Shown: positions 1-64,000 of the stretch, piece after piece
Layout of the letters: each line of letters begins with the position of its first letter
Position numbering within the stretch: the stretch's first letter is position 1
Assembly: GCF_004366735.1 (NCBI RefSeq)
Contig: NZ_SOQX01000004.1
Span: forward strand, 102,705-166,704
Direction of reading: 5' to 3'
Length of the DNA stretch: 64,000 nt
Source: Thiohalophilus thiocyanatoxydans
GTDB taxonomy: Bacteria > Pseudomonadota > Gammaproteobacteria > UBA6429 > Thiohalophilaceae
Translations under genes and position numbers: made by a program
Notes under the pieces: generated by a model
Databases searched by the model: none
Told to the model about the DNA's origin: nothing
What the model saw: only the letters and a program-made list of their open reading frames with translations

Positions 1-3
1 CTG

Positions 4-514
4 GCGTGACATCCGTTAGATTCGGGCAGTCAGGTAGCGCATCCGCGCAACCTGACCTGCACCTTGCCGGGTCGAAAGAGCCATTCTCCAACGAAGTATA
101 CGGGGACGGCAACGCCTGTTTGTGTTTCATCGCCTGAGACGGTGGTTTACCAATGTTTCATTAATACACTTCGAGATTTCGTGTCTTCGTGGTAAAAAAG
201 TCACGCTGCCGAGGGCCGGCGTGACATCCGTTAGATTCGGGCAGTCAGGTAGCGTATCCGCGCAACCTGACCTGCACCTTGCCGGGTCGAACGAGAGCCA
301 TTCTCCACAACGAAGCATACGGGGACGGCAATGCCTGTTTGTGTCTCATCGCCTGAGACGGTGATTTGCCAATGTTTCATTAATACACTTCGAGACTTCG
401 TGTCTTCGTGGTAAAATTAGCGTCAGCGGCGTAGGTCACGCTGGCGACAGCCTGCGTGACATCCGTCAGATTCGGGAAGTCAGGTAGCGCATCCGCGCAA
501 CCTGTTCTGCACCA
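4..514. repeat. Long tandem repeat with REP-like hairpins
   Basis: Two full units begin at 4 and 219 (periods 215 and 235 bp) and a truncated third begins at 454. Each starts with gcgtgacatccgt and contains a near-palindrome, CAGGTAGCGC-atcc-GCGCAACCTG, at 31-54, 246-269 and 481-504 (the second copy has one change). Units 1 and 2 also carry a cttcgtgtcttcgtggtaaa-like motif (about 170-197 and 385-416) that recurs at 53339-53370. The repeat already starts at the window edge, so more copies may lie upstream. No credible gene lies in 1-603; the short reading frames there follow the repeat. Confidence 0.85.
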
Positions 515-518
515 CTGA

Positions 519-577
519 CCACCGAACGCACTGAAGACGTGATGGCGGACCTTTCAGTGTCGTTGGTGTTTCGGTGG
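519..577. terminator. Nested inverted repeat downstream of nadA
   Basis: Two pairs of arms nest here: CCACCGAA (519-526) with TTCGGTGG (570-577), and CACTGAA (529-535) with TTCAGTG (553-559). The structure ends about 27 bases beyond the nadA stop codon on the minus strand, so it could end or stabilise the nadA transcript. There is no clear T-tract, so a classical Rho-independent terminator is not shown. Confidence 0.35.
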
Positions 578-603
578 TGATTCTTGCCGGGAGCCGTGTG
601 GCA

Positions 604-1698
604 TCAGGCGGGGGAGGCGATGTTGCTTTCGCCGATGGCGCCGGTTTTCAGTTCGGCGGCAAAGTCGATCATGCGCTGGACCGAGACTCTGGCCTGTCGA
701 CCGATTTCGGGATCCACATGAATTTCGTTGGTGCCCTGTTCGAGGGAGTCGGCCAGGTTCTGCAGGCCGTTCATCGCCATCCACGGGCAGTGGGCGCAAC
801 TGCCGCAGGAGGCACCGATGCCGCCGGTGGGCGCCTCGATCAGTTTTTTATCCGGCGCCGCTTCGTGCATCTTGTAGAAAATGCCCCTGTCGGTGGCGAC
901 GATGAAGGTCTCGTTGGGCAGATTGTGCACCGCGTTGATCAACTGGGTGGTGGAGCCGACCACATCAGCCTGCTCGATCACATCGGCCGGGGATTCGGGG
1001 TGCACCAGCACCGCCGCCCCGGGGTGTTTCTCGTGTAGCTTGCGCAGCTCGGCGGCCTTGAACTCGTCGTGCACGATGCAGGCGCCCTGCCACAGGACCA
1101 TATCGGCCCCGGTGACCTTCTGCACATAGTCGCCCAGATAGCGATCCGGTGCCCAGATGATCTTCTCGCCTTTTTCGTGCAGGTGCTGCACGACTTTGGT
1201 GGCAATGCTGGAGGTGACCACCCAGTCGGCGCGGGCCTTCACCTCGGCGGAAGTGTTGGCATAGACCACCACGGTGCGGTCGGGGTACTGATCGCAGAAG
1301 GCACTGAACCGGTCCGCCGGGCAGCTGAGATCCAGCGAGCACTCGGCCTGCAGGGTCGGCATCAGCACCCGTTTTTCGGGGTTGAGGATCTTGGCGGTCT
1401 CGCCCATGAAACGCACCCCGGCCACGACGATGGTGCCGGCCGGGTGGTCATGGCCGAAGCGGGCCATCTCCAGCGAGTCGGAGACGCAGCCGCCGGTTTC
1501 GTCGGCCAGCTGCTGCAGGTCGTCGTCGGTATAGTAGTGGGCCACCAGCACCGCGTCCTTCTCCTTGAGCAGCCGTTTGAGGCGCGCGAACAGTGCCTGG
1601 CGCTCGGCCTCGCTCAGCGGTTTGGCCGGCGGCGTCAGCAGCGCCTGCTGGCGAATCGGTTCGATATCGATGGTTGGAGCCTGGGCGGAATTCATCAT
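604..1698 (-). CDS. nadA: Quinolinate synthase NadA
   Basis: NadA condenses iminoaspartate with dihydroxyacetone phosphate to give quinolinate, the de novo NAD precursor, using a [4Fe-4S] cluster in the cytoplasm. The roughly 364-residue protein has the family marks: AHYY near residue 53, the first cluster cysteine in QAECSLDL near 120, a second in [11 protein letters not shown], and a C-terminal [13 protein letters not shown] segment with the last ligand. ATG codons at 1698 and 1695 follow a GGTG stretch. The frame is also open to a TTG at 1707, so the start is uncertain by a few codons. It is transcribed leftward on its own, with no nadB or nadC beside it. nadD of the same pathway lies at 40.5 kb. 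Confidence 0.97.
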
Positions 1699-1707
1699 CT
1701 TCACCAA

Positions 1708-1973
1708 GTGGTTGACGCGTTTTGTGACCGGTTTCCTGCTATAGCTTACCTACAGCGGTCATTCTGGGGGTATATAGCCGATGGGGGGGAGTCCGGTCAT
1801 CGGCTGTCATCCATTTATATAGGGTTTGCGAGCCAAGCGCACAAGGCGTTGGTCGACAGGCTGGTTAAAAAATAATCGATCGGAGGAGATATTTAAAGTA
1901 TTTTACTAAAAATATCTTGTAACAGACTGATATTTTTGTAATATAACAGGAAAGAAGCAGCAAGGAATGGTGC
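1708..1973. other. Divergent intergenic region with two inverted repeats
   Basis: This gap separates nadA (leftward) from the DUF2786 gene (rightward) and so should hold both promoters. Two inverted repeats are visible: AGCCGATG/CATCGGCT at 1776-1783 and 1798-1805, and an AT-rich AGATATTT/AAATATCT at 1887-1894 and 1910-1917. Either could be an operator. No convincing -35/-10 pair was found. A ribosome-binding site AAGGA lies just before the ATG at 1974. Confidence 0.4.
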
Positions 1974-2666
1974 ATGAATAACCTGAAAATCATTGACAAG
2001 ATTTGCAAGTGCCTGCGTTTGTCCGAATCCGCCAATCCCAATGAGGCCGCCGCGGCGCTGCGTCAGGCCCATCGGCTGATGCGCAAACACCGGATCAGCG
2101 AGGATCAGATCCGGGCCGCCGGGGTGGCCGAGTCGGTAATCGATTCGGGCATGCGCTATAACCCGCCGTTCTGGGCGGTGGCGCTGTCAAACCTGGTCTG
2201 TGAGGCGTTCGACTGCCGGGTGCTGGTCTCGCGTCGTTACGGCCGCTCGCCGGAATTTCGTTTCATCGGTCTTGAACAGGCGCCACAGGTGGCCGGCTAC
2301 TGTTTCAGTGTGCTCTATCGCCAGCTGGAGCGGGCCCGTGAGCAGTTCGTGGCCGGGCTGGCGATCGAGTCCCGGGCCGAGCGCGATCGCCGTGGCGAGG
2401 TCTTTGTGCAGGCCTGGCTGATCCGGGTGGCCCGCACCGTTGCCGAGTTCAGCAGTGAACCGGCCACCCGCGAGGCGGTGGACGCCTATATCCGCGAACA
2501 ATATGGCGATACCGGCGAGCAGTGGTATCAGGACGCGTTGCAGACCGCGGAGCAGGATTATGAGGCGATTCTCAGCGGCATGCGCGCGGGTGACGCGGTA
2601 ACCCTGTTTCGCTCCATCGCTACCCGGATGCGCCCCGGTCTGCCGGCGCTGAAGCAGTCGGCCTGA
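1974..2666 (+). CDS. DUF2786 domain protein
   Basis: This 230-residue protein begins with a DUF2786 domain: the first 50 residues carry the typical pattern KIIDKICKCLRLSESANPNE followed by AAAALRQAHRLMRKHRIS. The rest, including a Trp/Phe-containing segment near residue 65 and a mostly helical Arg/Glu-rich C-terminal half, resembles the companion region seen in such proteins. The biochemical function of the family is not known to me. Homologues occur in bacterial chromosomes and in phages, but no phage gene is adjacent. The start is supported by AAGGA about nine bases upstream. The gene stands alone, 87 bases before the FHA-cyclase gene on the same strand, so co-transcription is possible but not shown. 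Confidence 0.7.
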   Translation: MNNLKIIDKICKCLRLSESANPNEAAAALRQAHRLMRKHRISEDQIRAAGVAESVIDSGMRYNPPFWAVALSNLVCEAFDCRVLVSRRYGRSPEFRFIGLEQAPQVAGYCFSVLYRQLERAREQFVAGLAIESRAERDRRGEVFVQAWLIRVARTVAEFSSEPATREAVDAYIREQYGDTGEQWYQDALQTAEQDYEAILSGMRAGDAVTLFRSIATRMRPGLPALKQSA

Positions 2667-2753
2667 ACGCCGGGCCTGTCGTTTGACGGTCGGGACGTAA
2701 TCTCTCATTTTTGGTATGCTGTTTTCCCGGTCTGTGGGAGGCAGGCATGACCA

Positions 2754-3680
2754 ATGTCGACCTATATTACCTATAAACTCGATGGTGTCGTTCGCAAGAT
2801 CCCGTGTAAATCGGTGCTGACGCTCGGGCGTGATATGAACAGCGATGTGGTGTTGCCGGATCTGCACGCCTCGCGCAATCACGCCATGATTCGTTGCATC
2901 GGCAGTGGCGACTATTATCTGATCGACGGTGGCAGCTCCAACGGCAGTTTTGTCAACCGTCAGCGCGTGGCCATGCCCAAACTGCTGAAGAACGGCGATC
3001 GGATTACCATTGGCCGATTCGATATACTGTTTGAACAAAGCAAAAAAGAAACCGGCGAAGGTAACAAGCTCTCCCTGCAAGACACCGTCATCTCCGACAG
3101 TCTGGAGATTAAACAGATCACCGTGCTGGTGGCGGATATCCGGGGGTTTACCTCGCTCTCCGAACAGGTCGATATCCGTACTCTCACCAAGCTGATGAAC
3201 CGCTGGTTCCACAATGTGAGTAACGCGATTTTCGACAACGTCGGCACAGTGGACAAGTTTATCGGCGATTGCGTGTTTGCCCGCTGGGAATCGACCGAGG
3301 ATCAAAGCAAGACATTAAAACAGGCACTCAGTGCCGCATTGCTGATCAACGAGATTACCCGGGAACTGAACAGCGCTTTCAGTGACCTGCCGGAGCCGGT
3401 TAAAATCGGCGTGGGCATCAACACCGGCGCCGCCTCGATGGGCATCGGCCATGACAATACCGCCCTGGGTGATGCAGTGAATATCGCCTTTCGCCTGGAA
3501 AGCGCGACCAAGATTTTCGGCAGTGACATGGTATTGAGTGAAACCGCATACCGGCATCTGCCTGAACCATCGCTGGCCGGCAAGACACATCACTTGCGTA
3601 TCAAGGGTAAGCGTGATCCGATCCGGGTGTGCAGCCTGGCGTTTGACGAGGTCAGGCAGATTCTTGCGGCGTTGAACTAG
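2754..3680 (+). CDS. FHA domain class III adenylate/guanylate cyclase
   Basis: A 308-residue cytoplasmic signalling protein. Residues about 5-95 form an FHA phosphopeptide-binding domain with LTLGRD, the SRNHA motif and SSNGSFVN. Residues about 120-290 form a class III nucleotide cyclase domain. Both metal-binding aspartates are visible (VADIRGFT and KFIGDCVFA), as is the GDAVNIAFRLES segment with the transition-state Asn and Arg, so it looks catalytically competent. Whether it makes cAMP or cGMP cannot be decided by eye. The FHA domain suggests control by a Ser/Thr kinase or other phosphoprotein. The ATG at 2754 follows GGGAGG at 2736-2741. An out-of-frame ATG at 2747 would give only nine codons. 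The likely partner is the cyclic-nucleotide-binding protein at 5227-8196. Confidence 0.92.
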   Translation: MSTYITYKLDGVVRKIPCKSVLTLGRDMNSDVVLPDLHASRNHAMIRCIGSGDYYLIDGGSSNGSFVNRQRVAMPKLLKNGDRITIGRFDILFEQSKKETGEGNKLSLQDTVISDSLEIKQITVLVADIRGFTSLSEQVDIRTLTKLMNRWFHNVSNAIFDNVGTVDKFIGDCVFARWESTEDQSKTLKQALSAALLINEITRELNSAFSDLPEPVKIGVGINTGAASMGIGHDNTALGDAVNIAFRLESATKIFGSDMVLSETAYRHLPEPSLAGKTHHLRIKGKRDPIRVCSLAFDEVRQILAALN

Positions 3681-3686
3681 CAGACA

Positions 3687-3821
3687 GTGCTGAGTCCTGA
3701 GCAGGTAGGCCGGACATAGCAACGCGGTGTCCGGCACAACCGGAGAAATGCCCGATACCGCGGAGTTTATGCCCGCAGGGTGCTATATCGGGCCTACTAC
3801 TTGGCACTCAGCACTCAGCAC
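3687..3821. repeat. Intergenic nested inverted-repeat element
   Basis: The outer arms GTGCTGAGTCCTGAG (3687-3701) and CTCAGCACTCAGCAC (3807-3821) pair with one mismatch. Inside are GTAGGCC/GGCCTAC (3705-3711, 3791-3797) and a perfect hairpin GCCGGACA/TGTCCGGC (3709-3716, 3728-3735). The element fills the space between two convergent genes, so it could act as a two-way terminator. Its layered palindromes look like a REP/BIME-type dispersed repeat. Confidence 0.7.
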
Positions 3822-3828
3822 CGGGTTT

Positions 3829-4230
3829 TCAGGCGCGCATGAATTTGCGCACATCGAGGATCATTTCTTCCATTTCCAGCTTGATGCGGTTAATGATCCG
3901 GGCCGCTTCGTCCGCTTCTTCCAGATGCGCATCGTCGAAGTTACTGGAGGATAAAATGCTTTGTCCGGCGGCGATGATTTGTGCTTCGTCGTCGGGAATG
4001 AACTGCGCCAGATAGACATAACTCTGTGCCAGACTGTTGCAGATATCCTGTTCATCGCCCTCCAGCTCCCACAACAACAGCTGAATCGCGCTTTTTATCT
4101 CTTCCCGATCGCAGGGCAGCAGTGATTGTGGATGGCCGTAATTGATGCCGTCCAGTTGCGCCAGGACCTTGCCGTACGCATTGACGATTTGTTCGGCGTC
4201 TTTCAGTTGTTGTTCGTAATCGTGATGCAT
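3829..4230 (-). CDS. Hypothetical protein, acidic helical
   Basis: A 133-residue protein that I do not recognise. It is rich in Glu, Asp and Leu, appears wholly alpha-helical, and has no signal peptide, membrane segment or cysteine pair. The start ATG at 4230 has an AGGGGAG stretch about a dozen bases upstream as a possible ribosome site. It is transcribed leftward toward the inverted-repeat element at 3687-3821 and is divergent from the NERD gene. Codon use looks like that of its neighbours. A helical accessory or regulatory protein is the most that can be said. Confidence 0.6.
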   Translation of the reverse strand: MHHDYEQQLKDAEQIVNAYGKVLAQLDGINYGHPQSLLPCDREEIKSAIQLLLWELEGDEQDICNSLAQSYVYLAQFIPDDEAQIIAAGQSILSSSNFDDAHLEEADEAARIINRIKLEMEEMILDVRKFMRA

Positions 4231-4377
4231 GGGTAATCAGGGCGCTCCCCTGGAGCCGGGTTTGATTCGGGTTTGTGATTCAGTATAGGTCGGTTTTGTG
4301 AGCAGATCGAACCTGTGGCATGGCATGAGTCATCCATTTTCCGTATTATAGAAGATATAAACAAAACCTGCGCCAAT

Positions 4378-5091
4378 ATGCAAATCGATACGCTGACAAG
4401 CCTGTTAACTCAAGATAATGGACCCTGGATAGTCTGGGGCATCGCGCTGGTGCTGTTTTTGGCGGGAGTATTCCTCAGTTGGCCGACATTGCGCCGCGGG
4501 TACCGTGACCGGCGCTTGCAAAAAAAAATTCGCGCCGTGGGGGCGGATGTATTGCATCAGGTGGTGATCTCAGACGGCATGGATGGTGTGGTGTATCTGG
4601 AAAACCTGTTGCTGACCCCGGACGGTTTGCTGGTGTTGCCGGTGCATCGTTATCAGGGAGTGGTGTTCGCCGCCGACGGTATCGACAACTGGACCCAGGT
4701 TCTGGGCAAGCGCACCTACAAGTTTTCGAATCCGTTACCTCAACTGCAAAGTGAAATACAGGCAGTGAAAGGTTATGCCGCAAAAATACCGGTAGAGGGG
4801 TGTGTGGTCTTTACGCCGGGCGTCGAGTTTCCCAAGGGTCGGCCGGATAAACTGCTCTCGATTGAGGAACTGGATGCACTGGGTGAGCAATACCGAACAC
4901 GCGAGGTGCCTTCCGCCTACTGGCAGGCCTGGGAGTCATTAAAGCGTCAGGTACTGACACCGGAGATGTCGCAGCTGCGGCAGGAGTATGCCATCGAGAA
5001 AGATTCGGCGTTCAACGTGCGCATGGTGACGGGGCTTTTTGTACTGCTGATAGCGAGCGTCTGGCTGGGTGCATATTATCTGCTGCGTTAA
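4378..5091 (+). CDS. NERD domain membrane protein
   Basis: A protein of about 237 residues with an N-terminal transmembrane segment (GPWIVWGIALVLFLAGVFL) and a second one at the very C-terminus (MVTGLFVLLIASVWLGAYYL). Between them lies a NERD (nuclease-related) domain, recognisable from the LLTPDGLLVLPVHRYQG segment, a WTQV tryptophan segment and FSNPLPQ. The family is related to restriction-type nucleases. The usual catalytic E-x-K after the strand reads PVHRYQG here, so activity is doubtful. The frame is open to a GTG at 4315, but the ATG at 4378 gives a typical signal-anchor length, and neither start has a strong ribosome site. It converges on the cyclic-nucleotide-binding gene. Confidence 0.75.
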   Translation: MQIDTLTSLLTQDNGPWIVWGIALVLFLAGVFLSWPTLRRGYRDRRLQKKIRAVGADVLHQVVISDGMDGVVYLENLLLTPDGLLVLPVHRYQGVVFAADGIDNWTQVLGKRTYKFSNPLPQLQSEIQAVKGYAAKIPVEGCVVFTPGVEFPKGRPDKLLSIEELDALGEQYRTREVPSAYWQAWESLKRQVLTPEMSQLRQEYAIEKDSAFNVRMVTGLFVLLIASVWLGAYYLLR

Positions 5092-5226
5092 ATTACGTGT
5101 TCCGGAGATCGAACGGTACATGTATGAAATGCCGTTGAGCCTGCTCGGCCCCTTGTTTGAAAATCATAGCCGGCAAGACCGGGGTGAATAGAGGTGCCGG
5201 GAGTTGTGGTAACGGGTGATCTGATC

Positions 5227-8196
5227 TCAGGGCGAGACGACCTCTTTCCACTCTTGTACCAGATCATCAAAACGCTCCCGAATACTGGCTTGCAGATTGT
5301 TTTCCTGTTTCTGCCCGGTTTGATCGTTTTCTTCGTCGTTCTGCCTGTCTTTTTCATTGTTCATCGGGCCGACTGACGCCTTGGTGGTGGTGCTTTTGCC
5401 GGATTCGGAGCGGGCGACCAGGTGTTCATTGAGCAGTTCCGGATGCAGGAAAACATAGGCGCCACCGCTGCCCAGGGCCAGCAACAGGGTTGCGACCAGA
5501 GCCAAGGCGTGACGCTTTTTACGCTGCCGTTGACGGTTGGCCTGTTGTTCAGCGAGTCGTGCGTGCACGTTCCGGGTATTGGCCGGTTTGAAGGCCGGTT
5601 TATTCGTTCCTTCAATGTCGAAGGAGGGGAGGTCGTTTTTGGCGGGGCTGGGCTGTTGCCGGCGTTTCCCGGCCAGTTCAGCTTCAACCTGTTCCGGCGT
5701 CACTGACGGCTCCTTGAAGATGAAAATATCCTCTTCACCTTCGAGGATAATGCGTCCATCCTTCCGTTTGATGGTGGCCCGGGCGATGGAAAATCCCTTG
5801 CCCCGTTGTTGTTGTTCATCATTCTGACGCTGTTGTTCCGCCTCTTCGAGCTTGGCCTTGATCTCTTCGGCCATGCGCCGGGCATGTTCCTCGCGCTGTG
5901 CTTTGGCGTTACGAATCGCTTGTTGACGTCGCGCTTCGCGCTCGTGTTCCTGTTTTTGGGCGGCGTCTTCCCTGGCGCGGGCTTCGGCTTCGCGGCGGGC
6001 CTGTTGTTCGGCGTCCTCTTTGGCGCGGGCTTCGGCTTCGCGGCGGGCCTGTTGTTCGGCGTCCTCTGTGGCCCGGGCTTCGGCCTCGCGGCGGGCCTGT
6101 TGTTCGGCGTCTTCTTTGGCGCGGGCTTCGGCCTCGAGGCGGGCCTGTTGTTCGGCGTCCTCTTTGGCGCGGGCCTCGGCCTCGAGGCGGGCCTGTTGTT
6201 CGGTGTCCTCTTTGGCGCGGGCTTCGGCCTCGCGGCGAGCCTGTCGTTCGGCTTCTTGCTGGGCACGGCTGGCGTGGTCCATCACTTGCTGGCGGGTCTG
6301 CTCCATCTCCTGGCGCAGTTGTTCCGCCTCATCCAGGGCCTTGCGCCGGATCTCTTCGGCTTCCTGCTCCGCGATACGGGTGGTTTTCTCGGCCAGTTCC
6401 ATGGCCCGGGCGCGGGCCTGTTCCAGCAGGCTGACCTGTTTCTGCCGCTCTTCTTGTTCGACTTTGGCCGCACGCTGATTGACGGCCTGGCGGGCGTTTT
6501 CCAGTTCGGTGCGCAGCCGTTCGGCCTCGCTCTGGGCCTGTTGCCGGATACTTTCGGCCTCCTTGCGCGCCTGTTCGATGGCGGCCTGGCGCTGGGCTTC
6601 TTTTTCCTGCTCCGCCTGACTGGATTGCTGTTCAAAGCGGCGGCGGGTCGCTTCCATCTCCTGTTTGAGCTGGCTGGCTTCTTCGCGCGCCTTGTGCCGG
6701 ATCGCTTCGGCCTCCTTTTCGGCCTGCTGGCGGGAACGTTCCGCGGCCTGACTCGCTTCGGCGGCAATCTGCCTGGCCCGTTTCAGGGATTCGTCCAGGG
6801 CCTGCTGTTTCTCTTCATTGGCCTGTTTGGCGGCCTGGATCTCGCGTAATTCAGCTTCGGCCTGCTGGCGTGCCTGCTCGGCCTTTTCGCGGGCGGCCTG
6901 TTCGGCCTGTTTGCCCTGCTGGTCGGCGAGGCGCTGGATCTCCTGTTCGGCCTGGTTTTTGGCCTGCTCGGCACTGGCGGTTTTCTGGGCCAGTTGTTCG
7001 GCTTCGTGACGAGCAGTGTTGGCCTGCTGGCTGATTTTGCGTGCCCGGTCTTCGGCGGCCTGACGGGTTTTTTCCGCGGCCGCGGTGCGCTTGCTGGCGG
7101 GGGCGGCGGTGACCCCGGCGGCGGCCGGTTCGTTACTGCCGGTCAGCTGAAAACTGGCTGCTTCCAGGCCTCCGTCGAGAATGCCGCACTGGAAGCCGTG
7201 CTGGGTGAGCAGGAAGGCGGCCGCGGCGCTCTGGGTGCCGTCGACACTGGCCAGGATATATTCACGCTCGGGATTCAGTTCCCCGGTTTTCAGACGCAGC
7301 ATCGACAGGGGAATGTTGACCGAGCCGTCCACATGCTGCTGATTGAATTCCTCGTGATTGCGCACATCGATCAGCAGGGCGCCGCTGTCCAGTTTGGCGG
7401 CGGTCTCGCTTTCGGAAAAGCGGGTGATCAACGGTTCGGCGAGATAGGTCAGAAAATCCGCTTTTTGCAGCCGCATCAGGACGCCGTCTTCCTGCATGGT
7501 GACGTTGGCGTTGCGCCGGCCGTTGGTGATCAGGGCCTCTTCGCCAAAACCGTCACCTTCGTGCAGCGTGGCCAGCTGAATTTCGCCGGCCTTGGGGGCG
7601 GGGCGCCGGGATACGCTGCAGCTGCCGCTTTGCACAATGTAGTAATAGTCGTCCTTGTCGCCCTGGTGCAGAATCACCTCGCCTTTTTTTGCCGCCAGCT
7701 CTTCCATGCGCATCAGGATGGCCTGAATGTTCTCGGTCGGCAGTTTGAGGAAAGCCCGGGACTGCAGAAATCGCAGCATCCAGTCGGTGGTGTCATCGCC
7801 TGAGATTTCGGTGACCTCGAACTCGTAGGCGTCCAGGGGGGTATCGTTGAGAATGATTTCGAGCAGCGCCGAGTCGATGCTGACGACGGTCACCGGCCCT
7901 TTGGCCCGGGCGGTAGCGGTATGCGGCTGGTGGTTGTCCAGCGGTTTACAGGCCTCGGCATTTCTGGCTTTTATGATGCGCGACTTTTTCTCGCCACTGC
8001 GCTGGAGCTCGACCTGGCCGCTGATGAGATAAAGGGTCCGGTTGTCTTTCTCGCCTTCGCGGAACAGCACCCGGCCGGCCGACAGATCCTCAATGGTCGC
8101 CTTGCTGACCAGTTCACCGAGCTTGTCGTGGGGAAGATTCCCCAACGGCTCCAGGCCCTTGAGCAGGTTTTTATCGAGTTTGGTTTTACTGGGCAT
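5227..8196 (-). CDS. Cyclic nucleotide-binding, rhodanese-like, coiled-coil membrane protein
   Basis: A 989-residue multidomain protein. It has two cyclic-nucleotide-binding folds (roughly residues 10-130 and 140-270), a rhodanese-like domain (about 275-365), a very long Ala/Glu/Arg/Gln coiled coil (about 380-840), one transmembrane helix (HALALVATLLLALGSGGAYVF) and a short C-terminal tail. The second nucleotide-binding domain keeps a phosphate-binding cassette, FGEEALITNGRRNANV; the first looks degenerate. The rhodanese loop reads ASVDGTQSA without the catalytic Cys. The coiled coil includes six exact-period 16-residue repeats (5962-6249). The start is placed at ATG 8196; an upstream in-frame extension to 8262 is unlikely. 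It could be a membrane-tethered sensor of the product of the nearby cyclase. Confidence 0.85.
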   Translation of the reverse strand: MPSKTKLDKNLLKGLEPLGNLPHDKLGELVSKATIEDLSAGRVLFREGEKDNRTLYLISGQVELQRSGEKKSRIIKARNAEACKPLDNHQPHTATARAKGPVTVVSIDSALLEIILNDTPLDAYEFEVTEISGDDTTDWMLRFLQSRAFLKLPTENIQAILMRMEELAAKKGEVILHQGDKDDYYYIVQSGSCSVSRRPAPKAGEIQLATLHEGDGFGEEALITNGRRNANVTMQEDGVLMRLQKADFLTYLAEPLITRFSESETAAKLDSGALLIDVRNHEEFNQQHVDGSVNIPLSMLRLKTGELNPEREYILASVDGTQSAAAAFLLTQHGFQCGILDGGLEAASFQLTGSNEPAAAGVTAAPASKRTAAAEKTRQAAEDRARKISQQANTARHEAEQLAQKTASAEQAKNQAEQEIQRLADQQGKQAEQAAREKAEQARQQAEAELREIQAAKQANEEKQQALDESLKRARQIAAEASQAAERSRQQAEKEAEAIRHKAREEASQLKQEMEATRRRFEQQSSQAEQEKEAQRQAAIEQARKEAESIRQQAQSEAERLRTELENARQAVNQRAAKVEQEERQKQVSLLEQARARAMELAEKTTRIAEQEAEEIRRKALDEAEQLRQEMEQTRQQVMDHASRAQQEAERQARREAEARAKEDTEQQARLEAEARAKEDAEQQARLEAEARAKEDAEQQARREAEARATEDAEQQARREAEARAKEDAEQQARREAEARAREDAAQKQEHEREARRQQAIRNAKAQREEHARRMAEEIKAKLEEAEQQRQNDEQQQRGKGFSIARATIKRKDGRIILEGEEDIFIFKEPSVTPEQVEAELAGKRRQQPSPAKNDLPSFDIEGTNKPAFKPANTRNVHARLAEQQANRQRQRKKRHALALVATLLLALGSGGAYVFLHPELLNEHLVARSESGKSTTTKASVGPMNNEKDRQNDEENDQTGQKQENNLQASIRERFDDLVQEWKEVVSP
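5962..6249. repeat. 48-bp coding tandem repeat, six units
   Basis: Six units begin exactly 48 bases apart (5962, 6010, 6058, 6106, 6154, 6202). On the minus strand each encodes 16 residues of the type DAEQQARREAEARAKE. The units differ only at a few positions. The array lies in the coiled coil of the cyclic-nucleotide-binding protein, keeps the frame, and could vary in length between strains. Confidence 0.93.
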
Positions 8197-8348
8197 GGTT
8201 GCGTCATTTCTTCCCGGGTGGCGAATCTGCCCCCGTGCTAACGGCCGTTTGGGGCGCAACATAAGGGGTACGTGAAATTTAGACCAATATAAGGACGTAT
8301 GTTGTGATAGCCCTCACAAAGGGGTCAATTCTGTGCCCGCCAGGCCGC

Positions 8349-9041
8349 TCAAAAACCGCGATGAAAACCGAGTCGAAAGCCGTCACGGTTGCCGCCCAGC
8401 CAGCTTGCGCTCAGATAGCCTGTGCTGTCCACCCAGTAGGAGAGGCCGGCGGCGTAATAACCCTGTCTCTGCTCATCGAAGGTGAGCAGCTGGTCGGTAT
8501 CGCCGCTGGCCCGTTGCTCGCCGCTGGTCCGGGAGGTGCCGCCGAGGGCCTGGAATTCGAGGTGTTCGGTGAGCGGGATAGTCAGTCCGAGCTGCGCATA
8601 GGTGTCGTGCCAGACAAGCTCGACGTTTGTATTATCCGCGTGACCCTCGGTGTCCTGGTAGCGATAGCCGCCGCTCAGCTCCAGCCGCAGTCGGTTCATG
8701 TCCAGCAGCAGCAAGTCCAGCTCGATCCCGGTTTGATAACCGGTCGTGACCTGTGCCGCACTCAGCGGGTTGTTGGGCTGGCTGAGGTCCAGATAACCGG
8801 CATACAGACTGCCGCTCAGTCGCGGTGCCAGCGTCTCCCGCACCCGGACGCCGAGGATGGAACTCTTGCTGGTCACGGTCTGGCCCGCATACTGCCAGCG
8901 GGTTTCATGGTGTGCGATCTGCAATGACAAATCGAGGCTGTTCGGTGGATAGTCAGCCGTAGCCGGGCCGCTGAAGCCGGCCAGCAGCAATCCCGACAGG
9001 GCCATGGCGGGGGACGGTACGACAGTAAAAATGTTCGACAT
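8349..9041 (-). CDS. Predicted outer-membrane beta-barrel protein
   Basis: A 230-residue exported protein of no family I can name. The N-terminus is a signal peptide (MALSGLLLAGFSGPATA, cleavage probably before DYPP). The mature part alternates short polar and aromatic stretches typical of membrane beta strands, such as GSLYAGYLDLSQ, LRLELSGGYRYQD, YAQLGLTIPL and GYYAAGLSYWV, and it ends in phenylalanine as barrel proteins often do. The size would suit eight to ten strands. It is divergent from cfa, with about 150 bases between them for two promoters. A role in outer-membrane physiology is inferred only from architecture. Confidence 0.65.
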   Translation of the reverse strand: MSNIFTVVPSPAMALSGLLLAGFSGPATADYPPNSLDLSLQIAHHETRWQYAGQTVTSKSSILGVRVRETLAPRLSGSLYAGYLDLSQPNNPLSAAQVTTGYQTGIELDLLLLDMNRLRLELSGGYRYQDTEGHADNTNVELVWHDTYAQLGLTIPLTEHLEFQALGGTSRTSGEQRASGDTDQLLTFDEQRQGYYAAGLSYWVDSTGYLSASWLGGNRDGFRLGFHRGF

Positions 9042-9191
9042 GAATTGGCACTAATCCGCAAAGTGGAGTACTGGATAATTGCGGCAATATGCGGCATAGT
9101 CAACAGCCAGGCTTGGCGCTGCGGAACTTTCCGAAGCCTGCTATTATTTGACTCCTGATACTACTAGCGAATCTCAAGGAAAACAGGTGCA

Positions 9192-10580
9192 ATGACGCGC
9201 GAACAGGAAAAAAAAGCAGAAGAAAGCCAGCAAGGGGAAGAGGCATCGCTGACAGTAACCGAGCGCAAGAAGCAGGCCTGGGGAGTGGATGAACAGGAAG
9301 AAGGCGTGCGGCGTATCGGGATCAAGGCTGGCCGGCGTCAGCAGGAAGGCGGACATCCCTTCGGTACCGTAACAGCCCTGGATCGCTGGTTTGTGCTGAA
9401 AATTCTGGAAGTGGCCTCCCACCCGCCGATCAATACCGCCCTGTGGGACGGTAAACTGATCCACAGCGTGGAACAGCCGGTGGCGACGCTGCGGTTTCAC
9501 GATCGCCTGGCGATCTGGAAACTGGCGCTCAACCCCGAGCTGCATTTCGGTGATCTCTACAGTGCCGGACGCATCAATGTTGAAGGCGATCTGGTCCGCT
9601 TTCTCGAAGAAGTCTACTCGGGACTCAAGAAAAATCGTCAACGGGGCTGGTTCCGCCGCGTGTTGAAATGGCTCGGACATCGGCGCATCGCCAACTCGCT
9701 GTCCCGGGCGCGGGACAACATCTATCACCATTACGATCTCAGCAACGACTTTTATCAGTTGTGGCTCGACAAGGTCGCCATGCAGTACACCTGTTCCTAT
9801 TTTCCCGATCCCGAAATGACCCTCGAGGAATCGCAGACTGCCAAGTTGCACCATGTTTGCCGCAAGCTGCAACTCAAACCGGGGGATACGGTGGTGGAGG
9901 CCGGTTGTGGCTGGGGCGGGCTGGCCCGGTTTATGGCCAAGCATTACGGCGTGACGGTCAAGGCGTATAACATCTCCCGCGAGCAGTTGCGCTTTGCCCG
10001 GGAACAGGCACAAAAACAAGGCCTGGCCGATCAGGTTGAGTATATCGAGGATGATTATCGCAACATCCGTGGCGACTTTGACGTGTTTGTCTCGGTGGGC
10101 ATGCTGGAGCATGTTGGCACCCCGGACTATACGGCACTGGCGGATGTGATTGATGGTTGTCTCAAACCGGACGGGCGAGGCTTGATCCATACCATTGGTC
10201 GTAACGTTGCCGGGCCCATGAATCCGTGGATCGAGCGGCGCATTTTCCCCGGCGCCTACCCCCCCTCGTTACGCGAGATGATGGATATCTTTGAACCGCA
10301 CCGATTCTCGATTCAGGATGTGGAAAACCTGCGCCTGCATTACGCCAAAACCCTCCAGCACTGGCTGGCCCGTTTTGATGACAACACGGATACCGTGCGG
10401 GAGATGTTTGACGAGGAATTCGTGCGCGCCTGGCGCCTCTATCTGTGCGGCTCCATCGCCGCCTTTACCAGCGGTGAGTTGCAGCTGTTCCAGGTGGTGT
10501 TCAACCGGGCGGATCACAACGATCTGCCCTGGTCGCGGGCGTATCTGTATCAACAGGACGGCGGTGTAGCGAGGCAGTAA
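9192..10580 (+). CDS. cfa: Cyclopropane-fatty-acyl-phospholipid synthase family methyltransferase
   Basis: A 462-residue SAM-dependent enzyme of the Cfa family, which adds a methylene or methyl group to unsaturated acyl chains of membrane phospholipids. The SAM site is clear (VVEAGCGWGGLARFMAKHYG near residue 240), preceded by the family segment YHHYDLSNDFYQLWLD and a QYTCSYF motif, and followed by GMLEHVG. It is longer than E. coli Cfa (about 380 residues) because of a charged, probably disordered N-terminal extension of about 55 residues. The last base of its TAA stop is the first base of the next ATG (TAATG), so it is translationally coupled to a flavoprotein. That pairing raises the possibility of a product other than a plain cyclopropane fatty acid. 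Confidence 0.93.
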   Translation: MTREQEKKAEESQQGEEASLTVTERKKQAWGVDEQEEGVRRIGIKAGRRQQEGGHPFGTVTALDRWFVLKILEVASHPPINTALWDGKLIHSVEQPVATLRFHDRLAIWKLALNPELHFGDLYSAGRINVEGDLVRFLEEVYSGLKKNRQRGWFRRVLKWLGHRRIANSLSRARDNIYHHYDLSNDFYQLWLDKVAMQYTCSYFPDPEMTLEESQTAKLHHVCRKLQLKPGDTVVEAGCGWGGLARFMAKHYGVTVKAYNISREQLRFAREQAQKQGLADQVEYIEDDYRNIRGDFDVFVSVGMLEHVGTPDYTALADVIDGCLKPDGRGLIHTIGRNVAGPMNPWIERRIFPGAYPPSLREMMDIFEPHRFSIQDVENLRLHYAKTLQHWLARFDDNTDTVREMFDEEFVRAWRLYLCGSIAAFTSGELQLFQVVFNRADHNDLPWSRAYLYQQDGGVARQ

Positions 10581-11731
10581 TGACGGACGTGGATATTCTG
10601 ATCGTCGGCGGCGGGCCCGCCGGTTCCTCCCTGGCCTGGGCGTTGCGCGACAGTGATTTGCGTATTGCCGTCATGGACAAGCGTGAATTCCCGCGCGACA
10701 AGGTCTGCGCCGGTTGGGTCACCCCGGCGGTGGTCAACGCCCTGGCGATCGATCTGGATGATTATCGTGATGGAGGCCGGACCCTGCAACCGATTAGCGG
10801 CTTTCGGGTCAGCCAGCTGGGTCAGCAACAGGTCGAGACCCATTACCAGGACGGACCGGTCAGTTACGGCATTCGTCGGCGTGAGTTTGATGAATACCTG
10901 TTACGCCGTAGCGGCGCCGAATTGATACTGGGTCAGGCCTTCAAGAGTATGGAACGCGACGGGGACCGCTGGCTGATCAACGGAGCCACCCGGGCGTCAC
11001 TGGTGATCGGTGCCGGTGGCCATTTTTGTCCCGTGGCCCGGCGCATTGGCGCCAAACCGGGCAGCAGCGAAAAGGCGGTGACGGCCCAGGAGATCGAATT
11101 TGAAATGAACGAAGAACAAAAGGCCGGCTGCCACGCCGAGCCGGAGGTGCCGGAACTGTTCTTTACCCCGGATCTGAAAGGCTATGGCTGGATATTTCGC
11201 AAGGGCGATTATCTGAATGTCGGTCTCGGCCGGGAAGACAATCACCGTCTGTCGGAACATGTACAGGCGTTTTGTGATTCGCTGCGCGAGTCGGGCCGGC
11301 TCGATTTTGATATTGCCGACAAGTTTCAGGGCCACGCCTATTTATTATATCCCCATGCCCTGCGCCAGGTGGTCGACGAAGGGGTGTTGTTGATCGGGGA
11401 TGCGGCCGGTCTGGCCTATCCGCAAAGCGGAGAGGGCATCCGCCCGGCCATCGAATCGGCATTGCTGGCTTCCGGGGTGATTCGCGACGCCGCCGGCGAC
11501 TACTCCCGCGAAAAACTGCAGCCCTATCAACAGATGCTGGAAGAGCGCTTCGGCGAGCGCCAGCCGGCCCCGTCACTGCTCGAACGGTTACCGCCGGGTG
11601 TCAAACGGCGGCTGGCCAGCCGCTTGATGCAGACCCACTGGTTTACCCGCAAGGTGGTTATCGATCGCTGGTTCCTGCAATCCCACCAGCCGCCCCTGCA
11701 ACAGCCCATGCCGGTATCCCGGAACCCGTAA
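10580..11731 (+). CDS. FAD-dependent oxidoreductase, geranylgeranyl reductase-like
   Basis: A 383-residue flavoprotein. It has the N-terminal dinucleotide motif ILIVGGGPAGSSLAWAL, the conserved KVCAGWV loop, the GYGWIFRKGDYLNVGLG segment typical of geranylgeranyl reductase-like enzymes, and the second FAD motif GDAAGLAYPQSGEGIRPA. Members of this group reduce double bonds in isoprenoid or lipid chains. It overlaps cfa by one base, so it probably acts on the same lipid. One inference is that Cfa makes a methylene or methyl intermediate that this protein reduces or oxidises. It ends just before an inverted-repeat element (11737-11905), which may separate it from the convergent gene downstream. 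Confidence 0.85.
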   Translation: MTDVDILIVGGGPAGSSLAWALRDSDLRIAVMDKREFPRDKVCAGWVTPAVVNALAIDLDDYRDGGRTLQPISGFRVSQLGQQQVETHYQDGPVSYGIRRREFDEYLLRRSGAELILGQAFKSMERDGDRWLINGATRASLVIGAGGHFCPVARRIGAKPGSSEKAVTAQEIEFEMNEEQKAGCHAEPEVPELFFTPDLKGYGWIFRKGDYLNVGLGREDNHRLSEHVQAFCDSLRESGRLDFDIADKFQGHAYLLYPHALRQVVDEGVLLIGDAAGLAYPQSGEGIRPAIESALLASGVIRDAAGDYSREKLQPYQQMLEERFGERQPAPSLLERLPPGVKRRLASRLMQTHWFTRKVVIDRWFLQSHQPPLQQPMPVSRNP

Positions 11732-11736
11732 AAATC

Positions 11737-11905
11737 TTTTTACCCCGGGGGCACGGAGGTCACAGCGGTAAAAGGAAAATGGTATTTAATTAAATTCGGG
11801 ATAACCGGGTTAAAAACAGGATCGATTTGTATTTTGCCGGCTCAATAAACAAATACACGAATCGACTTTTTATTTCCTCTGTGCTCTCTGTGTCCTCTGC
11901 GGTGC
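11737..11905. repeat. Diverged copy of the paired inverted-arm intergenic element
   Basis: The left part (11737-11773) reads ttttaccccgggggcacgg followed by aggtcacagcgg, and the right part (11873-11905) reads cctctgtgctctctgtgtcc followed by tctgcggtgc. These are looser versions of the arms seen at 51.0, 53.2 and 63.5 kb. The element fills the gap between two convergent genes. Confidence 0.55.
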
Positions 11906-11912
11906 AATCTTA

Positions 11913-13076
11913 TTATTCAAGCTTCGCCAGCCACTGCTGATCGAACTTGTCGATGATCTTCTGCATGACATCCGGATCCATGAAGTGATCGGCGGCGGTC
12001 TCCTTGAGCGGCCGGGGCGAGGCCGGTTTGTGGTGACCGATATTCTCCAGTCGCTGAGCCAGGAGCGGCGTACTGTCCCGGGTGTCGGACGGTATTTCGA
12101 ACGCCTCTTTAATCCAGGCCTGTATATCTTCGCGAGTCAGGCCGCGACGCAACACCCGGGTAATGCTGGCATAGGGAAGATGTTCCGGGGTACCGCCGCG
12201 CCGGGCCAGTTGGGTAACCTTGGGCCAGAACCGGGTGCTTAAAAAGGTTTCGGTAACAATAAGCTGCGAGAACAGGCTGGCGAGCTCCTCGTCGTTGGCG
12301 ATATCCAGCGCATAACGATCGGCTTCCAGTTCATTCTGGCGGGCGGCGTAAAAGGCCACGCCGGCGTAAAACGGCGCATACAGGGCAAACACACACTGCA
12401 GGGGCAGGGCCAGTGGCGACGTCTGCTGTTTGAACGCCTGTTGATACTGGCGCCAGGTCTGGCGCAGGGAGGCGAGCCAGCCGATATGCAGATTATGTAT
12501 TCCGGCAAGTTGTCCGATACGCCGCGCCAGCAGGGATTTGAAATGGCCCGGCGGCAGGGTGAGCAGAGTGTCGAGCCCGATCACCAGCGTGTTGTGGTAC
12601 AGCAGCGGCAGTCCGACGCGGGGTGTGCGATTCACCTCGATGCCGAAACCCTCGCGCAGGATAACCTGATCCAGTACGGGATACTTGAAGTCCCGCCGGA
12701 GTTGCTCCACCAGTTGAGTCAGCTTCGGGGCGTTCTGCCGGTTGATCGCCAGCCCCCGGGGCCGGGTGAAGCGGTTGCGAAATAACGGGATACTGAGGAC
12801 GATGGCGAGCAGTGCGATAAGCAGGTTAATGCCGATCGCCAGCCACTCCTGCCACAGGCCGGCAGCACGTACCTGTTGAGGCAGCTCGCGCAATAACACC
12901 AGGGCAATCAGTGGAAACAGCAACAGCAACAGATAACCTGCCAGCGCCACCAGGGTCACCAGTGCCCGATATACCACCGGCTGGCGTGTTGCCAGGGGTT
13001 CAAGCAGGCGCTGCAGGCTGAAACGATTGACCGGTAGCGTGAAGCGGTCCAGCAGACGGGAGACAGCGTTGGTCAT
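11913..13076 (-). CDS. M48 peptidase-like membrane protein, degenerate active site
   Basis: A protein of about 387 residues with two strong transmembrane helices near the N-terminus (ALVTLVALAGYLLLLLFPLIALVLL and a second around IGINLLIALLAIVLSIPLF). The cytoplasmic or periplasmic part resembles M48 (HtpX/Ste24-type) metallopeptidases, including AARQNELEADRYALDIA, where ELEAD normally supplies the third zinc ligand. The position expected for HExxH reads LLARRIGQLAGIH, so both His ligands and the catalytic Glu appear lost. It is probably a pseudo-protease. ATG 13076 was chosen because the longer frame to 13334 would run under the divergent lipoprotein gene and has no family-like sequence. Confidence 0.75.
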   Translation of the reverse strand: MTNAVSRLLDRFTLPVNRFSLQRLLEPLATRQPVVYRALVTLVALAGYLLLLLFPLIALVLLRELPQQVRAAGLWQEWLAIGINLLIALLAIVLSIPLFRNRFTRPRGLAINRQNAPKLTQLVEQLRRDFKYPVLDQVILREGFGIEVNRTPRVGLPLLYHNTLVIGLDTLLTLPPGHFKSLLARRIGQLAGIHNLHIGWLASLRQTWRQYQQAFKQQTSPLALPLQCVFALYAPFYAGVAFYAARQNELEADRYALDIANDEELASLFSQLIVTETFLSTRFWPKVTQLARRGGTPEHLPYASITRVLRRGLTREDIQAWIKEAFEIPSDTRDSTPLLAQRLENIGHHKPASPRPLKETAADHFMDPDVMQKIIDKFDQQWLAKLE

Positions 13077-13197
13077 GATCTTGTTCGGTGTCCTGTTCTG
13101 ATGTTTTGGGCTTTTATCGGAATCCGGTTGGGCCGGGGCGCACGCCAGGGCAGCCTGTACGGGGCTAAACATAACGAATTTGTCGGGAGGCGTAATG

Positions 13198-13632
13198 ATG
13201 CGTATCACATTTTCAGCGGCCATTGTGGCTTTGGCCGGGGCGTTATCGCTGGCCGGCTGCGGCGAGCCGGATGATGCGAGTCGGATTGCGCAGTTGATCG
13301 AGACGATGGAAGCGGGGATTGAAGAGCAACGCACCGGGCCGGTACTGGCGCCGCTGGCCGAGGATTTTCGGACTGATGATGATTTGCGGCACCGGGAGAT
13401 ACGCGGGCTGCTGTTCTACCACTTTCGCCGTTATCCGAATATTTCGATCGTAACCTCTGATCAGCGTATTCGAATTGACGGGGAGCGGGCCGATGTAACC
13501 CTGAACGCCCTGGTGCTCGGTGGCAAGAATCGGTTACCGGAGCGGGGCCGGCGTTATGCAGTGAGTATGCGTTGGCAAAAGACGGCAGGTGACTGGCAGT
13601 TGGCACGCATCAAATGGCAACAGCCGGAGTGA
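13198..13632 (+). CDS. Small lipoprotein, NTF2-like fold possible
   Basis: About 144 residues. The N-terminus is a lipoprotein signal (MRITFSAAIVALAGALSLAGC) with lipobox LAGC; the residue after the cysteine is Gly, which favours the outer membrane. The body, with alternating helix and strand and an MRWQKTAGDWQLARIKWQ ending, looks like an NTF2/SnoaL-type cone fold, a common scaffold with many roles; this is a guess from pattern. ATG codons at 13195 and 13198 follow GGGAGG (13185-13190), and 13198 gives the better spacing. It is divergent from the M48-like gene. Confidence 0.7.
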   Translation: MRITFSAAIVALAGALSLAGCGEPDDASRIAQLIETMEAGIEEQRTGPVLAPLAEDFRTDDDLRHREIRGLLFYHFRRYPNISIVTSDQRIRIDGERADVTLNALVLGGKNRLPERGRRYAVSMRWQKTAGDWQLARIKWQQPE

Positions 13633-13689
13633 AGTAAGCGTTCCGAATATCGCTTGAGGTCAAAGTGCCTGGGCATTGGGAGCGCCGGT

Positions 13690-14259
13690 TCAGGAGGAAA
13701 CGGGTTCTTTTTCCTGCGGGGCGCGGTTGTTGGTGTTGATGGTATGGGTGTAGATCGAAAAGTGGCCCAGCAGGCGATCGGAAAAATATTTTTCCAGAGT
13801 GTAATGGATGGTGCGAAATGCCAGTTGCTGCCAGGGAATTTCCGCTTCACTGAATAGACGCACCTCGAGGCTTTCATCGCCGGCACAAAAGTCCAGATCC
13901 AGCAGGCGGGCCCGATACAGTACATAGACCTGATTCACATGCGGCAGACTGATCAGGGTGTAGATGTCGTCGATTGCCACATTGGCACAGGCTTCTTCTT
14001 CGGATTCGCGCAGGGCGGCCTGTTCCATGGTCTCGCCCAGTTCCATAAAACCGGCCGGGAGGGTCCAGGTGCCGTAGCGCGGTTCAATGGCGCGTTTGCA
14101 TAACAGGACCTTGTCTTCCCATACCGGCAGGGTGCCGGCAATGATGTTGGGATTCCGGTAATGGATTGTCTGACATTGATCACAGACATAACGGGGCCGG
14201 TTATCACCTTCGGGGACTCGATTGGTAACCGGGTGCCCGCATTCACTGCAATACTTCAT
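13690..14259 (-). CDS. Nudix hydrolase with N-terminal zinc ribbon
   Basis: A 189-residue protein. The first 40 residues hold a zinc ribbon (CSECG and CDQC). The Nudix box follows at GFMELGETMEQAALRESEEE, matching G-x5-E-x7-RE-x2-EE; the usual Gly near the end is Cys. Nudix enzymes hydrolyse nucleoside diphosphates linked to another group. The exact substrate cannot be read from the sequence, though NUDT14-, NudC- or ADP-ribose-like activity is possible. The gene follows yggX by 8 bases on the same strand, so the two form a small operon. Confidence 0.88.
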   Translation of the reverse strand: MKYCSECGHPVTNRVPEGDNRPRYVCDQCQTIHYRNPNIIAGTLPVWEDKVLLCKRAIEPRYGTWTLPAGFMELGETMEQAALRESEEEACANVAIDDIYTLISLPHVNQVYVLYRARLLDLDFCAGDESLEVRLFSEAEIPWQQLAFRTIHYTLEKYFSDRLLGHFSIYTHTINTNNRAPQEKEPVSS

Positions 14260-14267
14260 GATGGAAC

Positions 14268-14552
14268 TTACTTCTTTTGGCCCTGCGGCACGAAGCCGCT
14301 GGGCAGTCCGCCATAATCGCCTTCATCGAACAGAAAGCCGATCATGTGTTTTTCGATTAACTCGAGGCTCCCGGGGTCGGCGGTGCTCAGACGGTTTTCA
14401 TTAATAATTGTGGTCAGACGTTCCAGCCATTGCTTCCAGCCTTCGGCGGATACATTGTCAATAATGCGCTGTCCGAGTTCCCCGGGGTAAGGGGCTTCTT
14501 CCAGGGCGGGGGCTTCGCGTTTGAGAACCTGACAGAAAACCATGCGTGCCAT
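14268..14552 (-). CDS. yggX: Fe(II)-trafficking protein YggX
   Basis: A 94-residue protein with the YggX signature VFCQVLKREAPAL, YPGELGQRI, WKQWLERLTTIINENRLS and FLFDEGDYG. The family is tied to iron handling and to protection of Fe-S clusters from oxidative damage. ATG 14552 is preferred to the upstream GTG at 14597, because GGAG lies about 8-11 bases before it and the family length then fits. It is divergent from the A-type Fe-S carrier gene at 14689, so iron metabolism genes face outward from one 136-base promoter region. It is followed by the Nudix gene. Confidence 0.95.
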   Translation of the reverse strand: MARMVFCQVLKREAPALEEAPYPGELGQRIIDNVSAEGWKQWLERLTTIINENRLSTADPGSLELIEKHMIGFLFDEGDYGGLPSGFVPQGQKK

Positions 14553-14688
14553 GTGATTACTCCGGGAATCTTTGAGTTTCGTGTCTGGTGTGGACACCGT
14601 TGTGTGATAAAATCTTTAATACAGGACTCAATTATTATCTGCAATTCATAGCGGCCCTGCAAGGTCGCGCGCACAGGAGAGCAATAGC

Positions 14689-15063
14689 ATGAGTCAGGCA
14701 ATGTCTTTTCAACCGGTGATCCGGGAACAGGATATCAGCATCAGCGACAAGGCCGGTGCCCAATTGAATGCCATTTTGCAAAATGCCGACGGTGGCGTTG
14801 AGGGTATTCGCATCTTCGTCAGTGGCGGAGGTTGCGGTGGCATGACCTATGGCATGACCTATGCCGAGAACATCGACGAGCGTGACAAGGTCCTCGAAGG
14901 GGACGGCTACAAGGTGGTGGTGGATGCTATCGCCCTGAGTTATCTCAAGGGCAGTGACATCGATTATGTCGAAGAAGGACTGAACGCCTCGTTTGTCTTC
15001 AATAATGTCTTTCAGAGCGTGGGTGGCAGCGGGGCTTGCGGCGCCTGCGGTGGGGCCGCGTAG
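14689..15063 (+). CDS. A-type iron-sulfur carrier (IscA/ErpA family), unusual Cys tail
   Basis: A 124-residue HesB/IscA-fold protein. The first conserved cysteine is in SGGGCGGMTYG near residue 48. Family members normally end in C-G-C-G-S-S-F; this one ends GACGACGGAA, so the two C-terminal cysteines are spaced C-x2-C and the Ser-Phe tail is missing. It may carry or insert Fe-S clusters, perhaps for the radical SAM enzyme two genes on. The start is supported by GGAGA about nine bases upstream. The ATP-grasp gene starts about 15 bases after its stop, suggesting an operon of three genes. Confidence 0.85.
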   Translation: MSQAMSFQPVIREQDISISDKAGAQLNAILQNADGGVEGIRIFVSGGGCGGMTYGMTYAENIDERDKVLEGDGYKVVVDAIALSYLKGSDIDYVEEGLNASFVFNNVFQSVGGSGACGACGGAA

Positions 15064-15077
15064 CAGGCCGCCCCGCT

Positions 15078-16337
15078 GTGGCGGCCACGCCCCGCATTCT
15101 GATTATCGCCCCGCACGGCAGCTATCGTACCGCGCCGTTTCTTGAAGCCGCCCATCAGCTGGGCGTGCCGGTACTGATCGCCTCCGACGAGGGACGGCAC
15201 TCGCTGGTCAGTGAATACGCCCGCGGTCTGCACCTTGACCCGCGGGACGTGGACAGTGCCCTGCCGCTGATTTGCGAGGAGGCCGAACGGGGCGGGCCGT
15301 TCAGTGCTGTGATCGGCACCGATGACGGCACGGTTGAGCTGGCCGCGGCGGCCGCGCGGACTTTTGATTTACCCCACAATCCGCCCGAAGCGCTGCGCCT
15401 CTCCCGGCGCAAGGATCTGGCCCGCGAGCGCCTGCAACAGGCGGGTGTCCCCAAACCGGCACACCGGCTGATCGATCTGCGTGAACCGCTTGCGACCGCG
15501 GCGGCGCAGATTGCCTATCCGGCGGTGATCAAGCCGCTGGCCCTCTCCGCCAGCCGCGGGGTGATCCGGGTCGATAATGCCGCCCGGTTCGTGCAGGCCT
15601 GCGAGCGGGTTGAGCGCATGCTGGCCCGTGAACCGCATCTCGATGCCTATCTGCGTGAGCATCTGCTGGTCGAACAATTTGTCCCTGGCGAGGAAGTTGC
15701 CGTCGAGGGGATGTTGTACAACGGTCGGCTACAGTTTCTGGCGCTGTTCGACAAACCGGATCCGCTGAACGGCCCGTTCTTTGAAGAGACCTATTATATA
15801 ACCCCGGGGCGCATTGCCCCGGCGCAACAGGCGCGGCTGCGCGAGGTGATCCAGGCAACCTGTGAGGCTTATGGGTTGCGCGAAGGCCCGATCCACGCCG
15901 AGTGTCGGGTGAACGGCCCGGATGTCTGGGTACTGGAGGTGGCGGCGCGCACCATCGGCGGTATGTGCGGGCGCCTGCTGCAGTTCGGCACGGGGCTGAC
16001 TCTGGAGCAACTGGTGCTGCAACACGCCATGAACCGGCCGGTGGCGATTGATCCACAGTCGGCGGGCGCCGGGGTGCTGATGATCCCGATCCCGCGCGGC
16101 GGGATTTTCAAACGGGTCGAGGGGCTGTTACGGGCCCAGCGCGTGCCCTATATTGAAGAGATCAGTATCCAGATCCGCGAAGGCTATGAGGTAGCCCCCC
16201 TGCCCGAAGGTGGCAGTTATCTCGGCTTTATTTTTGCCCGGGCGCCGGATGCGGACCGGGCCGAACAGGCGTTGCGTGACGCGCATGCCTGTCTGGAAAT
16301 TGTCATCGATCCATTGATCCAGGTGCATGTCGCCTGA
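15078..16337 (+). CDS. ATP-grasp domain ligase
   Basis: About 419 residues. It has an N-terminal Rossmann-like pre-ATP-grasp part (RILIIAPHGSYRTAPFLEAA), a central ATP-grasp fold (YPAVIKPLALSASRGVIRV, LLVEQFVPGEEVAVEGMLY, then the metal-binding region IHAECRVNGPDVWVLEVAARTIGG) and a C-terminal region (EVAPLPEGGSYLGFIFARAP) like that of L-amino-acid ligase-type enzymes. Such proteins join a carboxylate to an amine through an acyl phosphate; the substrate is unknown. The GTG at 15078 gives a start just after the upstream stop; the frame is also open to a TTG at 15036 inside the upstream gene. It sits between an A-type Fe-S carrier and a radical SAM gene. Confidence 0.8.
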   Translation: MAATPRILIIAPHGSYRTAPFLEAAHQLGVPVLIASDEGRHSLVSEYARGLHLDPRDVDSALPLICEEAERGGPFSAVIGTDDGTVELAAAAARTFDLPHNPPEALRLSRRKDLARERLQQAGVPKPAHRLIDLREPLATAAAQIAYPAVIKPLALSASRGVIRVDNAARFVQACERVERMLAREPHLDAYLREHLLVEQFVPGEEVAVEGMLYNGRLQFLALFDKPDPLNGPFFEETYYITPGRIAPAQQARLREVIQATCEAYGLREGPIHAECRVNGPDVWVLEVAARTIGGMCGRLLQFGTGLTLEQLVLQHAMNRPVAIDPQSAGAGVLMIPIPRGGIFKRVEGLLRAQRVPYIEEISIQIREGYEVAPLPEGGSYLGFIFARAPDADRAEQALRDAHACLEIVIDPLIQVHVA

Positions 16338-16348
16338 GGAGTCCGTCA

Positions 16349-17425
16349 TTGAGCAGTACCGCGACAACCGAAGAATACAAACTGGTGGAAACCCGTCTGC
16401 AGGAAAAACTGGCCGACGGCACGACCCGTTGCAATCTCTGTTTATGGCAGTGTCGTCTCAAACACGGTCAGCGCGGTTTTTGCCAAGCGCATGTCAATCG
16501 CCACGGCACGCTGTATAACCTCTCCTACGGCATCATCTCGGCGATGGATATCGGCCCCATCGAGGATAAGCCGGTCAAGCATTTCCGGCCGGGGACCCGG
16601 GTGATGTCAGTGGGTAGCTACGGCTGCAACTTTCGCTGCGGCGGCTGCCATAACCTGGAGATTTCCTGGGGCACCGAAGCGCTGGATGCCCTTGCCCGGG
16701 GGGAGTCCACGGCGGTGCACGCTTCCGCCGAGCAGCTGGTGGAGGCCGCGCTGCGTCATGGTGTCGAAGGGATCGCCTTTACCTACTCGGAGCCGGCGGT
16801 GTGGCTGGAGTATGTGCTGGATGTCTCGCAACGGGCCCGCGAGGCGGGGCTGTATACCGTCTATGTCAGTAACAGCTTCGTCACCGACGAGGCACTGGAG
16901 CTGATGGCGCCGTGGGTGGATGTGCTCTGTTCCGACATTAAGAGCCTGGATAATGACTTTTATAAAAAGATTTGTCCGCGGGCCAGTGTGCAACAGGTTC
17001 TGGATTCGGTGGAACGAGCGCATCAGCTGGGCATTCATGTGGAGACCCGTACCAATATCATTCCCGGTTATAACGATGATCCGGTGATGCTCAAGCAGAT
17101 CGCCGAATGGATTCATGAACATCTCGGTGCCGACAGTCCCTGGCATATCACTAAATTTTTTCCGGCGTTCAAGTTAAGTGATGTGCCGCCCACTCCCTCG
17201 GAAAGTTTGTGGCAGGCCCATGATATGGCACGGGAGGCCGGTCTTACCCGGGTCTATGTCTACGATGACAAGGGCTGCGATTGCGCAGAGGAGAACCTGC
17301 CGGTCGATGCCTATCTGGACGAGGATCCGGACACGTTGCATGAGGTGAAAAAATGTGCCTCGGACTGTTGCGGCGATGAAGGCGTCTTGCTGAAAAAATA
17401 CGAGCGTCAGCTGCAATCAGGATGA
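16349..17425 (+). CDS. amrS: AmmeMemoRadiSam-type radical SAM enzyme AmrS
   Basis: A 358-residue PflA-related radical SAM protein. It has an N-terminal CNLCLWQC cysteine motif, the SAM cluster motif in GCNFRCGGCHN (CxxxCxxC), a TYSEPAVWLEY segment and SDIKSLDNDFYKK, all typical of the AmrS family. The reaction is not established as far as I know. A Cys-rich tail (KKCASDCCGDEG) is present after the barrel. Neither usual partner, AMMECR1 or Memo, is in the window. The start is a TTG at 16349 with GAGGAG nearby and no competing ATG. It begins 11 bases after the ATP-grasp stop and overlaps the end of convergent selO by 9 bases. Confidence 0.88.
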   Translation: MSSTATTEEYKLVETRLQEKLADGTTRCNLCLWQCRLKHGQRGFCQAHVNRHGTLYNLSYGIISAMDIGPIEDKPVKHFRPGTRVMSVGSYGCNFRCGGCHNLEISWGTEALDALARGESTAVHASAEQLVEAALRHGVEGIAFTYSEPAVWLEYVLDVSQRAREAGLYTVYVSNSFVTDEALELMAPWVDVLCSDIKSLDNDFYKKICPRASVQQVLDSVERAHQLGIHVETRTNIIPGYNDDPVMLKQIAEWIHEHLGADSPWHITKFFPAFKLSDVPPTPSESLWQAHDMAREAGLTRVYVYDDKGCDCAEENLPVDAYLDEDPDTLHEVKKCASDCCGDEGVLLKKYERQLQSG

Positions 17426-18913
17426 GCAGCTGACCTCGATCTGATCCGCCCAGTCGGGCGGTTCAGCCGCGTAATGGGCCATCTGCGGATGTTCGGCAAA
17501 GGGATCGCGCAACAGTTCAAGCAGCCTGTCGACTTCACTGAAATCGTTTTGCTGTGCCTTGTCGATGGCAATCTGGGCCATGTAATTGCGCAGGATGTAT
17601 TTGGGGTTGACCCCGCGCATCGCCTCGCGACGTGAGGCATCGTCACTTTGCTCTTGTTGCAGCTGTTTTCGATAGCGCTGTGCCCAGCTGTCGAAGGCCT
17701 CGCGCTCGACAAACATATCCCGCAGTATCGTGTTAGAGGCTTGCGGGTGGCTGTCGAAATCACCCAGCGCCCGGAACAGCCGGGTGTAATCCACCTGGTT
17801 GGCCTGCATGGCTGCCAGCAGATCGCTGATCAGCTGAGCGGTGTCGTCATTGTTCTCCCGCAGTCCCAGCTTGGCATGCATGAGCGCCAGATAGTGTTCA
17901 ACAAACAGCGGTTCATACTGTTCCAGCGCCGCCTGCGCCTGTTCGACACTCATCAACGGGATTAATGCCTGGGCCAGCTGATTCAGGTTCCACAGGCCGA
18001 TCCCCGGTTGCTGATCAAAGGCGTAACGGCCGTGGAAGTCCGAGTGATTGCAAATGTAGCCGGGCTGATACTGTTCCATAAAGCCGAAGGGACCATAGTC
18101 CAGGGTCAGGCCGAGGATGGACATGTTGTCGGTGTTAAGGACCCCGTGGGCAAAGCCGACCGCCTGCCACCGGGCAATCAGGCGGGCGGTGTGTTGTACG
18201 ACCTCCTCGAGCAGCGCGACGTAGGGCTGCGAGTGTGTTGCCAGGGCCGGGTAGTGGTGTTCGATGACATAATCGGCCAGTTGTTTTACGGCATCATGCT
18301 GCTGGCGACGGTAAAAGACTTCAAAGGATCCGAAGCGCACATGGGAAGGCGCGATGCGTGCCAGAATCGCGCCGGTTTCAATCTGTTCGCGATAGACTTC
18401 GGCATCACTGCCGACGATGGCCAGCGCCCGGGTGGTGGGAATGCCCAGGCCGTGCATGGCTTCGGAACATAAATACTCGCGAATGGTCGAGCGCAGCACC
18501 GCGCGCCCGTCACCGCTACGTGAGTAGGGTGTCAGACCACTGCCCTTGAGCTGGATATCGTACTTCTCACCCTGCCCATTGCGTACCTCGCCGAGCAGGA
18601 TCGCGCGCCCGTCACCCAGTTGCGGTACATAGTGGCCGAATTGATGGCCGGCATAGAGCATGGCCAGCGGTTCACAGTCCGCGGGCAGGCTGCGGCCGCT
18701 GATCAAGTCGATCCACGCCTGTGGATCGTTCCGTTCGGGGTCCACGCCGAGCAGGGCGGCGACCGCCGGATTGAAACTGACCAGATGGTGCGGGGCCTCG
18801 AAAGGGGTGGGATTGACGCGACTGTAAAAGCGCTGTGGCAGGCGGGCAAACGTGTTGTCAAAACAGAGGGACTGTTGCAGCGTCGGGGGTGACTGGGGTG
18901 CGGTATTTGTCAT
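17417..18913 (-). CDS. selO: Protein adenylyltransferase SelO (YdiU)
   Basis: A 498-residue pseudokinase-fold enzyme that transfers AMP from ATP to Ser, Thr or Tyr of target proteins, linked to redox stress. It shows the family blocks YAGHQFGHYVPQLGDGRA, KGSGLTPYSRSGDGRAVLRS, HGVLNTDNMSILGLTLDYG and the C-terminal CSS, where animal versions carry selenocysteine. ATG 18913 starts the recognisable protein (MTNTAPQSP); the frame is open upstream to 19153 but that part lies under the divergent gene. The last 9 bases overlap the end of amrS on the other strand. A short divergent promoter region of about 85 bases separates it from the thioesterase gene. Confidence 0.95.
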   Translation of the reverse strand: MTNTAPQSPPTLQQSLCFDNTFARLPQRFYSRVNPTPFEAPHHLVSFNPAVAALLGVDPERNDPQAWIDLISGRSLPADCEPLAMLYAGHQFGHYVPQLGDGRAILLGEVRNGQGEKYDIQLKGSGLTPYSRSGDGRAVLRSTIREYLCSEAMHGLGIPTTRALAIVGSDAEVYREQIETGAILARIAPSHVRFGSFEVFYRRQQHDAVKQLADYVIEHHYPALATHSQPYVALLEEVVQHTARLIARWQAVGFAHGVLNTDNMSILGLTLDYGPFGFMEQYQPGYICNHSDFHGRYAFDQQPGIGLWNLNQLAQALIPLMSVEQAQAALEQYEPLFVEHYLALMHAKLGLRENNDDTAQLISDLLAAMQANQVDYTRLFRALGDFDSHPQASNTILRDMFVEREAFDSWAQRYRKQLQQEQSDDASRREAMRGVNPKYILRNYMAQIAIDKAQQNDFSEVDRLLELLRDPFAEHPQMAHYAAEPPDWADQIEVSCSS

Positions 18914-18998
18914 AATGAATATTGTACCGGGGTTGTCAACAAATACACCCGGTAGCCTATAGGTGTATAGTAACCGGTGTGATCGCAACACAAGGGTG

Positions 18999-19490
18999 AT
19001 GAAAATCAACTTGCTGAAACTGCTGAGTCGGCTGAGCTTTTTGTCGGAGAAGCGTCGCCTGCAATGGTATCCGCCCTTCTGGCTGATGCGGGTGAAAGTT
19101 CTGGAGTTGAGTGACGACTGGCGCCGGATTCGGTTGCTGTTACCCTTGAACATGATTTCGCGTAATATGGGCGGGTCGATGTTCGGGGGATATCAGGCCG
19201 CGTTGTCGGATCCGATTGCCGCCCTGGCCTGCGCCAAACGCTTTCCCGATACCGCCGTCTGGACCCGGGTGCACGAGATTGATTTTCAGCAGGTCGGCAA
19301 CAGCGATCTTGAATTGCGTTTTGAGTTCCCACCTGATCTGGAAGCACGTATCCGCGAGGAGCTGGCGCAGCGGGGTCGCAGCACGCCCACCTTCGAGTAT
19401 GCCTTTTACCGGACCGACGGGGTGCGTTGCAGTGTGGTCAAAAGTACCGTGGCCATTCGTCCTCGCGGTTATCTGCACAACAAGTCATGA
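18999..19490 (+). CDS. Hotdog-fold thioesterase, DUF4442/PaaI-like
   Basis: About 163 residues. The segment NMISRNMGGSMFGGYQAALSDP matches the DUF4442/PaaI-like hotdog pattern (N-x-G-G-S-x-F-G-G, then Asp), and the C-terminal half adds the VVKSTVAIRP strand. Such proteins cleave acyl-CoA or acyl-ACP thioesters. ATG 18999 is preferred; a GTG at 18963 would add 12 residues. It is followed after 27 bases by the LpxA-like gene and then by fabA and fabB, so a role in acyl-chain supply for lipids is a reasonable inference. Confidence 0.72.
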   Translation: MKINLLKLLSRLSFLSEKRRLQWYPPFWLMRVKVLELSDDWRRIRLLLPLNMISRNMGGSMFGGYQAALSDPIAALACAKRFPDTAVWTRVHEIDFQQVGNSDLELRFEFPPDLEARIREELAQRGRSTPTFEYAFYRTDGVRCSVVKSTVAIRPRGYLHNKS

Positions 19491-19517
19491 CGGGACAGTG
19501 ATCGGATTAACAACGCT

Positions 19518-20300
19518 ATGAGCAATACGATTCATCCAGCTGCCATCGTCTCGAGCGAGGCCAGGCTGGGTCAGGGTAACGAGATCGGCCCCTTTGTGGT
19601 GATTCACGATGATGTGGTACTGGGGGATAACAATGTCCTGCACAGCGGCGCGGTGTTGCATGACGGCACCCGACTGGGCAGTGGCAACCGGCTGCATGAG
19701 CATGCCGTGATCGGCGGCTTGCCCCAGGATCTGGGGTTTGACCCCGCCACGCCAAGCTACGTGGAAATCGGCGACCACAATGTGCTGCGCGAGGCGGTGA
19801 TGATTAATCGCGCCAGCCAGGAGGGTGGGGTTACCCGAGTGGGAGATCACAATTATCTGATGAACGGAGTCCATCTCGGTCATGATTGTGTCCTGGGTGA
19901 TAATGTGATCATCGCGCCCTACGCCGCCCTGGGCGGTTTTGTCAGCGTGGCCGAACGGGCCTTTATCTCCGGCGGGGTGATGGTTCACCAGTTCGTGCGG
20001 ATCGGCCGGCTGGCGATGATCGGCGGCAACAGCAAGATCACTCAGGACGCGCTACCCTACATGATCACCGATGGCATGCCGGGTCGGGTGCGGGGACTGA
20101 ACGTGGTTGGACTCAAACGGGCCGGGTTCAGAGCCGAGGATCTGCGCAGTCTCAAACAGGCCTATCAACTGCTGTTTCGCAGTGGAACAGAGCTGGAGGC
20201 GGCGGTGGCTAAACTGCGGGATCTGTCGCCGGCGCCGGCCGCTGAGCTGGCCGGCTTTATTGCCGACTCGCAGCGGGGCTTTCATCGAGACAAGGGTTGA
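19518..20300 (+). CDS. lpxA: LpxA-like UDP-sugar O-acyltransferase, variant active site
   Basis: A 260-residue left-handed beta-helix acyltransferase that aligns over its whole length with E. coli LpxA, which puts a hydroxyacyl chain on UDP-GlcNAc in lipid A synthesis. The catalytic His (GVHLGHDC, E. coli His125) and the His122 equivalent are kept, as is VHQF. By hand alignment the E. coli His144 position is Phe (ALGGFVSV), His191 is Pro (DGMPGRV) and Arg205 is Ala (GLKRAGF). It is not in an lpxD-fabZ-lpxA-lpxB cluster but next to a thioesterase and fabA-fabB. It may be a second LpxA with a different sugar or acyl donor; a search for another lpxA in the genome would decide. Confidence 0.82.
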   Translation: MSNTIHPAAIVSSEARLGQGNEIGPFVVIHDDVVLGDNNVLHSGAVLHDGTRLGSGNRLHEHAVIGGLPQDLGFDPATPSYVEIGDHNVLREAVMINRASQEGGVTRVGDHNYLMNGVHLGHDCVLGDNVIIAPYAALGGFVSVAERAFISGGVMVHQFVRIGRLAMIGGNSKITQDALPYMITDGMPGRVRGLNVVGLKRAGFRAEDLRSLKQAYQLLFRSGTELEAAVAKLRDLSPAPAAELAGFIADSQRGFHRDKG

Positions 20301-20439
20301 GTGGAATCAAATACGCGGGGCAATGGCTTTATTTCCCGTATGATCAACAGTTAAAATAGCTCGACGAGGTTTTTGTATCCCGGGTTCGGGCCAAACGCAT
20401 ATTGCGTGTAACCGATTGAAAAGTGGACATAATATTCTT

Positions 20440-20979
20440 ATGGATTCAGCCAACGCCGCAACAGCCGAAAAGAAGGGCAGTTATACTTATGATGAACTGA
20501 TTCAGTGCGGTCATGGGGAACTGTTCGGCCCGGGTAATGCCCAGCTGCCGTTACCGCCGATGTTGATGTTCGATCGTATTACCCACATCAGCGACAGCGG
20601 GGGCCAGTTTGATAAGGGCGAGATCATCGCCGAACTGGATATCAACCCCGATTTGTGGTTCTTCAAATGTCATTTCGAAGGAGATCCGGTGATGCCGGGC
20701 TGTCTGGGACTGGATGCCATGTGGCAGCTGGTCGGGTTTTTCCTCGGCTGGATGGGCGGCCCGGGCCATGGTCGGGCGCTGGGCGCCGGTGACGTCAAGT
20801 TTACCGGCCAGGTGACTCCCGATTGCAAGCTGGTGACTTACCGGGTGAATCTCAAGCGACTGATTATGCGTAAGCTATACATGGGCATCGCCGATGCCTC
20901 TCTGGAAGTCGACGGCCGTGAAATCTATACTGCCGAGGACCTGCGGGTCGGACTTTTTACCTCCACTGACCAACTTTAA
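20440..20979 (+). CDS. fabA: 3-hydroxydecanoyl-ACP dehydratase/isomerase FabA
   Basis: A 179-residue hotdog enzyme that dehydrates 3-hydroxydecanoyl-ACP and isomerises the product to cis-3-decenoyl-ACP, the branch point to unsaturated fatty acids. The active-site His and Asp are in [25 protein letters not shown] 20440 is preferred over the upstream TTG at 20416, giving the usual length. It forms an operon with fabB, 15 bases downstream. The 139-base gap upstream (20301-20439) should hold its promoter. A weak TTGCGT/CATAAT pair at 20402/20428 has too wide a spacer to be called. Confidence 0.96.
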
Positions 20980-20994
20980 GCAGTTTATCTGAAC

Positions 20995-22221
20995 ATGCCA
21001 TTACGACGCGTTGCTATTACCGGTCTCGGAATTGTCTCCAGTATCGGCAATAACCGGGAGGAAGTTACCGACTCCCTCCGCCAGGGCCGTTCCGGTATTC
21101 GTTTCAATTCCGAATATGCCGATCTCGGATTCCGCTCGCAAATTGACGGGCCGATTGATCTGAATCTCGATGAGATGATTGATCGCAAGCTTAAACGCTT
21201 CATGGGCGATGGCGCCGCGTTCAATTACCTGGCCATGGAACAGGCGATTGCCGATGCCGGCCTGGAAGAGAATGAGATATCCAATCCGCGCAGCGGCTTG
21301 ATCGTCGGTTCCGGCGGGCCCTCCACCCAGAACATTGTGCAGGCGGCGGACATACTGCGCGAGAAAGGCGTGCGCAAGGTCGGCCCCTATATGGTGCCGC
21401 GTACCATGTCCAGCACCAACTCCGCCTGTCTGGCCACGCCGTTCAAGATCAAGGGTGTCAACTACTCTATCAGCTCCGCCTGCTCTACCTCGGCACACTG
21501 CATCGGCAATGGTTACGAGCTGATCCAGATGGGCAAGCAGGACATCGTCTTCGCCGGCGGCGGCGAGGAAGTACACTGGACCCTGTCCGTGTTGTTCGAT
21601 GCGATGGGGGCGCTCTCCGCCAAATATAATGATGCGCCGGAAACCGCTTCGCGCACCTATGATGTCAACCGTGACGGCTTTGTCATCTCCGGTGGTGGCG
21701 GCTTGCTGGTGCTCGAAGAGCTGGAACATGCCAAAGCCCGCGGTGCGACCATTTACGCCGAGCTGGTCGGCTACGGCGCCACCTCCGACGGATTCGATAT
21801 GGTGCAGCCCTCCGGTGAAGGGGCGGTGCGCTGCATGCAGCAGGCCCTGCAGGAGGTGGAAACCCCGGTGGACTACATCAACGCCCACGGTACCAGCACC
21901 CCGGTGGGGGATATCCGCGAACTGGAAGCCGTCAAGGAGGTCTTCGGTGACAACATGCCGGCCATCGCCTCGACCAAATCCCTCACCGGTCACGCCCTGG
22001 GCGCCGCCGGCGTCAACGAGGCGATCTATTCGCTGCTGATGATGCAGGAGAATTTCCTTGCCGCCTCGGCCAATATCCAGGAACTGGATCCCGGCGCCGA
22101 AGGCTATCCCATCGTCCGCGAACGCCAGGACGACGCCAGTATCAATTGCGTCATGTCCAACAGTTTCGGTTTCGGCGGTACCAACGCCACCCTGGTGTTC
22201 CAGCGTTATAACGACGAGTGA
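20995..22221 (+). CDS. fabB: Beta-ketoacyl-ACP synthase I FabB
   Basis: A 408-residue condensing enzyme that elongates unsaturated acyl-ACP. The nucleophile Cys is in [10 protein letters not shown], with the two catalytic His in [11 protein letters not shown] and [12 protein letters not shown]. The glycine-rich [15 protein letters not shown] end is typical. It is the second gene of the fabA-fabB pair, which together make the monounsaturated chains that the cfa product at 9.2 kb could modify. A perfect 12-bp inverted repeat follows at 22280-22316. Confidence 0.97.
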
Positions 22222-22279
22222 ACTTCTCTAACTGAGCCCTTTTACCTGCTGCTGGAGAATGGTCCGCGAATAAACGCCT

Positions 22280-22316
22280 ATGCACGCAAATGAATTGATT
22301 TTTGATTTGCGTGCAT
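22280..22316. terminator. Perfect inverted repeat between fabB and tlpA-like gene
   Basis: ATGCACGCAAAT (22280-22291) is an exact inverted repeat of ATTTGCGTGCAT (22305-22316) with a 13-base loop. TCCGC and GCGGA lie just outside the arms. It may end the fabAB transcript, but there is no immediate T-tract, so an operator for the following gene is also possible. Confidence 0.45.
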
Positions 22317-22368
22317 TGGCGGACTCGATGGGTTTTTAAGTATCCGGTGGCGAGCCTGTAGTCAGTTT

Positions 22369-22869
22369 ATGCCAGCTGCAAAACTTCCCAAACCTGTCCG
22401 CTTCTTATTGTGGGTGCTGATTTTCGCGATGGTTTATTTTGGTGCCCAGCAGTACCAGAAACGGAATCTGGTCAGCGGCACGGTGCCGGAGTATATCGCC
22501 CCCATGCTTCAGGGAGCGGAGTTTGATTCGCGGGATATCGAAGGCAAGCCTTATATCCTGCACTTCTGGGCCAGCTGGTGTCCGATTTGCCGTTTTGAGC
22601 AGGATACTATTCAGGCATTAAGTCGTGATCATCAGGTGATCAGCGTGGCCATGCAATCGGGGGATCGGACTGAAGTTCAGGCATACATGCGGGAACATTC
22701 GCTGAATTTTATGACACTGCTTGACGAGGAGGGGCTGCTGGCGAGACGTTTCGGCATCAAGGGGGTACCGACGACCCTGCTGGTCAATAGCGAGGGTGAG
22801 ATTGTCTTTCGCGAGATCGGTTATAGCACTGAATGGGGGCTGCGTTTACGCATGTGGCTGGTGGATTGA
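22369..22869 (+). CDS. TlpA-like membrane-anchored thioredoxin
   Basis: A 166-residue protein with an N-terminal membrane anchor (FLLWVLIFAMVYFGAQQY) and a periplasmic thioredoxin fold. The redox motif is ASWCPICRFEQ and the cis-proline loop is KGVPTTLLVN. It belongs with TlpA/ResA/ScsD-type disulfide oxidoreductases that reduce or oxidise exported proteins. No cytochrome c maturation or DsbD gene is adjacent, so its electron partner is not visible. It stands alone between the inverted repeat at 22280 and the convergent response-regulator gene. Confidence 0.88.
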   Translation: MPAAKLPKPVRFLLWVLIFAMVYFGAQQYQKRNLVSGTVPEYIAPMLQGAEFDSRDIEGKPYILHFWASWCPICRFEQDTIQALSRDHQVISVAMQSGDRTEVQAYMREHSLNFMTLLDEEGLLARRFGIKGVPTTLLVNSEGEIVFREIGYSTEWGLRLRMWLVD

Positions 22870-22893
22870 TCCTCGCCAGTCGATGAGGCCTGA

Positions 22894-24030
22894 TTATGCT
22901 TCCAGCTTCTCCTTGAGCGCCTCGATAGCCTGAGCCATGTCTTCGCTGGATTGCTGGCTGATGTAGTTTAACAGGGGCAGAAGCTGTTGCATCAGGCTGC
23001 CCAGATGGGGTTTGAGCAGGTCCTGCTTGCCTTCCTCGATCAGCTTGAGTGCCTGTTCGATATCCAGATGTGCCGCGCCGCTGTCCTTGCGCTGTGAGTG
23101 GGCGACGACCTGGTTGCCGCCGGCTTCCATGGCTTTGTTGAGGTATGTCTCGGTTTCGGCGACCAGGGTTTTAATATCCGATTGCTCGGTCAGGTGTGGC
23201 TCGAGCAGGCCGATGCTGACGGTTATATGCAGTTGTTGTTCGCCGCTATTAAAGCTCAGTGCATTGATCTCACTGCGCATGCGTTCCGCCAGCAGGGACG
23301 CATCCTCTGTGCTGGTGTCGCGCAGTAGCATGGCAAACTTGGCCAGTCCGACCCGGGCCAGCATGTCTTCCTTGCGTACCAGTGGTGTCAATGTCGCGCT
23401 GATTTTCTGCAGTATCTGATCCATCAACGCCTTGCCGTTGCTGATAAAGAGTGAATTGAAATTATCAATGTCCATGCGTAACAGGGTGAACTGGCCGCCA
23501 TGACGCTTGAAATAGGCCAGACACTCGTCCGCCGCGCGACAGAAATAGGTTTGACCACCCAGCCCGGTGACCTGATCGACGGCGGTTTGTTGCTCCAGTT
23601 TGTCAGTTGTTTCAGTAAGCTTGTGTGTGGTCTGTTTGAAATTGACATGCGCCTTGGCGCGGGCCTGTAACTGCACCGAATCGAAAGGCTTGGTGATAAA
23701 GTCCGAAGCACCCTTGTCCAGAGCCAGCTGTTTGGTCTGGTCATCATCCTCCTTGCCGGTAATGATAATGGCCGGCAGTTCCCTCAGGTGGGGATCGTCG
23801 GCGGAGCGCATGCGTTCCAGCAGCCCAAAACCGTCCAGGTAAGGCATGGACAGGTCGGTAAAGACCACCTGAATTTCGGGATCGTTGGTCAGATAGGTCC
23901 AGGCATCCTCACCATGGTCGGCTTCAATCACGTGATAAGCGGTGCCCAGGACCTTGGTCATGGCCTTGCGCATTACACGGGAGTCATCAACGACCAGGAT
24001 GCGGGGGGAGTTGTTATTATCGTCTGCCAT
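22894..24030 (-). CDS. Response regulator with degenerate GGDEF domain
   Basis: A 378-residue cytoplasmic protein. Residues about 10-130 are a receiver domain with the acidic pair VVDDS, the phosphorylatable Asp in VFTDLSMPY and the Lys in ITKPFD. After a coiled-coil linker, residues about 155-300 form a GGDEF-like domain in which the signature reads ARVGLAKFAMLL, so Gly-Gly-Asp-Glu-Phe is lost and diguanylate cyclase activity is unlikely. A helical C-terminal extension (about 310-378) follows. It probably works as a phosphorylation-controlled binding protein, possibly for c-di-GMP or for another protein. No histidine kinase is adjacent. Confidence 0.88.
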   Translation of the reverse strand: MADDNNNSPRILVVDDSRVMRKAMTKVLGTAYHVIEADHGEDAWTYLTNDPEIQVVFTDLSMPYLDGFGLLERMRSADDPHLRELPAIIITGKEDDDQTKQLALDKGASDFITKPFDSVQLQARAKAHVNFKQTTHKLTETTDKLEQQTAVDQVTGLGGQTYFCRAADECLAYFKRHGGQFTLLRMDIDNFNSLFISNGKALMDQILQKISATLTPLVRKEDMLARVGLAKFAMLLRDTSTEDASLLAERMRSEINALSFNSGEQQLHITVSIGLLEPHLTEQSDIKTLVAETETYLNKAMEAGGNQVVAHSQRKDSGAAHLDIEQALKLIEEGKQDLLKPHLGSLMQQLLPLLNYISQQSSEDMAQAIEALKEKLEA

Positions 24031-24243
24031 TCAGGGGTATCGTTTTGAAATAGAATGCCGAATTTATTGTGTCAATCAAGCATATCCGGATACTCTGTCA
24101 TGGGTAAAGGGTAATTCGCAGGCCTGACGGCGCAGCGACAAAGTCGCTTGCTCTCCTTGTCGGCAGGTCCGGAGAATCCTTGATATTGTCTGTCTCGGAA
24201 AACGCGATAAGCTCGTTTGTTTTGCCAAACAGAGGAGTACGCC

Positions 24244-24774
24244 ATGGTGTTTATGTACTGTCATCCCGGTCTCTGCGGGCTGATGCTGCTCATCGGCACG
24301 CAGACCCTGCTGGCCGACGAGCTGGAACAGCGTCGGCGTGAGGCGGCGCATCCTGCCACCGACGTGACGCGGTTGCAGGAACTGGCCCGCGATGCCGATT
24401 GGGCGGTGCGCCAGCGCGTCAGCCGCAATCGCCGCACACCCCCCGAACTGCTGCACCAGCTGGCAGGGGATGATCATCCGCAGGTCCGTATCGGGGTGGC
24501 GACCAATCTTGATACCGGGGAGCGGACGTTTTTGAAACTGGCCCGCGATCCGGACCCGTCGGTCCGCAGTGTGGTGGCACGATTTGAGTATGTGCCGGCG
24601 TCGGCGCTGGCGATCCTGGCGGGGGATGCCGAAGGCGAGATCCGCTATGAAGTGGCCCGTAATCTGAATACCTCCACGGCGACCCTCAAAAAACTGCGTG
24701 ACGACCCGTTGCCCGAGGTGAGCCAGATGGCGCGACTGAGCCTGGCCAGGCGCCATGAAGAGGCGGGCGAATAG
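24244..24774 (+). CDS. Secreted leucine-rich-repeat-variant (LRV) protein
   Basis: About 176 residues. The N-terminus is a signal peptide (cleavage probably after TQTLLA). The mature part consists of four to five repeats of 25-26 residues, each with LARD/LAGD, a VRxxVAxN core and an LxxL end (for example LAGDDHPQVRIGVATNL). This is the LRV/HEAT-like alpha-helical solenoid pattern known from an Azotobacter 4Fe-4S protein, here without an Fe-S domain. The start at 24244 is supported by GAGGAG seven bases upstream. It is likely a periplasmic protein-binding scaffold; its partner is unknown. A hairpin follows the gene at 24794-24810. Confidence 0.75.
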   Translation: MVFMYCHPGLCGLMLLIGTQTLLADELEQRRREAAHPATDVTRLQELARDADWAVRQRVSRNRRTPPELLHQLAGDDHPQVRIGVATNLDTGERTFLKLARDPDPSVRSVVARFEYVPASALAILAGDAEGEIRYEVARNLNTSTATLKKLRDDPLPEVSQMARLSLARRHEEAGE

Positions 24775-24793
24775 GGGATTCTGAGGTTCTGGT

Positions 24794-24810
24794 CGGGTGT
24801 GGAGCACCCG
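24794..24810. other. Short hairpin after the LRV gene
   Basis: CGGGTG (24794-24799) pairs with CACCCG (24805-24810) across a 5-base loop, 20 bases after the LRV stop codon. With no T-tract it is only a weak terminator candidate. Confidence 0.3.
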
Positions 24811-24923
24811 GCTGACCCATCGTGGTGCGTGGCAGTAAGCCACTGCACGCAAACAGGGCATTTTGTGCCGGCTGTCGGTCCCGCGGTTCACTCAAGTCCC
24901 TGTTAAACCGGGCAGCGTCGAAG

Positions 24924-24939
24924 TGGTGCGTATCTTGCT
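24924..24939 (+). promoter_or_regulatory. Sigma-54 (-24/-12) promoter of amtB
   Basis: TGGTGCGtatcTTGCT matches the consensus TGGCACG-N4-TTGCW at all but two positions. The invariant GG (24925-24926) and GC (24937-24938) are exactly 10 bases apart. Transcription would start near 24950, about 29 bases before the amtB ATG. RpoN itself is encoded at 58183-59685. No properly spaced NtrC site was found upstream. Confidence 0.7.
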
Positions 24940-24978
24940 ACATCCTGAACCAACTTTGAGCAGATTCAGGATAACAAG

Positions 24979-26175
24979 ATGGAAAACTTTCAGACCGCCA
25001 CTGACGTGTTGTTCATACTGCTGGGCGCGATCATGGTGCTGGCCATGCATTCGGGCTTTGCCTTTCTTGAGGTCGGTACGGTGCGCAAGAAAAACCAGGT
25101 CAACGCCCTGGTCAAGATCATCACCGATTTTGCTGCCTCGACCATCGCCTATTTTTTCATCGGCTACGCGCTTGCCTACGGCAGCGGCTTTTTTCAGGCG
25201 GCTCCCGCACTGACCGCCGCCAGCGGCTACGAGCTGGTCAAGTTCTTCTTTTTGCTGACCTTCGCGGCAGCGATTCCGGCCATCATCTCCGGCGGGATCG
25301 CCGAGCGGGCCCGTTTTTACCCGCAACTGGCTGCGACGTTTATTATTGTGGCGCTGATCTACCCGTTGTTCGAGGGGATGGCGTGGAACGGCAACTTCGG
25401 CCTGCAGGCCTGGCTGGCTGCGACGTTTGGCGCCGGCTTCCATGATTTTGCCGGTTCGGTGGTGGTGCACGCGGTCGGCGGCTGGCTGGCGCTGGGCGCG
25501 GTGCTGATGCTCGGCAGTCGCCACGGGCGTTACGGCAAGGACGGGCGGGCGACAGTCGCCCATCCGCCCTCCAGCATTCCGTTTCTGGCGCTGGGCGCCT
25601 GGATCCTGACCGTCGGCTGGTTCGGTTTCAACGTGATGTCGGCGCAGAAGGTGGGCGACATCAGCGGGCTGGTGGCGGCCAACTCACTAATGGCCATGGT
25701 CGGCGGGATCCTCGCCGCGCTGGTCATGGGCAAAAACGACCCCGGTTTCGTGCACAACGGGCCGCTGGCCGGACTGGTCGCGGTGTGCGCCGGTTCGGAT
25801 ATCATGCACCCGCTTGGTGCACTGGCCACCGGGGCAGTGGCCGGGGCGCTGTTCGTCTGGGCCTTCACGCAGGCCCAGAACAAATGGCGTATCGACGACG
25901 TGCTCGGGGTCTGGCCCCTGCACGGACTTTGCGGGGCCTGGGGCGCCCTGGCGGCCGGGATCTTCGGGCTGGAAGCGCTCGGCGGGATGGGCGGGGTGAG
26001 TTTTCTCTCCCAGCTGGTCGGAACCCTGATCGGGATCAGTATCGCGCTGCTGGGCGGCTTGCTGGTCTATGGCCTGCTCAGGGCGACTGTCGGAATCCGC
26101 CTCACTCAGGAAGAGGAGTACCGCGGCGCGGATCTGAGCATCCACAAGATCGCCTCCGAATCGGTCATCGACTGA
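24979..26175 (+). CDS. amtB: Ammonium transporter AmtB
   Basis: A 398-residue inner-membrane Amt/Rh channel with about 11 helices. The twin pore histidines lie in DFAGSVVVHAVGGW and WPLHGLCGAWG; the NPGF-like gate region and the cytoplasmic tail are present. There is no signal peptide of the E. coli type; the protein starts directly with the first helix (DVLFILLGAIMVLAMHSGFAF). No glnK gene is adjacent, so the usual AmtB-GlnK pairing is not shown here. A sigma-54 promoter at 24924-24939 points to induction under nitrogen limitation. It converges on the CPA2 antiporter gene with an 8-base gap. Confidence 0.96.
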   Translation: MENFQTATDVLFILLGAIMVLAMHSGFAFLEVGTVRKKNQVNALVKIITDFAASTIAYFFIGYALAYGSGFFQAAPALTAASGYELVKFFFLLTFAAAIPAIISGGIAERARFYPQLAATFIIVALIYPLFEGMAWNGNFGLQAWLAATFGAGFHDFAGSVVVHAVGGWLALGAVLMLGSRHGRYGKDGRATVAHPPSSIPFLALGAWILTVGWFGFNVMSAQKVGDISGLVAANSLMAMVGGILAALVMGKNDPGFVHNGPLAGLVAVCAGSDIMHPLGALATGAVAGALFVWAFTQAQNKWRIDDVLGVWPLHGLCGAWGALAAGIFGLEALGGMGGVSFLSQLVGTLIGISIALLGGLLVYGLLRATVGIRLTQEEEYRGADLSIHKIASESVID

Positions 26176-26183
26176 GTGGGGTG

Positions 26184-27857
26184 TCAGGTTGAGCGCTCGC
26201 CGGGCGTTGCGTCGGCGCTCAGGATCCGCTCGGCGGCTTCTTTGGCCGCATCGGCATAGGGCACCAGCACCAGGTCGATGCCGTCGCGTTCGAACAGTTG
26301 GGCGTCGTGTCGGTGGGCAGTGGAGAGCGCAATCCGCCCGTGATAGCCCTGCTGGCGCAGGCCGCTGAGCAGCATCCGGTTGATGCCCCGATCCCGGATG
26401 GTGCTGATCACCCAGCGCACCCGATCCAGGGGCAAGGTGGCGAGAAACTCCGGATCCTCGGCATCGCCGTAACGGGCGGCGTAGCCTTCGCGGGTATGCA
26501 GGCGCACCACCTCGGGGTCGAAGTCCACCGCGAGGATCCGGTAGCCGTGGCTGCGCAGGTTGGCCGCCACGGCCGCGCCGAAGCGTCCCAGGCCGAACAA
26601 CAGAATGCTGGCCTCCCCGGCATCCCCCGCCGCCTGGCCCGACTCCCGGTAAGTGACCTTGCGTTCGAAGATCCCCAGATACGGGGCGAGGCGATCGTAC
26701 AGCGGATGCGAGTAGAGAATCATATAGGTCGAGAGGCTGATGGTAATGAGCCCCACCAGGGTGATCAGGCCGACGGTCTCCTGACTCAGGTGGCCGAGGC
26801 TCAGTCCCAGGGCCGCCAGGATGAGTGAGAACTCACTGATCTGGGCGACTGCCAGGCCGGCCAGAAAACCGGTGCGCTTGCGATAGCCCATGTAGCCCAT
26901 GATGGCCATGACGATCAGCGGGTTACCGATCAGCACGAAGACCGAGAAGAGCCCCGCCGCGCCCAGCTGGGCCCCGAGGGTGCCCAGTTCCAGGCCGGCG
27001 CCCAGTTCGATGAAAAAGAACAGCAACAGAAAATCGCGCAGGCTGACCAGCCGCGCCGCCACCAGTTCCCGGTAGGGGGTCGAGGCGATGGAGATGCCGG
27101 CCAGAAAGGCGCCCACTTCCTTGCTGAAGCCCAGCGCATCCCCGGCGGCGGCACCCAGCACCGCCCAGGCAATGGCAAACAGCATCAGCAACTCCGCCGA
27201 ATGAGCCAGACGATGCAACAGGGGCGGCAGGATATAGCGCATCAACACGGCCACGGTGACCAGCATCAGGGCGCCCTTGAGCAGAATGAACAGCGCTTCC
27301 TGGGCCATATTGAGATCGGCGCTGGACTGGCCGAAGGCGGTCAGCGCAATCATGACCAGTACTACCACGATGTCCTGGACGATCAAAAAGCCCACCGCGA
27401 TGCGCCCGTGCAGGGAGTCGAGCTCGCGCTTGTCCGACAGCAGCTTGACGATGATGATGGTGCTGGAGAAGGTCAGCGCCACGGCCACATACAGGGCAGT
27501 GATGTGCGCCATGCCCAGTGCCAGACCGATGAGATAGCCGATCACCGAGGTGAAAATCACCTGGCCCAGGCCGGAGATCAGCGCCACCGGGCCGACGCTG
27601 CGAATGATGTGCAGATCCAGTTTCAGGCCGACCACGAACAGCAGCAGGGCGATGCCCAGGCGGGCGAACAGCTCGATTTCGCTGCTGTGGGTGACCCAGC
27701 CCAGTGCCGAGGGCCCCAGCAGGATCCCGACCGCGATAAACGCGACGATCAGCGGCTGGCGCAGAAACTGGGCCAGGGCGCCGACGGCGGCGGCCAGACC
27801 GATAATCAGGCCAAACTGCAAGAAAATATTCTCCAGCACGGTATCCGGTCGCCTCAT
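26184..27857 (-). CDS. CPA2 family cation:proton antiporter (KefB-like)
   Basis: A 557-residue protein with about 12 membrane helices of the Na+/H+ exchanger fold, including FARLGIALLLFVVGLKLDL and the core helix GFLIVQDIVVVLVMIAL. It is followed by a cytoplasmic RCK/TrkA-N domain that begins ILLFGLGRFGAAVAANL with the nucleotide motif G-x-G-x-x-G. It resembles KefB/KefC/YbaL-type potassium or sodium efflux systems. The ion and the ligand cannot be assigned by eye. No KefF/KefG quinone reductase gene is adjacent. The short 130-base region to miaB probably holds two divergent promoters. Confidence 0.9.
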   Translation of the reverse strand: MRRPDTVLENIFLQFGLIIGLAAAVGALAQFLRQPLIVAFIAVGILLGPSALGWVTHSSEIELFARLGIALLLFVVGLKLDLHIIRSVGPVALISGLGQVIFTSVIGYLIGLALGMAHITALYVAVALTFSSTIIIVKLLSDKRELDSLHGRIAVGFLIVQDIVVVLVMIALTAFGQSSADLNMAQEALFILLKGALMLVTVAVLMRYILPPLLHRLAHSAELLMLFAIAWAVLGAAAGDALGFSKEVGAFLAGISIASTPYRELVAARLVSLRDFLLLFFFIELGAGLELGTLGAQLGAAGLFSVFVLIGNPLIVMAIMGYMGYRKRTGFLAGLAVAQISEFSLILAALGLSLGHLSQETVGLITLVGLITISLSTYMILYSHPLYDRLAPYLGIFERKVTYRESGQAAGDAGEASILLFGLGRFGAAVAANLRSHGYRILAVDFDPEVVRLHTREGYAARYGDAEDPEFLATLPLDRVRWVISTIRDRGINRMLLSGLRQQGYHGRIALSTAHRHDAQLFERDGIDLVLVPYADAAKEAAERILSADATPGERST

Positions 27858-27987
27858 GCGATGTCAGCCTGTTGGCATTGTGCCAGTGTCCGGCGGGACT
27901 GTCGCGCGGGGAATCAAATGGCGGGATAGCTGGAAACGCCGAAGTGAAAATGCTACCTTTGCGCTCCCGAAATCGACTGGTTAAAAA

Positions 27988-29328
27988 ATGGGCAAGCTAC
28001 ACATACGCACTTTCGGTTGTCAGATGAACGAGTACGACACGGCCAAGATGGCTGACGTGCTGCGGGCGTCGCACGGCCTGGAGTTGACCGATCAGGTCGA
28101 CGAGGCCGAGGTGCTGCTGCTCAACACCTGCTCGGTGCGCGAGAAGGCACAGGAGAAGGTCTTCTCCCACCTGGGCATGTGGCGCGAGCTGAAACAGGCC
28201 CGCCCGGAGCTGGTGATCGGCGTCGGCGGCTGCGTCGCCAGCCAGGAAGGGGATGCCATTTTGACGCGCGCGCCCTATGTGGATCTGGTCTTCGGGCCGC
28301 AGACCCTGCACCGTCTGCCGCAGATGCTGGATGATGCCCGGGCCCGCAAGCGCTCGGTAGTGGACATCTCCTTCCCCGAGATCGAAAAGTTCGATCACAT
28401 GCCCGAGCCGCATAGCGACGGGCCGAGTGCGTTTGTCTCCATCATGGAAGGCTGCAGCAAGTACTGCAGCTTCTGCGTGGTGCCCTATACCCGTGGCGAG
28501 GAGTTCAGCCGGCCGTTCGACGATGTGATTGTCGAGGTGGCGGAGCTGGCGGCCGACGGCGTGCGCGAGGTGACCTTGCTGGGGCAGAACGTCAATGCCT
28601 ATCGCGGGGTAATGGACGACGGCGAGATCGCCGATCTGGGCCTGCTGATCCAGTATGTGGCCGCCATCGAGGGGATCGATCGGATTCGCTATACCACCTC
28701 CCATCCGCTGGAGATGAACGAGAGCCTGTTCCAGGCCTATGCCGAGGTGCCGGAGCTGGTCAGCCACCTGCATCTGCCGGTGCAAAGCGGCTCGGACCGG
28801 ATCCTGGCGCTGATGAAACGCAAGCACACCGCGATGGAGTACAAGGCCACCATCCGTCGCCTGCGCGAGGTGCGCCCCGACATCAGTCTCTCCTCGGATT
28901 TTATCGTCGGTTTTCCCGGCGAGAGCGATGCGGATTTCGAGGCGACCATGGATCTGATCGCCGAAATCGGCTTCGATCACTCGTTCAGTTTTGTCTACAG
29001 CCCCCGGCCCGGCACCCCGGCCTCATCCCTGCCCGATGATGTGCCGCTGGAGGTGAAAAAACAGCGTCTGGCCATTTTGCAGGATCGCATCAACCAGCAG
29101 GCGGCCGAGATCAGCCGCAACATGATCGGCACCACCCAGCGGGTTCTGGTCAGCGGCCCTTCCCGGAAAGATCCGGGCCAACTCGCTGGCCGCACGGCCA
29201 ACAATCGTGTGGTAAACTTCAAGGGTGATCCCGAACTGGTCGGTGAGTTTGTCGACGTGAGTATTACCCAAGCCATGCCCAACTCCCTGCGCGGCGAACT
29301 GCTTAGCCAGTCCGTCCGCTGTGCCTGA
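27988..29328 (+). CDS. miaB: tRNA-2-methylthio-N6-dimethylallyladenosine synthase MiaB
   Basis: A 446-residue radical SAM methylthiotransferase that modifies A37 in tRNAs reading codons that start with U. It has an N-terminal UPF0004 domain with three cluster cysteines (FGCQMN, NTCSVRE, GGCVASQ), a radical SAM domain with [16 protein letters not shown], and a C-terminal TRAM domain. It is the first gene of the conserved miaB-ybeZ-ybeY-corC-lnt run. The A-type Fe-S carrier at 14.7 kb could serve enzymes of this kind. Confidence 0.98.
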
Positions 29329-29366
29329 TTGCCCATACCTTTTATTAAGATAACCAAGATCCCGTC

Positions 29367-30341
29367 TTGACCAGCCACGCTTTTTCCACCGATATCGTTC
29401 TCGAACCCGCTGATAACCAGCGGCTGGCGAACCTGTGCGGTCAGTTCGACGAACATCTGCGCCAGATCGAACGGCGCCTGGGCGTGGAGGTGAACAACCG
29501 CGGCAACAACTTTCGGGTAATCGGCGACAGCCGTTCGGTGCAGGCGGCCGGCGAGGTCCTGCGCGATCTGTACGCCGAAACCGAACACCAGACCCTGAAT
29601 CCGTCCCAGGTTAACCTCCATTTACAGGAGTCGGGCGTGGATGCGCTGGTGGCGGATATCACTCCCATCGACGAAGTGATACTGACCACGCCGCGCGGAT
29701 CGGTGCGCGGGCGCGGCCCCAACCAGAAGCAGTACCTGAGCAACCTCAAGGATAATGATCTCAATTTCGGCATCGGTCCGGCCGGGACCGGCAAGACCTA
29801 TCTGGCGGTGGCTGCCGCGGTGCAGGCGCTGGAACGCGAGGAAGTGCGCCGGCTGGTCCTGACCCGTCCCGCCGTGGAGTCGGGCGAGCGCCTCGGCTTC
29901 TTGCCCGGTGATCTGGCACAGAAGATCGATCCCTATCTGCGCCCGCTCTATGACGCACTGTATGAAATGCTGGGCTTCGAGAGCGTGGCCCGGCTCATGG
30001 ATCGTAATGTCATCGAAGTGGCGCCGCTGGCCTACATGCGCGGGCGCACCCTGAATGAATCGTTCATTATTCTGGATGAGGCGCAGAACACCACCGTGGA
30101 GCAGATGAAAATGTTCCTGACCCGCATCGGTTTCGGTTCCACGGTGGTGGTGACCGGCGACGTGACCCAGGTGGATTTGCCGCGCAACCAGCAATCGGGG
30201 CTGCGTCAGGTGATCGAAGTGCTGAAGGACGTGGAGGGCATCAGCTTTACCTTTTTCAATGCCAAGGACGTGGTGCGCCATCCGCTGGTGCAGCGCATTG
30301 TCCAGGCGTACGAGGCGCGCGGCGAAGACCCGCTGCCATGA
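29367..30341 (+). CDS. ybeZ: PhoH-like ATPase YbeZ
   Basis: A 324-residue P-loop protein with Walker [12 protein letters not shown] and Walker [11 protein letters not shown], plus an N-terminal KH-like region. It works with YbeY in rRNA processing and ribosome quality control. The start is a TTG at 29367; it gives the N-terminus [20 protein letters not shown], which lines up with E. coli YbeZ, and no suitable ATG lies nearby. The ybeY ATG overlaps its stop by four bases (ATGA), so translation of the two is coupled. Confidence 0.95.
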
Positions 30342-30799
30342 GTATTGAGGTGGAGGTGCAGCGGATCGCTGCGACCGGCCCGAATGAGGCGGATATCCAG
30401 CGCTGGGTCAGCGCGGCCCTGCACGCCGACAAGCGCCAGGATGCGGAATTGACGGTGCGGATTGTCGATGCAGCCGAAAGCGCCGAACTGAACGAACAGT
30501 ACCGGCACAAAAGCGGGCCGACCAATGTGTTGTCGTTTCCGTTTGAGTGTCCGCCCGGGGTGGAACTGGATTTGCTGGGCGATCTGGTAATTTGTGCCCC
30601 GGTGGTAGAGCAAGAGGCACAGCAACAACACAAGGATGAACAGGCCCACTGGGCCCACATGGTAGTACACGGCACCCTGCATTTACTGGGGTATGATCAT
30701 CTGCAACAGGATGAAGCGGAAGAGATGGAGAGCCGGGAAATCAGCATCATGAACGAGCTGGGGTATACGAACCCTTACCGACTGGATGAAGAACAATGA
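30338..30799 (+). CDS. ybeY: Endoribonuclease YbeY
   Basis: A 153-residue zinc endoribonuclease needed for 16S rRNA 3' end maturation and 70S quality control. The metal site is the classic H-G-x-L-H-L-x-G-Y-D-H in [13 protein letters not shown], and NVLSFPF is also conserved. It overlaps ybeZ upstream and corC downstream by four bases each, so the three are translationally coupled. Confidence 0.97.
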
Positions 30800-31701
30800 G
30801 CGAAGATCGATCGGGAAGTCCCGACAAAGAAAGCAAACCGCACAAGTCGTGGCTGGAGCGCCTGGGTCAGGCCCTGCAGGGCGACCTCAAGGACATGGAC
30901 CAGCTGCTGGAAGTGCTGCATGAGGCGCATCGCAACCAGGTGATCGATATCGATGCCCTGGCCATGATCGAGGGTGTCCTGCAGGTTTCCGATATGCAGG
31001 TGCGCGACATCATGATCCCCCGCTCGCAGATGACCGTTATCGAACGCGACGCTGAACCACAGGCGATTCTCAATACGGTAATTGAATCGGCGCACTCGCG
31101 CTTTCCGGCGGTGGGTGAGAGCAAGGACGATGTGATCGGGGTTTTACTGGCCAAGGATCTGCTGCCCTACTTTCTGGAAGGGGAACAACCGCGGCTGAAT
31201 ATCCGCGACATCCTGCGCCCGGCCGTGGTAATTCCCGAAAGCAAGCGTCTCAATGTGTTGCTCAAGGAGTTTCGTGCCAACCGTAACCATATGGCGATCG
31301 TGGTGGATGAATACGGCGGCGTGGCCGGCCTGGTCACCATCGAGGACGTCCTGGAACAGATCGTCGGCGAGATCGAGGATGAGCACGACTTCGAGGAAGA
31401 CACACAGATCCTGCAGCATGAAAACCATACCGCCACCGTCAAGGGCATTACGCCGATCGAGGACTTCAACCGCCATTTCGGTACCGATTACAGTGACGAG
31501 GAATTCGATACCATCGGCGGGCTGGTGATCAATCAACTGGGCCACTTGCCCAAACGCGGCGAAGAGATCGAGCTGGCTCATCTGCAGTTTCGCGTGTTGC
31601 GGGCCACCAATCGTCAGGTGCATCTGCTGGAAGTTCGCCAGCTCGATGTGCCGGCCAGCGAACCAAACGTGGGTCAAACCGGTTCCGCGGGTGGCAATTA
31701 A
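30796..31701 (+). CDS. corC: CorC/HlyC-type CBS domain protein YbeX
   Basis: A 301-residue cytoplasmic protein with two CBS domains ([18 protein letters not shown] and [16 protein letters not shown]) and a C-terminal CorC/HlyC domain ([19 protein letters not shown]). Related proteins affect Mg2+/Co2+ efflux and bind adenine nucleotides; in E. coli YbeX has been tied to ribosome biogenesis through this operon. It starts within the ybeY stop (ATGA). Its last bases overlap the probable start of lnt by 11 bases. Confidence 0.95.
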
Positions 31702-33217
31702 AGATACCTTAAACCGGCGCTATTTACTGGCGCTGCTGGCTGGTGCCAGCTTGCCCCTGGCCTTTGAACCGCTGGCTTTTATCCCGCTGGCCTTTCTGGC
31801 GCCGGCCTTGCTGTTCTATTTATGGCTGGAGGCGACACCCCGTCAGGCCATGATCAGCGGCTACCTGTTCGGAGTGGGGCTGTTCGGGATCGGCGTGTCA
31901 TGGGTGTATGTGGCTATTCACGAATTCGGCCATGCACCGGTGCCGCTGGCGGTTTTACTGACGACGTTGTTTGTCGCCTTTCTCGCTCTCTATTACGGCC
32001 TGCTGGGTTATCTGGCGGCGTATCTGCATCAGCGACTTGCCGGATACCGTTATCAGCGCGTGCTGACGCTATTGCTGCTATTCCCGGCCCTGTGGGTGTT
32101 GCTGGAATGGGTGCGCAGCTGGTTTTTAACCGGCTTCCCCTGGCTTAATATCGGCTACAGCCAGATCGATAGCGGCCTGAGCGGGTTTGCCCCCTTGCTG
32201 GGCGTGTATGGTCTGAGCTGGCTGACCCTGGTTGGCGCGGCACTGTTATTACTGTTGTTACTGAACCCTGTTCGGCGCAGGCAGCTGGGTTTGTTGGCGA
32301 TCTTTGTCGGGCTGCATTTAACGGGTTTCGGCTTAAAGCAGCTGGCCTGGACCGATCCACAGGGTGAACCATTACAGGCGGCGCTGATCCAGGGCAACCT
32401 GCCCCAGGAAACGCGCTGGAACCCGGAAGCCTTGCAGACGCGACTGACGCGGTATGCGGAGCTTACCGAGCAGCATTGGGACAGTGATATCATTGTCTGG
32501 CCGGAGAATGCCGTGAGCACGTTCTATCATTATGTCGAGGACACCTATCTGGCGGAACTGGGGCAACGCGCACGCAAAAACGGGACGGATGTGGTACTGG
32601 GCTTGCCGGTAATGGATCGGGACAATAACACCTATTACAGCAGTATGATCAGTGTGGGGCGTCACCCCGGCATGTACCACAAGGTTCATCTGGTACCGTT
32701 TGGCGAATATGTGCCGTTGGAGTCGATACTGCGCGGGACGATTGCGTTCTTTGATCTGCCTATGTCCAGTTTCAGCCCCGGCGATCGTGAGCAGCCATTA
32801 TTACAGGCCGGCGGCCAGCCCGTTGCGACTACCGTGTGTTATGAGGATGCATTCGGTGAGGAGGTGATCCGCCAACTGCCCGAAGCGACGCTGATGATCA
32901 ATGGTAGCAACAATGCCTGGTATGGCAATTCGTTTGCCCCCCATCAACATCTGCAAATCGCCCGCCTGCGCGCGCTGGAGACCGGCCGGCCGCTGTTGCG
33001 TGCGACGACTAACGGCGTGAGCGCGCTGGTGGATCATAAAGGTACGCTGATGGCGCGCTCGAAACAGTTTGAAACCGATGTCGTGCGCGGCGAAATCCAG
33101 CCCCGGAGGGGGAGCACACCCTATGTCCGGTTTGGCAATCTGCCGGTCCTGATGTTGCTGTTGGTCGCCGGCGGGTTGATACTTTTCCTGATACTGAGAT
33201 CGCGTCAGAAAAACTGA
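31691..33217 (+). CDS. lnt: Apolipoprotein N-acyltransferase Lnt
   Basis: An integral inner-membrane enzyme of about 508 residues that adds the third acyl chain to lipoproteins before Lol sorting. Six or more N-terminal helices precede a nitrilase-fold domain with the Glu-Lys-Cys triad in IVWPENAVS, MYHKVHLVPFGEY and TVCYEDAFGE. The GTG at 31691 gives a family-like N-terminus; an ATG at 31646 is possible but would overlap corC more. The gene closes the miaB-lnt run. Lipoproteins in this window (LptE and the one at 13.2 kb) would be substrates. Confidence 0.95.
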   Translation: MAIKDTLNRRYLLALLAGASLPLAFEPLAFIPLAFLAPALLFYLWLEATPRQAMISGYLFGVGLFGIGVSWVYVAIHEFGHAPVPLAVLLTTLFVAFLALYYGLLGYLAAYLHQRLAGYRYQRVLTLLLLFPALWVLLEWVRSWFLTGFPWLNIGYSQIDSGLSGFAPLLGVYGLSWLTLVGAALLLLLLLNPVRRRQLGLLAIFVGLHLTGFGLKQLAWTDPQGEPLQAALIQGNLPQETRWNPEALQTRLTRYAELTEQHWDSDIIVWPENAVSTFYHYVEDTYLAELGQRARKNGTDVVLGLPVMDRDNNTYYSSMISVGRHPGMYHKVHLVPFGEYVPLESILRGTIAFFDLPMSSFSPGDREQPLLQAGGQPVATTVCYEDAFGEEVIRQLPEATLMINGSNNAWYGNSFAPHQHLQIARLRALETGRPLLRATTNGVSALVDHKGTLMARSKQFETDVVRGEIQPRRGSTPYVRFGNLPVLMLLLVAGGLILFLILRSRQKN

Positions 33218-33299
33218 ACGCGTTTTTGACGCTTGCTACGACACGTGTTGCGGCGGACTGCCGGAACATCCCCTCACTCAACCGGGTATGAGGTCAAAC

Positions 33300-33704
33300 A
33301 TGGAAGGTATCAGTGATATTGCAATAGTCGGCATCGACGAAAATCGCCCGCCACGGCTGCTCAAGGGACCGTATATCAATCTGTATTTCAGACTCAGCCA
33401 CGCCGCGCCGAAGGCATGGTGCGATGACTTTAACCAGTTGATGGCCAAAAAGACCTATGCGGCCAAAATCAAACCGGATGTGGGCCTGTTCATCGAGACC
33501 TGGGTGCGTAAGCCCGAAGAGGTGGAACCCTCACTCGAGGAGCTCAAGAAGACCGTCAAACTCTGTAGCGAGCGTTATATCAAGCGCATTGAGGCCGAGC
33601 TCAATGCTGCCGGGCATGACCACGGAAGCCTGGACGATGAAGGGGAGCAGGGGCGCCTGAACCGGATCGTTGCCGGTCTGAATTTTGACACCCCGGAGAA
33701 GTAA
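33300..33704 (+). CDS. Hypothetical protein
   Basis: About 134 residues, cytoplasmic and not recognised. The N-terminal part has strand-like stretches (DIAIVGIDENRPPRLLKGPYINLYFRLS), followed by a basic helix-rich middle with AWCDDFNQLMAKKTYAAKIKPD and a C-terminal helix. The ATG at 33300 has GAGGT nine bases upstream and is preferred to the ATG at 33288. It follows lnt by 82 bases on the same strand. Its composition matches its neighbours, so nothing points to transfer. Confidence 0.6.
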   Translation: MEGISDIAIVGIDENRPPRLLKGPYINLYFRLSHAAPKAWCDDFNQLMAKKTYAAKIKPDVGLFIETWVRKPEEVEPSLEELKKTVKLCSERYIKRIEAELNAAGHDHGSLDDEGEQGRLNRIVAGLNFDTPEK

Positions 33705-33906
33705 GCCGGCGTTTATCTCTCGGGCTGGAAACAGTCCGGCCTGTCGGTGACACACTAATCCGGTGTGTTGAATGCCCGATCACTTTGATGTTACGCAGTA
33801 CTATCGCGCCTTCCGAGATACGCCGTGAATACCGCCTTGTCGACTCGACGGCCACGCAAGGCGCGGCAGCATCTCATACCGTTATGGGTATTCGGAGAAT
33901 GTTTAT

Positions 33907-34359
33907 TTAATAAATACGCTCAAAGGCCGCGGCACTGAAACCGTTCAGGCGTTTGTCGCCGACCATAATGATCGGTACGGAGCTGCCGCCCAGGGCGCGG
34001 TAGTCCCGTTTTCCTTTCTCGGTGGTTTCCACATCATATTCCGTGAAAGCGATGTTGTTCTTTTGAAAGTAGTTACGTGCCTTTTTACAGTAGCCGCACC
34101 AGCGGGTGCTGTAGAGGACAACCTGCTTGTCGCTGGCGGTATTCTCGCTTCGCCCGGAGTATGGCGAGGCGGTAATTTGCGGGCTGGTGTAGGAGTTGAT
34201 GCGGACCTTGACCTCGCTGGCCTTGCCTTCGGACGGCGGCTTGTCGGAAAAATGGACGTTGCCGTTGTCGTCCACCCATTTGTAAATGCCGCCGCCGGCA
34301 CTCGCCGGAGCGCTCGACAGTCCCAGGGCAATGATGATGCTGAACAGTAGTTGTTTCAT
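33907..34359 (-). CDS. Exported DUF4124-glutaredoxin fusion
   Basis: A 150-residue exported protein. A signal peptide (MKQLLFSIIIALGLSSAPASA) is followed by a DUF4124 segment (IYKWVDDNGNVHFSDKPP) and then a glutaredoxin fold with the redox motif STRWCGYCKKA and the cis-Pro loop SSVPIIMVG. DUF4124 is common in exported gammaproteobacterial proteins and its function is unknown. The glutaredoxin half suggests a periplasmic thiol-disulfide role. ATG 34359 is supported by AGGGACGG upstream. It follows the zinc-ribbon gene on the same strand and probably shares its transcript. Confidence 0.85.
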   Translation of the reverse strand: MKQLLFSIIIALGLSSAPASAGGGIYKWVDDNGNVHFSDKPPSEGKASEVKVRINSYTSPQITASPYSGRSENTASDKQVVLYSTRWCGYCKKARNYFQKNNIAFTEYDVETTEKGKRDYRALGGSSVPIIMVGDKRLNGFSAAAFERIY

Positions 34360-34393
34360 GCTGGTACCGTCCCTGGTCTGCATCGTTGGGTGA

Positions 34394-34915
34394 TCAGGCC
34401 TGCTGCTGCGGGCCGAAGTATTTCTTGAAGACGGTGCCCTGGCACTTGGGGCAGGGCGGAATGTGCCCCGGCTTTTCAAAGTGCAGCATTTCGCCGCACT
34501 GCTTGCACTGCAGAATGCCGATCCCGGTGATCTCCCCGGTATGCCATTCGCCGACCCGGCGGGCCCGTTCGGCGAGCATATCCAGCTCCAGCCGGGTGCG
34601 ATCGGCCACGGCAGCGAACATCTCGGCGAACTTGGACTCGGCGAATTGCAGATCGAACTGCAGCCACTCCCTGAGCTGACGGCCGTTCTCGCTCATGAAA
34701 TCGGCGGCCTCTTCCACGTCGCGGCGTACATATTCGCGGACTCTTTCGGCTTCTTCCCGGCTGAGTTCCCCCAGATCCGAGGCCTGCTGCATCGCCTGGT
34801 CGAGGCGCTCCTTGAGCGGTGGCAGGGCCTTTTCCTCCACATCGGTCCACGCTTCGCGCAGGTGTTGCATCATATCGTGGTAGGCCCTGGTCAGCCGATC
34901 CTGTGTGTCATTCAT
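34394..34915 (-). CDS. Zinc ribbon-containing protein, YbeL family (DUF1451)
   Basis: A 173-residue protein. The N-terminal two-thirds is a long charged helix or coiled coil (YHDMMQHLREAWTDVEEKALPPLKERLDQ and onwards). The C-terminal part is a four-Cys zinc ribbon (ILQCKQCGEMLHFEK, PPCPKCQGTVF). E. coli YbeL has the same plan and also lies near leuS. The function is not established. ATG 34915 has GAAGGA about ten bases upstream. It is divergent from leuS. Confidence 0.85.
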   Translation of the reverse strand: MNDTQDRLTRAYHDMMQHLREAWTDVEEKALPPLKERLDQAMQQASDLGELSREEAERVREYVRRDVEEAADFMSENGRQLREWLQFDLQFAESKFAEMFAAVADRTRLELDMLAERARRVGEWHTGEITGIGILQCKQCGEMLHFEKPGHIPPCPKCQGTVFKKYFGPQQQA

Positions 34916-35034
34916 GGTGTGGCGTCCTTCATTTATCGACTCGGTAGTCTTTATCTTGGGTCGGTCGGACGAGAGTTGCAAGCCCCGCGGGTGAATATGG
35001 CGGTTTTGCCCGGCGGGCGGGCGGAGTAGAATAG

Positions 35035-37533
<2,499 letters not shown>

Positions 37534-38112
37534 ATGCGCATTCCAATGACATGGCCGCGTAATGCGCTGCTGTTGCTGCTGGTGCTGAGCCTCGCCTTGC
37601 CGGCCTGCGGCTTTCGCCTGCGCGGCGCGGTCGATCTGCCGCCCGCGATGGAGCACGCGGCGGCCGAGGGCGTGGCACAGTATTCTGCGCTGGGCGAGGC
37701 GCTGGCCCGCTCCTGGCAACAGTCCGGGGGCAGGCTGGATTTTGATGCGGATGCCGAGTCCGCCCGTACCCGGCTGACCATCACCCGCGACGACCTGTCG
37801 CGCCGCACGCTGTCGGTGGACAGCGCCGGGCGGCCGAATGAATATCAGCTGACCTACAAAGTGGCTTTTGAACTGTTCGATGCCGACGGCGAGCCGTTAA
37901 TGGAGAGCCAGTCGGTCAGTGTGAATCGGGCCTATCAGTTCAATCCCGACAATAGCCTGGCCATGGCGGACGAGGAGGAGCGACTCGAGCAGATCCTGGC
38001 CGAGGAGGCGGCCGTGCAGATGTTGCGCCGTATCACTTTCCAATTGCGCCAGTCCGCAAAGACCCCATCGCCGTCGACTCCGGCGGAGCGTGACGATGAG
38101 ACTGCGCGCTGA
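37534..38112 (+). CDS. lptE: LPS assembly lipoprotein LptE
   Basis: A 192-residue outer-membrane lipoprotein that plugs the LptD barrel and guides LPS to the cell surface. The signal ends in lipobox LPAC, and the mature protein starts CGFRLRGAVDLPP, the family hallmark. It begins immediately after the leuS stop and overlaps holA by 17 bases. It works with LptA, LptB and LptC encoded at 59.8-61.6 kb; lptD, lptF and lptG are not in the window. Confidence 0.93.
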   Translation: MRIPMTWPRNALLLLLVLSLALPACGFRLRGAVDLPPAMEHAAAEGVAQYSALGEALARSWQQSGGRLDFDADAESARTRLTITRDDLSRRTLSVDSAGRPNEYQLTYKVAFELFDADGEPLMESQSVSVNRAYQFNPDNSLAMADEEERLEQILAEEAAVQMLRRITFQLRQSAKTPSPSTPAERDDETAR

Positions 38113-39133
38113 GCAGATCCCCGCCCACCTGCAAAAGGGCCTGGCCCCGGTCTATCTGATCAGCGGCGATGAGCCGTTTCAGCTGGATCAGACCGTGGGG
38201 GCCATTCGCCAGCAGGCGCAGCAGCAGGGGCACACCGATCGCCAGGTACTGCACGCGGACGCCCGCTTTGACTGGCACAGTCTGGGGGCCTCGGCCGCCA
38301 ATCTGTCGCTGTTCGCCGAAAAGCAGCTGATCGAACTGCGCCTGCCCACCGGCAAACCGGGGGCCGAGGGCAGTAAGGCCCTGCTGGCCTATCTGGAGAA
38401 CCCGCCGGCGGATACCGTGTTGCTGATCATCAGTGCCAAGCTGGATAAACAGCAGCAGAACAGCAAATGGTACAAGGCGATCGATCGGGCCGGGGTGACG
38501 GTGGCGGTGTGGCCCATCGAGGCGGCGCAGCTGCCCGCCTGGTTGAAGCAGCGCATGGCCCTGCGCGAGATGCAGCCCAGCGAGGCGGCGTTGCAAATGC
38601 TGGCGGATCGGGTCGAGGGCAATCTGCTGGCCGCCGATCAGGAGCTGGAAAAGCTGCGCCTGCTCAGCGGCGGCGGGGCCATCGATGCCGAGCAGGTGGC
38701 GGCGGCGGTGGCCGACAGCGCCCGTTATGATCTCTTCTCGCTGGTGGATGTGATCCTGAGCGGGGATCTCGCCCGGGCCCAGCGGATGTTATTTGGCCTG
38801 CGCGCCGAGGGGGTCGAGCCGATCCTGGTGCTCTGGGCCCTGAGCCGGGAAATCCGCGCCCTGGCGGCGATGGCGGCGGAGCTGGAGACAGGCCGGCCGA
38901 TCGCCGCGGTCATGCAGCAACACCGGGTCTGGGACAAACGCAAGGCGCCGGTGGGGGCCGCCCTGCGGCGCTATTCCCGGGCCGCCGACTGGCAGGCGCT
39001 GCTGCGCCATTGCCGACATATCGATTTTTGCATCAAGGGGCAGGCGGCAGGCGCCGAGTGGGAGGAGTTGTTACAATTAACCGCAGCGCTGGCCGGTACC
39101 CCGCTATTCGAGTCGGGGCAAGCCAGCGGCTGA
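38096..39133 (+). CDS. holA: DNA polymerase III delta subunit HolA
   Basis: A 345-residue clamp-loader subunit that opens the beta sliding clamp. Family segments include [14 protein letters not shown], the [10 protein letters not shown] region, [22 protein letters not shown] and [20 protein letters not shown] 38096 follows GGAG by eight bases and is preferred over the GTG at 38090. It overlaps the end of lptE, as in many gammaproteobacteria. Confidence 0.96.
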
Positions 39134-39162
39134 TTATTCACCGACAGGTAAGACGAAAAACG

Positions 39163-40431
39163 ATGGACGCGAAAGTCGATATCAAGCAGTACATGATTCA
39201 GCTGGGCCGCCAGGCTCGCCAGGCCTCGCGGGCCATGGCGCGCGCCGGCACCAACCAGAAAAATACCGCCCTGGAGGCGATTGCCGGGGCCCTGGAGGCC
39301 GGGCGCGAGACCCTGCTGGCCGCCAACCGGAGCGATCTGCAGGCCGGGCGGGACAAGGGGCTGGACGCGGCCCTGCTGGATCGCCTGGAACTCAATGACG
39401 AGCGCATCGCCGCCATGGCCGAGGGGCTGCGCCAGATCGCCGCGCTGCCCGATCCGGTGGGCGAAATCAGCGAGATGGCCTACCGGCCCTCGGGCATCGA
39501 GGTGGGCAAGATGCGGGTGCCGCTGGGCGTCATCGGCATCATTTACGAATCGCGTCCCAATGTCACCGCCGACGCCGCCGCCCTGTGTCTCAAATCCGGC
39601 AATGCCGCGATCCTGCGCGGCGGCTCCGAGGCCGAGCACTCCAACCAGGCCATTGCCGCCTGTATTCATCAGGGCTTGCAGCAGGCGGGGCTGCCCGACG
39701 AGGCGGTGCAGGTGATCGAGACTACCGATCGCGCCGCGGTCGGGGAACTGATTACCATGCCCGAGTTCGTGGATGTGATTGTGCCGCGCGGCGGCAAGGG
39801 GCTGATCGAGCGCATTACCGCCGATTCCCGGGTGCCGGTGATCAAGCATCTGCACGGCGTCTGCCACGTCTATATCGACGAGCGGGCCGATGTGGACAAG
39901 GCGGTCGCGGTCGCCTTCAACGCCAAGACCCAGCGCTACGGCACCTGCAACACGATGGAAACTCTGCTGGTACACAAAGCGATTGCCGATCAGGTCTTGC
40001 CGCAACTCGGCCGCCTGTACCAGCAAGAAGGCGTCGAGCTGCGCGGCTGCGAGGCGACCCGCGCCCTGTTAAAAGAGGCGATCGCCGCCACTGAAGAAGA
40101 CTGGGATACCGAATACCTGGCGCCGATTCTGTCGATCCGGATCGTGGACGATCTGGATGCCGCGATCGAACATATTCATGTTCACGGTTCCGGCCATACC
40201 GAATCGATTATGAGCGAGGATATCGGCCGGGCACGGCGCTTTCTCGCCGAGGTGGATGCCAGCTCGGTGATGGTTAATGCCTCGACCCGTTTTGCCGACG
40301 GTTTCGAATACGGCCTGGGCGCCGAGATCGGGATCAGCACCGACAAGATCCACGCCCGCGGGCCGGTCGGCCTGCACGGTCTGACCTCGCAGAAATACAT
40401 CGTCATCGGTGATGGTCATATAAGACAATGA
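39163..40431 (+). CDS. proA: Gamma-glutamyl phosphate reductase ProA
   Basis: A 422-residue aldehyde-dehydrogenase-fold enzyme that reduces gamma-glutamyl phosphate to the semialdehyde in proline synthesis. The catalytic Cys lies in [10 protein letters not shown], and the family segments [22 protein letters not shown] and [12 protein letters not shown] are present. ATG 39163 starts the conserved part; the longer frame runs back into holA. proB is not adjacent. A hairpin and a repeat element follow. Confidence 0.97.
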
Positions 40432-40515
40432 CCATCGCAGTGACGAGTTACGAGGGACGAGTGACGAGGAAAACATTGTGATATTAATGCCCTCGTCCCT
40501 CGTCCCTCGTCCCTT
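40411..40515. repeat. Hairpin plus inverted repeat between proA and nadD
   Basis: GATGGTCAT (40411-40419) pairs with ATGACCATC (40428-40436) across the proA stop codon. Next, a GA-rich arm of gacgagggacgag type (about 40442-40469) pairs with cctcgtccctcgtccctcgt (40490-40509). The second structure looks like a dispersed intergenic repeat. The pair may end or slow transcription before nadD. Confidence 0.65.
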
Positions 40516-40527
40516 GGCCCTGTACTT

Positions 40528-41163
40528 ATGATTGGGATTCTTGGCGGGACGTTCGATCCCATCCATTACGGTCATCTGCGGCCGGCGCTGGAGATACAGG
40601 AGGCGCTGGGGCTGGAGGCGGTGCGGTTTATTCCCAGCGCCGAGCCGCCGCATCGGGACAAACCGCAGGCGTCGGCGCAACAGCGGCTGATGCTGGTGCG
40701 CGAGGCGATCCGCGATCAGCCCGGGTTCGTGCTTGATGATCGGGAGCTGCGTCGCAGTGGCCCTTCCTACATGGTCGATACCCTGCAGAGTCTGCGCGAG
40801 GAGCTGGGCTCGCAAACGCCGCTGGGTCTGATCCTGGGCCTGGATGCCTTCCTCGGTCTGGAAAGCTGGTCGCGCTGGCAAAGCCTGTTCGAGCAGGCCC
40901 ATCTGCTCATCACGCACCGCCCGGGCTGGTCGTTGCGGGATCTGCATGCCGGTTCAAGCCTGGCCGGTGAAATCGAGACGCGCTTTGCCGAACCGGAACG
41001 ACTGGCGCGCCAGCCGGCGGGCAAGCTCAGTTTCCAGGCGGTCACCCAGCTGGATATTTCCGCCAGCGGCATCCGGCAACAGCTGGCCGAAGATCGGGAC
41101 ATCCGCTATCTCTTGCCGGACGGAGTCTATGAATTGATTAAAACACAGCACATCTACGGGTAA
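40528..41163 (+). CDS. nadD: Nicotinate-nucleotide adenylyltransferase NadD
   Basis: A 211-residue nucleotidyltransferase that makes deamido-NAD from nicotinate mononucleotide and ATP. The motif GILGGTFDPIHYGHL near the N-terminus and ISASGIRQQL near the end are diagnostic. It is in the same pathway as nadA at the left of the window. It heads the conserved nadD-rsfS-rlmH group, with rsfS 9 bases downstream. Confidence 0.97.
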   Translation: MIGILGGTFDPIHYGHLRPALEIQEALGLEAVRFIPSAEPPHRDKPQASAQQRLMLVREAIRDQPGFVLDDRELRRSGPSYMVDTLQSLREELGSQTPLGLILGLDAFLGLESWSRWQSLFEQAHLLITHRPGWSLRDLHAGSSLAGEIETRFAEPERLARQPAGKLSFQAVTQLDISASGIRQQLAEDRDIRYLLPDGVYELIKTQHIYG

Positions 41164-41172
41164 ACAGAGACG

Positions 41173-41517
41173 ATGAATGAGGAACAACTGACACAACTGG
41201 TGGTGGACGCGATCGAGGACGTCAAAGGGGCCGATATCAAGGTGCTCGATGTCCGGGGCAAGTCCAGCGTGACCGATATCATGGTCATGGCCACCGGCAA
41301 CACCGCGCGACAGGTCAAGGCCATTGCCGACAGTATTGTGGTCAAGGCCAAGGCCGGCGGTGTCAAACCGCTGGGCATGGAAGGCGAACAGCATGCCGAA
41401 TGGGTTCTGGTCGATCTCGGTGATGTGGTGGCGCATATTATGCAGCCGTCGATTCGTGACTTTTACAATCTGGAAAAGCTCTGGGGCGAGGACAGCCCGA
41501 AGGCGGTCGAAAAATAA
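41173..41517 (+). CDS. rsfS: Ribosomal silencing factor RsfS
   Basis: A 114-residue protein that binds L14 (uL14) on the large subunit and blocks subunit joining in poor conditions. The family marks are DVRGKSSVTDIMVMATGNTARQVKAIAD, EGEQHAEWVLVDLGDVVAHIM and a FYNLEKLW end. It has close spacing to nadD upstream. The 188-base gap to rlmH (41518-41705) holds no other gene that I can support. Confidence 0.97.
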   Translation: MNEEQLTQLVVDAIEDVKGADIKVLDVRGKSSVTDIMVMATGNTARQVKAIADSIVVKAKAGGVKPLGMEGEQHAEWVLVDLGDVVAHIMQPSIRDFYNLEKLWGEDSPKAVEK

Positions 41518-41705
41518 TCCGGCTGTTTTGTTCAGGCAGTATACCGTTGTCTCAGGCCGGGACAGGTCTACTACCGCTGACACTGCATACGCCGAAGATG
41601 GCCGCTTTATATAGTGCAGTGTTTGTCGGCGGTCATCCACCCGTGGCGAACGAATCCGCTCGAACCGGAATATCCTGATCCTTTAACGATAACCAGCAGG
41701 CAGGC

Positions 41706-42173
41706 ATGCAGATTCATCTTCTGGCGGTAGGCAGCAAAATGCCCGGCTGGGTAGAGCAGGGGTATGAGGAGTATGCCCGGCGCATGCCGCCCGAATGTCG
41801 TCTGAACCTGGTCGAGATTCCGCTGGCCAAACGCGGCAAGACCAGCGCCGTCGAACAGCTCAAACAACAGGAAGGTGAAAAGCTGCTGGCGGCGGTGCCG
41901 AAAAATACCGCTCTGTGGGCACTGGACAGCCAGGGCCGGAGCTGGTCCACCGAACAACTGGCCGGGCGGCTGACCGAGTGGCTTCAGGGCGGGCAGGATG
42001 TCGCCCTGCTGATTGGCGGACCGGACGGGTTGTCCCGTGATTGTTTGCAACAGGCCGGTGGCCGCTGGTCCCTCTCCCCCCTGACCTTGCCTCATCCGCT
42101 GGTGCGCATTATTGTGGCAGAACAGTTATACCGGGCCATGAGCATCATCAAGCACCACCCGTACCATAAATAG
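41706..42173 (+). CDS. rlmH: 23S rRNA pseudouridine-1915 N3-methyltransferase RlmH
   Basis: A 155-residue SPOUT methyltransferase that acts on assembled 70S ribosomes. The SAM-binding knot is visible in VALLIGGPDGLS and LTLPHPLVRIIVAEQLYRAMSI, and the end HPYHK is universal in the family. About 200 bases follow before maf, with no gene seen. Confidence 0.98.
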   Translation: MQIHLLAVGSKMPGWVEQGYEEYARRMPPECRLNLVEIPLAKRGKTSAVEQLKQQEGEKLLAAVPKNTALWALDSQGRSWSTEQLAGRLTEWLQGGQDVALLIGGPDGLSRDCLQQAGGRWSLSPLTLPHPLVRIIVAEQLYRAMSIIKHHPYHK

Positions 42174-42370
42174 CGCCCGTTCGTTGCTATGTTGCGCTGT
42201 GTTCAGGCCTCCGGTAATAGTGAAAAGAACGGCTAAAACCGTCGTCATGACCGGTGCTCTGTTTTCGGTGGGGTCCCCATCTGTTTTGTTCGCCTCAGCC
42301 GAACCTGAATTTCGCCACGGAGCCGGCTGACAGATCGATAATATTTTGCGATAACAGGGTAAACTTGGGG

Positions 42371-42982
42371 ATGGGTGAATTCGAACTCTATCTGGCTTCG
42401 GCATCGCCACGGCGACGTGAGCTGCTGGCGCAGATCGGGATGCGTTATCAGCTGTTAAATGTCTCGATCAGTGAAATTCGACTGGATGACGAAACTGCTG
42501 AAAACTATGTCCGTCGGGTAGCGCGGGACAAGGCCCGCGCCGGTCGGCAGCTGCTGGCGCGGGACGATTCCCGCCCGGTACTGGGTGCCGATACGGTCGT
42601 GATGGTTGATGATTCGGTACTGGGCAAGCCCCGGGATCGGGCCGAGGCGCTGAGCATGTTGCAACAGCTGTCGGGACGGGAACATCAGGTCCTCAGCAGC
42701 GTGGCGCTGATCGACAGCGAAGAGCGTCTGGCGCTGAATCGCACGCAGGTCAGTTTCCGAAAGCTGGGCCGGGTGGAGTGCGAACGTTACTGGGATACCG
42801 GCGAATGTCGGGACAAGGCCGGTGCCTATGCCATCCAGGGTTATGCGGCCGCATTTGTTCGCGAATTGCGCGGCAGTTACTCGGGCGTGATGGGTTTGCC
42901 GTTGTATGAAACCGCCCAATTACTTCAGCAGGCCGGGATAGGCCTGTTTGGAAACCGGAATGAGTGGAGCCAGGATGAGTGA
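42371..42982 (+). CDS. Maf-family nucleotide pyrophosphatase (dTTP/UTP type)
   Basis: A 203-residue Maf protein that hydrolyses noncanonical or excess nucleoside triphosphates. It opens with LYLASASPRRRELLAQIG and has VLGADTVVMVDDSVLGKP and KAGAYAIQGYAA. The pattern fits the YhdE branch, which acts on dTTP/UTP. ATG 42371 was chosen as the family start; the upstream frame is not conserved-looking. It overlaps rng by 8 bases, matching the usual maf-rng order. Confidence 0.93.
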   Translation: MGEFELYLASASPRRRELLAQIGMRYQLLNVSISEIRLDDETAENYVRRVARDKARAGRQLLARDDSRPVLGADTVVMVDDSVLGKPRDRAEALSMLQQLSGREHQVLSSVALIDSEERLALNRTQVSFRKLGRVECERYWDTGECRDKAGAYAIQGYAAAFVRELRGSYSGVMGLPLYETAQLLQQAGIGLFGNRNEWSQDE

Positions 42983-44441
42983 GGAACTGTTGATCAATGT
43001 CACGCCGCAGGAGACCCGGGTCGCCTACGTGGAAAACGGCATGTTACAGGAAGTGCATATTGAGCGGGCGCGCAAACGGGGACTGGTCGGCAATATCTAT
43101 CGCGGCAAGGTCAGCCGGGTTCTGCCCGGTATGCAGGCGGCATTCATTGATATGGGCCTGGAACGTACCGCCTTTTTACATGTTTCCGATATCGCCGTAC
43201 AGGGTGAGGATAACGGCGAGAAGAACTCGCAAACCATCATGGAACTGCTGCGTGACGGACAGGAAGTTATCGTGCAGGTCATCAAGGACCCGATGGGTTC
43301 CAAGGGCGCCCGCCTGACGACTCAGTTGTCGATCCCCTCGCGTTATCTGGTCTACATGCCGGGCGCCGAGCACATCGGTGTGTCACAGAAAATCGACGAG
43401 GAAACCGAGCGTCAGCGCCTCAAGGAGATCGTCGCCCGCCATGCACCGGAGTTCGATCCCGGCGGTTATATTGTACGGACCGTCGCGGAAGGGGTCCCCG
43501 ACGAGGCGATTCTTAATGATATGCACTTTTTACAGAAGTTGTGGACAACCATTCAGGAACGAGGCCAGATCAGCAACGGCGAAGACGATAATCTGTTCTA
43601 CGAAGATCTGCCCCTGGTGATGCGTACCATGCGCGATCTGAGCGGTAGCGATATCGAAAAGGTTCGCATCGACTCCAATGAAACCTATGAGCGGGTCAAA
43701 AAGTTCGCCTCCAAATTTATCCCCGATCTGGTTGATCAGATTGAATATTATCCGGGGGAACGGCCGATTTTCGATCTTTACGGTGTAGAGGATGAAATCC
43801 GCCGGGCACTGGAACGCAAGGTACAGCTTAAATCAGGCGGCTATCTGATTATCGATCAGACCGAAGCGATGACCACCATTGATGTCAATACCGGCGCGTT
43901 TGTCGGACATCGCAATCTCGAAGAGACGATTTTCAAGACCAATCTCGAAGCCACCCAGACGATAGTACGGCAATTACGACTGCGCAATCTGGGTGGAATT
44001 ATTATTATCGATTTTATCGATATGGTGGATATCGAGCATCGGCGACAGGTGCTGCGGGCGCTGGAAAAAAATCTTGAACGGGATCACGCCAAAAACCATA
44101 TCAGCGAAGTCTCGAGTCTGGGTTTGGTGGAAATGACCCGCAAGCGAACCCGGGAAAGTCTGGAACATATCCTATGCGAACCCTGTCCTACCTGTAACGG
44201 ACGCGGCAACCTGCTGACGGCGGAGACCGTCTGCTTTGAAATTTTTCGCGAGATTCTGCGTGAAGCACGTCAGTTCGATGCGCAGCAGTTCCTGGTTCTG
44301 GCGGCACAACCTGTGGTGGATATGCTGCTGGATGAAGAGTCCACCAGTGTGGCTGAGCTGGAAGAGTTTATCGATAAACCGATCAAGTTCCAGGTCGAGT
44401 CCGAATACACCCAGGAACAGTTTGATGTGGTGCTCATGTAA
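42975..44441 (+). CDS. rng: Ribonuclease G
   Basis: A 488-residue endoribonuclease that matures the 5' end of 16S rRNA and helps decay some mRNAs. It has the S1 domain (GNIYRGKVSRVLPGMQAAFIDMG), the catalytic DVNTGAF aspartate and IIIIDFIDM, and the zinc link CPTCNGRG. It lacks the long C-terminal scaffold of RNase E. ATG 42975 is preferred; the open frame extends back nine codons into maf. yhdP follows 40 bases on. Confidence 0.97.
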   Translation: MSEELLINVTPQETRVAYVENGMLQEVHIERARKRGLVGNIYRGKVSRVLPGMQAAFIDMGLERTAFLHVSDIAVQGEDNGEKNSQTIMELLRDGQEVIVQVIKDPMGSKGARLTTQLSIPSRYLVYMPGAEHIGVSQKIDEETERQRLKEIVARHAPEFDPGGYIVRTVAEGVPDEAILNDMHFLQKLWTTIQERGQISNGEDDNLFYEDLPLVMRTMRDLSGSDIEKVRIDSNETYERVKKFASKFIPDLVDQIEYYPGERPIFDLYGVEDEIRRALERKVQLKSGGYLIIDQTEAMTTIDVNTGAFVGHRNLEETIFKTNLEATQTIVRQLRLRNLGGIIIIDFIDMVDIEHRRQVLRALEKNLERDHAKNHISEVSSLGLVEMTRKRTRESLEHILCEPCPTCNGRGNLLTAETVCFEIFREILREARQFDAQQFLVLAAQPVVDMLLDEESTSVAELEEFIDKPIKFQVESEYTQEQFDVVLM

Positions 44442-44481
44442 CGAATGACCGCTTCACACTGACAGAGCGACGATAGTCTAG

Positions 44482-47400
44482 GTGTCTACTGTAAAAACAT
44501 ACCTGCGAATTGTACGGCGTACCCTCTGGTACAGCCTGGCGGCCCTGGTGGTTATCCTGGCTGTACTGGTTTCCCTGTTTCGAATATTCCTGCCTGATCT
44601 GACCGCATATCGCGCGGATATGGAGCAGTTTGCCAGTACATTTCTGGATCATACCGTCAAAATCGAGTCTATGGATGCCCGCCTGGCCGGTTTCACTCCG
44701 ATGCTGATTTTCGATGACGTGTATATGCTGGATAAAACCGGCGAGCATGAACTGGTACGTTTTGAACAGGCCCGGCTCGGCGTGGCTCTGTTCGAATCGA
44801 TCCGTCAGGGACAGGTAGTCCCCCGGGACTTTACTATCGACGGTATACAACTGGCGATCACCCGACAGAAGGATGGACGTTTTTCTCTACAAGGTGTGGA
44901 TGTCCAGGATCTTGAGAAAACCTTTCAGCCCGACCAGGCGCGAGGTTCGGGGGAGCTGTCGGATTGGTTGTTCAAACGCAGTCGCCTGGCGTTGCGTAAC
45001 AGCACCATCTTATGGAAAGACCTGAAACAGGATGGTGAAACACTGCAGTTTGATGATGTGAATCTGGTATTGAGAAATGATAATCAGCGCCATCAGCTTA
45101 ATGGTCAGGTCAACCTGCCGCAGAGAATGGGTGAACGTTTTGATATTGTCATGGATGTTCGGGGCAATATTCTTAATCCCCGCGATATGAAGGGTAAGAT
45201 TTATATGCGCGGGGACAGCGTACAACTGGATCAATGGGGCGTGAAACCCGAATATATGGGTGTCAGTCTGCATTCGGGTATGGCGGATTTTCAACTCTGG
45301 GGAGACTGGGAGGATAATGCCATTCAAAAACTCAGTGGCGATCTGACGGCATATAACCTCAATCTTTCCCTGCCGGTGATAGACGACCCGCATAATGTTC
45401 AACTTATGAGCGGTCTGTTTGATGTTGACAACCGGGAAGATGGCTGGACGCTCAATGTGGACCGTTTTCAGTATATGAGTGTGGATGATGTCTGGCCCCA
45501 GACACGCTTTAGTATCAGTCGTCGGCATAACGAAAAAGGCCTGTCAGAGTGGCTCGTGGATACCGATTATTTTCGCCTTGATGATATTACCAGTCTGTTG
45601 TTGCAGACCAACTTGCTGGATGAACAACAATCCGAATTTCTGCAAACAGCAAAACCGGCCGGCGATGTACAGAATCTGCATTTTCGTCACAGCAAGAAGC
45701 CACAGGAGCGGGTGGCTTATCAGGTTCAGGCGGGGTTTGAACAGCTTTCAACCCGTCCGTGGCGTGATTTGCCGGGTGTTGACGGTCTGTCAGGTCGAAT
45801 TCTTGCAGATGAACGGCAGGGGCGTCTGCAACTGCGATCCGGCTCCGGGGCACTGGATCTGCCGCGGCTGTTTCGCGAGCCGTTGGCGGTGAGTCGTTTC
45901 CAGGGTGATGTGCAATGGCAGAATGAAGACGATAACTGGCGTATTCAGAGTAACGATCTGGAAGTCGAAACAGCTGATATTGAAGCGGCGGGTGAATTGC
46001 TGCTGACTATTCCCAGGGAGTCATCAATTTCGCCTTATCTGGATATGCAGGTCAATTTTGCAAACGGCAAGGCGGCATCCGCCAGGCGCTATTATCCGAC
46101 CGGAATTATGGGAAATGGGCTGGTCAACTGGCTGGATCGCGGTATTGTCGACGGTCATATCAGTCAGGGCGGGGTGGTGTTTAACGGCCGCTTGAGGGAT
46201 TTCCCGTTTCGTGACAATCAGGGGCAATTCAAGGTTGAGTTTGATGCCCGGAATGCAACACTGGACTATCGGGAACAATGGCCCGAGCTTAGCGGGATTG
46301 ACCTGTCAGCTGTTTTTACCGGGCGGGGGATGGAATTGTTGGTCCAGCGGGGCAAACTGTTTGATATGCGGCTCTCCCCGTCCCGGGTGCGGATTGATGA
46401 TTTCAAATCACCGCAATTGCAATTACAGATGGATGCCAACGGTAAGTTGCCCGATGTCACGCGGCTTTTAACAGAGAGTCCCATTGCGCCGGGCGGGCGT
46501 GCCTTTGTGCAGCGTTCGAAGGTCAAAGGCAGTGTGCATACCCGATTTGAGGCAATGATTCCTCTGAATCCGCGCATCAAGAAGCAGTCACCGTTGCGCT
46601 ATCAGGGCGAGTTAAATATAGACAATGGCCAGTTGCATGTATTGGATGGTCAACTGGCACTTTTGGATATCAATGGTCAAATCAACTTTGATCAGGACGC
46701 TTTGTCTTCCCGTGATCTGCGTTCTCAATTGTTTGATGAGACGGTTGAACTGACGCTCGATAGTCGGCAACTGAAGCAGGGAAACAAGCAAATCAGCATC
46801 CTGGCTGACGGTCAGGTGGACGCCCGTCGACTGGCGGAACATTTTGCCATGCCGTGGTCCGACGCGGTGGAGGGCAGAACGTCATGGCATGGCGAGGTAG
46901 TTGTGGAAAGTGGACCGGAGAGTGGTCAGCCACCACGGGTCCGGCTCGATTCCAATCTGAAGGGGGTCCGTTCGGATTTGCCTTCGCCGTTGAATAAACG
47001 TGCCGAAGAGTTTACCCCACTGAGCGCTGCAATGCGGTTTTCCAGTGACGGACCGGGTCAAATTTCGGTGAACCTGGCGGACAGACTCGGAGCCCGGGTG
47101 GAGCTGGAGCGGGGCGAAGCCCGAACAGAAGTGACTCGCGGTGCGCTGCACTTCGGCACGGGTTCGGCGCAACTGCCGTCGAATCGTGTTCTGCTGATCG
47201 ACGGTGCACTGGACGGCTTCGACCCTGCCGCCTGGGACGGATTAATAAAGAGCGCGCAACAGGCCGATATCCTGGAGGGAGGATGGAATCTGCCGATCCG
47301 GCTTGATATGGCGCGCCTGGCGGTAGTGAAGGCAGCCGGGACAGCGCCAGAAAAAACCGCCGGATCGTCGACCGACGATTCACCACCGCCAAAGAGCCTT

Positions 47401-48207
47401 CCGGACATCCGCGGTCATATTGAGCAGTTGTTGTACGGCGAGCATGACCTCGGTCGGCTTGATGTCGAGCTCCAATCGCTGCAAAAAGGGCTGGGCTTGC
47501 GGCGCCTGATATTGCAAAGCGATAACATGCGTCTGCATGCCAGTGGTAACTGGTTATATGACGCCGGGGAACATGCCAGCAAGATCAATTTCGAGATGAC
47601 CACGCCCGATCTGGGCCGGTTTCTGGATGAACTGGATTACACGGCGATCATTGAAGGGGGCGATACGGTGATCCGCGGCGACCTGCATTGGGCTGCCCCA
47701 CCGATTGCCATGAGTTCGAAATTACTCAGCGGCACTCTTCAACTGCAGGTGGATAACGGCAATATCGTTAATGTCGAACCCGGTGCCGGTCGTTTGCTGG
47801 GGTTGTTCAGCCTCTCGGCCCTGCCGCGTCGTTTAATGCTGGATTTTCGGGATACTTTTCAGGAAGGTTTCAGTTTTGATGAAATGCGCGGCCGTATTCG
47901 GCTGGATGACGGCAATGCCTACAGTGATAACCTGCGGATTAGCTCGCCCGTGGCGGAAATCGGGATTGAGGGGCGAACCGGTCTGGTGGCCCGGGATTTC
48001 GATCAACGGGTCACTGTCATCCCCCGGATCGGCGACAGTTTGCCGATCGCCAGCGGCCTGTTGTTCGGCGCCCCGGTGGGCGCGGCGATTCTGTTCCTGG
48101 AAAAACTGCTCGGTGGCGGGATCGACAAAGCATCGGCAAAGCGATATCGGGTAACCGGCAGTTGGGAGGATCCTGTTATTACCCCGCTGGACGAGATGTC
48201 ACAGTGA
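44482..48207 (+). CDS. yhdP: YhdP-like AsmA-family envelope protein
   Basis: A 1241-residue protein with one N-terminal membrane helix (TLWYSLAALVVILAVLVSLF) and a very long periplasmic part made of repeated beta-groove segments, ending in the conserved AsmA-like C-terminal region (MRGRIRLDDGNAYSDNLRISSPVAEIGIEGRTGL). YhdP-type proteins bridge the envelope and carry phospholipids to the outer membrane. The start is a GTG at 44482, with little ribosome-site support. The rng-yhdP-nitrilase-tldD order is a standard gammaproteobacterial arrangement. Confidence 0.92.
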   Translation: MSTVKTYLRIVRRTLWYSLAALVVILAVLVSLFRIFLPDLTAYRADMEQFASTFLDHTVKIESMDARLAGFTPMLIFDDVYMLDKTGEHELVRFEQARLGVALFESIRQGQVVPRDFTIDGIQLAITRQKDGRFSLQGVDVQDLEKTFQPDQARGSGELSDWLFKRSRLALRNSTILWKDLKQDGETLQFDDVNLVLRNDNQRHQLNGQVNLPQRMGERFDIVMDVRGNILNPRDMKGKIYMRGDSVQLDQWGVKPEYMGVSLHSGMADFQLWGDWEDNAIQKLSGDLTAYNLNLSLPVIDDPHNVQLMSGLFDVDNREDGWTLNVDRFQYMSVDDVWPQTRFSISRRHNEKGLSEWLVDTDYFRLDDITSLLLQTNLLDEQQSEFLQTAKPAGDVQNLHFRHSKKPQERVAYQVQAGFEQLSTRPWRDLPGVDGLSGRILADERQGRLQLRSGSGALDLPRLFREPLAVSRFQGDVQWQNEDDNWRIQSNDLEVETADIEAAGELLLTIPRESSISPYLDMQVNFANGKAASARRYYPTGIMGNGLVNWLDRGIVDGHISQGGVVFNGRLRDFPFRDNQGQFKVEFDARNATLDYREQWPELSGIDLSAVFTGRGMELLVQRGKLFDMRLSPSRVRIDDFKSPQLQLQMDANGKLPDVTRLLTESPIAPGGRAFVQRSKVKGSVHTRFEAMIPLNPRIKKQSPLRYQGELNIDNGQLHVLDGQLALLDINGQINFDQDALSSRDLRSQLFDETVELTLDSRQLKQGNKQISILADGQVDARRLAEHFAMPWSDAVEGRTSWHGEVVVESGPESGQPPRVRLDSNLKGVRSDLPSPLNKRAEEFTPLSAAMRFSSDGPGQISVNLADRLGARVELERGEARTEVTRGALHFGTGSAQLPSNRVLLIDGALDGFDPAAWDGLIKSAQQADILEGGWNLPIRLDMARLAVVKAAGTAPEKTAGSSTDDSPPPKSLPDIRGHIEQLLYGEHDLGRLDVELQSLQKGLGLRRLILQSDNMRLHASGNWLYDAGEHASKINFEMTTPDLGRFLDELDYTAIIEGGDTVIRGDLHWAAPPIAMSSKLLSGTLQLQVDNGNIVNVEPGAGRLLGLFSLSALPRRLMLDFRDTFQEGFSFDEMRGRIRLDDGNAYSDNLRISSPVAEIGIEGRTGLVARDFDQRVTVIPRIGDSLPIASGLLFGAPVGAAILFLEKLLGGGIDKASAKRYRVTGSWEDPVITPLDEMSQ

Positions 48208-48300
48208 TCGCGACCGATCCGGACGCTGGTTTGTGATGCGGTCGGCCTCTCCGCTTTGAGCAGCACTGACCTGCTGCCGGTTTAATGATATTCTTGGGGT

Positions 48301-48693
48301 ATGATTAAAGCCTTTCTGACAGTCCTTCTATTCGGTTTTTGTCACGTTGTGGTCGCCGATACTGCGCACCGTCTGACGTTGGAACAGTGGTCGGTGCCGC
48401 GCAATGCCGAATCGGTGGTGGCCATGCCGGCGTTGTCCCGGGCCATGCAGGACTTTCACGCGACCTCCGGTGCCCGTCTGCGTATTCACCATCCCGGGGG
48501 CGATCGGGGCAGTCTGTGGGCGACGGAACTGCGCACCTGGTTGATTGCCCTGGGTGTTTCCTCCAGCGATCTTGAAATGCGTTCCGGTAGCGCCAATATT
48601 GATGTTATCGAGCTGGAGATTGTTTCCGAGGGTCAGAAAAGCGCGCCGATCATGACGATACTGCCCGATGAATCCACGGTGAATAACCCCTGA
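48301..48693 (+). CDS. Small exported protein of unknown function
   Basis: A 130-residue protein with a signal peptide (MIKAFLTVLLFGFCHVVVA, cleavage before DTAHR). The mature part, about 110 residues, has a WATELRTWLIALGVSSSDLEM stretch that resembles the OmpA/secretin-like pattern in which a residue-rich helix precedes a strand, but I cannot assign a family. It lies between yhdP and the nitrilase gene, with 93 and 37 bases on its sides. It may serve the envelope function of YhdP; that is inference from position only. Confidence 0.6.
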   Translation: MIKAFLTVLLFGFCHVVVADTAHRLTLEQWSVPRNAESVVAMPALSRAMQDFHATSGARLRIHHPGGDRGSLWATELRTWLIALGVSSSDLEMRSGSANIDVIELEIVSEGQKSAPIMTILPDESTVNNP

Positions 48694-48730
48694 GCAGTAC
48701 GCCCTTTCCCCAGTATAACGAGGTACAACC

Positions 48731-49558
48731 ATGAAACGTGTGGCAGCTATCCAGATGGCTTCCGGCCCCAACGTGAGCGCCAATCTGACCGAAGCCGGTC
48801 GGCTGATCAGCCGGGCGGTGGAGGCCGGTGCGGCCTTGATCGTGTTGCCGGAGAATTTTGCCATCATGGGCATGCACGAAATCGACAAGGTCAAGGTGGG
48901 CGAACAGCCGGGCAGCGGGCCGATTCAGGATTTTCTGGCCGAGCAGGCGCGCAAGCACGGGATCTGGATTGTCGGGGGCACGCTGCCGCTGCAAGCCGAT
49001 GACCAACAGCGTATCCGGGCCGCCTGTCTGTTATTCGATGATCAGGGACAGCAGGTGGCGCGTTACGACAAGGTGCATCTGTTTGATGTGCACCTGGCGG
49101 AAAATGCCGAAACCTATAACGAATCGGAAACCATCGAACCGGGGCGCGAAGCCACCGTGGTGGAGACCCCTTTTGGGCGTATGGGCATGGCGGTCTGTTA
49201 CGATCTCCGTTTTCCCGAACTGTTCCGCAGCATGGCCGATCAGGGCGTGGATCTGGTCGCGTTGCCGTCGGCCTTCACCGCCATTACCGGCAAGGCCCAC
49301 TGGGAAGTGCTGGTACGGGCCCGCGCGATCGAAAATTTGATCTATGTAGTCGCGGCGGCCCAGGGCGGTTACCATGTTAACGGACGCGAGACCTATGGCC
49401 ACAGTATGATTGTGGATCCGTGGGGGATGGTGCTCGATGAGTTACCCAGTGGTTCCGGCTTTGTCAGTGCCAGGCTGGATCCCAAGCGCATCGCCGATAC
49501 CCGGCGCAATTTCCCGGCTCTGCAACACCGTAAAATACCTTGTAAAGTGGCCTCATGA
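48731..49558 (+). CDS. Carbon-nitrogen hydrolase, deaminated glutathione amidase type
   Basis: A 275-residue nitrilase-superfamily enzyme with the Glu-Lys-Cys triad in [21 protein letters not shown] and [14 protein letters not shown]. The Nit1/Nit2-like sequence suggests repair of deaminated glutathione; other small amides are possible. The tldD ATG overlaps its stop by four bases, so the two are translationally coupled. Confidence 0.93.
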
Positions 49559-50997
49559 CACAACCCGCACTCGATATCGCACAGGATCTGTTACTCGCTC
49601 CCGCCGGTCTGGGGGAACAGGAGCTGCAACGCACCCTCGATCAGCTGATGGGACACAGCGTGGACAACGCGGATCTCTATTTTCAATCTGCCCGCCAGGA
49701 GTCCTGGGTGCTGGAAGACGGCATCGTCCGCGAAGGCAGTCACAACATTGATCAGGGGGTCGGGGTGCGCGCCATCAGTGGCGAGAAAACCGGCTTCGCC
49801 TATTCGGACGAGATCGTGCTGCCGGCGTTGACCGAGGCGGCCACTGCTGCCCGCGCCATTGCCCACAGCGGCCGGTCCGGCCAGGTTCAGGGCTGGCAGC
49901 GGCAGGCCGGTCATGCGCTGTATCGGCCGGCCGATCCCATCGACTCGCTCGCCACGGCGGACAAGATCGCCCTGTTGCAGGCCCTGGACAAGGAGGCGCG
50001 ACGCCAGGATCCGCGGGTCAAGCAGGTGGTCGTCAGCCTGGGCGGGGTGCAGGAGGTGGTGTTGGTCGCCGCCAGTGACGGCACCCTGGGCGCCGATGTG
50101 CGCCCGCTGGTGCGGCTCAATGTGCAGGTGATCGCCGAGCAGAACGGCCGTCGCGAGCAGGGCAGTGCCGGCGGCGGCGGTCGGGTCAGTTACGACTATT
50201 TTCAGCAGGATGAGCGCGGTCTGGATTACGCCCGCGAGGCGGTGCGCCAGGCGCTGGTCAACCTGGAGGCGGTCGACGCCCCGGCCGGCAGCATGCCGGT
50301 GGTGCTGGGACCGGGCTGGCCCGGCGTGCTGCTGCACGAGGCGGTCGGTCACGGTCTGGAAGGCGATTTCAACCGCAAGGGCAGCTCGGCCTTCGCCGGG
50401 CGGATCGGCGAGCAGGTGGCCTCGACCCTGTGCACCGTGGTCGATGACGGCACCCTGGCCGAGCGCCGCGGTTCGCTGAATGTCGACGACGAGGGCACCC
50501 CGACCGGGCATACCGTGCTGATCGAAAACGGAATATTGAAAGGCTACATGCAGGACAAGATGAACGCCCGGCTGACGGGCGTGGCCTCCACCGGCAACGG
50601 CCGGCGCGAATCCTACGCCCACCTGCCCATGCCGCGCATGACCAATACCTACATGCTGGCCGGGGAGAGCGACCCGGGCGAGATCATCGCTTCGGTGGAG
50701 AAGGGCATTTACGCGGTCAACTTCGGCGGCGGCCAGGTGGATATTACCTCCGGGCGGTTCGTGTTCTCCGCCAACGAGGCCTATCTGATCGAAAACGGCA
50801 AAGTGACCCGGCCGGTCAAGGGCGCCACCCTGATCGGCAACGGCCCCGAGGTGATGAACAAGATCGAGATGGTCGGCAACGACCTGCAACTGGACAGCGG
50901 CGTCGGCGTCTGCGGCAAGGAAGGCCAGAGCGTCCCCGTCGGCGTCGGCCAGCCGACCCTCAAGATCAGCAGCATCACCGTCGGCGGGACCGCCTGA
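49555..50997 (+). CDS. tldD: Metalloprotease TldD
   Basis: A 480-residue subunit of the TldD-TldE zinc protease, which degrades unfolded peptides and matures some peptides such as microcin B17. The zinc site is [14 protein letters not shown] (HExxxH) with a later [11 protein letters not shown] segment. The partner TldE/PmbA is encoded at 51851-53212, beyond the opposite-strand yjgA gene. An inverted-arm repeat element follows the stop. Confidence 0.97.
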
Positions 50998-51003
50998 AAA
51001 GCT

Positions 51004-51203
51004 TTTTACCGCAGAGACGCAGAGGTCGCAGAGGAATAATTTTGTTATTCAGATTTGTGTCGCGTACCGATGACAGTGGCAGGTTTTTATCATCGATCTT
51101 ATCGGTTCAAATGTAAAAGCTGTTGATAATAGGCGAGAAAACGTCATTCCAGTCAAGATTGATTAAAGCTGTCTTTGCGTCCTCTGCGTCTCTGCGGTGA
51201 TAA
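51004..51203. repeat. Paired inverted-arm intergenic element (copy B)
   Basis: The left arm starts ttttaccgcagagacgcaga (51004) and runs to about 51034. The right arm (about 51172-51203) is its inverted partner, gcgtcctctgcgtctctgcg. About 137 bases lie between the arms, without a gene. The element separates two convergent genes, so it may help end both transcripts. Confidence 0.88.
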
Positions 51204-51220
51204 GTTAAATCAGGTATAGA

Positions 51221-51724
51221 TCAGTTTTCGGTCATGAGCGTTTTGAGGTACTGGAACAGTTCGCGGGCGGCTTTGGGGGGCTTGTTCTGTTTGTGTTCGT
51301 TTCGGGCGCTGCGGATCAGTTGACGCACGTGCTGGCGGTCGGTCTCGGGCTGTTCTTCGACCAGTTGTTCCAGCGCGGCGTCGCCGTCGGCTAGCAGCCG
51401 TTCGCGCCACTTCTCCAGCTGGTGGAAGTGTTTGATGTCTTCCTCGAAGGGATGCATCACCCGGTCATAGGCCTGTTGCAGGGCCTCGGCGTCACGCTGG
51501 CGGATCAGCTTGCCGATAAACTGCATCTGGCGTTTGAGGGCGCCGTGTTGTTTGATGCGCCGGGCCTCGAGGATGGCCTGGCGCAGTTCGTCGTCCAGGG
51601 GGATCTTGTCCAGATCCCCCTGGGAGAGTTTGGTCAGTTCACTGCCGAGATCCTGCAGGGCGTGACATTCCCGCTTGCGCTGGGATTTACTGATCCACTC
51701 TTCGTCATGTTCATCATAAGTCAT
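51221..51724 (-). CDS. yjgA: Ribosome biogenesis factor YjgA/DarP
   Basis: A 167-residue, helix-rich, highly charged protein that helps late 50S assembly. It has the family start with WISKSQRKRECHALQDLGSE, the DLDKIPLDDELRQAI segment and a PPKAARELFQYLKTL end. In gammaproteobacteria it usually lies beside pmbA, as here (divergent, 126 bases apart). Confidence 0.96.
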   Translation of the reverse strand: MTYDEHDEEWISKSQRKRECHALQDLGSELTKLSQGDLDKIPLDDELRQAILEARRIKQHGALKRQMQFIGKLIRQRDAEALQQAYDRVMHPFEEDIKHFHQLEKWRERLLADGDAALEQLVEEQPETDRQHVRQLIRSARNEHKQNKPPKAARELFQYLKTLMTEN

Positions 51725-51850
51725 GGCGGCTATTTTACCCGCTAATGGCGGGGAGTCGACCGGAAAATACGATCTGCCGGCGCCGCGGGGCGTTTGTTCC
51801 CTCTCCCGCGGGCCCGTAGAATGACCTGATTAGCAGCAAATGAGAGATCC

Positions 51851-53212
51851 ATGTCTGACAAGAATGTGAGTACCCGCGATGCGACGGCGCTGTTTGACAC
51901 TGAACGTTATCAGCAGATGGTGGCCGATATGCTCGCGGAGGCCAGGCGGCTGGGGGCCAGCGCCGCCGAGGCGGCGGTCAGTCTCGAGTCCGGCCTGTCG
52001 GTGACGGTCCGCCTGGGCGAGGTGGAGACGGTGGAGCACAACCGGGACAAGGGCCTGGGGATCACGGTCTATTTCGGTCAACGCAAGGGCTCGGCCAGCA
52101 CCTCCGACTTTGGTCCGGCCGCCATTGGCGAGACGGTCAAGGCGGCCTGTGACATCGCCCGGTATACCGAAGAGGATCCCAGCGCCGGCCTGGCCGATGC
52201 GGCCTTGATGGCGACGCGTATCCCGGATCTGCAGCTCTACCACCCCTGGGCGATCGGCGCCCCCGAGGCGATCGAACGGGCCCTGGCCTGTGAAGCGGTG
52301 GCGCGGGGGGCTGATGCGCGCATCACCAACTCCGAGGGGGCCAGCATCACCAGCCACAGCGGACTGCGGGTGTACGGCAACAGTCACGGCTTTGTCGGGG
52401 CCTATCCCAGTTCCCGGCACAGCATGAGCTGTACCGTCATTGGCCAGGATGAGTCGGGCATGCAACGGGATTACTGGTACACCCTGGCCCGGGATCCCGA
52501 GCAGCTCGACAGTGCCGAGTCGGTCGGGGAACGGGCGGCCCGGCGTACGGTGTCCCGTCTGGGCGCCCGCAAACTCACCACCCGCCAGGTGCCGGTGATG
52601 TTCGAGGCCGATGTGGCCCGCGGCCTGCTCGGGCACCTGGTGCGCGCTATCAGCGGCGGTGCCCTGTATCGCAACGCCAGTTTCCTGGTGGATTCGATCG
52701 GCCGGCAGCTGTTTCCCGAGCGGGTGCGTATCGATGAACGCCCCCATTTGCCCGGTGCCCTGGGCAGTGCGCCGTTTGATAACGAAGGCGTGGCCACCGC
52801 GCCCCGGACCCTGATTGAGGCGGGTGTATTGCAGGGCTACGTGCTTGACAGCTACAGCGCCCGTCGCCTGGGTATGCAAACCACCGGCAACGCCGGGGGC
52901 GTGCATAACTTGTATATTAATCATGACGATCTCAGTCGCGAGCAGTTGCTGCAACAGATGGGCAACGGCCTGCTGGTGACCGAGGTGATGGGGCAGGGCG
53001 TGAACAACGTGACCGGTGACTATTCGCGCGGCGCCTCCGGCTTCTGGGTGGAAAACGGCGAAATCCAGTACCCGGTTGAAGAGATCACCCTGGGCGGCCG
53101 GCTGCAGGACATGTACCTCGGCCTGCAGGCCGTCGGCAACGACGTCGACGCCCGCGGCAACATCATCACCGGCTCCTGGCTCATCGACAACCTGACCGTC
53201 GCCGGGGATTAG
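51851..53212 (+). CDS. pmbA: Metalloprotease PmbA/TldE
   Basis: A 453-residue partner of TldD. It shows the TldE features: no HExxxH, but the conserved EGASITSHSGLRVYGNSHGF region, PHLPGALGSAPFDNEGVAT and VTGDYSRGASGFWVENGEI near the end. The pair forms a heterodimer in which TldD carries the zinc. A GAGAT stretch lies just before the ATG. A repeat element (53215-53404) follows at once. Confidence 0.97.
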   Translation: MSDKNVSTRDATALFDTERYQQMVADMLAEARRLGASAAEAAVSLESGLSVTVRLGEVETVEHNRDKGLGITVYFGQRKGSASTSDFGPAAIGETVKAACDIARYTEEDPSAGLADAALMATRIPDLQLYHPWAIGAPEAIERALACEAVARGADARITNSEGASITSHSGLRVYGNSHGFVGAYPSSRHSMSCTVIGQDESGMQRDYWYTLARDPEQLDSAESVGERAARRTVSRLGARKLTTRQVPVMFEADVARGLLGHLVRAISGGALYRNASFLVDSIGRQLFPERVRIDERPHLPGALGSAPFDNEGVATAPRTLIEAGVLQGYVLDSYSARRLGMQTTGNAGGVHNLYINHDDLSREQLLQQMGNGLLVTEVMGQGVNNVTGDYSRGASGFWVENGEIQYPVEEITLGGRLQDMYLGLQAVGNDVDARGNIITGSWLIDNLTVAGD

Positions 53213-53214
53213 GG

Positions 53215-53404
53215 TTTTTTTACCGCAGAGGCGCAGAGGACGCAAAGAAGTTATATTAAATTACAGGAAGACCTTGTTCTGCACACAGATTCACGAATGG
53301 TTCAAAGCACATCAAAAATAAATCATCATTCAAGATTTTCTTCGTGTCTTGGTGTCTTCGTGGTAAAGATTTTCTTTGCGCCCTCTGCGTCTCTGCGGTG
53401 AAAA
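53215..53404. repeat. Paired inverted-arm intergenic element (copy C) with embedded second motif
   Basis: The left arm (53215-53250) reads ttttttaccgcagaggcgca and on; the right arm (53371-53404) reads ctttgcgccctctgcgtctc and on to the gcggtgaaaa end. Inside, 53339-53370 carries cttcgtgtcttggtgtcttc followed by gtggtaaa, the same motif type as in the tandem repeat at the left end of the window. The element fills the gap between pmbA and convergent mgtE. Confidence 0.88.
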
Positions 53405-53408
53405 TGTT

Positions 53409-54773
53409 TTAAATCAAAAACAGCGTCGCCAGGCCGAGGAAGGCGAAGAAGCCGACGACGTCAGTGACGGTGGTGAGGATCACCGAGCCGGACAGGGCCG
53501 GGTCGCCGCCCATTCGCTTGAGGATCAGGGGAATGACGGCGCCGGAGATGGCCGCCATGATCAGGTTGATCAGGATCGCGGCGGCGATGATGATGCTGAG
53601 CTTGACGCTGTTAAACCAGAAACCAGCAACGCTGGCGATCACGATGGCCCAGATCAGCCCGTTCCAGATCCCCACCCCCAGTTCCTTGCGAAAGATGGTC
53701 CGGGCATTGGTGGGGTTGATTTTCCCCAGTGCCATGCCGCGGATGACCAGGGTCAGGGTCTGACTGCCGGCGATGCCGCCCATGCTGGCCACCACCGGCA
53801 TCAGCACGGCCAGTGCCACCAGTTGTTCGATGGTGGCTTCGAACAGGCCGATGACCCAGGCCGCCAGCAGCGCGGTGAGCAGATTGATCGCCAGCCAGAC
53901 ACTGCGGCGTCGGGTGCTGGTCAGCACCGGCGCGAACATGTCCTCTTCCTCGTTCAGACCGGCCATGCTCATCAGGGAGTGATCGGCTTCTTCGCGAATG
54001 ACGTCGACCACGTCGTCGATGGTGATCCGGCCCATCAACTGACCGTCTTCGGCGATAACCGGGGCGGTAATCAGGTCGCGGCGCTCGAACAGGTTGGCCA
54101 CGTCGCGGGCCGACATATCGACCGGGATCCCGATGACATCATGTTCCATGACCTCCGCGACGCTCATCTCCGGATCACTGGTCAGGATGACGGTCAGGGG
54201 GAGCAGCCCCTGAAAGCGACCTTCGCGATCCACGACGAACAGGCTGTCGGTCGATTCGGGGATACTGCCGCGGCGGCGCAGATAACGCAGGACCACGTCC
54301 AGGTTGGTATCGGCCCGGACGGTGATCATGTCCAGGTCCATCAAACCGCCGGCTGAATCCTCCGAATAGGACAGAACCGAGCGCAGCCGCTCGCGCTCCT
54401 GCTGCTCCATGGAGAGCAGGATTTCCTGCACGATATCCCGCGGCATCTCCGGCAGCAGGTCGGCCAGATCGTCGGTGTCCAGGGATTCGGTGGCGGCAAC
54501 CAGCTGGTCGGTGTCCATCCGGTCCATGATGGCGCTGCGCACATCATCGGCGAGATGGACCAGGATCTCCCCTTCGGAATCGGCGGGGACGTGTTCCCAG
54601 ACTACCTGGCGATCGCTGGAGGGGAGGGATTCGAGCAGATGGGCGATTTCCTGGGGATGCATCTCCTCTAGAAAATCCTCGATCTGTTCATAATCTTCGT
54701 CTTCGGCGCGGAGGATGGCGAGGAGTGACTGCAGGACGTCACGGTATTCTTCTTTTGTTTCAACTTCGGCCAT
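53409..54773 (-). CDS. mgtE: Magnesium transporter MgtE
   Basis: A 454-residue protein with a cytoplasmic N domain, a pair of CBS domains (about residues 130-255) and a C-terminal membrane part with five helices, including LPVVASMGGIAGSQTLTLVIRG-like sequence that forms the Mg2+ pore. The CBS and N domains sense Mg2+ and close the pore. ATG 54773 is preferred over an in-frame codon at 54812. The stop lies close to repeat element C. It runs in the same direction as the PTS cassette upstream, from which 117 bases separate it. Confidence 0.95.
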   Translation of the reverse strand: MAEVETKEEYRDVLQSLLAILRAEDEDYEQIEDFLEEMHPQEIAHLLESLPSSDRQVVWEHVPADSEGEILVHLADDVRSAIMDRMDTDQLVAATESLDTDDLADLLPEMPRDIVQEILLSMEQQERERLRSVLSYSEDSAGGLMDLDMITVRADTNLDVVLRYLRRRGSIPESTDSLFVVDREGRFQGLLPLTVILTSDPEMSVAEVMEHDVIGIPVDMSARDVANLFERRDLITAPVIAEDGQLMGRITIDDVVDVIREEADHSLMSMAGLNEEEDMFAPVLTSTRRRSVWLAINLLTALLAAWVIGLFEATIEQLVALAVLMPVVASMGGIAGSQTLTLVIRGMALGKINPTNARTIFRKELGVGIWNGLIWAIVIASVAGFWFNSVKLSIIIAAAILINLIMAAISGAVIPLILKRMGGDPALSGSVILTTVTDVVGFFAFLGLATLFLI

Positions 54774-54890
54774 TGGTCCGTTCCCGTATCCACCCTGCTG
54801 AAAGTTTAACAAGCCCGTGGATGAATTGGGAACTGTCGGGGAAGTTTTTATTCATCAACCGCAGATAGATGACCGACGGATGACAGGGCA

Positions 54891-55160
54891 TTACTCCGGC
54901 TCGTCGAAGCGGTTATTGATGAGTTCAAGCAGGGCCTGGCTGGCCTGCTCCTCGTCGGGACCGTCGATTTCAAGGTGAATGGTGGAACCCTTGCCGGCGG
55001 CCAGCATCATGACGCCCATGATACTTTTCCCGTTGATCTGCTGGCCGTTGTAGTCGACCAGTATCTCGGCTTCAAAACCTGAAGCCAGGGTGACGAATTT
55101 GGCCGCCGCCCTGGCATGCAGTCCGAGTTTATTAATGATTTCGACAGAATGTTCCTGCAA
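54891..55160 (-). CDS. HPr-like phosphocarrier (NPr type)
   Basis: An 89-residue HPr-fold protein with the phospho-His in KLGLHARAAAKFV and the regulatory Ser region NGKSIMGVMML, the site normally phosphorylated by HPr kinase. HprK is encoded nearby (56413-57360). The gene follows the EIIA gene by 3 bases. No enzyme I gene lies in the window, so its phosphate donor must be elsewhere. Confidence 0.95.
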   Translation of the reverse strand: MQEHSVEIINKLGLHARAAAKFVTLASGFEAEILVDYNGQQINGKSIMGVMMLAAGKGSTIHLEIDGPDEEQASQALLELINNRFDEPE

Positions 55161-55163
55161 ACG

Positions 55164-55559
55164 TCAGTCTCCGGCGGATTGGATGACAATGATTCCGTCA
55201 TGCGCGCCGGAGACGGCTTTTTCGACCATTTCAGGCAGGCTCAATCGGGGGTAGTTGAGGACCCGGATCAGCATGGGCAGATTGAGACCGGTAATCACCG
55301 CGATGTGGCTGGACTGCAGTTGCCGGGCAATATTGCTGGGCGTGGCGCCGAACAGGTCGGTGAGAATCAGTACGCCGTCCCCTTCATCAAGCTGATCGAT
55401 CTGCTGATGGGCTTTATCCAGTGTTTCCTCGAGCCGGGCATTCATGCCAACACCCATGCGGGTAATCGTCAGGGGCATTTGACCGATGATCTTGCCGGCC
55501 GTATCCAGCATGGCCTGGCCGATCTTATCGTGCGTAATAAGCAGCACTGCAACGCTCAT
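55164..55559 (-). CDS. PTS EIIA component, mannose family
   Basis: A 131-residue EIIA-Man-fold protein with the phospho-His near the N-terminus (LLITHDKIGQ), VLILTDLFGATPSN and NLPMLIRVL. No EIIB, EIIC or EIID gene is present, so it is regulatory rather than part of sugar uptake. Its start overlaps the rapZ stop by four bases. Confidence 0.93.
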   Translation of the reverse strand: MSVAVLLITHDKIGQAMLDTAGKIIGQMPLTITRMGVGMNARLEETLDKAHQQIDQLDEGDGVLILTDLFGATPSNIARQLQSSHIAVITGLNLPMLIRVLNYPRLSLPEMVEKAVSGAHDGIIVIQSAGD

Positions 55560-56413
55560 GTCAGCTCCCTGTGCCGGGTGAGAACCCCTTCACGCTGTTG
55601 ATGGAAATAGGCCGCCAGGCGCTCTACCAGATAAACCGAGCGGTGGTGTCCGCCGGTGCAGCCGATAGCGACGGTCATATAGCTGCGGTTATCCGCCTCA
55701 AAGCAGCCGATCCATTTTTCGATAAATTGGCGAATATCATCATACATATCGTGTACGGTTGCATGGCGCTCCAGATAGTCTGCCACGGCCTTGTCCTGGC
55801 CGCTCAGGTGGCGCAATTCGGCAACCCAGTGGGGGTTGGGGATGCAGCGTACATCAAAGACAAAGTCGGCATCCACCGGGATGCCGTGCTTGAAGCCAAA
55901 GGACTGAAACTGAATTGACAACTGCGTCCTGACCGCACCGTGCACCCTGTTGCGGATGATGTCCCGTAACTGATGAATGTTAGTCATACTGGTGTCGATT
56001 CGCAAATCGGCGCGGGATGACACCGGCTCCAGTAACTGGTGTTCCTGCAGGATCGCTTCGTTAAGCGGAACTTCGTCGTTGCTCAGGGGGTGTTTACGCC
56101 GGGTTTCGCTGAAGCGTTTCAACAAGGTGATATTATCGGCCTCGAGAAAAAAAATCTCGCACTTGATGCCGGCCTCGCTCAGGGACTGAAGCGCATCGGG
56201 AAAACTGACCAGTTCACCGGAAAGGTTGCGGGCATCGATGCCGACGGCGAACCATTGCTCGACATGCCGGTTGGCGCGCACGATTTCATCGGCCAGCGAC
56301 GGGAGCATGCCGATTGGCAGGTTGTCGATACAGTAGTAATTGAGATCTTCCAGGACATGCAAAACCACACTTTTACCCGAACCGGAAAGCCCGCTAACGA
56401 TGATTAATCTCAT
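55556..56413 (-). CDS. rapZ: RNase adapter protein RapZ
   Basis: A 285-residue P-loop protein (VSGLSGSGKSVVLHVLED) with the C-terminal region GCTGGHHRSVYLVERLA. In E. coli RapZ guides RNase E to the GlmZ small RNA and so controls glucosamine-6-phosphate, a precursor for LPS and peptidoglycan. It shares one base with the hprK stop (TAATG). The small-RNA partner was not looked for here and cannot be shown. Confidence 0.96.
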   Translation of the reverse strand: MRLIIVSGLSGSGKSVVLHVLEDLNYYCIDNLPIGMLPSLADEIVRANRHVEQWFAVGIDARNLSGELVSFPDALQSLSEAGIKCEIFFLEADNITLLKRFSETRRKHPLSNDEVPLNEAILQEHQLLEPVSSRADLRIDTSMTNIHQLRDIIRNRVHGAVRTQLSIQFQSFGFKHGIPVDADFVFDVRCIPNPHWVAELRHLSGQDKAVADYLERHATVHDMYDDIRQFIEKWIGCFEADNRSYMTVAIGCTGGHHRSVYLVERLAAYFHQQREGVLTRHRELT

Positions 56414-57360
56414 TATGAAGAACGGGCCTGGTTGATAAGATCCTGCTGGCGCTCAATAAAGTCCTGTGCGGCATTGTAACCGTTCAAATAGAGCACATGA
56501 TTCCTGACCGCCGCCTCAATGATGACAGCAAGATCGCGGCCGGGGGCAACGGGTAACCGGACTTCCGGGATATCCACTTCCAGGAGTCGTCGGCTGCGGC
56601 CGGTGTGATCCAGTCGTTCAATCGGTTCATCCATGGAGTCCGGTTCGGTATCCAGACGGACGATCAGACGCAGACGTTTGTGATCCAGTATGGCGTTATT
56701 ACCGTACATGGCGCGGATATTCAGTACGCCCAGGCCGCGAACCTCGATAAAATCGGTGAGCACGCTGGGACAGTTACCGGTGATCGCATCCGGCGCGGTG
56801 CGTCTGAATTCGGGGGCGTCATCGGCGACCAGTCGATGTCCACGGCTGAGCAGCTCCAGCGCCAGCTCGCTTTTACCAACGCCACTGGGGCCGGTGAGCA
56901 GCACGCCGATACCAAAAACCTCCATGAATACACCGTGGAAGACGGTTTTTTCGGTAAGCTGGTTGCTCAGGTAATAATGCAGATGATCGACAATCTTGTG
57001 ACTGCTTTCACTGGATGTGATCAGTGGCGTGCCGGTTTGCCGGGAAAATTCGAGCAGGGATTCCGGCGGGGTAATGCTGTCGGCAATGATTACCATCAAC
57101 GGTTTGGAGTCAAACAGACGTTGCAGTGTATCCTGTAGCGAGTTTTTCCCCAGGTTGTTCAGGTATTCGAGCTCGGTGTCGGCCAGTACCTGAATATAAT
57201 TGGGTCGAACCAGGTTCAGATGACCAATAAGACTGCTGTCGGACAGTCGCGCATCCACCTCGGTCAGCTCACCCCGGTTCTGCTCCCCCGCGACCCATTT
57301 CAAGCCAAGTTCTTTCTGGTGTGTCTGAAAGATATTGCTGCTGGAGATCGGGTCGGACAT
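56413..57360 (-). CDS. hprK: HPr kinase/phosphorylase HprK
   Basis: A 315-residue bifunctional enzyme that phosphorylates and dephosphorylates the regulatory Ser of HPr. It has an N-terminal domain, Walker A GPSGVGKSELALELLSRGH, LVADDAPEF and the signature EVRGLGVLNIRAMYG. ATG 57360 is preferred; the open frame reaches 57420 inside ptsN. HprK is absent from enteric bacteria, so its place between ptsN and rapZ helps place this organism outside that group. Confidence 0.96.
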   Translation of the reverse strand: MSDPISSSNIFQTHQKELGLKWVAGEQNRGELTEVDARLSDSSLIGHLNLVRPNYIQVLADTELEYLNNLGKNSLQDTLQRLFDSKPLMVIIADSITPPESLLEFSRQTGTPLITSSESSHKIVDHLHYYLSNQLTEKTVFHGVFMEVFGIGVLLTGPSGVGKSELALELLSRGHRLVADDAPEFRRTAPDAITGNCPSVLTDFIEVRGLGVLNIRAMYGNNAILDHKRLRLIVRLDTEPDSMDEPIERLDHTGRSRRLLEVDIPEVRLPVAPGRDLAVIIEAAVRNHVLYLNGYNAAQDFIERQQDLINQARSS

Positions 57361-57365
57361 ATTCT

Positions 57366-57824
57366 CTAGTTCCCGGCCTGTTCGATGAATAACCGATGAA
57401 GATCCTGGCCGCTTTGACACTGCCGGGTTTGTTGTCGAAAATCATCATCATTGAACATGCCTGCCAGCATTGCCAACAGCTTCAGGTGATCCTCGCTGGA
57501 CTCTTCCGGTACGACCAGGGCGAATAACAGGTCCACCGGCTGTTTATCGATGGCATCAAAATCAATGGCTTGCTTCAGCTGGATAAAAGCGGCGGTCGCA
57601 TGATCACAATTCTTCAGCCGCCCATGGGGAATGGCGACACCGTAACCGATGCCGGTTCCCCCGAGCCGCTCTCTCGATATCAGGCTTTCAAAAATGTCCG
57701 TGGCGGTCGCGTCTGGTTGATCGGCGGCCAATAGATCACTGAGCAGCTCCAGGGCGCGTTTTTTACTTGATGCATCGGAGTTGCATACAATGCGATCCGG
57801 ACTGAGGAAATCTGATAATTGCAT
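57366..57824 (-). CDS. ptsN: PTS EIIA-Ntr regulatory protein PtsN
   Basis: A 152-residue EIIA-Ntr protein with the phospho-His in GYGVAIPHGRLKNCDHA and the VDLLFALVVPEESSEDHLKLLAML segment. It controls potassium and nitrogen-related functions through its phosphorylation state. It lies between hpf and hprK, as in the standard rpoN cluster, with short gaps of 18 and 5 bases. Confidence 0.96.
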   Translation of the reverse strand: MQLSDFLSPDRIVCNSDASSKKRALELLSDLLAADQPDATATDIFESLISRERLGGTGIGYGVAIPHGRLKNCDHATAAFIQLKQAIDFDAIDKQPVDLLFALVVPEESSEDHLKLLAMLAGMFNDDDFRQQTRQCQSGQDLHRLFIEQAGN

Positions 57825-57842
57825 AACAATGCCTGCTAATGA

Positions 57843-58169
57843 TTATTCGACGGGCTGTTTTTTCAGACCGCCCTCGGCGCGATGATGGTCGGTCAGTTTT
57901 TCCTTGTGCTTCTTGATTTGCCGGTCAAGCTTGTCGGTCATGGCATCGATAGCGGCGTACATGTCGTCGTTTTCTGCATTGGCGAATAACTCGCCGCCGC
58001 TGATATGCACGGTGGCTTCGGCTTTTTGACGGTTCTTTTCCACACTCAGAATCACATGGACATTGGTTACATTATCAAAGTGGCGTTCGACACGTTCCAG
58101 CTTGCTGATGACGTAATCGTGCATGGATTCGGTGATTTCGACGTGATGGCCTGTAATATTGACTTGCAT
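57843..58169 (-). CDS. hpf: Ribosome hibernation promoting factor HPF
   Basis: A 108-residue protein that helps form inactive 100S ribosomes in stationary phase. It has the family start MQVNITGHHVEITESMHDYVISKLERVERH and a typical basic C-terminal tail (short form). ATG 58169 has AGGAG six bases upstream, which fixes the start; the open frame reaches 58304 inside rpoN. Confidence 0.96.
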   Translation of the reverse strand: MQVNITGHHVEITESMHDYVISKLERVERHFDNVTNVHVILSVEKNRQKAEATVHISGGELFANAENDDMYAAIDAMTDKLDRQIKKHKEKLTDHHRAEGGLKKQPVE

Positions 58170-58182
58170 GGTTATCTCCTGG

Positions 58183-59685
58183 TTATGCCAGACGTTTGCG
58201 TTCATTGGAAGGTGGAATCGCCAGTGCCTCTCGGTATTTAGCGACGGTTCGGCGGGCAACATTAATCCCTTTGTCCGAGAGGATCGTGGCGATTTTGCTG
58301 TCACTCAGCGGTTTGTTCGGTACTTCCTCGGCGACCAGCTTCTTGATCAGGGCCCGGATGGCCGTGGCCGAGGCCTCGCCACCGCTGGAGGTGGAGACGT
58401 GACTGGAGAAGAAATATTTCAGCTCATAGATGCCGCGCGGCGTGTGCATGTATTTTTTGGTCGTGACCCGCGAGATGGTGGATTCATGCATCTCGACCTC
58501 TTCGGCGATGTCATGCAATACCAGGGCTTTCATGGCTTCCTCGCCGTGCTCCAGAAACTCTTTCTGCCGTTCGACGATACTGGTGGCTACCTTGAGCAGG
58601 GTCTCGTTCCGGCTGGTAAGACTCTTGAGAAACCAGCGCGCCTCCTGGAGGTGGTTTTTCAACGTGGTGTTGTCCTCGTCGTTTTTCACCTGTTTGATCA
58701 GGCTGGCGTAATGGGGGTTGATGCGTAACCGCGGGGCGGCATCGGGATTGAGTTCGACGCGCCACTGGCCATTCACCTTGTTGACGATAACATCGGGGAT
58801 GATGTATTCGGGCTGGCCCGTATTAATCTGGCCGCCGGGGCGCGGGTTGAGCGAGGTGATCAGCTGTACCACGTCCCGGAGTTCGGTTTCATTCAGTTTC
58901 AGTTTGCGCTGCAACCGGGCGTAGTCGCGGTGGGCCAGCAGCTCAAAGTGCTGTTCGACCAGCTCCATGGCTTTTTGCACATGGGGGTGCTCCAGGGGAA
59001 ATTGCTTGAGTTGCAGAATCAGGCTTTCGCGCAGATCGCGGGCCGCCACGCCCGGCGGATCAAAATACTGGATACGATGCAGTACGGCCTCGATTTCATC
59101 CAGCTCGATCTCCTCATCACCCAGCGCTTGTTGCACCTCCTCGATGCCGCATCCCAGATAACCGTCGTCGTTGATCGAGTCGATGATGACCTCGGCGATA
59201 GCCCGGTCGGTATCGCTGAAATGACTCAGCTCCATCTGCCAGCGCAGGTAGTCCTGCAGTGTTTCATCGGTGGAACCGGAGACTTCGAAATCCGGCGCGG
59301 GTTCGGCCGGGCCACTGGTCTGTGTTGTGGCAAGGTTGTCATAGATGTCATCCCAGTTGCTGTCGACCGGCAGATCCTCGGGGATTTCGCCCGCCGGTTC
59401 GTTCGCGGCGGTTGCGGTCTCGTCGTTCTCCGCCACGTTTTGCGCGGCTTCCTGATTTTCCGCGCCGGGTGGGGCGTCGGCGACGGTATAGCTGTCCGCC
59501 GGTTCGGTATTTTCGTTGCGCTCCTCGCCTTCCTCGTCCATCTCCAGCATGAGATTGGAGTCCAGCGCATCCTGAATCTCGGTCTGCAGCTCAAGCGTCG
59601 ACAGTTGTAGCAGCCGAATGGCTTGCTGCAGCTGCGGGGTCATGGTCAGGTGCTGACCGAGTCGGAGTTGTAAGGTTTGCTTCAT
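58183..59685 (-). CDS. rpoN: RNA polymerase sigma-54 factor RpoN
   Basis: A 500-residue sigma factor. Region I starts MKQTLQLRLGQHLTMTPQLQQAIRLLQLS, an acidic region II follows (GEIPEDLPVDSNWDD), and the C-terminal RpoN box reads ARRTVAKYREAL. It directs -24/-12 promoters with AAA+ activators. A likely target in the window is amtB (promoter 24924-24939). ATG 59685 is chosen over an upstream in-frame codon. Confidence 0.98.
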   Translation of the reverse strand: MKQTLQLRLGQHLTMTPQLQQAIRLLQLSTLELQTEIQDALDSNLMLEMDEEGEERNENTEPADSYTVADAPPGAENQEAAQNVAENDETATAANEPAGEIPEDLPVDSNWDDIYDNLATTQTSGPAEPAPDFEVSGSTDETLQDYLRWQMELSHFSDTDRAIAEVIIDSINDDGYLGCGIEEVQQALGDEEIELDEIEAVLHRIQYFDPPGVAARDLRESLILQLKQFPLEHPHVQKAMELVEQHFELLAHRDYARLQRKLKLNETELRDVVQLITSLNPRPGGQINTGQPEYIIPDVIVNKVNGQWRVELNPDAAPRLRINPHYASLIKQVKNDEDNTTLKNHLQEARWFLKSLTSRNETLLKVATSIVERQKEFLEHGEEAMKALVLHDIAEEVEMHESTISRVTTKKYMHTPRGIYELKYFFSSHVSTSSGGEASATAIRALIKKLVAEEVPNKPLSDSKIATILSDKGINVARRTVAKYREALAIPPSNERKRLA

Positions 59686-59772
59686 ATTATGGTTGGGAAC
59701 AGGCCAGTCAACCAGCTCTCTGGCTGGGTTCAAATTTTAGCGTATTTCCGTGTTGAGTGCAGGGCCCAATTC

Positions 59773-60498
59773 CTAGAGCCTGAAATTTTCACCCAAATAG
59801 ACCTTGCGAACCTGCTTGTTCTGCAGCAGTTGCTCCGGCTCGCCCCGGGCGATGACCTCACCGGCATTGATGATATAGGCCCGCTCGCAGATCCCCAGGG
59901 TTTCGCGAACATTATGGTCGGTTATCAGGACGCCGATGCCGCGGTCTTTCAGGTGACGAATGATACTCTGAATATCCAGCACCGAGATAGGATCCACCCC
60001 GGCAAACGGTTCGTCGAGGAGAATAAAGCGCGGCTCGGTAGCCAGGGCGCGGGCGATCTCCACCCGGCGGCGCTCGCCACCGGAGAGGCTCATGCCGGTA
60101 GTCTGGCGAATGTGGCTGATGTGCAACTCTTCCAGCAGCTCCTCGAGTTTCTGCTGTTGCTGAAACGGGGCCAGTTCCTTGCGGGTCTGCAGAATCGCCA
60201 GGATATTCTCCGCCACGCTCAGTTTGCGAAACACCGAGGCCTCCTGGGGGAGATAACCGATACCGCGCCGCGCCCGCAGATGCATGGGCAGGGGGGTGAG
60301 ATCCTCGTCATCCAGCCCGATTGTGCCCTGGTCGGCCTTGATCAGACCCACGACCATATAAAAAGAGGTGGTCTTGCCGGCCCCGTTGGGGCCCAGCAGC
60401 CCGACGATCTCGCCACTGTCCACGGTCAGGGAGACATCCTTGACTACCTCGCGGCCTTTGTAGGATTTGCCCAGCTGGTTGGCGCTGAGGATGCTCAT
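59773..60498 (-). CDS. lptB: LPS export ABC transporter ATPase LptB
   Basis: A 241-residue ABC ATPase with Walker [15 protein letters not shown], signature [15 protein letters not shown], Walker [15 protein letters not shown] and the switch His in TDHNVRE. It powers the LptB2FG complex that pulls LPS from the inner membrane. The ATG overlaps the lptA stop by four bases. LptF and LptG are not in the window. Confidence 0.98.
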
Positions 60499-61034
60499 TC
60501 ACCCGCGTCCTGTTTCTCTTTCGGTTCGATGATCGCGCGAACCCGTCCGTCGTCCTGTGAGTCGCCGGATTGCTTCGGGGCGGTGTCGCGGTTGGCCGTG
60601 ACAATGCTGTTGCTGGTATCGTAGTGAATGCGTTTGCCGCTGATGCGGTTGCCACTCTGTTTGACCCAGGCGTCCTCGAGCAACAGCAGTTCACCGTTTC
60701 GGGTGTTGTATTTCATGCGCCGGGCCTCGGAATAGACCATTTCCCGGTCATCCGGTTGTTGTTGCAGTTTGGCCGGTTCGCCAATCGCGATGATCCGGGT
60801 GACTTCCCCCTCTTCCAGATAGACGGTGATCTCCTCGGCGCGGATCTCCAGCGAGCCCTGTTTGAGAAACACATCACCCTCGTAATGGCTGAGCCCCTCG
60901 CGTTCATCGGCGCGCATGCGATCGGCGGTGATGTTCACCGGCTGCTCGCGATCGCTGCTCAGCGCCCCGGCGGATATCGAGATGCTACCCAGCAGGGCCA
61001 TCAGCAGCAGCGATTTAGCGCGGGTTAATAACAT
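60495..61034 (-). CDS. lptA: Periplasmic LPS-binding protein LptA
   Basis: A 179-residue exported protein with signal peptide ([16 protein letters not shown]), then [29 protein letters not shown], the usual start of the LptA jelly-roll. It bridges LptC and LptD in the LPS transport chain. ATG 61034 has GAGGA a few bases upstream. It overlaps lptC upstream by 20 bases and lptB by four. Confidence 0.95.
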
Positions 61035-61587
61035 AGGTTCCTCGGGTATCCGACAATAGTTCAAGCAGGCCCTGGGCCACATCCAGTTGCATGCCGATCG
61101 CCCGGGTCTCGCTGCTATCGCTGGTGATTGTAACAGCCGCATCGGTTTCAGCGTATTCCCGTTGGGGATAAACGGTCAGTTTCTCGGTCAGCAGGGTCAG
61201 TGCCTCGTCATGGTCGGTGGCCGGACGGTGCAGCTCCACCTCGCCGCTGAGCTCGACGCGTTCGCCCTGCTCGTAGACCACCCCCTGGTTGGCCTGGGCG
61301 GTCCAGGGCGGCAGATCCTGGCGAAACAGATCCAGCGTCAGCTGCTGAATCACGACGCTATCGTCATCGGGATAGTGCTCCAGATAATCGGCCACCAGCC
61401 GGTGTTTTGCCACGCCGTTTTCACCCATGCTGGTCGCGGTGAAGTTTTCCAGATAATAATCGGGATCGTGGCGGACTTCGCGGGAAATCACTCTCGGTTG
61501 GGTGTCAAGGTCGGTGAGCAGCCAGTTACTGAAGGCGCCGATCAGAATGACCAGCAGAATAATCGTGATAACTTGCAGTTTATTCAT
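61015..61587 (-). CDS. lptC: LPS export membrane protein LptC
   Basis: A 190-residue protein with a single N-terminal helix (VITIILLVILIGAFSNWLL) and a periplasmic LptA-like fold (PDYYLENFTATSMGENGVAKHRLVADYLEHYPDDD). It takes LPS from LptB2FG and passes it to LptA. It overlaps kdsC by 8 bases and lptA by 20, consistent with one operon. Confidence 0.95.
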   Translation of the reverse strand: MNKLQVITIILLVILIGAFSNWLLTDLDTQPRVISREVRHDPDYYLENFTATSMGENGVAKHRLVADYLEHYPDDDSVVIQQLTLDLFRQDLPPWTAQANQGVVYEQGERVELSGEVELHRPATDHDEALTLLTEKLTVYPQREYAETDAAVTITSDSSETRAIGMQLDVAQGLLELLSDTRGTYVINPR

Positions 61588-62107
61588 AGAGGAATTTGTT
61601 CAACTGCGCATCCAGCGTATTGTGCGCTTCCATGATCAGTTCACAGACATCACGCGCCGCGCCGTGGCCGCCGTTGTGTGGGGTCTGCCAGTGGGCGTGC
61701 TGCTTGGCCAGCGGATGGGCGTCCTGGACCGCGATGGCCAGCCCCGCGCGGCGCATGACCGGCAAATCGACCACATCGTCTCCCACATAGGCGGCCTGTT
61801 CCGGCGTCAGGCCCAGTTTGGCCACCAGCTCCTCGAAGGCCGGCAATTTTTCCAGCTGGCCCTGATAGACATGCTCGATGCCGAGGTTGTCCATCCGATG
61901 CTGGACCACGTTTGAGCTGCGGGCGGTGATCACGCCGATCGCCACGCCGCTCTCCTTGAGCAGCTTGATGCCAAACCCGTCCCGCGAATGAAACGCCTTG
62001 TATTCCTGGCCGTCGTCGCCGACAAACAGGCTGCCGTCGGTGAGTACGCCGTCCACGTCAAATACCACCAGTTCGATCTGGGCGGCGCGGGCAAGAACAT
62101 CTTTCAT
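61580..62107 (-). CDS. kdsC: 3-deoxy-D-manno-octulosonate 8-phosphate phosphatase KdsC
   Basis: A 175-residue HAD phosphatase that frees Kdo from Kdo-8-phosphate for LPS. It has the HAD motifs VVFDVDGVLTDGSLF and YVGDDVVDLPVM. In E. coli kdsD lies between yrbG and kdsC; here that position holds a 68-residue HMA protein, and no kdsD is in the window. Confidence 0.97.
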   Translation of the reverse strand: MKDVLARAAQIELVVFDVDGVLTDGSLFVGDDGQEYKAFHSRDGFGIKLLKESGVAIGVITARSSNVVQHRMDNLGIEHVYQGQLEKLPAFEELVAKLGLTPEQAAYVGDDVVDLPVMRRAGLAIAVQDAHPLAKQHAHWQTPHNGGHGAARDVCELIMEAHNTLDAQLNKFLYE

Positions 62108-62170
62108 AACAGTCGGTCCGGTTGTGTTTTGCTGAGTGTCTGCAAACTGTCTGACAAGCGCGGGGAGGCT

Positions 62171-62377
62171 TTATTCGGCGGCGGGATAACCCAGCTCCGC
62201 CAGCTTGTCGCGAATGGCCTGTTCCGACAGCTCCTCGCCTTCGATGCGCACCAGCCCGGTATCGATGGTGACCTCCACCTGGTTGATCCCGGGCAGGGTT
62301 TTCAGGCCGTTTTCGATGGCGGCGACACAACCGCCGCATTTGATGTTCCGGGCCGTGATTTGCAGTGTGTCACTCAT
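62171..62377 (-). CDS. Heavy-metal-associated domain protein (CopZ-like)
   Basis: A 68-residue single HMA domain with the metal-binding CxxC in NIKCGGCVAAIENGLKTLPG and the ferredoxin-like beta-alpha-beta pattern. It probably binds Cu(I) or another soft metal and passes it on. No copper ATPase is adjacent. It lies between yrbG (17 bases) and kdsC (63 bases), where kdsD would be in E. coli. Confidence 0.9.
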   Translation of the reverse strand: MSDTLQITARNIKCGGCVAAIENGLKTLPGINQVEVTIDTGLVRIEGEELSEQAIRDKLAELGYPAAE

Positions 62378-62394
62378 AAGCGCTCCTGGCTGTG

Positions 62395-63372
62395 TTAAAT
62401 CTGTTGGACATTAAAATAAAGCAGGGCGAGATAGGCAATATACGCCAATAATAGCAGGCCGCCCTCAAGGCGGTTGATTCGGCCATCCCCCTGCAGCCCG
62501 TAGGCCATGACAAACAGGGCGATGCTCAGGCCAATCATATACGGATAATCCCGGCTCAGAACCTCGGCGTCCAGCTGCAGGGGGCCGAGCAGCCCCGGAA
62601 TGCCGAGCACCACCAGCAGATTGAACATATTGGACCCGATTACATTGCCGATCGCAATGTCCGGCTCCTGGCGCAGGGCGCCCATCAGCGAGGCAGCCAG
62701 TTCCGGCAGGCTGGTGCCGATCGCCACAACCGTCAGGCCGATGATCAGATCGCTGACCCCGAAAAAGTGGGCGATATTTACCGCGCCCCAGACCAGGGCC
62801 CGCGAGCTGGCCAGTAACAGTACCAGGCCGATTACCAGCCACAGCAGCGCGCGCGGCGTCGTCATGGTGGGGATTTCACTGGCGTATTCGGCCTCCAGCG
62901 GATCGTGATCCTTGCGCTTGCCCAGCAGGACCATCCACCACAACATCAATACCATGCCGACGATCAGAATCAGCCCGTCCAGGCGCCCCAGTTCGCCGTC
63001 GGCGACCAGCACCAGGCTGACCAGCATGATCAGAAACATGACCGGGTATTCGCGGCGCAGGGTTTCGGAGCGGACCACCAGCGGCACCACCAGGGCGGTG
63101 ATCCCCAGCACCAGGGCGATATTGGCGATATTGGAGCCCAACGCATTGCCCACGGCCAGGCCGCCGTTACCGTCCAGGGTGGCGATGGCGGAGATCAGCA
63201 TCTCCGGCGCCGAGGTGCCCAGCCCCACGATGGTCAGGCCAATGACCAGCGGCGAGACCCCCAGATTACGGGCCGTGGCCCCGGCCCCCTGCACGAACCA
63301 GTCGGCGCCCTTGATCACAATGGCAAAACCGAGAATCACGGCAATAACGGAAAGCAGCATGTCGGTCGGCAT
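62395..63372 (-). CDS. yrbG: Calcium/sodium antiporter family protein YrbG
   Basis: A 325-residue membrane protein with about ten helices in two inverted halves. Both alpha-repeats are clear: VGLGTSAPEMLISAIA with GNALGSNIAN, and AIGTSLPELAASLMG with GNVIGSNMFN. It belongs to the cation/Ca2+ exchanger group. It is the first gene of the minus-strand run that ends at the HPr gene; its promoter should lie in 63373-63460. Confidence 0.93.
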   Translation of the reverse strand: MPTDMLLSVIAVILGFAIVIKGADWFVQGAGATARNLGVSPLVIGLTIVGLGTSAPEMLISAIATLDGNGGLAVGNALGSNIANIALVLGITALVVPLVVRSETLRREYPVMFLIMLVSLVLVADGELGRLDGLILIVGMVLMLWWMVLLGKRKDHDPLEAEYASEIPTMTTPRALLWLVIGLVLLLASSRALVWGAVNIAHFFGVSDLIIGLTVVAIGTSLPELAASLMGALRQEPDIAIGNVIGSNMFNLLVVLGIPGLLGPLQLDAEVLSRDYPYMIGLSIALFVMAYGLQGDGRINRLEGGLLLLAYIAYLALLYFNVQQI

Positions 63373-63460
63373 AAGAGAGGGTCGGGTTGTGGGCCAGATC
63401 GTTCGACGGCGTATGATACCAGCTTGTTACTGGGGTGCGAGGCGCTGTCCCAAGAAAAGC

Positions 63461-63670
63461 TTTCACCGCAGAGACGCAGAGCACGCAGAGATAATTGATT
63501 CAATAAATAAATCTGTGACAGACCGGGAACAGGGCGTCCAGTTTGGGCCGGGTGTTTTCACAAGATGCTCTTTGATGGAGCTGTGGTCGACATAAAACCA
63601 TGCCTGAGGCAAGCGACGGCCTGCTCATTGTGTAAATAATAACTCCGCGTTCTCTGCGTCTCTGCGGTGA
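63461..63670. repeat. Paired inverted-arm intergenic element (copy D)
   Basis: The left arm (63461-63490) reads tttcaccgcagagacgcaga and on; the right arm (63645-63670) reads ccgcgttctctgcgtctctg and on to gcggtga. About 154 bases lie between, with no gene. The element takes up most of the 313-base gap 63373-63685 upstream of yrbG; the remaining bases 63373-63460 show nothing else I can name. Confidence 0.88.
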
Positions 63671-63685
63671 GACTGATCTGTTCAC

Positions 63686-64000
63686 CTACTGCAGCTCGCG
63701 TTCGAGCTCCCTCTCCAGTTCCCGATCTTCGTCCGAGGGTTCGTAGCGCTCCCGTTCCGGGCGTGGCGGATTGCCGTCGTGTACCAGGCTGCGCCGGCGC
63801 TGCAGGTAGGCGTCGCGCATGAAGGTATAGGGATCGGCGCCGGACTCTTCCAGCATGCGGCTGGCGCCGAGCAGGTCCGCACGGTTGTCGATGGCGCGCA
63901 GTACGACCACGCTCCAGTAGACCTCGTCGTCCTCGATCTCCTGCAACGGCTCATAGTGCCAGTCGGCGACCCGTCCGCCGGTGTCGCGCAGGGTGCTGGG
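63686..64000 (-). CDS. C-terminal part of an unknown protein, cut by the window edge
   Basis: The minus-strand frame is open from the stop at 63686 to the window edge, so at least 104 C-terminal residues are visible. They include VADWHYEPLQEIEDDEVYWSV, a short helix with ASRMLEESGADPYTFMRDAY, and a tail of Arg/Glu-rich charge (DRELERELERELQ). No signal, membrane segment or known motif is seen in this part. The start and function lie outside the window. The gene ends next to repeat element D. Confidence 0.7.
   Translation of the reverse strand, partial: PSTLRDTGGRVADWHYEPLQEIEDDEVYWSVVVLRAIDNRADLLGASRMLEESGADPYTFMRDAYLQRRRSLVHDGNPPRPERERYEPSDEDRELERELERELQ

Follow-up and report, generated by a model that had tools for sequence, protein, structure and literature searches.

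The LpxA of E. coli accepts both UDP-GlcNAc and UDP-GlcNAc3N, the analogue with an amino group at C3, and does not discriminate between them. The LpxA of Leptospira interrogans is reportedly selective for UDP-GlcNAc3N and for a C12 chain, and the backbone carbonyl of its Gln73 (E. coli numbering) is said to be turned so that the 3-amino group is accepted. Bacteria with two LpxAs have also been noted. The portions of the literature that bear on them mention two LpxAs in Segatella copri, Psychrobacter and Geobacter sulfurreducens, and give a chain-length explanation for the first two. Judging from PDB entry 8e62, the count of "two LpxA homologs" in Psychrobacter might include a protein that has no part in lipid A.

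For Capnocytophaga canimorsus, the relevant part of the published report (PMC3342949) describes lpxA and lpxA' together with gnnA and gnnB and a hybrid GlcN3N-GlcN lipid A. Its authors link the two lpxA genes to the hybrid backbone and to differing acylation (PMC3342949). Since this combination of two lpxA genes, gnnA/gnnB and hybrid lipid A has been reported, the second LpxA examined here belongs to a known kind. As far as that part of the report goes, the likeness extends to the genes, a single genome holding two lpxA, gnnA and gnnB, but lpxA and lpxA' of C. canimorsus stand together in one operon, unlike the two genes considered here. The principle of two LpxAs combined with gnnA/gnnB is already known, while its breadth and the sequence markers given below may be new; a description of the gammaproteobacterial group was not found in the open-licence literature that we searched.

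The window, a stretch of 64,000 nucleotides from Thiohalophilus thiocyanatoxydans, carries on its forward strand, at positions 19,518 to 20,300, the gene lpxA2. From NCBIfam models, alignment, tree and structure model, its product of 260 amino acids is a second LpxA and a predicted UDP-GlcNAc3N N-acyltransferase. Two NCBIfam models, TIGR01852 (280.8 bits, cut-off 231.05) and PRK05289 (297.2 bits, cut-off 226), place it in the LpxA family, and it is full-length, with the C-terminal LpxA domain present. The predicted structure (mean pLDDT 94.3) contains the left-handed beta-helix and the C-terminal helical domain, and its top structural matches are LpxA chains (VIA-align, Z 34.9-37.3). VIA-align tied all LpxA structures, that of Leptospira included; Leptospira LpxA came first by a small margin in phmmer and by a larger one in Foldseek (2.1e-20, the next match at 1.5e-17). 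Relatives in named records, at 54-68% identity, come for the most part from metagenome-assembled Gammaproteobacteria, and some of these records are titled Chromatiales or Ectothiorhodospiraceae.

Next, we examined the remaining lipid A genes of the same genome. The preliminary description had proposed a search for a canonical lpxA between fabZ and lpxB, and a canonical copy was found, in the order lpxD-fabZ-lpxA1, at C6:166218. LpxA2 is one of two LpxAs in the genome, and so not the sole LpxA that the preliminary description had named as a refuting case. LpxA1 scores 346 bits in the genome search for LpxA, against 280 for LpxA2, and the two proteins are 37% identical. The closest solved relatives of LpxA1, and not of LpxA2, are the UDP-GlcNAc O-acyltransferases of E. 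coli and P. aeruginosa (about 303-304 bits), with which LpxA2 has the fold and the catalytic histidines in common. The position of lpxA2 outside the lpx cluster, already pointed out, is real: the gene lies away from all lpx genes of this genome.

Convergent with lpxD-fabZ-lpxA1, C6 carries a predicted gnnA-gnnB-lpxB run. Both gnn genes were named from family and context: the best NCBIfam model for predicted GnnA is UDP-GlcNAc 3-dehydrogenase with 223 bits, under the model cut-off of 450, and predicted GnnB scores with sugar aminotransferases, under every NCBIfam cut-off. Named in this way, the pair beside lpxB is predicted to provide the route to UDP-GlcNAc3N. The convergent arrangement of lpxD-fabZ-lpxA1 and gnnA-gnnB-lpxB, as against the usual single lpx operon, was seen in genomes G058 (L134) and G000 (L130). 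We also considered a duplication of the whole lipid A route and rejected it, LpxC having one match in the genome and the LpxA search (used here in place of dedicated LpxD, LpxB, LpxH and LpxK searches) giving one high LpxD-like match of 91 bits, with the others at 22 bits or less.

Residues of LpxA2 were placed by MAFFT alignment against E. coli LpxA and are given in E. coli numbering unless stated otherwise. In the protein's own numbering, Gln73 is Gln70, His122 is His119, His125 is His122, His160 is His157, Gln161 is Gln158, position 176 is Lys173, 200 is Val197 and 205 is Ala202. Residue tallies refer to 30 orthologous LpxA2 sequences, the window gene included. The substitutions earlier read off by hand, Phe for His144, Pro for His191 and Ala for Arg205, with His122 and His125 kept, all reappeared in this alignment. 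His160, Gln161, Asn198 and Arg204 are kept as well, and these six residues are invariant in 30/30 orthologues.

The interpretation of these substitutions fared less uniformly. The preliminary description counted two conserved histidines as lost, which is right for His144, conserved in 145 of 150 sampled LpxAs, and wrong for His191, a position occupied by Pro in LpxA1 of the same genome and in the LpxAs of P. aeruginosa and Leptospira. Pro191 is invariant in the 30 LpxA2 orthologues; because LpxA1 and P. aeruginosa LpxA carry Pro too, it is uninformative on specificity, and we rejected it as a mark of an altered one. His144Phe was rejected as the key change, since 16/30 orthologous sequences have His and 14/30 Phe; it is a change confined to some members of the clade. 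Leptospira LpxA also has His here, a difference from LpxA2. Among the three residues, solely Arg205Ala is informative. At position 205, 27 of the 30 orthologues have Ala, two have Asn and one has Gly, and Val200 and Lys176 are found in every one of them. LpxA1 of the same genome has Glu200, Arg205, Met173 and Thr176; the LpxAs of E. coli and P. aeruginosa, unlike LpxA2, have Glu200 and Arg205. The combination of Ala205 with Val200 fits membership in the clade that holds L. interrogans LpxA.

This kinship was recovered in the trees. The larger one comprised 175 LpxAs, P. aeruginosa LpxA not among them, and included all 150 class LpxAs, which are the best-scoring places against the LpxA2 profile and come from 133 of 274 class genomes. 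A single clade, of 46 rows and with an SH-aLRT of 94, unites LpxA2 with Leptospira LpxA and with the second LpxAs that are linked to gnn genes; it excludes E. coli LpxA and LpxA1. In a smaller tree of 126 rows, to which gnnA-lacking genomes contributed only 22 of their remaining rows, the clade of LpxA2 and Leptospira LpxA had SH-aLRT 99. Each of the clade's 31 class rows has Val or Ile at position 200, and Ala205 is present in 24 of them. Fifteen class genomes have one LpxA inside the clade and one outside, the outside copy carrying Glu200 in 12 cases, Arg in two and Val in one; five Acidobacteria likewise have an LpxA on each side of the boundary. LpxA2 is 40% identical to L. interrogans LpxA (PDB 3hsq, 3i3a, 3i3x) and has Val200, Ala205, Pro191 and the loop PQDLGF in common with it. 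It differs from Leptospira LpxA in sharing its genome with a canonical LpxA.

Where the class sample allowed comparison, we asked how membership in this clade relates to the presence of gnnA. A gnnA homologue, called at E <= 1e-35, occurs in 99 of the 274 class genomes. In the 133 genomes from which LpxAs were examined, gnnA is present in every one of the 31 that have a clade LpxA and in 26 of the 102 others; by family, the numbers are 22/22 and 19/77. Fisher tests on this co-occurrence ignore kinship, for which the family-level count is the sole correction, and the test over 274 genomes (31/31 versus 68/243) assumes that the LpxAs of the other 141 genomes lie outside the clade. Val/Ile200 and Ala205 occur together in 24 of the 150 LpxAs, all in gnnA-bearing genomes. 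In gnnA-lacking genomes, Ala205 alone was met once and Val/Ile200 alone nine times. Since 26 sampled genomes carry gnnA and no clade LpxA was found in them, a clade LpxA is dispensable for gnnA-bearing life.

Fourteen genomes from further related loci all gave a gnnA match at E <= 1e-20 (one only in two pieces), a count that is to be read with the facts that they were hand-picked from 63 loci, mostly because they lack the fabA neighbourhood, and that it stands by itself and not against a gnnA base rate of their phyla. Two of them, G312 and G324, have one LpxA above the cut-off, not two. In the window's own family, LpxA2 (at least 54% identity over at least 234 residues) is present in 33 of 40 genomes and a clear gnnA match in 35 of 40. 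No gnnA match was found in G018, G023 and G038 of this family, which have LpxA2; gnnB runs into a contig end in G013, while in G024 gnnB is present and a piece of gnnA lies where a contig ends. The genus g11 (G011, G022, G028, G033) at first seemed to have gnnA without LpxA2, yet the one second LpxA examined, that of G022, has Val200 and Ala205.

In six genomes the clade LpxA and gnnA belong to the same run of genes. The order is gnnA-gnnB-lpxA2 in G253 and G084, lpxA2-gnnA-gnnB in G105, lpxA2-gnnA-gnnB-lpxB in G174, and lpxD-fabZ-lpxA1-gnnA-lpxA2-lpxB in G067 and G212; the other LpxA of G084, G253 and G174 is located elsewhere in the genome. Closeness to gnnA fails as a discriminator of LpxA types, 7/31 clade LpxAs lying within 8 kb of gnnA compared with 16/43 others, the latter including LpxA1 of the window's genome. 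LpxAs outside the clade are less than 300 bases from gnnA in G065, G210 and G111. That of G111 (L439:6320-8034) abuts gnnA and has Lys200 and Ala205, and a second LpxA is found on another contig; the gnnA-abutting copy may have reached the same trait independently.

Taking together the clade, the gnnA partners and the reported selectivity of Leptospira LpxA, we infer that LpxA2 is an N-acyltransferase dedicated to UDP-GlcNAc3N, which works beside the canonical LpxA1. We put the probability of this reading at roughly 0.7. GnnA would oxidise C3 of UDP-GlcNAc and GnnB would transaminate the product to UDP-GlcNAc3N. LpxA2, with His122 of its own numbering (E. coli His125) as the putative general base, would then take a 3-hydroxyacyl chain from ACP and attach it through an amide bond to the 3-amino group, and LpxA1 would acylate UDP-GlcNAc through the usual ester bond. 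With a common downstream route for the two products, lipid A could hold both GlcN and GlcN3N units. Another sugar or acyl chain had already been envisaged for this enzyme. The sugar half of that suggestion gains support from the Leptospira clade and from gnnA in 31/31 genomes, mostly evidence new to it; of the residues then offered, His191Pro and His144Phe do not contribute.

The chain half is supported too, as a prediction, by Gly173 and Lys176 of LpxA2 against Met173 of the canonical copy. Lys176 stands at the place of Lys171 of Leptospira LpxA (counted on the alignment), which we take to be a chain-length residue. Met173 of LpxA1 stands at the position of Met169 of P. aeruginosa LpxA, named as a C10 ruler in the relevant part of its description. 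Because Met173 is opposed to Gly173/Lys176 and these can be likened to Met169 of P. aeruginosa and Lys171 of Leptospira, respectively, the alignment suggests a C10 chain for LpxA1 and a longer chain for LpxA2, so that the primary chains would perhaps differ in length.

The same ruler residues could be explained if LpxA2 were a second UDP-GlcNAc O-acyltransferase, set apart from LpxA1 by nothing more than acyl chain length or the circumstances under which it is used. Such an explanation is what the relevant portions of the literature offer for the two LpxAs of S. copri and Psychrobacter, and it suits the adjacency of lpxA2 to fabA-fabB in the window's family. We consider it unlikely, as it leaves unexplained the presence of gnnA in 31/31 clade genomes, the gnnA-gnnB gene runs and the kinship with Leptospira LpxA. 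Alternatively, LpxA1 and LpxA2 might both take UDP-GlcNAc and UDP-GlcNAc3N without much preference, LpxA2 being partly redundant and kept in gnnA-bearing lineages. The indifference of E. coli LpxA, the gnn-linked LpxAs outside the clade (G065, G210, G111) and the 26 genomes with gnnA and no clade member are in agreement with this. That a second copy bearing its own signature has persisted in 22 of the families sampled from the class speaks against it, as do the five Acidobacteria that keep a clade-type LpxA together with the other type, and we regard it as somewhat less probable still.

Finally, the substrate of LpxA2 might be a different nucleotide sugar unrelated to lipid A, for example one for O-antigen. 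The location of lpxA2 in this genome, apart from every lpx gene, agrees with such a role, and PDB 8e62, a short LpxA-like protein of Psychrobacter, carries the title of an N-acetyltransferase for a diacetamido sugar. LpxA2 is full-length with the C-terminal LpxA domain, and in other genomes its gene stands in runs with lpxB (G067, G212, G174) and also with lpxD-fabZ-lpxA1 (G067, G212), which makes this role highly improbable.

If LpxA2 is indeed the amide-forming partner of LpxA1, automatic annotation gives the wrong reaction for a widespread group of LpxAs: second "O-acyltransferases" would be N-acyltransferases, recognisable by Val/Ile200 with, mostly, Ala205. From the presence of a clade LpxA one could predict that primary chains of lipid A are amide-linked, and the two-LpxA puzzle of other bacteria would become testable from sequence. 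On a broader scale, we tentatively propose, at somewhat less than even odds, that LpxA split long ago into ester-type and amide-type lines, both kept by many Gammaproteobacteria and Acidobacteria. By choice of LpxA, one of them fed by GnnA/GnnB, the cell would set ester or amide linkage and shorter or longer primary chains.

The thioesterase and fabA-fabB named as neighbours in the preliminary description are present. Downstream, lpxA2 is followed on the forward strand by fabA (20,440 to 20,979), the gene for 3-hydroxydecanoyl-ACP dehydratase/isomerase, and then by fabB (20,995 to 22,221), for beta-ketoacyl-ACP synthase I, both assigned by NCBIfam. No transcription signal stood out in the interval between lpxA2 and fabA, where promoter and terminator counts were the same as in shuffles. 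Since fabA comes after lpxA2 in 36 of 62 related loci and fabB is within reach in 35 of 62, the fabA-fabB neighbourhood is unsupported as an explanation beyond one group of relatives; the placement of lpxA2 beside fabA and the upstream DUF4442 gene looks like a relocation within that group. The thioesterase is a hotdog thioesterase-like DUF4442 protein just above the Pfam cut-off (26.3 bits versus 25), and it gave no NCBIfam match. Its gene (18,999 to 19,490, forward strand) ends 27 bases before lpxA2. It lies directly upstream of lpxA2 in 17 of the 62 related loci and is likely an operon partner of lpxA2 in part of the relatives.
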